Of a DNA stretch of 23,892 bases, positions 1 to 23,892 are shown one piece after another (the first letter of the stretch is position 1; each line of letters starts with the position of its first letter). Under the pieces are notes generated by a model. The model had not been told where the DNA came from. It ran no database searches and worked only from the letters and a program-made list of their open reading frames with translations. The position numbers and the translations under genes are program-made. Where the stretch lies: the IMG/VR virus record IMGVR_UViG_3300020293_000088, positions 1 through 23,892 of that record; one strand, 5' to 3'. The stretch is from a virus.

Positions 1-1
1 A

Positions 2-322
2 ATAGAACCTCTAGGTGAAGCAAAGAAGGGGAAATACAAATCAAAAAAGTCCAGTAAGATTACATCTGAAATCAACAAAATCCTTAAGAGAGAAAAGAAG
101 GGTGGATATGATGATGTAGTCAAAGGAATCAACTCATTCATGAAAATGTTCAAATCAGGACTAGAGACTGAAATGTATGACGACATGGAAATACTAACTA
201 AAAGAAGTCTTAAATCATTAGATAAAATCTTTAGTGATATGGAATCTCAACCAAGAGACGAGATTGCAGCTATATTAGACAAACATGACCCCGATTTATA
301 TGATATGATATTTGGATTCTAA
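2..322 (+). CDS. Partial lysine-rich phage protein (5' end outside window)
   Basis: An open frame runs from the window edge to a TAA at 320-322, giving 106 codons of a protein whose start lies upstream. An internal ATG at 140 would give 60 aa, but the frame is open to base 2 and has the same composition upstream, so I read the gene as truncated by the window. The visible part begins with a basic K/S-rich stretch (about residues 8-35) and continues as a helical, acidic region rich in M, D and E, ending in an aromatic IFGF. I see no catalytic motif and do not recognise a family. It sits 3 nt before the next gene in a likely structural operon, so a virion or assembly role is a guess from position only. 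Confidence 0.75.
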   Translation: MEPLGEAKKGKYKSKKSSKITSEINKILKREKKGGYDDVVKGINSFMKMFKSGLETEMYDDMEILTKRSLKSLDKIFSDMESQPRDEIAAILDKHDPDLYDMIFGF

Positions 323-325
323 CAA

Positions 326-1909
326 ATGAATATATTCCAAGAGTTAAAAGAAAAGAAAGTTCTAGACAAAGACGGTAAAGTCGATGCACTAGGGCCTTAT
401 GGAAGACAGAAACTTACAGGTCGAGAAGTATCTGCATACTTTAAAAAGAACAAAGTAAGAGATGCAAAAATTAAGAAAGCAGTCGAGGTTGCATTAGACC
501 TTGGTGGTGCAATGTCAGTTGCACAAAAAGAAATCAAAAAATTCTATGGTAGTAAGATTCTAAACTCAAGAGAAGTAAAACATGCACTTAAGTTTGCAAA
601 CGAATCATTTGAATCTAATAGATTAGTTGGTCTTTTAGACGAATCATTAATGATAGAAGGTAGAAACCTTATGCCTGATATCAATGATATTGTGAGTAAA
701 AAACAACATAAAAAGGTTGGTGGAGTCACAGTAGATATGTTTACTGCATCTATGATTTCTCAAATCTATGACAAGGTAAACGATAACAACAAAAAGAAAA
801 TGGAAAAAGCAAATATCCATACTCTTGTTGACCTTGCAATGAGAATGATGAGAAAAGCAGAAAACGACCCACTCAAAGAAGAAAAAAAAAATCTAGAAGA
901 ATCACCCGATAAAGCTCTCAAGAAGAAAGCAGAAAAAACAGGAATGCCATTCGGTATTCTAAAACAAGTATTCCAAAGAGGAGTCAAAGCATGGCAATCA
1001 GGTCATAGGCCTGGAACAAACGCAGTTCAATGGGGACATGCACGCGTTAATTCCTTTGTCACTAAATCAAAAGGAACATGGGGTGGTGCAGATAAAGACT
1101 TGGCTGCAAAGGTTCAAGGTAAGTCCGAAGAGATAGAAGAGAATTACAAAGATGTAATTAAAATGTATCCTAGAGATAGAGACTGGAAAAAACTCATTAC
1201 AAAACATAGAAGACATATAGATGCATTTAGAAGTATGTCAAAACAAAAAGATTTACCTAGAAAAGTCGAAGACGAATTAATCGATTGGGCACTAGAAAAT
1301 GGTGAGATTAGTCAAAAGGACGAAGTAGAAGATTTCATAGACGCAATTCTAAATGAAGGATTTGCAAGTGACGCCCAAAGACGAGCTGCATTTGCAAGTG
1401 GATACAAAGCAAAAGGTAAGAAAGGTAAGAAAGATAAAAAAGAAGACCTAGATTTAGACGAAGGTAAAATGGGTCAACTACTCATGGATATCCAACAAGG
1501 GGCAACTGCAAAAGAAATTGCAAAAGATTATAAAATACCTTTAAGTGCAGCTAAAGATTTCTTGAAAGATTACTACATGAATAAAAGAAACAACAGAAAA
1601 GCTTATGAATCTGTTATGGACTCATATAGAAATATGATTGTAGAAAAGAAAGAAATGAATCCAAAAGTAATCGAAAAGATTGCAAAGTTAACAGATAGAA
1701 ACGACCACAACGAATCATTATTATTACTTGCAAAGGAATTGAAAGATAGAGAAGCTGTCAAACTACTAGGTAATATCAAAGATATGCATAAAGTATATGG
1801 TCACATGCCTAAAGAATTGATAGATTTAAGAAACAAAGTTTTTGATAATTTAATGAGACAATCAAAAAGTAAATTTGCAAATCATAGTGATGTATATGGT
1901 GCATTGTAA
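326..1909 (+). CDS. Large lysine-rich phage protein, probable virion-associated
   Basis: A 527-aa protein with very high Lys/Glu/Asp content. Three segments stand out. A block near residues 210-260 contains H-R-P-G (from H227) followed by QWGHARVNSF and a W-G-G-A-D motif; it resembles a conserved domain of unknown function seen in marine T4-like phages (possibly DUF5824, from memory). At residues 346-360 is the sequence FASDAQRRAAFASGY, followed by a K/G-rich linker (about 361-373); this signature recurs in virion proteins of marine myoviruses. Residues about 380-415 hold a small helical module (AKEIAKDYKIPLSAAKDFL) with a helix-turn-helix-like pattern. The gene starts 3 nt after the upstream stop and shares its last base with the next start. 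A structural or DNA-binding internal protein is an inference; no enzyme motif is visible. Confidence 0.8.
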   Translation: MNIFQELKEKKVLDKDGKVDALGPYGRQKLTGREVSAYFKKNKVRDAKIKKAVEVALDLGGAMSVAQKEIKKFYGSKILNSREVKHALKFANESFESNRLVGLLDESLMIEGRNLMPDINDIVSKKQHKKVGGVTVDMFTASMISQIYDKVNDNNKKKMEKANIHTLVDLAMRMMRKAENDPLKEEKKNLEESPDKALKKKAEKTGMPFGILKQVFQRGVKAWQSGHRPGTNAVQWGHARVNSFVTKSKGTWGGADKDLAAKVQGKSEEIEENYKDVIKMYPRDRDWKKLITKHRRHIDAFRSMSKQKDLPRKVEDELIDWALENGEISQKDEVEDFIDAILNEGFASDAQRRAAFASGYKAKGKKGKKDKKEDLDLDEGKMGQLLMDIQQGATAKEIAKDYKIPLSAAKDFLKDYYMNKRNNRKAYESVMDSYRNMIVEKKEMNPKVIEKIAKLTDRNDHNESLLLLAKELKDREAVKLLGNIKDMHKVYGHMPKELIDLRNKVFDNLMRQSKSKFANHSDVYGAL

Positions 1910-2481
1910 TGAACAAGGTCGAGAAGGCAATAGAAAAGATTCTAACAACAGACGGAAGAACTAAACTCTTCAAAGAGAAATTAAGAAAGTTAGGATATGT
2001 AAAACAAGATACCGTTGAGACAAGGAAAGTCCTCGAAAAAGTCGGAGACTTTGGAATGATGTCAGACGGTGGTAATAAAAAAGTTGCTCGTGCAGTTGCA
2101 AAATCGAAGAACGAAAAAGAACTTCGACAAAAACTGGAGAAAATATCTACAATGAGTGGAGGTAAATACTCTGAAGCTCAAGAAGATGAAGTCATAGATA
2201 GAGCAATAGACGCACTAAATTCACAGGCAAGAGGGACTCAATTGAGACCTGATGCAAATATGTTAGTGCAATTAAGGAAGTTCAAGGACACCAATAAAAA
2301 CGGTAAGGTCAGAACAGACGACATGAAAGACATGAAGGTGAAAGCAGACGATGCAATCAAAGTTCATGACACTTTAATGAAGGTTCGAGCCCCCGTAAGA
2401 GATAAATACTTGAGACTTTTACAAAAAGATGTAAAAACATTTAAAAAGACCTTTAAGGCTATTTTAAAGGTTGCAAAATAA
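1909..2481 (+). CDS. Conserved basic phage protein, unknown function
   Basis: A 190-aa, lysine-rich, mostly helical protein translated from an ATG that overlaps the upstream TAA by one base (TAATG), which suggests translational coupling. The N-terminal half has K/E-rich amphipathic segments; residues about 60-95 carry an A-x-A-x-A-K-S-K pattern; residues about 125-150 have N-K-N-G-K-V-R-T-D-D-M, slightly EF-hand-like, but one such loop is not enough to claim calcium binding. The C-terminus is strongly basic. There are no transmembrane segments and no signal peptide. Position between the large lysine-rich protein and the Ig-like protein suggests a structural or assembly role, but I do not recognise the family. 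Confidence 0.75.
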   Translation: MNKVEKAIEKILTTDGRTKLFKEKLRKLGYVKQDTVETRKVLEKVGDFGMMSDGGNKKVARAVAKSKNEKELRQKLEKISTMSGGKYSEAQEDEVIDRAIDALNSQARGTQLRPDANMLVQLRKFKDTNKNGKVRTDDMKDMKVKADDAIKVHDTLMKVRAPVRDKYLRLLQKDVKTFKKTFKAILKVAK

Positions 2482-2496
2482 AGAGAGGATAGAAAT

Positions 2497-3048
2497 ATGG
2501 CATTATGGGGAGTATCAGACGCAGACGAAAGTAAACCAAAATGGCTTTCGGATGCAGATAAGAAAAACTGTGTCGCTAAATCAGAAGGTTGGGTTCTAAA
2601 AAAGGCTGTAGGTTCAAGAAACCTTACAGAGATTTTAGTTGCAACTGGAGCTGACCTATCTACAGGTATCGGACAGGCTGATATAACAAACATTGATTTC
2701 GTTTCAACAGCATTTGATAAATCAGATGGTGGAACATTATCTGTTAAAGTTATATTCAACGAAGATGTCACTGTAGCAGGAACACCTCAATTGACTGTCG
2801 TTAATGACAACAATGCAAACCACACATTATCATATGCTAGTGGTTCAACAACTAACGAATTAGTATTCTCACTTGCAATAGGTGCTAACAATGCAGCTAC
2901 AGACGCAGGTGATGTATTAAGTATTGGTGCAAATGCAGTTTCATTAAACGGTGGAACAATTGTTGACTCTGTAGGTGGTGGAAACGCAACTATCACAAAC
3001 AGTGGTGCAATAGGAACAGCTGCTGGAACAATTACTGTTTCTGCATAA
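2497..3048 (+). CDS. Virion structural protein with bacterial Ig-like domain
   Basis: A 183-aa protein. The N-terminus (MALWGVSDADESKPKWLSD) resembles the opening shared by a group of T4-like marine phage structural proteins. From about residue 63 to 165 the sequence follows a bacterial Ig-like repeat of the SwmB/SbsA type: V-x-F-x-E-x-V-T-V-x-G-T-P-Q-L-T-V, then a T-L-S-Y-A-S-G-S-T-T-N-E-L-V-F strand pair, then S-L-N-G-G-T-I-V-D. Such domains typically decorate capsids or fibres and bind surfaces weakly. The remainder is rich in G, A, N and T. A good ribosome binding site (GAGAGGAT) lies upstream of the ATG after a 15-nt gap. A virion surface role is inferred from the domain and neighbours. 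Confidence 0.82.
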   Translation: MALWGVSDADESKPKWLSDADKKNCVAKSEGWVLKKAVGSRNLTEILVATGADLSTGIGQADITNIDFVSTAFDKSDGGTLSVKVIFNEDVTVAGTPQLTVVNDNNANHTLSYASGSTTNELVFSLAIGANNAATDAGDVLSIGANAVSLNGGTIVDSVGGGNATITNSGAIGTAAGTITVSA

Positions 3049-3062
3049 TTTAGAGGATAGTT

Positions 3063-3326
3063 ATGAAAATTAAAGTATTAGGTTCAGAAGCTGCATGTGG
3101 AACTAGCACAACAAATGGTTCAAACTTTGGAAGTGCAACACATGTTAGAGTCGTAAATTCAGGAACTACAAATAGATTAGTTTCTGTAGAAACCAGTGCA
3201 AATTCACTTATAGGGACATTTACCCTAGGTGGAGGTGCAAGTGAAATAATAGTGAAAGACCCAAGTGACGAGGTATTCGCTGCAAATGCAGAAGTCCTCG
3301 GTGTTGGTATAGCAGTGGAGCAATAA
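3063..3326 (+). CDS. Small beta-rich phage structural protein
   Basis: An 87-aa protein rich in small residues and beta-strand formers, with no charged core. It shows the alternating pattern V-R-V-V-N-S-G-T-T-N-R-L-V-S-V followed by G-T-F-T-L-G-G-G and an I-V-K-D-P-S-D-E-V-F motif, resembling small structural proteins found next to head or tail genes of T4-like marine phages. GAGGAT lies upstream of the ATG. The stop overlaps the next ATG by one base (TAATG). The size and fold suggest a decoration or connector-type beta-sandwich, but that is inference; no family name can be given with confidence. Confidence 0.75.
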   Translation: MKIKVLGSEAACGTSTTNGSNFGSATHVRVVNSGTTNRLVSVETSANSLIGTFTLGGGASEIIVKDPSDEVFAANAEVLGVGIAVEQ

Positions 3327-3739
3327 TGAAAACATTTAAAAATTTTATCACAGAAAATCATGGTCGAGAAGGATTTGATTTAAGAACAGCAGGTTTTGTT
3401 CCATACGAAATTGACGATGCTGAAGTAAAAGATAGAGTCAATGCACTATTAGGTCATGTTGCAGTATCAGAATACTTAAACCCAAAAGCTGCAGTAGAAC
3501 AAATGAAAGCCAAACTCTCACAAATTGGACTAAATCCCCAGGCTGCAGATGAGGATTTAGACTTTACATTAGAAGAAGGTGAATTTAGTCTTGCATTTTC
3601 TAAATTCGGAGAAATCACAGGGAAGTCTGTTGACACACCTATTGACGAATTCGAAAAAGAAGAGAAGATTATTAACCTTAATGTGAAGTATGAACAACTA
3701 GATAATGGTTGTTATAAAGTTTACGGTTCATTAGATTAA
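3326..3739 (+). CDS. Phage protein with MKTFKNFITE start, likely structural or assembly
   Basis: A 137-aa acidic protein. The opening M-K-T-F-K-N-F-I-T-E is a recurrent N-terminus in T4-like marine phage head and scaffold proteins. Residues about 31-75 (D-R-V-N-A-L-L-G-H-V-A-V-S-E-Y-L-N-P) are helical and well ordered, and the C-terminal part is beta-rich and ends N-G-C-Y-K-V-Y-G-S-L-D. It has no membrane segment or catalytic motif. It is coupled to the upstream gene by a one-base overlap and is the last gene of the left structural cluster, followed by an 85-nt noncoding gap. Structural or assembly function is inferred from position and start sequence. Confidence 0.75.
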   Translation: MKTFKNFITENHGREGFDLRTAGFVPYEIDDAEVKDRVNALLGHVAVSEYLNPKAAVEQMKAKLSQIGLNPQAADEDLDFTLEEGEFSLAFSKFGEITGKSVDTPIDEFEKEEKIINLNVKYEQLDNGCYKVYGSLD

Positions 3740-3824
3740 GGAGTCGTGTCCAATCTACAGTGACTAATCTCACTGGAAGAACTGTGAACTTTACCCTTCG
3801 GGGTCACCTACATACTATTACATT
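3740..3824 (+). other. Intergenic gap with two short hairpins
   Basis: This 85-nt gap separates the left structural cluster from the next gene. CAGTGA (3758-3763) and TCACTG (3770-3775) form a perfect 6-bp stem with a 6-nt loop. ACCC-TTCG-GGGT (3793-3804) forms a short stem with the very stable UUCG tetraloop, with GTG (3784) and CAC (3805) able to extend it across a bulge. There is no T-run, so a classical terminator is unlikely. It could be a processing signal or 5' leader for the gene at 3825. Confidence 0.4.
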
Positions 3825-4196
3825 ATGAGTCTATTTGATAAAATAACAGCAAAAAACTTTCAAGCATATGCATTAAAGCATTATGATGACCCCCAGTGTC
3901 AGGACTTGGAAGACTTCCAAGAAGACCTACGAAGATTTAGATACCTCAAAAGATTACTACACAGATACCACACGAATGGTGAGTTGAGAGAAAGACTCAT
4001 GTTAAATCATATCATATGTCTATTCAATGTGTTTGGTTATCATGCATGTATGAGAATGTTAGAATTCAAAATCAAAGACGATAATTACTGGACTTCAATA
4101 AAAACCATGTTATTATACCTCGGTTATGTCGAGAACACATGGAAGACAGATATAGACATAGACTTAAACCTTGCACAGCGTTTAAGAGAACTTTAA
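3825..4196 (+). CDS. Conserved T4-like marine phage protein
   Basis: A 123-aa helical protein with features conserved in T4-like marine phages: M-x-L-F-D-K-I-T-x-x-N-F near the start, then D-L-E-D-F-Q-E-D-L-R-R-F-R-Y-L-K-R-L-L, L-N-H-I-I-C-L-F-N-V-F-G and M-R-M-L-E-F-K-I. I believe this is the family recently named DUF7207, but that name is from memory. No catalytic residues are evident. Its ATG follows an 85-nt gap with hairpins, so it may head a new transcript. The function is unknown. Confidence 0.8.
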   Translation: MSLFDKITAKNFQAYALKHYDDPQCQDLEDFQEDLRRFRYLKRLLHRYHTNGELRERLMLNHIICLFNVFGYHACMRMLEFKIKDDNYWTSIKTMLLYLGYVENTWKTDIDIDLNLAQRLREL

Positions 4197-4202
4197 AAAT
4201 AC

Positions 4203-4209
4203 CTAAATA
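4203..4209 (+). promoter_or_regulatory. Candidate T4-type late promoter box CTAAATA
   Basis: CTAAATA lies between the stop at 4196 and the ATG at 4215. The same heptamer is found upstream of the starts at 14229 and 20512. It resembles the CTAAATA/TATAAATA late promoter box recognised by gp55-type sigma factors in T4-like phages. With T4 geometry, transcription would start about 6 nt downstream, that is at or very near the ATG. Confidence 0.45.
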
Positions 4210-4214
4210 GTTGT

Positions 4215-4802
4215 ATGAGAATCGTAGATACACTTATAGTTTTTCGCATACTTAAAATGTTGGTCACACCGTTTAAGAAACATAAAGCCTTTAAGTTTGG
4301 TTTTATAGACAAGGACGGAAAAAGAATCAAAAAGATAGAGGACGAGAATGGGAAAATGGTCAAGAACAATCCTAAAACTAAAATGGAGAAGTCTTCCATA
4401 ACTCTACTACATAGACTGGTATTTAATCTCAAGAGAATCATAGAGAAAGTCCCTTTTGGTAAAACACAATTTGCCTCATATGCAGTTGCATTACTATTAC
4501 TAAAAGAACATACAAACTTAAGTGACGAACAAGCAGAAGAACTATACGAGAAGTTCTATCGATATCTAAAAGATAATAACAAACTAAACCCCGACCATAT
4601 AACAGAGGCACTCGATTTTATGGACTTACAGGAGAACACAACATATAGATTAAGAAGAAAACTCCACCAAAATGACGAAATATATAATGAAAAAACAGAG
4701 TGTCTAGTGAAGAGTTTTAAAACAAAAATCTATGGTGTTGACATATACGAAGGATATGTTAATGCAGATAAAGTGTATGTGTGTGCAGACGATGTATATT
4801 AA
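4215..4802 (+). CDS. Conserved phage protein, unknown function
   Basis: A 195-aa protein. The N-terminus M-R-I-V-D-T-L-I-V-F-R-I-L-K-M-L-V-T-P-F is amphipathic or weakly hydrophobic, followed by A-F-K-F-G-F-I-D-K-D-G-K-R-I-K-K, and a helical core around L-L-H-R-L-V-F-N-L-K-R-I-I-E-K-V-P with a further A-S-Y-A-V-A-L-L-L-L-K-E helix. I recognise this pattern from conserved hypothetical proteins of T4-like marine phages that lie close to structural and replication genes. No enzyme motif is visible. The 3' end overlaps the start of the phosphatase gene by 11 nt. Possible roles include head or neck assembly, but nothing in the sequence proves this. Confidence 0.78.
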   Translation: MRIVDTLIVFRILKMLVTPFKKHKAFKFGFIDKDGKRIKKIEDENGKMVKNNPKTKMEKSSITLLHRLVFNLKRIIEKVPFGKTQFASYAVALLLLKEHTNLSDEQAEELYEKFYRYLKDNNKLNPDHITEALDFMDLQENTTYRLRRKLHQNDEIYNEKTECLVKSFKTKIYGVDIYEGYVNADKVYVCADDVY

Positions 4803-5529
4803 AGAAGTATTAGATATAGACAACATGATTTTCAAACCTATCGAGGATTTGAAAAAAGTAAAGTATAATAAGATAGAAATATTCAAAGACGGTTGGCAAA
4901 AGATTATGTTGGGAGCTCCACCCAAAGGACAAGCGGTGGTTAAAGAAATAAGACAAGTCGTAGAATACATAGAGACCACAACAGACGAACAGAAAAAACA
5001 ATATATCAATTGTGACGAAGACGCTTCATATTACATAAAAGAATATTTGGACGAACATGATTTAGATTACGATGAAGATAACATAGAGTATATCGAAGAA
5101 CAATGTTCACCTATCATAAGACACTATAAAAATCATTTCAATCGTGCAAGACCATATCAAGTTGCAGAGAAATTGAAAATGGATTTAGATAAATTCTCAA
5201 CAGAAACAAGTAAATCACCTTCATATCCTAGTGGACATACAGTTCAACCTTTTGTGGTTGCAGAGATTTATAGTAGACTATATCCACAACACAGAGCAGG
5301 ACTCTTCAAAGGTGCAAAAATTTGTGGATTCGGTAGAGTTCTAGCAGGATTACATTATCCTTCTGATTATGACGCTGGTGTCAAACTTGCAGAAGAATTA
5401 GGAGAGTATATAGATTATGATATGAAAGAAGATGCACCCGTGAATTCAACAGGAGCTGGTATATCAATGGCTCCTACAGCACTAGGAAGAAAAAAGAAAA
5501 AGAAAAAATTTGATATCTACACCCGTTAA
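4792..5529 (+). CDS. PAP2-family acid phosphatase
   Basis: A 245-aa protein carrying all three motifs of the PAP2/vanadium haloperoxidase-type phosphatase superfamily: K-x6-R-P (K113, R120-P121), P-S-G-H (146-149) and R-x5-H-x3-D (R182, H188, D192). In the family these residues bind phosphate and form the phosphohistidine intermediate. The protein has no clear membrane segment, unlike lipid phosphatases, so a soluble non-specific acid phosphatase is more likely. The frame opens at 4732, but the ATG at 4792 gives a short 11-nt overlap with the upstream gene and removes a poor 20-residue extension; a start at 4825 is also possible. The C-terminus ends in a K-rich run. It may scavenge phosphate during infection, or act on cell-envelope phosphoesters; that part is inference. 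Confidence 0.88.
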   Translation: MYIKEVLDIDNMIFKPIEDLKKVKYNKIEIFKDGWQKIMLGAPPKGQAVVKEIRQVVEYIETTTDEQKKQYINCDEDASYYIKEYLDEHDLDYDEDNIEYIEEQCSPIIRHYKNHFNRARPYQVAEKLKMDLDKFSTETSKSPSYPSGHTVQPFVVAEIYSRLYPQHRAGLFKGAKICGFGRVLAGLHYPSDYDAGVKLAEELGEYIDYDMKEDAPVNSTGAGISMAPTALGRKKKKKKFDIYTR

Positions 5530-5532
5530 ATT

Positions 5533-6351
5533 ATGGAAAGATTCTTAAACTATCTTGCACTTGCGACATCTTTGGGTATCGCTGGTATCGCTGCATACTT
5601 TTCAGTCATAGGTATGGCAACCATATTTGCTGGAGCATTTATGGGAACCGTAGTTATGATGACTGCATTAGAGTTTGGTAAGATAGTCACTGCAACATAC
5701 CTACACCTATTTTGGGATAGACTTAACTACATGAAATACTATCTCACCCTATCGGTGTTCATACTCATGTTGATTACTTCATTAGGTATATTTGGTTATC
5801 TATCCAAAGCAAACATAGAAACTACACTTGTAGGTGACTCTTACACCCTAGAAATGTCTATCATTGATAAGAGAATAGGTGCAAAAGAAGCTCAACTAAA
5901 CAGACTAGAGGATAGAGTTGCAAACCTTGATAATATTATTGTCACTGCAAGACCACAAGATAGAAACTATATCGATAGAAGACAGAGGGACGAGAGAATA
6001 GAAATTGCAAATGATATTGACATAATAGTAGATGATATAGTAAAATTAAACGAGGATAAATTACCTTTACAGAGATTACAATTAGAACAAGAGGGAGAAA
6101 TAGGGCCAATTAAGTATGTTGCAGAGGTTATATACGGACAAGAAGAATCTGTCAAGTATCTTGACAACGCTGTAAGGTGGGTCATTTTTGCCTTGATTTT
6201 TGTATTTGACCCGCTGGCAATCCTATTATTGATAACTTCAGCTGGATTAATTGCAAGACCAAAAGGTAAACTCACACCACCAGTTGTAGAGAACAGATAT
6301 GTCTTACAAGTTCCCAAAAAGAAGTTAGAAGAAGTAAGAAAACCCTCTTGA
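5533..6351 (+). CDS. Coiled-coil membrane protein, conserved phage type
   Basis: A 272-aa protein with three N-terminal hydrophobic segments (about 7-26, 28-48 and 68-90), a long charged helical region (about 100-200) with heptad-like leucines (E-A-Q-L-N-R-L-E-D-R-V-A-N-L) and one C-terminal membrane segment (about 213-238) containing F-V-F-D-P-L-A-I-L-L-L. The motif A-L-E-F-G-K-I-V-T-A-T-Y-L-H in the second membrane segment looks conserved, as does the F-D-P pair in the last. Proteins of this layout occur in T4-like marine phages with no assigned function. It starts 3 nt after the phosphatase stop. An inner-membrane role in infection, such as a host envelope interaction, is inferred from topology only. 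Confidence 0.8.
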   Translation: MERFLNYLALATSLGIAGIAAYFSVIGMATIFAGAFMGTVVMMTALEFGKIVTATYLHLFWDRLNYMKYYLTLSVFILMLITSLGIFGYLSKANIETTLVGDSYTLEMSIIDKRIGAKEAQLNRLEDRVANLDNIIVTARPQDRNYIDRRQRDERIEIANDIDIIVDDIVKLNEDKLPLQRLQLEQEGEIGPIKYVAEVIYGQEESVKYLDNAVRWVIFALIFVFDPLAILLLITSAGLIARPKGKLTPPVVENRYVLQVPKKKLEEVRKPS

Positions 6352-6376
6352 AAAAATACCACATTTATAGTATTAT
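6348..6376 (+). promoter_or_regulatory. Sigma-70-type promoter TTGAAA-N17-TATTAT upstream of primase
   Basis: TTGAAA (6348-6353) and TATTAT (6371-6376) are separated by exactly 17 nt. The -35 box overlaps the stop codon of the membrane protein gene. The predicted transcription start, about 7 nt past the -10 box, falls at the primase ATG (6383), so the mRNA would be leaderless or nearly so. It would open transcription of the primase-nrd module. Confidence 0.55.
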
Positions 6377-6382
6377 AGATGT

Positions 6383-7411
6383 ATGCTATGGTTGGAAAGA
6401 AAATACCTTTCGCAAGTCGTATCTCTCTTGGATATGGCAAAATGGAAGAATGATAACACACTAAATCACAGGTGTCCCTATTGTGGGGATTCTGCAAAAA
6501 ACACATACAAAGCACGAGGATATCATTTCCAAGTGCAACAGAATTTTGTATATAAATGTCACAATTGTGGTAAGTCAACTTCAAGTGTAAACTTTCTCAA
6601 AGACCATTTCCCTATGATACATAAGGAATACATAAAAGAATGGCTAAAAGAAAATGGTAAGGCACCAAGAAGAAAGAAAAAAATGCCGAGTGCAAACGAT
6701 TTTAAGTTTACTCCGCGTGAAGAAGTTCTAAATATGAAGAGAATTGATTTGACAGCAGTCTGTTTCCGTGCAAACGAGAAAATAGTTGCAAGGGACTTTC
6801 TAGAATCTAGAAAGATACCCGAATCAAAGATTAAAGATTTGTGGTTTGTCCCACATGCACAGACTCTAGGTATCTTATCAGAAAAGTATAAGGACAGAGT
6901 TTTAGGAGACGACCCACGAATTGTTATACCATTCTTTAGTGAGAGTGGGGAACTAGTCGGTATCAGTGGTCGTGCAATCAATGATTCACCATTACGATAT
7001 TTGACCATGAGGTTCCTAGATGATGTTCCACTCATCTATAACATTGATAAAGTGGACAAATCAAAAACTATCTATGTCACAGAAGGGCCGATAGATAGTT
7101 TATTCCTTCCCAATGCAATTAGTGTTGGTGGAAGTGATTTCAAAAAGATAGATGATAGTATAAAAGAGAATGCAATACTCATTTATGACAACGAACCAAG
7201 AAATACAGAGATAATAAAAAAGATTGATGAGGTTATAGACCTCGGGTGGTCTGTATGTATTTGGGACGATAGAAGGGTATCTGATATAAAAGATATCAAT
7301 GACATGGTTCTGAATGGTTTGAGTCAAGATGAAATAGTAGATATAATTACTTCTAATACTTACAGTGGCCTTTCTGCAAAAGTTAAGTTAAAGGAGTATG
7401 CAAAAGCATGA
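6383..7411 (+). CDS. DNA primase, T4 gp61-like
   Basis: A 342-aa DnaG-type primase that makes RNA primers for lagging-strand synthesis together with the replicative helicase. The N-terminal zinc-binding domain has C-P-Y-C-G-D-S (C31, C34) and C-H-N-C-G (C59, C62), with the K-A-R-G-Y-H-F segment between them that is typical of T4 gp61. The catalytic TOPRIM domain shows Y-V-T-E-G-P-I-D-S (E234, D238) and I-L-I-Y-D-N-E (D269). The length matches T4 gp61 (about 340 aa). The start at 6383 gives the expected short lead of about 30 residues before the zinc motif; no good Shine-Dalgarno is seen because a promoter sits immediately upstream. The 3' end overlaps nrdA by 4 nt (ATGA), linking replication and dNTP synthesis in one operon. 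Confidence 0.93.
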   Translation: MLWLERKYLSQVVSLLDMAKWKNDNTLNHRCPYCGDSAKNTYKARGYHFQVQQNFVYKCHNCGKSTSSVNFLKDHFPMIHKEYIKEWLKENGKAPRRKKKMPSANDFKFTPREEVLNMKRIDLTAVCFRANEKIVARDFLESRKIPESKIKDLWFVPHAQTLGILSEKYKDRVLGDDPRIVIPFFSESGELVGISGRAINDSPLRYLTMRFLDDVPLIYNIDKVDKSKTIYVTEGPIDSLFLPNAISVGGSDFKKIDDSIKENAILIYDNEPRNTEIIKKIDEVIDLGWSVCIWDDRRVSDIKDINDMVLNGLSQDEIVDIITSNTYSGLSAKVKLKEYAKA

Positions 7412-9720
7412 ATGGGGAAATCAAAGTCGTCAAGTCAGACGGGTCAAAAGTTGAAATCAATCTAGACAAAATACACAAAATGGTTCATAAAGCTTGTAAG
7501 AGAATTACAGGTGTATCAGAATCATTAGTAGAAATGAACAGTGGTATACAGTTTTTTGATGGTATCACTACAAAAGAAATACAAAAGATACTTGTCAAAA
7601 GTGCAAGTGATTTGATATCATTAGAGAATCCTAATTATCAGTTTGTGGCTGCAAGATTATTACTCTTTGGAATTCAGAAACAAGTATTCAATACAAAGTG
7701 GAAAGACGCAGAAATATATCCACCACTCAAAGACATAACAAAAAGAAATATAGACTATGGTGTATACGATAAAGATATACTATCATGGTATACAGACGAG
7801 GAGATTGATAAGTGTGATACATTTATCAAACACTCAAGAGACCTAAACTTTACCTATGCTGGACTACAACAGATTGTAGATAAGTATTTGGTTCAAGATA
7901 GGTCAACAGGAACGGTGTATGAAACACCACAGTTCATGTATATGTTAATATCCATGACACTTTTCAAAAACTACGATAATGAAATAAGGTTAGACTATGT
8001 CAAAAGATACTACGACGCAATCAGTGGATTCAAAATCAATATACCAACACCTATCATGGCGGGAGTTCGAACTCCTTTACGACAATTTGCATCGTGTGTG
8101 CTCGTTGACACAGACGACACTCTCGACAGTATATTCTCAAGTGATATGGCCATTGGAAAATATGTTGCACAACGAGCTGGAATCGGTATTAACGCAGGAA
8201 GAATTAGGGGACTTGGTTCTAGGATTAGAGGAGGCGAAGTCCAGCATACGGGAGTCGTCCCATTCCTTAAAAAATTTGAATCAACTGTTAGGTGTTGCAC
8301 CCAAAACGGAGTCAGAGGGGGTTCAGCAACAGTTCACTTTCCAATATGGCACCAAGAAATCGAAGACATTATTGTCTTAAAGAACAACAAAGGAACAGAG
8401 GACAACCGTGTAAGAAAACTAGATTACTCTATACAGTTTAGTGAATTATTCTACAAAAGATTTCTTGCAAATGAGGATATAACTCTTTTCTCTCCACATG
8501 AAGCTCCAGGCTTATATGAAGCATTTGGAACAGAGGAGTTCAATGAGTTATATGAAAAGTATGAAAGGGCAACTTCCATACCAAAGAAAAAAGTAAATGC
8601 AAGAGAACTAATTACAGATTTATTGAAAGAAAGAGCAGAGACTGGCAGAATCTATATCATGAATATAGACCATAGTAATACTCATAGTTCGTTCTTGGAT
8701 AAAGTAAACATGAGTAATTTATGTCAAGAGATTACACTACCAACAGACCCTATCCAACACATAGAAGGACAGGGTGAGATTGCATTATGTATATTATCTG
8801 CAATCAATGTTGGTATTGTAAAAGATGAAGAGTTGGAATCTCTTTGTGATTTATCAGTGAGAGGACTTGAAGAACTGATAGATTTTCAAGAGTATCCAGT
8901 GAATGCAGCGAAGGTATCTACAGAGTCAAGAAGAAGTCTTGGTATCGGATACATAGGACTGGCACACTACCTTGCAAAGAACAAGGTCAAGTATGATGAC
9001 CCAAATGCATGGAAACTGGTTCACGATTTGACGGAGAGATTCCAATATTACCTTCTAAAATCTAGTAATACAATTGCAAAAGAAAAGGGTCAATGTGCAT
9101 ACTTTGACAGAACAAAATATTCAAAAGGTATATTACCTATTGATACATATAAAAAAGATGTTGACGAGCTTGTTGAACCCATATATACTATGCCTTGGGA
9201 AGACTTGAGGAAAGACATTGCAGAGTTTGGTCTACGACACTCTACACTCACTGCACAAATGCCGTCAGAGAGTTCTAGCGTCGTCTCTAATGCAACGAAT
9301 GGTATAGAACCACCTAGAGACCATCTATCGGTTAAGAAGAGTAAGAAAGGAACACTTAAACAGGTTGTTCCACAGTATTCTTTACTCAAAAATGCATATA
9401 CTATATTATGGGATATGCCTGATAACACAGGTTATATCAATGTAGTTGCAGTTATGCAGAAGTTTTTTGACCAAGCAATCAGTGGAAACTGGTCTTATAA
9501 TCCCGAGAACTATGAAAATGGTGAAGTCCCTGTATCTGTAATGGCAAGAGACTTACTCAACACATACAAATATGGTTGGAAGACTTCTTATTATCAGAAT
9601 ACTATGGACGGAAAGGTTGAAGATGTAATTACAGACCCTAATTCAGCGTCGAATGATTATATACCACCCTTGATAGATTCACCAAACAGTGAGGAAGATT
9701 GTGATGCGTGTGCAATTTGA
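7408..9720 (+). CDS. nrdA: Ribonucleotide reductase class Ia alpha subunit
   Basis: A 770-aa large subunit that reduces ribonucleoside diphosphates to deoxyribonucleotides using a radical passed from NrdB. It has an N-terminal ATP-cone (about 3-92), active-site N437, C439 and E441 within S-N-L-C-Q-E-I, the redox pair C230 (in F-A-S-C-V-L-V-D) and C461 (in I-A-L-C-I-L-S-A), and the radical-transfer tyrosine pair in T-S-Y-Y-Q-N-T. The C-terminus ends C-D-A-C-A-I, the swinging dithiol reduced by glutaredoxin or thioredoxin. A glutaredoxin gene lies in the same operon, about 2.7 kb downstream. Length and residue numbering closely match E. coli and T4 NrdA. No intron or inserted endonuclease is seen. 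It overlaps the primase by 4 nt. Confidence 0.97.
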   Translation: MNGEIKVVKSDGSKVEINLDKIHKMVHKACKRITGVSESLVEMNSGIQFFDGITTKEIQKILVKSASDLISLENPNYQFVAARLLLFGIQKQVFNTKWKDAEIYPPLKDITKRNIDYGVYDKDILSWYTDEEIDKCDTFIKHSRDLNFTYAGLQQIVDKYLVQDRSTGTVYETPQFMYMLISMTLFKNYDNEIRLDYVKRYYDAISGFKINIPTPIMAGVRTPLRQFASCVLVDTDDTLDSIFSSDMAIGKYVAQRAGIGINAGRIRGLGSRIRGGEVQHTGVVPFLKKFESTVRCCTQNGVRGGSATVHFPIWHQEIEDIIVLKNNKGTEDNRVRKLDYSIQFSELFYKRFLANEDITLFSPHEAPGLYEAFGTEEFNELYEKYERATSIPKKKVNARELITDLLKERAETGRIYIMNIDHSNTHSSFLDKVNMSNLCQEITLPTDPIQHIEGQGEIALCILSAINVGIVKDEELESLCDLSVRGLEELIDFQEYPVNAAKVSTESRRSLGIGYIGLAHYLAKNKVKYDDPNAWKLVHDLTERFQYYLLKSSNTIAKEKGQCAYFDRTKYSKGILPIDTYKKDVDELVEPIYTMPWEDLRKDIAEFGLRHSTLTAQMPSESSSVVSNATNGIEPPRDHLSVKKSKKGTLKQVVPQYSLLKNAYTILWDMPDNTGYINVVAVMQKFFDQAISGNWSYNPENYENGEVPVSVMARDLLNTYKYGWKTSYYQNTMDGKVEDVITDPNSASNDYIPPLIDSPNSEEDCDACAI

Positions 9721-10690
9721 AGATAGAACTATAGAATACGAAGTAAAAGAATCAGGAATGAGGGGTAAAACTAATCCCGAAACTTGGAAGTTGTGGAAGA
9801 AAGGTTATGTCGTTCTAAAAGATTTCATACCAAAGGATATTATACAAATGACTTTGGATACATGGAAAACTGTAGAACATACAGAACAGTTCAGTCATAT
9901 AGTATATCGAGAAGACGATATTATACACAACTCACCCGAAGATTCACTACAAAAATCTATGGGTTGTTATAATGCACCATGGGGTGTTGCATTACACAGA
10001 TATTGTTGGGATAAACTCAAAGGTGTAATCGATATGGATTTAGGTGAAACCTATTCATATTCTAGAAAGTATGAAAGAGGTGCATATCTAAAAGCACATG
10101 CAGATAGACCAAGTTGTGAAATAAGTGCAACACTATGTTTGGACTATCAGTCAGATGACGAAAGACCTTGGCCAATATGGGTCGACAACTCAACTGATTG
10201 GGTAAACAAACCAGGCGAGATATATGACAACACACAAGCAGTTCCGATTAAGAAGAGAAGGAAAGAATCCATATCTGTATTATTAGAACCTGGCGACTTG
10301 TTAATGTATCAGGGCCCAAATGTTGCACACTGGAGAGAGTATTTTTTAGGTAAATATTCCTATCACATATTCTTACATTTTTACAATAAGAAAGGACGGG
10401 TAATTGATACTCCAGGCTATAACGAATTATACAGAGAACTTTATCCCAAGCATGAAGGATTTACAAGACACCCGTGTAGATATGACGGAAGAAAATCTAG
10501 ATATCATGGTATAGAACCCATATTAGAAAGAGAACTCTTTGAAGAATACTCAAAGAGGTGTTGGGAACACGACATATATGGAGAAACAAATACTAGAAAG
10601 TCTGATTTTATAAACAATTTTGATAGTTATGAATACTTTGATAGAAAGGCACATAGAGAAAAGAAGAAAGCACAGAGAAAACAAAAATGA
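9704..10690 (+). CDS. 2OG-Fe(II) oxygenase family protein between nrdA and nrdB
   Basis: A 328-aa protein with a double-stranded beta-helix oxygenase core. The metal triad is visible as H132-x-D134 (in K-A-H-A-D-R-P) and H209 (in N-V-A-H-W-R-E), after the conserved S-Y-S-R-K-Y-E-R-G-A-Y strand. Such enzymes couple 2-oxoglutarate decarboxylation to hydroxylation, often of proline or other side chains; the substrate here is unknown. The frame opens at a GTG (9689), but the ATG at 9704 has GAGGAAG at good spacing and gives a 17-nt overlap with nrdA, so I prefer it. The last ATGA overlaps nrdB by 4 nt. The K/R-rich C-terminal tail (about 285-328) is outside the catalytic fold. Its lodging inside the nrdA-nrdB unit suggests co-expression, not a known role in dNTP synthesis. 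Confidence 0.85.
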   Translation: MRVQFEDRTIEYEVKESGMRGKTNPETWKLWKKGYVVLKDFIPKDIIQMTLDTWKTVEHTEQFSHIVYREDDIIHNSPEDSLQKSMGCYNAPWGVALHRYCWDKLKGVIDMDLGETYSYSRKYERGAYLKAHADRPSCEISATLCLDYQSDDERPWPIWVDNSTDWVNKPGEIYDNTQAVPIKKRRKESISVLLEPGDLLMYQGPNVAHWREYFLGKYSYHIFLHFYNKKGRVIDTPGYNELYRELYPKHEGFTRHPCRYDGRKSRYHGIEPILERELFEEYSKRCWEHDIYGETNTRKSDFINNFDSYEYFDRKAHREKKKAQRKQK

Positions 10691-11784
10691 CAGTATTTAA
10701 TAAGAACAAAGTCGATTTCACTAAAGGTAAATTATTCTTTGGTGACGAATTGAACACACAACGATTTGACGAATTCAAATATCCTATATTTGACAAACTC
10801 ACACAGAGACAGTTGAGTTTCTTTTGGAGACCCGAAGAAGTTTCCCTACAAAAAGATAGAAACGACTATGCACAACTCAACGATGCACAAAAACATATAT
10901 TTACCTCAAACTTGAGGTATCAAACTTTACTCGATTCTGTTCAGGGCAGAGCTCCATCCATAGCATTTTTACCGTTTGTGACTCTCCCTGAACTAGAATC
11001 TTGTATTATCACATGGGACTTCATGGAAACAATCCATTCTAGAAGTTATACTCACATAATCAAAAATGTTTATGCAGACCCAAGTGATGTATTCGACACT
11101 ATACTGGACGAAGAAGCAATTATCAAGAGAGCTGAAATGGTCACAGAGAAATATGATAAGTTTATCGAACTTGGAAGACGAAGACTTCTTGGATTAAAGG
11201 TTGACGACTATGAGTTATATAAAGCTCTATATCTTGCACTGGTATCTGTAAATATATTAGAGGGTATAAGATTCTTTGTTTCATTTGCATGTAGTTTTGC
11301 ATTTGGTGAACTTAAACTGATGGAAGGAAGTGCAAAGATAATATCATTCATCGCCAGAGATGAGGCACAACACCTTGCAACATCACAACACATACTTAAA
11401 TGTTATCAGAAACATGAGAATGATAAGATAATGAATAAAGTCATGAAAGATTGTGAACAAGAAGTTTACACAATGTATGAAGATGCAGTGAAACAAGAAA
11501 AAGAATGGGCAGAGTTTTTATTCAAGGACGGTTCTATGATTGGTCTTACTTCACAGGTGTTAGGTCAATATGTAGAATACATTGCAAACAAGAGAATGAG
11601 AATGATTGGTTTAGACCCTATATATGATATATCTAGTGCAAATAATCCTTTACCATGGACTAGACATTGGTTAAATAGTAGAGGACTACAGAATGCACCA
11701 CAGGAGACAGAAATAGAATCATACCTTATCGGAGGTATCAAACAAGATGTGTCAGACGATACATTTGCAGACTTTAAATTATGA
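10687..11784 (+). CDS. nrdB: Ribonucleotide reductase class Ia beta subunit
   Basis: A 365-aa small subunit holding the diiron-tyrosyl radical cofactor. All ligands are present in family order: D83, E114 and H117 (in M-E-T-I-H-S-R-S-Y), radical Y121, E192 (in L-E-G-I-R-F-F), E226 and H229 (in A-R-D-E-A-Q-H-L). The retained tyrosine places it in class Ia and not among the tyrosine-less Ic types. Length agrees with E. coli and T4 NrdB. It starts by a 4-nt overlap with the oxygenase gene and ends by a 4-nt overlap with a tiny membrane protein gene, so nrdA, oxygenase and nrdB form one translationally coupled unit. Confidence 0.97.
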   Translation: MTVFNKNKVDFTKGKLFFGDELNTQRFDEFKYPIFDKLTQRQLSFFWRPEEVSLQKDRNDYAQLNDAQKHIFTSNLRYQTLLDSVQGRAPSIAFLPFVTLPELESCIITWDFMETIHSRSYTHIIKNVYADPSDVFDTILDEEAIIKRAEMVTEKYDKFIELGRRRLLGLKVDDYELYKALYLALVSVNILEGIRFFVSFACSFAFGELKLMEGSAKIISFIARDEAQHLATSQHILKCYQKHENDKIMNKVMKDCEQEVYTMYEDAVKQEKEWAEFLFKDGSMIGLTSQVLGQYVEYIANKRMRMIGLDPIYDISSANNPLPWTRHWLNSRGLQNAPQETEIESYLIGGIKQDVSDDTFADFKL

Positions 11785-11954
11785 TAGAATCAATATTGAT
11801 ATTACCTATATTATGGATTACAATGTCATGTCTTTACATGTTATTGGTAAAAGATATCCATGGTAATAAGGGTATAGAAAAAGATACATATTATGGTCGT
11901 AAGACAGGTAAAAAATATACAGCCAGAGAGGATAGGCAACAACATATAGTATAA
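11781..11954 (+). CDS. Tiny membrane protein (57 aa) after nrdB
   Basis: ATG at 11781 overlaps the nrdB stop by 4 nt (ATGA). The 57-aa product has one hydrophobic segment (about residues 4-23, I-L-I-L-P-I-L-W-I-T-M) and a basic, polar tail (residues 24-57; G-R-K-T-G-K-K-Y-T-A-R-E-D-R). Its stop directly abuts the next ATG, so it is embedded in a tight operon, which supports it being real despite its size. I do not recognise it; small single-span proteins like this in T4-like phages are of unknown function. Confidence 0.65.
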   Translation: MIESILILPILWITMSCLYMLLVKDIHGNKGIEKDTYYGRKTGKKYTAREDRQQHIV

Positions 11955-12398
11955 ATGAGAGAATTAGGAATGGTATTGTTCGGTTGTGGGATTCTCGCAG
12001 GATTCTTTGCAACTGTAATATATCCTAATATGGAATATACTGGATACTCAAGTAATAGTTCATGTTATGGTGAGTGTTATGAAGAGTATGTAAAAAAATA
12101 TGGTAGTTTGTCAGAACAAACTGCAAAAAAACAGGCAGCTGCAGCTGAAGACCCTTTCAGTTCTATCAGAGGATTATGGGGTGGTTGTGCAGCTTGTCAT
12201 GGTAATGAAGGACAAGGTATGGGAATGTTCCCAAAACTTGCAGGGCAGAGCTCTGATTATATAAGTCAGAGATTGTATGCATATAAAAACAGAGAAGAAG
12301 TTGGTAATATGTCTTCCACAATGTGGGCTCAAGCAGGAATGTTGAGTGAATCAGATATAGAAACTTTGTCTCAATTTATTGAGGAAACTATGAAATGA
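11955..12398 (+). CDS. Membrane-anchored class I cytochrome c
   Basis: A 147-aa protein with an N-terminal hydrophobic anchor or uncleaved signal (about 5-23) and a C-A-A-C-H haem-attachment motif (C78, C81, H82). Downstream features match cytochrome c4/c553-type folds: G-N-E-G-Q-G-M-G, F-P-K-L-A-G-Q-S, then Y-I-S-Q-R-L-Y-A-Y-K, a candidate axial methionine in N-M-S-S-T-M (M119 or M123), and L-S-E-S-D-I-E-T-L-S-Q-F-I. It would be exported, receive haem through the host maturation system and carry electrons in the periplasm. A C-x3-C pair (C37, C41) lies in the linker. The neighbours are nrdB and glutaredoxin, with a 4-nt overlap to the latter. A possible role is to support host respiration during infection. 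A fully intact phage-borne cytochrome c is unusual. Confidence 0.87.
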   Translation: MRELGMVLFGCGILAGFFATVIYPNMEYTGYSSNSSCYGECYEEYVKKYGSLSEQTAKKQAAAAEDPFSSIRGLWGGCAACHGNEGQGMGMFPKLAGQSSDYISQRLYAYKNREEVGNMSSTMWAQAGMLSESDIETLSQFIEETMK

Positions 12399-12628
12399 TA
12401 AAAATATGGAGTAAACCACAATGTCCTTTTTGTGTAAAAGCAAAAAATCTTTGTGAAAGAGAAGGATATGAATTTGAATACTACATGTTAGACGAGGACT
12501 TCACTAGAGAAGAACTCTTTGAGAAATTTCCGAGTGCCAGAACTTTTCCACAAATCACTGCAAACGGTGAATATCTAGGTGGATTTACAGAGTTCGAACA
12601 ATGGCATAATGGTTTAAGGCGTGTCTAG
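12395..12628 (+). CDS. Glutaredoxin
   Basis: A 77-aa single-domain glutaredoxin with the dithiol active site C10-P-F-C13, the T-F-P-Q-I loop containing the cis-proline (P52) and the G-G turn (62-63) that contacts glutathione. Length fits phage and bacterial Grx (75-85 aa; compare T4 nrdC). It probably re-reduces the C-terminal cysteines of NrdA encoded upstream. It overlaps the cytochrome gene by 4 nt and the following GTG start by 8 nt. Confidence 0.93.
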   Translation: MIKIWSKPQCPFCVKAKNLCEREGYEFEYYMLDEDFTREELFEKFPSARTFPQITANGEYLGGFTEFEQWHNGLRRV

Positions 12629-12899
12629 AAATTATCTCAAGGTTTGTAAATTATATTTACCTAGAGAGGATAAACAGTGTGTAGAATCTATGAGATGGAA
12701 ACATATGTTTTTGTCTATTCCTCTAGTTGACGAAAAAAATATACCTATAAACGAGAGAAGAATCTATATAGAGGGAATGGACTTTTACGAGTCAGATTCC
12801 AAACACTCTCTTCCATTTGCAACAATAAATGGTAAGAAAAAAACAATGGAAAACTTTTGGAACGAAATTCTAGGAGAGAAAAAACATGAAGATTTTTAA
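12621..12899 (+). CDS. Hypothetical phage protein (GTG start)
   Basis: A 92-aa protein starting at GTG with AAGG upstream; the frame overlaps the glutaredoxin stop by 8 nt. It has a mixed basic and acidic composition with Y-L-K-V-C-K-L-Y-L-P and a central R-R-I-Y-I-E-G-M-D-F-Y-E-S segment, and ends K-K-H-E-D-F. An internal ATG at 12690 would give a shorter product, but coupling to the upstream gene favours the GTG. The end overlaps the next gene by 14 nt. No motif allows a function call. Confidence 0.62.
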   Translation: MSRNYLKVCKLYLPREDKQCVESMRWKHMFLSIPLVDEKNIPINERRIYIEGMDFYESDSKHSLPFATINGKKKTMENFWNEILGEKKHEDF

Positions 12900-13047
12900 G
12901 ATATATTGTCCAAGTTGTAAATCAGAATGTGAGGTAGGACATGAAATGACAGAATCATATCAATTACTACACTGTCCTTTTTGTGGTTCAGACATAGATA
13001 ATGATGTGATTGAAGAATTAGAGTATGACGATGGAGATATATTGTAG
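12886..13047 (+). CDS. Small zinc-ribbon protein (53 aa)
   Basis: The ATG at 12886 is preceded by TAGGAGAG at good spacing. The 53-aa product has two C-P-x-C knuckles, C8-P-S-C11 and C30-P-F-C33, spaced as in a zinc ribbon, followed by an acidic tail (D/E-rich, residues 37-53). Such ribbons bind nucleic acid or proteins. It overlaps the preceding gene by 14 nt and the HEXXH gene by 23 nt. The dense overlap and strong ribosome site support it being translated. Confidence 0.72.
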   Translation: MKIFKIYCPSCKSECEVGHEMTESYQLLHCPFCGSDIDNDVIEELEYDDGDIL

Positions 13048-13348
13048 ACAGAAAGAACTATTAGAACAGTCAATAAAACACGCTAGAACCCTTGAGATTG
13101 ACGATAAGCAGGCTGTATTGACTATAAAGACCCTTCCACCCCAGTTTTCACAAATGGGGTTGATAGAATACCCTAGACACCTAGACGATATACCATATAT
13201 TACAATTTATATAAAAAACAATAATGAAAAGTATATCACCCTTGCACACGAAATGGTGCATTTAAGACAGATTTTAACAGACGGAATAATATGTGAAAAA
13301 GAGGCATATGAACTAGAAAAAGCCTTGACAATGACTACAGCTTTTTAG
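13025..13348 (+). CDS. Small HEXXH putative zinc metallopeptidase
   Basis: A 107-aa protein with H75-E76-M-V-H79 in a hydrophobic helix (Y-I-T-L-A-H-E-M-V-H-L-R-Q), the signature of gluzincin-type metalloproteases, followed 14-17 residues later by E-K-E-A-Y-E-L-E, which could supply the third ligand (E93 or E96). The N-terminal 60 residues are a mixed alpha/beta region with P-P-Q-F-S-Q-M-G-L-I-E-Y-P. This minimal form resembles SprT-like or ImmA-like short peptidases, but I cannot assign it to one. The start at 13025 has a second in-frame ATG at 13031. It overlaps the zinc-ribbon gene by 23 nt. The target is unknown. Confidence 0.72.
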   Translation: MTMEIYCRQKELLEQSIKHARTLEIDDKQAVLTIKTLPPQFSQMGLIEYPRHLDDIPYITIYIKNNNEKYITLAHEMVHLRQILTDGIICEKEAYELEKALTMTTAF

Positions 13349-13354
13349 TATACT
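13325..13354 (+). promoter_or_regulatory. Sigma-70-type promoter TTGACA-N18-TATACT
   Basis: A perfect -35 (13325-13330) and a 5/6 -10 (TATACT, 13349-13354) with an 18-nt spacer lie at the 3' end of the HEXXH gene. The -35 is preceded by GCC, the context shared with promoters near 22.9-23.4 kb. The predicted start near 13361 leaves an approximately 19-nt leader with GAGGTAAAG before the ATG at 13380. Confidence 0.6.
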
Positions 13355-13379
13355 AATATAGTAAAAAGAGGTAAAGATT

Positions 13380-13592
13380 ATGGTAGAAATAGAAAGAATT
13401 AGTCCCCTAACTGGTAATTGGAACAAGATATATGTTGACATTACTAATGAACAAATAGAAGAGTGGAACTCTCCTACTAGGACAAGATTAATCCAAGATA
13501 TCTTTCCTAATCTTAATGAAGATGAGAGGGAGTTTATCATGACTGGTTATACTCCAGCAGACTGGAAAGAAATGGAGAAAGCTTTTGAATAA
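13380..13592 (+). CDS. Small conserved phage protein (70 aa)
   Basis: A 70-aa acidic protein with I-S-P-L-T-G-N-W-N near the start, an I-T-N-E-Q-I-E-E-W helix and L-I-Q-D-I-F-P-N-L-N-E-D-E-R-E-F-I-M-T-G-Y-T-P-A-D-W at the C-terminus. I recognise this pattern from small conserved proteins in many marine phages and prophages, none with a known role. It has a good ribosome site (GAGGTAAAG) and its own upstream promoter. Its end overlaps the TTG start of the nucleotidase by 8 nt. Confidence 0.8.
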   Translation: MVEIERISPLTGNWNKIYVDITNEQIEEWNSPTRTRLIQDIFPNLNEDEREFIMTGYTPADWKEMEKAFE

Positions 13593-14082
13593 ACTAGGTT
13601 ATATATTTGTCGATATGGACGGAGTTCTTGCAGACTTCTTGAGAGGTTGTGAGACATACCTAGGACACCCTCTAACAAATGACGACAAAGGTCATTCAGA
13701 TTACGATAATAGAAAAGAAGAATTAACAAACAAAAGACTATTTGCAAACTTACCACCTATGGTTGACATGTATGACTTACTTGCATATATCAAACACACT
13801 AATGTTCCATGGGAGATATTGACTGCAGCTGGTGTAGTAAACAGAGATTTAGTTGTCTATGACAAAAACCAGTGGATAAAAAGATATGTTGACCCTAATG
13901 TTGTTGTGAACTGCACATTTACTGGAAGTCAGAAAGCTGCATATGCAATGGAAGGTAATGTCTTGATTGACGATAGACCAAAGAACATTGAAGCATGGGA
14001 AGCTGCTGGTGGTATCGGAATAATACATACGAGTGCAAAAGAAACAATTAATAAACTTAAAGAGTTAAGAAAGAACGACTAG
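13585..14082 (+). CDS. HAD-family 5'(3')-deoxyribonucleotidase-like protein
   Basis: A 165-aa HAD hydrolase. Motif I is V-D10-M-D12-G-V-L-A-D-F, where the first Asp is the nucleophile and the second the acid/base. The middle shows W-E-I-L-T-A-A (motif II-like), a basic K-N-Q-W-I-K segment, and the C-terminal motif IV is L-I-D-D-R-P-K-N-I-E-A-W, followed by A-G-G-I-G-I. This arrangement fits the NT5C-type 5'-nucleotidase family that dephosphorylates (deoxy)nucleoside monophosphates. No ATG precedes motif I; a TTG at 13585 with GGAGAAAG eight bases upstream is the likely start. A role in adjusting nucleotide pools fits the nearby nrd genes. Confidence 0.85.
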   Translation: MNKLGYIFVDMDGVLADFLRGCETYLGHPLTNDDKGHSDYDNRKEELTNKRLFANLPPMVDMYDLLAYIKHTNVPWEILTAAGVVNRDLVVYDKNQWIKRYVDPNVVVNCTFTGSQKAAYAMEGNVLIDDRPKNIEAWEAAGGIGIIHTSAKETINKLKELRKND

Positions 14083-14088
14083 AAGACC

Positions 14089-14208
14089 GAGGGTTCGTGA
14101 CCCTCTCCCGTAGACGGGCTGCAATAACAGATAACGACTGTGAGTAGGAAGATTCTAGACTAGAGACCCCTCGACACTGCTGAAGAGTATTGGATGGAGA
14201 GGGGTTTC
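14089..14208 (+). ncRNA. Structured intergenic element with three hairpins
   Basis: The gap after the nucleotidase gene folds well. GAGGG-TTCGTGA-CCCTC (14089-14105) is a 5-bp stem with a 7-nt loop; CCCG-TAGA-CGGG (14107-14118) follows after one base; ACAG-ATAACGA-CTGT is another possible 7-nt-loop hairpin in 14128-14142. GAGACCCCTC (14163-14172) pairs with GAGGGGTTTC (14199-14208) as a 10-bp helix with one G-U, closing a 26-nt loop. GC content is above the neighbours. It could be a terminator/processing unit or a small RNA; tRNA geometry does not fit. A late promoter box follows at 14217. Confidence 0.45.
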
Positions 14209-14216
14209 GTTATACA

Positions 14217-14223
14217 CTAAATA
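14217..14223 (+). promoter_or_regulatory. Candidate T4-type late promoter box CTAAATA
   Basis: CTAAATA lies 5 nt before the ATG at 14229, the same spacing as at 4203/4215. The intervening bases AGGAT, together with the preceding A, give AAGGAT, so the site may double as a weak ribosome site. It would drive the small conserved gene and the spanin pair, which fits late lysis expression. Confidence 0.45.
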
Positions 14224-14228
14224 AGGAT

Positions 14229-14498
14229 ATGAAGAATTTCTTTATAAAAGTTTGGGAAATAATTAAAAAGATTTGGACTTGGATTCAATCCTTCTTTTTA
14301 ACACGATATAAGGTCACTGTATCTTTCAATAAAGAATGGGGTGACGCAGACGATAGGTCATATATCACCAAAAAAATATTAGTCCAAAAAGAAAAACATC
14401 TTAAGTTCAAGGACGAAGATGGAAAGATAGTCGAATATAGAAGTGCAGCTGGTCTGAACTATATAATCGAAGACTATGACTATGGAGACGATGAATAA
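14229..14498 (+). CDS. Small conserved marine phage protein
   Basis: An 89-aa protein. The N-terminus (M-K-N-F-F-I-K-V-W-E-I-I-K-K-I-W-T-W-I-Q-S-F-F) is an amphipathic, aromatic helix that may touch the membrane; the rest is beta-rich and carries Y-K-V-T-V-S-F-N-K-E-W-G-D-A-D-D-R-S-Y and V-E-Y-R-S-A-A-G-L-N-Y, a pattern I recall from small conserved proteins of T4-like cyanophages. An upstream in-frame ATG at 14190 lies inside the 14163-14208 hairpin and adds an unlikely extension, so I use 14229. It overlaps the next gene by one base. The function is unknown. Confidence 0.75.
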   Translation: MKNFFIKVWEIIKKIWTWIQSFFLTRYKVTVSFNKEWGDADDRSYITKKILVQKEKHLKFKDEDGKIVEYRSAAGLNYIIEDYDYGDDE

Positions 14499-14884
14499 TG
14501 CAACAAATGTTAATTACATTGATACTTGTTCTAGGGTTAGGTTCTTGGTATCTGTATAATCAGAATCAGACATTGACAGAGAACAATATAAAACTAGAGG
14601 GTGCTCTGGCAGAACAAACTAGAGCTATAGAAACCTTAAGAGAGTCATACGAGATACAAGGTAAATCTCTTATGAATATGAGTAAAAGAAATGCAGAGAT
14701 AGAAGCAGAGAAAGCTGAATATCTTGCAATCTTTTCAAGGCACAATTTAGATTTACTTGCACTAAAGAAGCCTGGCATGATAGAAACTAGAATGAATAAT
14801 GCAAGTGAATTAGTAATGGAGGGAATAGAAGATGACACTAAAGAATTATATAATCTTACCAATCCTAATAACAACGATAATTAG
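14498..14884 (+). CDS. Putative inner-membrane spanin (Rz-like)
   Basis: A 128-aa protein with a single N-terminal membrane segment (about 4-20, L-I-T-L-I-L-V-L-G-L-G), followed directly by a long charged helix (about 21-85) with heptad spacing (L-T-E-N-N-I-K-L-E-G-A-L-A-E-Q) and a polar C-terminus. This N-in, C-out topology with a periplasmic coiled coil is that of i-spanins. The strongest support is the next gene, a lipoprotein whose start is embedded in this gene's 3' end, the usual Rz/Rz1 arrangement. Together they would fuse inner and outer membranes at lysis of a Gram-negative host. Other coiled-coil membrane proteins could look similar. Confidence 0.65.
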   Translation: MQQMLITLILVLGLGSWYLYNQNQTLTENNIKLEGALAEQTRAIETLRESYEIQGKSLMNMSKRNAEIEAEKAEYLAIFSRHNLDLLALKKPGMIETRMNNASELVMEGIEDDTKELYNLTNPNNNDN

Positions 14885-15377
14885 TGGTTGTTCCCTTCTT
14901 CCAAACAAGAAGGTTGAAATAGTATCTACACCAATAGAGATAGAGATAATGCAACCCGATTTACCAAGACCAGTGCAATTGACAGCACCAAAGTGGTTCG
15001 TTGTATCAGAAGCAAAAATAGTAAATCCTTGTAAGAGAACTATACAATACGACCCACCTAAATTCAATGAAGAAGGTGTGGAACAATTCAAAAGACCAAA
15101 AACATGTGAACTATCAGAAAGAGAGAATCCCGATTGGCCAGAGGGATATACATATCTTGACCAGTTCATAGATGAAATGAAAAAACAAAACAATGGTGAG
15201 ATATTGTTTGTTGCAACTACTATCGGTGACTACAAAGTCATGGCAGAGGATATGCAAGAACTCAAACGATATATCAAACAAATGGGTGAAGTAATAATAT
15301 ATTATAGAAATGTGACAATCAAAGGTGAGCCTGGGGTTGGAGCTGCAGTGAAAAAGAATGAGACCACCAAAGATTGA
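14832..15377 (+). CDS. Putative outer-membrane lipoprotein spanin (Rz1-like)
   Basis: A 181-aa protein with a clear lipoprotein signal: a hydrophobic stretch I-I-L-P-I-L-I-T-T-I and lipobox I-S-G-C20. After the cysteine come proline-rich segments (E-I-M-Q-P-D-L-P-R-P-V-Q-L-T-A-P-K-W-F-V-V-S). Its first 53 nt overlap the membrane coiled-coil gene in another frame. Classical Rz1 proteins are shorter (about 60-100 aa); the additional C-terminal domain (about 80-170, with C-K-R-T-I-Q-Y and a helical M-A-E-D-M-Q-E-L-K-R-Y) is unusual. An alternative is another phage lipoprotein. It overlaps the following oxygenase gene by 20 nt. Confidence 0.62.
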   Translation: MTLKNYIILPILITTIISGCSLLPNKKVEIVSTPIEIEIMQPDLPRPVQLTAPKWFVVSEAKIVNPCKRTIQYDPPKFNEEGVEQFKRPKTCELSERENPDWPEGYTYLDQFIDEMKKQNNGEILFVATTIGDYKVMAEDMQELKRYIKQMGEVIIYYRNVTIKGEPGVGAAVKKNETTKD

Positions 15378-16113
15378 AAAACCTAGTGACTTTAGACCAC
15401 TAGGACAACAACAAATATGGGATATATTCCCCACTCCAATTTTGAGAGGAACTTTTGCATATGACCACGGACATATTGCAGATTCATGTGAAGAATTACT
15501 TAAAGAGTGTAAAGAACTAGACCCAAATCCAAAGAGAAACTATACAAACTATTTCTTTCAAGATAATAGAATTAGAATGAAGTCTTTACCATGGTATAGA
15601 GACTTTGCAAATATTATAAAAGATACATATGTGCAATTTGTAAAAGACCAATTTGGAAGAGACATATCATATCTCAATAGAAAAGATATACATTTGTTCT
15701 CATGGGTCAGTAAATATGAAGAAGGTATAGTCCACCATGCACACAATCATGTAAAAACTACATTGAGTGGAACATACTATCCTAGAGTTCAAGGTGCAGA
15801 CCAACCTATAAAGTTTTATAGTCCAAATCAAAATGTATTTTCACATTCTAGTCCTTCGGATACTATACCGTCACCTATGCCTAATGCATTCATAACAGGA
15901 ACACAGGGTTCACACATGGAAATTTCTATACAACCAACAGAGGGTGAGGTTATGTTGTGGCCGTCCTATCTACTACACAGTATTGACGAACCACATAATG
16001 TGCAAGACGATTACAATAGGGTTGCAATATCATTTAATCTTCACCACAACGAACCGTTAAATGATATAGATGACGGTGACAATTTTTCATACGAGGTTTT
16101 ATTCAATGAGTGA
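15358..16113 (+). CDS. Putative 2OG-Fe(II) oxygenase (TIGR02466-like)
   Basis: A 251-aa protein with the pattern of the family I know as TIGR02466/PF13759: W-D-I-F-P-T-P-I at the start, S-W-V-S-K-Y-E-E-G-I-V-H-H-A-H-N-H (H126-H131), L-S-G-T-Y-Y-P-R, then G-E-V-M-L-W-P-S-Y-L-L-H (H207) and R221-V-A-I-S-F-N. The metal ligands are one of the H126-H131 histidines, a second residue in the same motif and H207; R221 would bind 2-oxoglutarate. Note H-x-H or H-x-N where the usual enzyme has H-x-D. It starts inside the spanin gene (20-nt overlap) and ends overlapping the next oxygenase by 8 nt. The substrate is unknown. Confidence 0.8.
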   Translation: MRPPKIEKPSDFRPLGQQQIWDIFPTPILRGTFAYDHGHIADSCEELLKECKELDPNPKRNYTNYFFQDNRIRMKSLPWYRDFANIIKDTYVQFVKDQFGRDISYLNRKDIHLFSWVSKYEEGIVHHAHNHVKTTLSGTYYPRVQGADQPIKFYSPNQNVFSHSSPSDTIPSPMPNAFITGTQGSHMEISIQPTEGEVMLWPSYLLHSIDEPHNVQDDYNRVAISFNLHHNEPLNDIDDGDNFSYEVLFNE

Positions 16114-16813
16114 GTATTATTCAATAGATACATTATACAGACAAAGTGCAGACTGGGATATCAGTTATGACAGAGAACATGAGGTAATTTACATAGAGAA
16201 TTATTTTGAGAATCCACATGAGGTCAAAAAACATATATCAGAAAGACAATATCCACTATGGAAATATAACGAGGAAAGACAATCGCCAAATGGAATAGAC
16301 TATCTTGATTGTAGAATAGTTGATACTGTAGGACACCCAACAAGATTATGGATAAACCAACAAGTTAGAATTACAGAACTCTTGAGACAATATGGATTTC
16401 ATAGAGGTGAATATCGTTGGCAAGATTTGATAGAGGTAAACTGTTTTAAGACAATAAAAGATTACGATAAGACAATGCAACATTTTCCACATGTAGACGG
16501 AAACTTTAAAGACCCACAGGAAGAGAGTGTTGTCAATATGTTAGTTTATCTAGACGAGTTTGAGAATGGCGGGACAGCTGTATATAAACCTACATGGTTG
16601 CAAAACAATGAAGGAGAAGGACTAATACAACCAGTCGAAGAGATTATGGATATAGACCATATCATACCTTCAAAATTCAACCGTTGTGTTTTATTCGGTG
16701 GTTCTAAAATGCATGGTGCATATATTGAGGATTACAATGATTACAAGGACAACTGGAGATATAGTTTTGTAAACTTCTTCTTTCCACAAGGACATATAAA
16801 TGGACATAACTAA
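16106..16813 (+). CDS. Putative 2OG-Fe(II) oxygenase, H-x-D type
   Basis: A 235-aa protein with the intact facial triad of a double-stranded beta-helix oxygenase: H129-V-D131 (F-P-H-V-D-G-N) and H203 (G-S-K-M-H-G-A-Y), and R218 (N-W-R-Y-S-F-V-N-F-F-F) in the co-substrate position. Between them is the conserved F-E-N-G-G-T-A-V-Y strand turn. The fold resembles the DUF6445 group from memory. The frame opens at 16070, but the ATG at 16106 matches the 8-nt overlap style of the operon and is preferred. It is the second of three tandem oxygenase-like genes. Its substrate is not inferable from the sequence. Confidence 0.8.
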   Translation: MSEYYSIDTLYRQSADWDISYDREHEVIYIENYFENPHEVKKHISERQYPLWKYNEERQSPNGIDYLDCRIVDTVGHPTRLWINQQVRITELLRQYGFHRGEYRWQDLIEVNCFKTIKDYDKTMQHFPHVDGNFKDPQEESVVNMLVYLDEFENGGTAVYKPTWLQNNEGEGLIQPVEEIMDIDHIIPSKFNRCVLFGGSKMHGAYIEDYNDYKDNWRYSFVNFFFPQGHINGHN

Positions 16814-17447
16814 AGATTACGGTCAAATAGACAAATACCAACTAAATACAAATCAGATATTGATATTTGACGAGATTATAAATCGTGAATTATGTGAAGA
16901 ACTAATTGTCGATTTCCAAAGTATACCACTTGTAGAAACTACAATAGTTGACGGTATTGAACTACCAAAAGACGAGACAATCAGAAATGGTGGTGTATGG
17001 AGAGTAGAGAATAGACCCGACTGTCAATGGGCAGTTCTCAATAAGACAAAAGTATTAGACGACATAGTGCAAAAGATAGATTTTGCATTACCAAAAGGTG
17101 TTTATTTTGGAAATGTCACCCAAGGTCAATTTTATCAAATCAGTGAGGGTGATTTTGTTCCTTGGAGTAATGCAAGTGAGGAGATAGAAAAAGGTGATAG
17201 TGGAACTGTTATTGTTTTTCTCAATGACGATTTCGTTGGGGGTGATTATGTTGTTAATAATCATACAATCCAAACGAGACAAGGAACAGTGATAGGTCAT
17301 AACTTTCACCATAATTTATGGACAAGTTTCCAACCTATACAAAAAGGAACAAGATTTTATTTACAACTCTATTTTGAGTTGCCATCAGATTTACAGGAGA
17401 TAGTGGACAATGCCAGTGAAGTTCGGGAAGAGTCAAGTCAGAGTTGA
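16800..17447 (+). CDS. Degenerate 2OG oxygenase-fold protein
   Basis: A 215-aa protein with the strand order of the double-stranded beta-helix: G-Q-F-Y-Q-I-S-E-G-D, then V-I-V-F-L-N-D-D-F-V-G-G-D-Y, Q-T-R-Q-G-T-V-I-G and P-I-Q-K-G-T-R-F-Y-L-Q-L-Y-F. The place where H-x-D should be reads W122-S-N124, and the distal His position (before P-I-x-x-G-x-R) reads T175, although H170 and H171 are near. Only R185, the 2-oxoglutarate arginine, is retained. It may therefore be a pseudo-enzyme, a binding protein, or an enzyme with displaced ligands. It overlaps its neighbours by 14 and 38 nt. Confidence is good for the fold and low for activity. Confidence 0.7.
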   Translation: MDITKDYGQIDKYQLNTNQILIFDEIINRELCEELIVDFQSIPLVETTIVDGIELPKDETIRNGGVWRVENRPDCQWAVLNKTKVLDDIVQKIDFALPKGVYFGNVTQGQFYQISEGDFVPWSNASEEIEKGDSGTVIVFLNDDFVGGDYVVNNHTIQTRQGTVIGHNFHHNLWTSFQPIQKGTRFYLQLYFELPSDLQEIVDNASEVREESSQS

Positions 17448-17628
17448 TAGACAAACTAAAAAAGTGACTATTGAACATGAATATATGAAATGTCAATCAA
17501 TAGATACACTGATAGAAGCTTACAACAAAGAAGGACAACGACCAAAATTAAAACAAAAGGTTAAGAACGAAATTGTAAGACGGAATAAACTCGGTCTATG
17601 CAATGTCGTGTTTAATCCAAAAGAATGA
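17410..17628 (+). CDS. Small conserved basic phage protein (72 aa)
   Basis: A 72-aa basic protein with K-F-G-K-S-Q-V-R-V-D-R-Q-T-K-K-V-T-I-E-H-E-Y-M, then S-I-D-T-L-I-E-A-Y-N-K-E and K-Q-K-V-K-N-E-I-V-R-R. The pattern recalls a small conserved protein of T4-like cyanophages. Two short beta strands followed by helices suggest a compact nucleic-acid- or protein-binding module, but no motif proves it. It starts 38 nt inside the previous gene and shares a 4-nt ATGA overlap with the next. Confidence 0.78.
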   Translation: MPVKFGKSQVRVDRQTKKVTIEHEYMKCQSIDTLIEAYNKEGQRPKLKQKVKNEIVRRNKLGLCNVVFNPKE

Positions 17629-17777
17629 GAATTATATTGAAGTTGTTATTTGGTTTGGGTGCAAAAGAAGAATATGACCCGACACCAATACAACTTCTTG
17701 TGACTGCAATAGGATTACTCACTGCATTTTTTGGTGTGTTGTTCATACTTGCATTTGCAATATCGAATATTATATAA
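17625..17777 (+). CDS. Tiny membrane protein (50 aa)
   Basis: The ATG at 17625 overlaps the previous stop by 4 nt. The product has a basic amphipathic start (M-R-I-I-L-K-L-L-F-G), a short polar loop with Y-D-P-T-P and one strong membrane segment (about 23-48, L-L-V-T-A-I-G-L-L-T-A-F-F-G). The stop overlaps the next ATG by one base (TAATG). Tight coupling on both sides supports translation. No function can be named; a Y-D-P-T-P motif before a single span also occurs in small marine phage membrane proteins. Confidence 0.68.
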   Translation: MRIILKLLFGLGAKEEYDPTPIQLLVTAIGLLTAFFGVLFILAFAISNII

Positions 17778-18352
17778 TGAAAGAAATAAAAGATTTAGGT
17801 GAACACATTTTATTATTCAGAGGATTCTTTGACCAAAGATTCTGTAATGATTGTATAGAAACATTCGACCAATGTGAGAGAATCGGTCTTACTCATGATA
17901 GAAACTCTTCTACACTGGATATCAAAGACAATGCAATAGGGATAGTAGAATTGAGTGGTTCTGCATTACCAAATACACAACATATTACAGGTGTAATCAA
18001 TGAAGAAATCATACCCGAGTTCTTCAAGAAGTATCCTATAGAGAATAATTATAATTATGTTGGACTTGGTGGTGCAAAAATGCAAAAGACTAAACCAACA
18101 GAAGGATATCATGTCTGGCATATGGAACACCAACATACAATTGAATCTAAAAACACATTACTTGCATGGGGATTGTTCCTAAATGATGTAGAAGAAGGTG
18201 GAGAACTAGAATTCTTATATCAGTCACAGAGAGTTAAACCTACACAGGGTGACTTTATATTGTGGCCTGCTGGATTCACACATTTTCATAGAGGTAATCC
18301 ACCACTCAAAGATAACAAATATTTGTATACAGGATGGATAGACTACATATAA
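17777..18352 (+). CDS. Putative 2OG-Fe(II) oxygenase, H-x-E type
   Basis: A 191-aa protein of the oxygenase fold. The characteristic Y-H-V-W-H115-M-E117-H motif gives a His-x-Glu pair in place of His-x-Asp; the distal ligand lies in G-F-T-H169-F-H-R-G-N-P-P, and K181-Y-L-Y-T-G-W-I provides a basic residue for the co-substrate. E-E-G-G-E-L-E-F-L-Y and G-D-F-I-L-W-P-A are typical core strands. Proteins with the same W-H-x-E and T-H-x-H-R-G-N-P-P pattern are known in marine cyanophages. It is coupled to the tiny membrane protein upstream and overlaps the acetyltransferase by 19 nt. The substrate is unknown. Confidence 0.85.
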   Translation: MKEIKDLGEHILLFRGFFDQRFCNDCIETFDQCERIGLTHDRNSSTLDIKDNAIGIVELSGSALPNTQHITGVINEEIIPEFFKKYPIENNYNYVGLGGAKMQKTKPTEGYHVWHMEHQHTIESKNTLLAWGLFLNDVEEGGELEFLYQSQRVKPTQGDFILWPAGFTHFHRGNPPLKDNKYLYTGWIDYI

Positions 18353-18789
18353 AACAAGCCACACCCAACGATATAGGTATTCTTCAATCTATAGAGGAGA
18401 ATGCTGATTTAGGTTTACCTGTAAGGTCGAAATGGAGTTGGTTGAATCAATATGCTGGATACACAGAAGAAGACGGAGAGATATTAGAAGGTGTGTATCT
18501 CGCTGATTTAGACGGCGAGATTGTAGGATACACAATCATAAACAAGATTCTAGACAGACATCATATACACGAAACTGTTTTACATTCTGATTACCATGGA
18601 CAGGGATTAGGAAATGAAATAATGAAGTTTGGTGCAGAGTTTGGAAATGTATGGTGTGAAGTTAAAGTAGATAACGAACCCAGTATAAAAATGGCACTAC
18701 GACAGGGATTCGTTAGACATTCATATGTGAGAAACTTTTATAGAGATGGGTCTGATGCAGTATTAATGGTCTCAAAAGACTGGCAATAG
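18334..18789 (+). CDS. GNAT-family N-acetyltransferase
   Basis: A 151-aa GNAT fold protein. It starts with the usual I-K-Q-A-T-P-N-D-I, has strand beta-4 ending in T-V-L-H (81-84), then the acetyl-CoA loop H-G-Q-G-L-G-N-E-I-M (88-97), and finishes with V-D-N-E-P-S-I-K-M-A-L-R-Q-G-F, the standard alpha-4/beta-6 region. The substrate is unknown; phage GNATs can modify host proteins or small molecules. The gene begins inside the oxygenase gene (19-nt overlap), so the two are probably co-translated. About 90 nt of structured noncoding DNA follow. Confidence 0.9.
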   Translation: MDRLHIKQATPNDIGILQSIEENADLGLPVRSKWSWLNQYAGYTEEDGEILEGVYLADLDGEIVGYTIINKILDRHHIHETVLHSDYHGQGLGNEIMKFGAEFGNVWCEVKVDNEPSIKMALRQGFVRHSYVRNFYRDGSDAVLMVSKDWQ

Positions 18790-18794
18790 ACCTA

Positions 18795-18880
18795 TATACT
18801 AATGTGACATTTATGTGACAAGAACGAGTAGGGAAACCGAAGGTCAGTCACGGATGGTCACACAACAACGAGGAGATAAG
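18795..18880 (+). promoter_or_regulatory. Structured leader, partly glutamine-riboswitch-like
   Basis: A possible -10 box TATACT is at 18795-18800. ATGTGACA occurs twice (18802-18809 and 18813-18820), 11 bp apart. GTGAC (18815-18819) can pair with GTCAC (18847-18851), and TGTGAC with GTCACA (18857-18862), so alternative helices are possible. Between them is GTAGGGAAACCGAAGG (18828-18843), very close to the AGUAGG...CCGAAGG part of the glnA/Downstream-peptide glutamine riboswitch as I remember it. An AGGAG ribosome site (18871-18875) and a short peptide gene follow, which is the usual context of Downstream-peptide RNAs. The 5' half of the motif is not convincing. Confidence 0.35.
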
Positions 18881-18881
18881 A

Positions 18882-19001
18882 ATGCGTAGAATAGTATCAT
18901 TGTCTGCCGAGTATCTAAAGACATTCGCAGACAAAACACATAAATTAATGAAATGTGGCAGATTACCAAAAGTAATCAAAGCTGCGGGTATTAATTCATA
19001 A
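18882..19001 (+). CDS. Small basic peptide (39 aa)
   Basis: The ATG at 18882 has a strong AGGAG site 6 nt upstream. The 39-aa product starts M-R-R-I-V-S-L-S-A-E-Y-L and ends K-V-I-K-A-A-G-I-N-S; it is basic, with a possible amphipathic helix and one cysteine. It stands alone between a structured leader and a consensus promoter, with clear gaps on both sides, unlike the overlapping genes around it. It may be a real small protein, or the reporter peptide of a regulatory leader. No homologue is recognised. Confidence 0.55.
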   Translation: MRRIVSLSAEYLKTFADKTHKLMKCGRLPKVIKAAGINS

Positions 19002-19007
19002 TACCAC

Positions 19008-19037
19008 TTGACAATACCCATGGTTTTCATGTATAAT
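19008..19037 (+). promoter_or_regulatory. Consensus sigma-70 promoter TTGACA-N18-TATAAT
   Basis: TTGACA (19008-19013) and TATAAT (19032-19037) are both perfect, with an 18-nt spacer. The predicted start near 19044 coincides with the ATG at 19045, giving a leaderless or one-base-leader mRNA. The promoter begins 7 nt after the stop of the 39-aa peptide gene and would drive the DoxX-like gene cluster. Confidence 0.72.
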
Positions 19038-19044
19038 GGGAACC

Positions 19045-19374
19045 ATGGGATATTTAAACTTAAGTTCCTCTATCCGTTATGGGCCACATGGTAAGAGGAG
19101 AAAGACAAAGGCCTTTTCCAAGAAGTCAAAGAGACAAAAGTATCAAGAAATGATTCTGCAACAACAGAAAATCTTTGACCGTGTAATCAAAGAGGTATCT
19201 GAAACAGAAAAGATACCTTCTCTACTACTCCAAGGTGGTGGTGGAGGTCAGAAGAACCTCGAATGGGAACAAGAGAAACTAAAAATATCCTCACAATATA
19301 CTATTGCACCAGCTTACAACAAAGGTGCATATCAAGTGATAGGTAAAAACAATATCAAGGATATAGGAAAATGA
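19045..19374 (+). CDS. Conserved small basic phage protein
   Basis: A 109-aa protein with a very basic N-terminal third (G-P-H-G-K-R-R-K-T-K-A-F-S-K-K-S-K-R) followed by a helix (E-M-I-L-Q-Q-Q-K-I-F-D-R-V-I-K-E), a glycine linker (G-G-G-G-G) and a C-terminal I-A-P-A-Y-N-K-G-A-Y-Q-V-I motif that I recall from small proteins of T4-like marine phages. The frame also opens at ATG 19036, but that codon overlaps the -10 box of the consensus promoter, so translation most likely starts at 19045. It overlaps the DoxX-like gene by 4 nt. Function is unknown; nucleic-acid binding is plausible from charge only. Confidence 0.75.
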   Translation: MGYLNLSSSIRYGPHGKRRKTKAFSKKSKRQKYQEMILQQQKIFDRVIKEVSETEKIPSLLLQGGGGGQKNLEWEQEKLKISSQYTIAPAYNKGAYQVIGKNNIKDIGK

Positions 19375-19829
19375 GTGACTTCAAAGCACCAGCCAATATT
19401 GCAACATTCTTTTTAAGAATACCACTATCTGCAATGTTCCTACAACAGGGGTTGAGTAAACTTCCTGTCACAGGTGCAGTGGCAGAAGCATGGGGTTTAC
19501 CCTATATTGTGTGGTGGTTTGTCACATGGGGTGAGATAGGTGCAGCTGTTGGACTCATGGTCGGTGGATTATTTTCACTGATACCATGGCACAATAGACA
19601 TTTTTTCCTAACAAGAATCACAACACCATTTGCAAAAGAAGTTATATACTCCATGGGAGATTTGATAACTCGATTTAGTGGTATTACCATGACTTGTATT
19701 GCAACAGGTGTAATATGGATATTAAGTCCCGCGAGTTTATGGGATGTAATTTACAAAGATTATCTACATGTTAGTTTATATGTCGGTGGTCTTTATTTTG
19801 CATTACGAGGTAATGTAAGGAACTTATAA
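19371..19829 (+). CDS. DoxX-like integral membrane protein
   Basis: A 152-aa protein with about four membrane segments (roughly 10-30, 44-66, 103-122 and 130-147). The start A-x-F-F-L-R-I-P-L-S-A-M-F-L-Q-Q-G-L-S-K-L and the second segment W-G-E-I-G-A-A-V-G-L-M-V-G-G-L-F match the DoxX family pattern (R-x-x-x-G-x-x-F-x-x-x-G-x-x-K-L and E-x-x-G-G-x-x-L-x-x-G). DoxX proteins are small membrane proteins linked to quinone or respiratory functions and redox stress. The central loop H-N-R-H-F-F-L-T-R is polar and lies on the cytoplasmic side or periplasm. It may be a host-derived metabolic gene. The family call is moderate. Confidence 0.65.
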   Translation: MSDFKAPANIATFFLRIPLSAMFLQQGLSKLPVTGAVAEAWGLPYIVWWFVTWGEIGAAVGLMVGGLFSLIPWHNRHFFLTRITTPFAKEVIYSMGDLITRFSGITMTCIATGVIWILSPASLWDVIYKDYLHVSLYVGGLYFALRGNVRNL

Positions 19830-19830
19830 C

Positions 19831-19926
19831 ATGGAAGTGTTATTTTGGAGTATAGTTGTTATCACATGGTTGTCCTATGGACTTCATGTATTGAGAGAAT
19901 ATATACGACATCACACAGGAGAATGA
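19831..19926 (+). CDS. Tiny single-span membrane peptide (31 aa)
   Basis: An ATG one base after the DoxX-like stop opens a 31-aa frame, M-E-V-L-F-W-S-I-V-V-I-T-W-L-S-Y-G-L-H then a basic R-E-Y-I-R-H-H end. One membrane helix is predicted (about 3-19). The next gene starts one base after its stop, and the frame fills an otherwise empty gap, which supports it. No clear ribosome site (only AAGGAAC) is seen. Function is unknown. Confidence 0.5.
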   Translation: MEVLFWSIVVITWLSYGLHVLREYIRHHTGE

Positions 19927-19927
19927 T

Positions 19928-20338
19928 ATGATGAAACCAAATGTAAAAAAGCCAAGTCTATTCAGAAGAGTCGTAATGAAACTTGTGTATGGCTGGAGAC
20001 GAATTATGGATGTGAGATACAATCCTTTAAAATATATTGCAGACCCTAGTCTACAAACATACTTTATGATGGTATTGTTTACTGTATGGAGTGTGTTCTT
20101 TGGATTTCTGGCTGCAAACTATCTAGGGTGGTTTGGATATAATACTATTGTAAGTATTGTTATACATATATGTGTATTATTACCAATTGCATTTACTAAT
20201 GCAATCTTTATAGATGCAGAGAGAGATGGACATTTGTGGTTAAAGGAGTGGAAGGCAGAACAAAATAGATATACTATTGTTATGAATAGATTGAAAACCA
20301 AAAATCTTACATTATGGAATCCGAACAAAGAAGCGTAA
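19928..20338 (+). CDS. Two-span membrane protein, conserved phage type
   Basis: A 136-aa protein with a basic N-terminus (K-K-P-S-L-F-R-R-V-V-M-K), two membrane helices (about 45-66 and 73-95) and a polar C-terminal tail that carries E-R-D-G-H-L-W-L-K-E-W. GGAG lies upstream, and there is an in-frame ATG pair at 19928 and 19931. No enzyme motif. It is in a block of small membrane proteins (DoxX-like, tiny span, this one), suggesting a membrane-directed operon. Its 3' end overlaps the next small gene by 25 nt. I do not recognise a function. Confidence 0.75.
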   Translation: MMKPNVKKPSLFRRVVMKLVYGWRRIMDVRYNPLKYIADPSLQTYFMMVLFTVWSVFFGFLAANYLGWFGYNTIVSIVIHICVLLPIAFTNAIFIDAERDGHLWLKEWKAEQNRYTIVMNRLKTKNLTLWNPNKEA

Positions 20339-20487
20339 AACATATAGGGTTTCCATTACCCAGTGAAATGTTCAACACACCTCAAAAAGAAAGAGAGGAT
20401 TGGGATAAACATGTTGCAATTACTAAATTATTGGATATCCCATTAAAGTGTCCACATTGTAAGAATGTTTTAAAGGACACTAAATAA
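20314..20487 (+). CDS. Small single-knuckle zinc protein (57 aa)
   Basis: The ATG at 20314 lies within the previous gene. The 57-aa product reads M-E-S-E-Q-R-S-V-K-H-I-G-F-P-L-P-S-E-M-F and ends with L-K-C-P-H-C-K-N-V-L-K. One C-P-H-C knuckle (46-49) is not enough for a full zinc ribbon unless it dimerises or H10/H33 help. It contains a W30 and a K/E-rich middle. Overlap with its neighbour and normal codon choice support translation. A CTAAATA box overlaps its stop. Confidence 0.6.
   Translation: MESEQRSVKHIGFPLPSEMFNTPQKEREDWDKHVAITKLLDIPLKCPHCKNVLKDTK
20480..20486 (+). promoter_or_regulatory. Candidate T4-type late promoter box CTAAATA
   Basis: CTAAATA overlaps the stop of the 57-aa gene. 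With T4 geometry the start would be near 20492, leaving a roughly 20-nt leader with GGAG before the ATG at 20512, so this one is not leaderless. It would control the 297-aa gene and the following oxygenase. Confidence 0.45.
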
Positions 20488-20511
20488 TAGAATAAACATT
20501 ATGGAGAAAAT

Positions 20512-21405
20512 ATGAGTGCAGTGACAACTTATTTTGTATATTGTGGTGACGGTGGAATGTCAGTTAATGATGTTAATATCTTGACCGACTCTATGTCACG
20601 ACAAAGAATGTGGGAAAGTCATGATGGTGTAAATCTACATGATTTATATGTTATGACCAACTATGAAGAAGACTTATTCTACAAACCAGCAAAAATAATC
20701 AACTTCAAAGACGAAGGAGACGGGTTTTGGAATATATTAAACCTATACAGGACGGCTGGAGAGACCGTAGACGGGGAACATAAGGTTGTAGTATTACAAG
20801 GACATACCCGAGTCAAAGATGTGGTCTCTATATTGTCCCTAGAGAATATACCCGAAAGAGGTTGCACCAATAATCCACCTAAACCTATTTGTGATGACGA
20901 TAGAGTGAGAATCACAACAGAGAATCTTATACCAATACAACAATTTATCAACTGGTGGGACGATTCAACAGAATATAGTCCATATTACTTCGCTGCAACT
21001 GCAAGTTCTTACAAAGAATTATATAAATTACTCAATACAGATACGGTCAAAGAAGATTATGACCCTACACCAACAGGACTACAACAAGCGATTGAGGTAG
21101 AAATAGAGGATTCATTATACAGGTTAGAATCACCAAAAGGTGCAAATGGAATATATTATCTTGGTGATAAAGAATCAAACGAAGAATTAAATCAATCATG
21201 GGAAACTGTAATTCGTCCATATTTCAATAATGGAGAATGTGCTTATGGTTGGAGAGGAATCGGTGGTGATTCTGATTCTAAATATCTAGAATATGACCAT
21301 GAATATCGTGACCTCAATAGACAATCTTCATTCTTTACTGTAATTGGTGACGAGTCTGACTATCTACAGGACGATTATTACCGATTATGGATATCGAGGG
21401 AATAA
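20512..21405 (+). CDS. Hypothetical acidic protein (297 aa)
   Basis: A 297-aa protein starting at an ATG preceded by GGAG. It is acidic, rich in Y, D and N. The N-terminus T-Y-F-V-Y-C-G-D-G-G-M-S-V-N-D-V-N-I-L has a Rossmann- or beta-rich look; K-V-V-V-L-Q-G-H-T-R-V-K-D-V is a second hydrophobic strand-turn; Y-Y-L-G-D-K-E-S-N-E-E-L-N-Q-S-W-E and G-W-R-G-I-G-G-D-S-D-S-K-Y-L are distinct C-terminal segments. No membrane helix or known motif is found. It overlaps the oxygenase-like gene by 19 nt, so the two may work together. I do not recognise the family. Confidence 0.72.
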   Translation: MSAVTTYFVYCGDGGMSVNDVNILTDSMSRQRMWESHDGVNLHDLYVMTNYEEDLFYKPAKIINFKDEGDGFWNILNLYRTAGETVDGEHKVVVLQGHTRVKDVVSILSLENIPERGCTNNPPKPICDDDRVRITTENLIPIQQFINWWDDSTEYSPYYFAATASSYKELYKLLNTDTVKEDYDPTPTGLQQAIEVEIEDSLYRLESPKGANGIYYLGDKESNEELNQSWETVIRPYFNNGECAYGWRGIGGDSDSKYLEYDHEYRDLNRQSSFFTVIGDESDYLQDDYYRLWISRE

Positions 21406-21995
21406 GTAAGTATCACAACAAATATACAGGATTCTTCACAGAAGATGAATGTTCATTTATTTGTGATATCATACAACGAGATAAAGACCTAATACCCACA
21501 GACGAATATAACGGAAGTGGATATACAGGTCTTACCTCGTCCTTTACACTATACAACTGGTTATATCACCCCGATATACAAACTCTTAATATACCACAAA
21601 GACTATCTAAATTAAAAGAATTCAAGTCTGATTATCTTCTTATGCAATGTTGGTGTAATGAACTAGAGACAGATAAAGGTTTACAGATACATGCACATGG
21701 TAATCCCAGTAGAGCAGAACTCTTTTATAATTGTAATATCTTTCTTGGTGGTGATTATACAGAAACTTGGTATGAGGATATAGGGAACATACAAAACGAG
21801 GTCGGAGATTTACATATATTTACGAGTGACCTAGAACACGAAGTATATCCAAATCCTACAGACAAACCAAGATATTCCATGGCTATTGATATACACAGGT
21901 CATACTATCATTGTCGGGGTCTGTTTAACAACGCCCGATTCTACATATACCCTACGAGACTCGCGGACTACTCACGAGAATCTTTAGGACTATAA
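21387..21995 (+). CDS. Putative 2OG oxygenase-fold protein, H-x-H type
   Basis: A 202-aa protein resembling small double-stranded beta-helix oxygenases: F-F-T-E-D-E-C-S-F-I in the first helix, L-M-Q-C-W-C-N, then L-Q-I-H102-A-H104-G-N, core strands Y-N-C-N-I-F-L-G-G-D-Y and G-D-L-H-I-F-T, distal H151 in L-E-H-E-V-Y-P-N, and R162-Y-S-M-A-I-D-I in the 2-oxoglutarate position. H-x-H replaces H-x-D, as in the 15358 gene. It overlaps the 297-aa gene by 19 nt and, tail to tail, the opposite-strand gene by 28 nt. Enzyme activity is likely but unproven. Confidence 0.7.
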   Translation: MDIEGISKYHNKYTGFFTEDECSFICDIIQRDKDLIPTDEYNGSGYTGLTSSFTLYNWLYHPDIQTLNIPQRLSKLKEFKSDYLLMQCWCNELETDKGLQIHAHGNPSRAELFYNCNIFLGGDYTETWYEDIGNIQNEVGDLHIFTSDLEHEVYPNPTDKPRYSMAIDIHRSYYHCRGLFNNARFYIYPTRLADYSRESLGL

Positions 21996-22687
21996 TACCA
22001 ATTCTTATTCACAACCTTTTCAGAAGTCCATTCGGGGACATTTCTCCATACTTCCATATCGGGTTGTTTCTTAATAGTTCCCATAATATTATAGTTGGTC
22101 ACCCAGCGGTCAGTCACATTATCCCCAATATAACTATGATATGAATAATTATAAGAAGGAACAAACATATAAGCTTTATTGACTTCCCAACCCAAATCCA
22201 CAGGTTCATGTTCTGCACGATAACCATTAAAGGTCGTAGGAACAGACTTCACGGGACACAGCGGATTTAATACAGTAATCAATTTCCCACCATCAGGGTG
22301 AGGTGGATAATACTTCATACCTTTAGGATTACCTTGGACTCTTTCCACAGGACATGTGTTTTCGTATATGTTCATATCGGAGTTATACTTATCGGGTGCA
22401 ATAACCTTATTCAAACAGCTATAATCAGCTAATGGGAATAACTCTCTCACATAATTCGGTATATTACCATTACGATAATGTTCATATATGTCTAATGATT
22501 TCTTACTTGGAGACTTCTGTATAGTCTTATTAGGGTATATTTCAAGGTCTATCGGAGAATGTCTATCTGCAATTTCAGTCTGTATTTCGAGTTCTTTGTC
22601 CGTAAGATAGTGAGGAATCTCCCAAACAGGCCCATATTTCGTGATATCTAGGGGACTTAAATTTATTTCAAAGGGTAGGAAATCCAT
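21968..22687 (-). CDS. Putative 2OG-Fe(II) oxygenase on opposite strand
   Basis: The only convincing - strand gene, 239 aa. It has W-E-I-P-H-Y-L at the N-terminus, the ligand pair H130-P-D132 in Y-Y-P-P-H-P-D-G-G-K, distal H184 in N-Y-S-Y-H-S-Y, and R194-W-V-T-N-Y-N for 2-oxoglutarate. The double-stranded beta-helix strands in between (K-L-I-T-V-L-N-P, A-Y-M-F-V-P-S) are typical. It is convergent with the previous gene and overlaps its 3' end by 28 nt. Two upstream control candidates are seen: a late-type AATAAATA box close to the start and a TTGACT-N18-TAATAT promoter farther away. The substrate is unknown; glycan- or peptide-modifying roles are only guesses. Confidence 0.78.
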   Translation of the reverse strand: MDFLPFEINLSPLDITKYGPVWEIPHYLTDKELEIQTEIADRHSPIDLEIYPNKTIQKSPSKKSLDIYEHYRNGNIPNYVRELFPLADYSCLNKVIAPDKYNSDMNIYENTCPVERVQGNPKGMKYYPPHPDGGKLITVLNPLCPVKSVPTTFNGYRAEHEPVDLGWEVNKAYMFVPSYNYSYHSYIGDNVTDRWVTNYNIMGTIKKQPDMEVWRNVPEWTSEKVVNKNWYYSPKDSRE

Positions 22688-22693
22688 AATGAA

Positions 22694-22701
22694 TATTTAT
22701 T
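22694..22701 (-). promoter_or_regulatory. Candidate late promoter box on - strand (AATAAATA)
   Basis: Read on the - strand, AATAAATA is 6 nt upstream of the ATG (22687) and matches 7 of 8 bases of the T4 late box TATAAATA. It would give a leaderless or near-leaderless message for the opposite-strand oxygenase. AT-richness makes chance matches possible. Confidence 0.35.
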
Positions 22702-22794
22702 ATATGTGTCTTATATGTAGTGAATAAAAATAATACTCAAAGGTGATTATGGTGAAAGTGTGATTTTTTTGCTTTTAGCCGTTCGGCTTCGGGG

Positions 22795-22824
22795 ATATTA
22801 ACCACATATTTGGCGGGGAGTCAA
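22795..22824 (-). promoter_or_regulatory. Candidate - strand promoter TTGACT-N18-TAATAT
   Basis: On the - strand TTGACT (complement of 22819-22824) is followed after 18 nt by TAATAT (complement of 22795-22800). The -35 is embedded in the left arm of the inverted repeat. It would transcribe leftward to the oxygenase gene with an approximately 100-nt leader that contains an AGCCG/CGGCT hairpin (22777-22788). Confidence 0.4.
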
Positions 22825-22908
22825 GGCGTCTCGGAGGCCCCCTATATACGGGCCTTTCCGAGGGGGCGGAATATATGGCCTTTATTCGGCCTGGGGCCTT
22901 GACTTTTC
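22815..22908. repeat. GC-rich inverted repeat with nested hairpins
   Basis: AGTCAAGGC (22819-22827) and GCCTTGACT (22896-22904) are perfect inverted copies; as RNA the helix extends to 13 pairs with G-U (22815-22827 with 22896-22908). Inside, CTCGGAGGCCC (22830-22840) pairs with GGGCC-TT-TCCGAG (22850-22862) as 11 bp with a 2-nt bulge, and GGCC (22877-22880) with GGCC (22888-22891), or alternatively GAATA (22869-22873) with TATTC (22883-22887). This GC-rich island in an AT-rich genome could be a structured RNA, a replication control site, or two outward-facing promoters. Confidence 0.55.
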
Positions 22909-22927
22909 TCTCTATACCTGTTAGCAT
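22899..22927 (+). promoter_or_regulatory. Candidate + strand promoter TTGACT-N17-TAGCAT
   Basis: TTGACT (22899-22904) lies in the right arm of the inverted repeat, preceded by GGGGCC; TAGCAT (22922-22927) is 17 nt downstream and matches 4 of 6 consensus bases. The predicted start is near 22934, just before the ATG at 22937, so again an almost leaderless mRNA. Confidence 0.38.
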
Positions 22928-22936
22928 ATAGTATAA

Positions 22937-23173
22937 ATGAAAGAAATAGTTAACGGTTTAATATGTTCCAAGGTTGATTCCTCTAGTGAGAATGATATAG
23001 TTATCCCTCTTAATAGTAAGGAAATGCAACTCGCTATGGATAACAGTGACCGTATGAATGAATCATGGGCGCTTATGTGTGACTCTGTATACCAACGACT
23101 AGGTATAGAGATAATAGGTAAGCTGAATATTAATTTTATTGTAGTGAATGGCCTTGCAAAAGTCTTTCACTAG
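22937..23173 (+). CDS. Hypothetical protein (78 aa)
   Basis: A 78-aa protein starting at ATG 22937 without a ribosome site; CATATAGTATAAATGA around the start is identical to the sequence at the cytochrome c start. The product begins M-K-E-I-V-N-G-L-I-C-S-K-V-D-S-S-S and has M-Q-L-A-M-D-N-S-D-R-M-N-E-S-W-A-L-M-C-D, then G-K-L-N-I-N-F-I-V-V-N-G-L. No membrane helix or motif. Sitting right after a GC-rich control region, it may be an early-expressed protein. Identification is not possible. Confidence 0.6.
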   Translation: MKEIVNGLICSKVDSSSENDIVIPLNSKEMQLAMDNSDRMNESWALMCDSVYQRLGIEIIGKLNINFIVVNGLAKVFH

Positions 23174-23182
23174 TGGTATAAT
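23154..23182 (+). promoter_or_regulatory. Sigma-70-type promoter TTGCAA-N17-TATAAT
   Basis: TTGCAA (23154-23159), preceded by GGCC, is followed after exactly 17 nt by a perfect TATAAT (23177-23182). The -35 is inside the end of the 78-aa gene. The predicted start is near 23189. No credible ORF follows, so it would transcribe the hairpin-rich noncoding stretch. Confidence 0.6.
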
Positions 23183-23188
23183 AGGTGT

Positions 23189-23390
23189 ATAACTACGGAA
23201 TTGACTATACTATATGTCCGTGGATTGCTTTGAGTTAAGAGTATAGGGTCTCCAAACCGAGATTGGACGGGAGAAGATGAGATAGATTCTCCACATATAT
23301 TCTTTTTTGTGTCGGCGAAACACAATATATCGCCACGCATGTTATGGCTGCCACCTCTGAAAGCCCTGCTACTACGGCATATCAGAGGCC
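23189..23390 (+). ncRNA. Candidate noncoding RNA with serial hairpins
   Basis: Starting at the predicted start of the 23154 promoter, about 200 nt fold into a chain of stems: TCCAA-ACCGAGA-TTGGA (23251-23267), GGAGAA/TTCTCC (23270-23292), TTGTGT-CGGCGAA-ACACAA (23307-23325), with an alternative GGCGA/TCGCC (23314-23334), and CCTCTGA/TCAGAGG (23354-23388) enclosing 21 nt. No + strand ORF has a plausible start and length; a 16-codon frame at 23344 is the longest I consider. The series of perfect stems between two strong promoters suggests a functional RNA or an assembly of control elements. Confidence 0.45.
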
Positions 23391-23419
23391 TTGACAATGG
23401 CTGCAAAAAATGTTATAAT
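23391..23419 (+). promoter_or_regulatory. Perfect consensus sigma-70 promoter TTGACA-N17-TATAAT
   Basis: Both hexamers (23391-23396 and 23414-23419) match the E. coli consensus exactly, with the ideal 17-nt spacer. The -35 has the GGCC prefix shared with the promoters at 22899 and 23154. The hairpin CCTCTGA/TCAGAGG ends 2 nt upstream. The predicted start is near 23426. Confidence 0.75.
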
Positions 23420-23425
23420 AGTAGA

Positions 23426-23540
23426 AGCGCCACATAATTACACAGAATAGCCTTACAGAAAACAGTCATATGGGACTCCTACGAAAATTTCAGACCGCCT
23501 CAACGCCACCCCATGAAAGCCTGTGACCGTTTTTTATTTG
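23426..23540 (+). ncRNA. Candidate short RNA from the perfect promoter
   Basis: From the predicted start to the T-run at 23530-23535 is about 105 nt. ACAG (23462-23465) with CTGT (23521-23524) and ATGGG (23470-23474) with CCCAT (23510-23514) can form a closing helix just before the T-run, as in a poor intrinsic terminator. A 17-codon frame (23397-23450) and an 18-codon frame (23470-23526, opening M-G-L-L-R-K-F-Q) are present, so a leader peptide is possible. Either way the region is unlike the dense coding DNA elsewhere. Confidence 0.38.
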
Positions 23541-23571
23541 TCTATCAGAAAATTTTTTTTGGGAAAAACTA

Positions 23572-23581
23572 TATAGCTATA
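23572..23581. repeat. 10-bp palindrome TATAGCTATA
   Basis: TATAGCTATA is a perfect palindrome, and CTATA/TATAG (23569-23582) adds further pairing. It lies about 30 bp upstream of the -10 box of the promoter before the last gene, so it could be an operator. AT-richness lowers its weight. Confidence 0.3.
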
Positions 23582-23613
23582 GGTAAAACCCCCTTTCGCA
23601 CACCCACATAGTA

Positions 23614-23622
23614 TGATATAAT
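23614..23622 (+). promoter_or_regulatory. Extended -10 promoter TGATATAAT
   Basis: TG-N-TATAAT is a perfect extended -10. The -35 region is weak (TTCGCA at 23595-23600, spacer 16). The start would be near 23629, about 4 nt before the ATG at 23633. It drives the last, truncated gene. Confidence 0.5.
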
Positions 23623-23632
23623 GGTATTCAAT

Positions 23633-23892
23633 ATGACAAAAAATCAATTTACCAAGAAAGAATTAGAGAATAGTAAGAGAATATTCAAGTCTGCAACTCC
23701 CAAATATACACCTGATTGGTATGTAAAGTGGATTGCAAGTGTCTTTATATTAGCAGCTATGTCCTTAAGAGGTGTGGAAGGATTCGTTTTATATGACCTA
23801 TGGGCGTCTGTAATTGGTGTCTCACTATGGTTAGTAGTGAGTATATTATGGAAAGACCGTGCATTGGTATTATTAAATGGAGTCGGTTTATT
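23633..23892 (+). CDS. Partial small membrane protein (3' end outside window)
   Basis: Eighty-six codons are visible, with no stop before the window edge. The start at 23633 gives M-T-K-N-Q-F-T-K-K-E-L-E-N-S-K-R-I-F; an in-frame ATG at 23621 overlaps the -10 box and is unlikely. Two hydrophobic segments are seen (about 33-45, W-I-A-S-V-F-I-L-A-A-M, and 55-72, W-A-S-V-I-G-V-S-L-W-L-V-V-S), with a basic N-terminus and a K-D-R loop. It is probably an early-expressed membrane protein. No family is recognised. Confidence 0.65.
   Translation, partial: MTKNQFTKKELENSKRIFKSATPKYTPDWYVKWIASVFILAAMSLRGVEGFVLYDLWASVIGVSLWLVVSILWKDRALVLLNGVGL

Follow-up and report, generated by a model that had tools for sequence, protein, structure and literature searches.

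A candidate small RNA locus with a covarying pseudoknot RNA in an uncultivated lineage of T4-like phages

Introduction

The structured RNAs that lytic T4-like phages encode have received little study. A long gap ahead of a DUF6552 gene raises the question of whether such a phage encodes small RNAs there, uses the stretch as a replication origin, or simply carries ordinary intergenic DNA. The gap lies near the end of a 23.9-kb virus record, analysed here in its whole length and hereafter called the window. Judged by its sequence, the window comes from a T4-like phage, and primase, nrdA, and nrdB are consecutive in it, as in T4-like cyanophages. Its nrdA shares 73% identity with cyanophage proteins. 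Its primase shares no more than about 40% identity with that of any isolate, so the lineage is uncultivated. The psbA gene, considered as an indicator that the host is a cyanobacterium, was rejected because it is missing from nine related records.

An earlier note on this DNA had proposed that the gap could encode one or two small RNAs that hit host regulation early in infection, or form an origin. Here, we describe the relatives of the locus and the conservation of its elements, and we weigh the possible roles of the most conserved one, an RNA that we named RNA1. The coordinates of all features are given in table 1.

Results and Discussion

A Non-coding Gap with an Unremarkable Hairpin Content

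The 459-bp gap proved real and non-coding, as the earlier note had held: no convincing gene lies in the 447 bp (23174–23620) between ORF A and the DUF6552 gene. The true start of the latter is probably the ATG at 23633, and its homologues align from residues 2–9 onward. The gap contains only two ORFs, of 78 aa on the minus strand and of 42 aa on the plus strand. Neither has consistent homologues in the relatives according to tblastn, the best match covering 34 aa (E 0.001) at a single locus that overlies the conserved RNA. Homologous proteins in relatives were to count against a small RNA. The gap ORFs have none, but the homologous interval of many relatives does encode a small protein, ORF B, which the window does not carry. 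A direct blastn comparison of the gap with annotated phages gave no match beyond the chance level.

The gap had also been singled out for at least five perfect hairpins, a count that turns out not to exceed chance. Perfect hairpins with stems of at least 6 and loops of 3–12 numbered 2, against 1.4 ± 1.7 expected from dinucleotide shuffles, and those with stems of at least 5 numbered 10, against 5.0 ± 2.9. The folding energy relative to shuffles corresponded to z values of +0.61 for the whole gap, −0.7 for RNA1, and +0.3 for the second conserved element, RNA2. Since hairpin counts and minimum free energies fall within the range of the dinucleotide shuffles, both were rejected as evidence. The significance of the locus derives from comparative data, namely covariation, conserved promoters, and synteny; an argument from the window sequence alone would not carry the small-RNA claim. 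The reported T-run, the T8 at 23553, is the sole T8 on the plus strand of the window.

Table 1. Positions of the features of the locus in the window and of the tRNA-Gly genes in four relatives
Feature	Position	Strand	Description
ORF A	22937..23173	+	78 aa; conserved partner gene directly upstream of RNA1; 3' end includes the −35 box of promoter P1
Promoter P1	23154..23182	+	TTGCAA-N17-TATAAT; conserved immediately 5' of RNA1
RNA1	23183..23299 (covariance-model match)	+	Structured RNA, ~115 nt; 86.5 bits, E 4e-17, the window being one of the seed sequences of the model and this match being to its own seed
Pseudoknot a/a'	23193–23199 with 23217–23223	+	CTACGGA with TCCGTGG
Stem P1 (b/b')	23205–23211 with 23240–23246 (span 23205..23246)	+	CTATACT with AGTATAG
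Middle hairpin	23251..23267	+	TCCAA-ACCGAGA-TTGGA; from reading of the alignment
Hairpin HP2	23270..23292	+	GGAGAA-GATGAGATAGA-TTCTCC; loop of the conserved AUGAGA type; stem covaries
Hairpin 5' of P2	23354..23388	+	CCTCTGA/TCAGAGG; directly 5' of P2; similar hairpin in relatives
Promoter P2	23391..23419	+	TTGACA-N17-TATAAT, 12/12
RNA2 element	23461..23563	+	AACAGT..GGGACTCCTA..ACGCCACCCC..AAAATTTTTTTTGGG; fixed spacing in relatives
Candidate promoter P3	23595..23622	+	TTCGCA-N16-TATAAT; for the next gene; weak −35
DUF6552-domain gene	23621..23892	+	PF20189, E 2e-16; downstream of the gap
tRNA-Gly, L148	4221–4293		Anticodon TCC or ACC
tRNA-Gly, L146	874–946		Anticodon TCC or ACC
tRNA-Gly, L149	891–963		Anticodon TCC or ACC
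tRNA-Gly, L153	588–660		Anticodon TCC or ACC

Relatives of the Locus in Uncultivated Phages

Relatives were collected in four steps. Among the homologues of the DUF6552 gene were four loci that weakly resemble the window in nucleotide sequence around 23176–23228, and the shared motif CGTGGATTGC..GAG.TAAG, scanned in IMG/VR, led to further members. An alignment of ORF A then provided more divergent members, in which the sequence following ORF A differs and the fold is alike. Finally, a second conserved word located downstream, AACAGTNNTNNGGGACTCCTA, was used as a pattern and retrieved 46 stretches, among which 38 have RNA1 adjoining RNA2. As this RNA2 pattern holds no information on RNA1, the association of the two elements is independent of the way in which they were found. 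A looser pattern, GTGGATTGCNNNGAGNTNA, was dropped after a scan of viral contigs, where it mostly gave chance matches in coding sequence.

A covariance model of RNA1 with a seed of 27 sequences matches about 47 contigs of the uncultivated T4-like lineage, the seed included. Among the non-seed members are the contigs of L007 and L009, with L096 as a weaker match. Exactly one match was found in each of 12 of the 23 full records searched, including records of 146, 151, and 154 kb. A DNA search for the gap in nrdA-related contigs had given no match; the model later identified RNA1 in two of them. There was no convincing match in ten isolate T4-like genomes, T4 included, no match in the annotated phage collection, and no relevant match in Rfam 15 for the window or its relatives. 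By these searches, RNA1 would represent a previously undescribed RNA gene family, one that neither Rfam nor the annotated phage collection contains.

Scanned against genome contigs, the RNA2 pattern gave three matches, and a single one of these contigs carries the locus (L343, JAAXIF010000075.1). This contig is binned with a Sphingobacteriales metagenome-assembled genome. It is probably a phage contig inside that bin, possibly a hint to the host or possibly a contamination.

RNA1 Is Conserved as a Structure

We infer that RNA1 extends from about 23189 to 23292, with its 5' end near 23189. An H-type pseudoknot of the order a-b-a'-b' is followed by a small hairpin, the loop of which reads [A/G]CCGA, and then by hairpin HP2. 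Stem P1, the b/b' helix, encloses in its loop one pseudoknot strand as well as the motif GTGGATTGC...GAGTTAAG. In the window, the loop of the middle hairpin aligns with the conserved [A/G]CCGA loop.

The main helices of RNA1 covary strongly across the relatives, and the absence of covariation, which was to speak against the small-RNA reading, is decisively contradicted for RNA1. RNAalifold applied to an unconstrained MAFFT alignment of 27 sequences recovered stem P1 and HP2, with changes on both sides in 13 of the 15 pairs. When the structure was given, 93.9% of the RNA1 cells were paired, against 67.1 ± 1.6 after shuffling and 39–46% after sliding, and the covariation score reached 0.695, against 0.183 for the control. 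Compensatory changes thus exceed both the shuffle and the slide controls, as in structured non-coding RNAs.

RNAalifold cannot draw pseudoknots, and the pseudoknot was tested separately. Distinct self-complementary stems numbered 16 for stem P1, 19 for the pseudoknot, and 17 for HP2. After strands were swapped between sequences, full pairing was retained in merely 7/240, 16/342, and 16/272 combinations, respectively, for strands that had been picked because they pair and with those of L305 and L167 registered by hand. The bias due to this choice of strands was addressed by shuffling and refitting each sequence. The pseudoknot score of the window was reached by none of 100 sequences treated in this way. 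The result was strong for most sequences and weak for L305 (51/100), L310 (35/100), and L321 (23/100). Across the relatives, the loops are kept and the stem sequences drift.

Chance promoters and hairpins in ordinary intergenic DNA would agree with the hairpin numbers and folding energy seen in the window. They would not account for the covariation, the synteny, and the promoter conservation in about 47 contigs, and we give this explanation practically no credence. For RNA1, covariation already rules out a chance origin.

Promoters of the Locus

The sequences of the three promoters claimed in the earlier note are all exact, but the first, promoter P1, begins 20 bases before the gap, inside ORF A. 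Promoter-like sites are only modestly enriched in this part of the genome, with 24 sites between 20000 and 23892 against 18.8 ± 4.3 in shuffles. No other site in the window combines a 12/12 match with the 17-nt spacer of P2. Another perfect TTGACA/TATAAT pair, with an 18-nt spacer, is present at 19008–19037, upstream of an ORF at 19036.

Promoter P1 is conserved. A −35 box with at least 4/6 matches at a distance of 16–18 nt was found in 24 of 31 relatives, members excised by their −10 box, against 4.9 expected. The −10 box itself is also present in L353 and L354, which were found by the covariance model alone. In several members, including the window, the −35 box of promoter P1 falls inside the final codons of ORF A.

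GC-rich hairpins abut the −35 box (..GGCCTTGACA) of several promoters, at 23354–23396 and 22880–22905 in the window and at 8172–8217 in L166; they are perhaps terminators or insulators. A GC-rich inverted repeat at 22810–22905 of the window (AGTCAAGGC ... GCCTTGACT, −44.8 kcal/mol, z −1.9) separates a minus-strand ORF from ORF A, and its ends form the −35 regions of divergent promoters.

Features Downstream of RNA1

The locus shows the conserved order ORF A, promoter P1, RNA1, tRNA-Gly or ORF B, and RNA2. The feature that directly follows RNA1 varies among relatives and can be a tRNA-Gly gene, ORF B, RNA2, or another ORF. In four relatives, only a few bases separate HP2 from the start of the tRNA-Gly gene, which is missing from the window. 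Many relatives have P2 followed by ORF B (~57 aa, mostly 57–60 aa), which is thus located between P2 and RNA2, and the window, L322, L332, L334, and L343 retain P2 and RNA2 without ORF B. A clear terminator directly follows HP2 in L096 only, where HP2 runs straight into a T7 tract in the manner of an intrinsic terminator (GGGGGG..CCTCCC-TTTTTTT). RNA1 could therefore belong to a longer transcript or serve as a 5' leader.

The main rival to a trans-acting RNA1 is accordingly a cis-acting leader, be it a riboswitch, an attenuator, or a processing signal, for the next feature transcribed from promoter P1, whether ORF B, tRNA-Gly, or RNA2. Compact pseudoknots are typical of aptamers, RNA1 begins right at promoter P1, GC-rich hairpins often come after it, and in many relatives it precedes ORF B or tRNA-Gly. 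Yet RNA1 does not occupy a constant 5' UTR position before a constant class of gene, its downstream feature being tRNA-Gly, ORF B, other ORFs, or none at all. ORF B is often preceded by a strong promoter of its own, P2, which separates its start from RNA1, and neither the window nor L332 has a coding sequence after RNA1 within the element. On balance, we regard a leader function as unlikely.

RNA2 is treated as a real conserved element that may act as RNA or as DNA. The distance from AACAGT to the A/T run is 86–89 nt in most members, with a divergent intervening sequence; L148, L353, and L354 have shorter versions with the same two ends. We detected no covariation in RNA2: its consensus structure has only three near-invariant pairs, and a pairwise scan of the columns gave no ladder. 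Its designation as an RNA is therefore tentative. The A/T run was also considered as the coding leader of a small membrane protein and rejected, an ORF passing through the run in only about one-third of the members. RNA2 was observed without RNA1 in at least two stretches (L302 at 1554 and L316 at 693), indicating that the two elements are separable.

The fixed spacing inside RNA2 would suit a DNA element, and together with the strong promoters and an A4T8 tract unique on the plus strand of the window, it could point to a replication origin in which P1 and P2 transcripts prime at the A/T run. The origin put forward in the earlier note finds no support in the GC skew, which has no inflection at the locus in the near-complete records (151 and 154 kb) of two relatives. 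T4-type phages use several origins, which makes the skew result weak evidence against one. In addition, the constraint on RNA1 acts on base pairs of the transcript, pseudoknot included. An origin seems to us barely credible.

Comparison with Known RNAs

The GOLLD and ROOL RNAs are structured RNAs that occur in phages and near tRNAs. These large ornate RNAs (PMC12286853) are several times larger than RNA1, and none was found here by Rfam.

Two adjacent stable RNAs beside tRNA genes are known in the T4-type phage T4 itself, rnaC (139 nt) and rnaD (119 nt), where they are annotated merely as small stable RNAs (NC_000866). The placement of RNA1 directly before tRNA-Gly in four relatives recalls this arrangement, although in T4 it is the tRNA-Arg end of the cluster that rnaC and rnaD adjoin, unlike RNA1. 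With filters off, neither of two models showed similarity to them, the best scores in the rnaC/rnaD region being 6.1 and 2.2 bits, and a model search of the whole T4 genome gave a best E of 1.5.

In T4-like cyanophages and environmental data, the structured RNAs manA (RF01745), wcaG (RF01761), PhotoRC-II (RF01717), and glnA (RF01739) have been described as cis-regulatory leaders of metabolic genes (PMC2864571, PMC9964418). RNA1 gave no match to any of these families in Rfam 15 and differs from them in lacking a constant downstream gene.

ToxI, the RNA antitoxin of type III systems, consists of ~36-nt units repeated in tandem ahead of a toxin gene (PMC3475682, PMC10853763). Phage PhiTE carries a pseudo-ToxI, the expansion of which lets mutants escape ToxIN (PMC3475682). 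ToxI forms an H-type pseudoknot, and RNA1 has the features of one. With the PhiTE precedent, this makes it conceivable that RNA1 mimics ToxI and shields the phage from a ToxN-type RNase of the host; T4/RB69 Dmd also appears in the Foldseek list of ORF B, without significance (E 2.8–5.3, the chance level). RNA1, however, is present as a single copy per genome with no tandem or direct repeats, is about three times as long as a ToxI unit, and carries two additional conserved hairpins. No toxin gene lies next to it, neither ORF A nor the ORF B of the relatives having a Pfam, PHROG, or PADLOC match, and no relevant Rfam match was obtained. We consider such mimicry highly improbable.

A Putative Trans-acting RNA

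The proposal of one or two small RNAs thus stands in its anatomy, with a covarying RNA1 behind the conserved promoter P1 and a second conserved element behind P2; it falls short for RNA2, which does not covary. We think it probable that the gap is a small non-coding RNA locus in which promoter P1 drives a trans-acting RNA1 early in infection and P2 starts RNA2. Transcription from promoter P1 would produce an RNA of ~115 nt with the H-type pseudoknot, the [A/G]CCGA-loop hairpin, and the AUGAGA-loop hairpin, and transcription from P2 would produce the second conserved element, of fixed length. RNA1 would be made early from a host-type promoter and act in trans, its conserved single-stranded loops serving as contacts for a partner, either a protein or another RNA. 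A trans-acting RNA fits best because the stems change freely and the loops do not, because RNA1 is present in single copy behind its own promoter, and because the downstream feature is not constant. We found no target or partner of RNA1.

A bolder scenario combines RNA1 and RNA2 as the halves of a novel ribonucleoprotein or RNA machine of the phage. Made at the start of infection and joined by the small protein ORF A, whose gene is usually adjacent, it would disarm or reprogram an RNA-based process of the host (defence, translation, or RNA decay) across this uncultivated T4-like lineage. We regard it as a long shot. With its unusually clear covariation, its conserved promoter, and its usual partner gene, RNA1 is directly testable.

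Neighboring Proteins

ORF A has no Pfam, PHROG, PADLOC, or significant PDB match and no homologue among annotated phages. An alignment of 20 sequences shows invariant W, F, and H residues, and the predicted fold is β-β-α-α-β-β (pLDDT 90). The predicted fold of ORF B is β-β-α-β (pLDDT 94), with no family match and no significant PDB match by Foldseek. Elsewhere in the window, an ORF at 9689–10690, between nrdA and nrdB, matches a PHROG named ferrochelatase (E 4e-37) and no Pfam family. The sole large minus-strand gene of the window (21968–22687), which has no family match, is apparently syntenic in the relatives.
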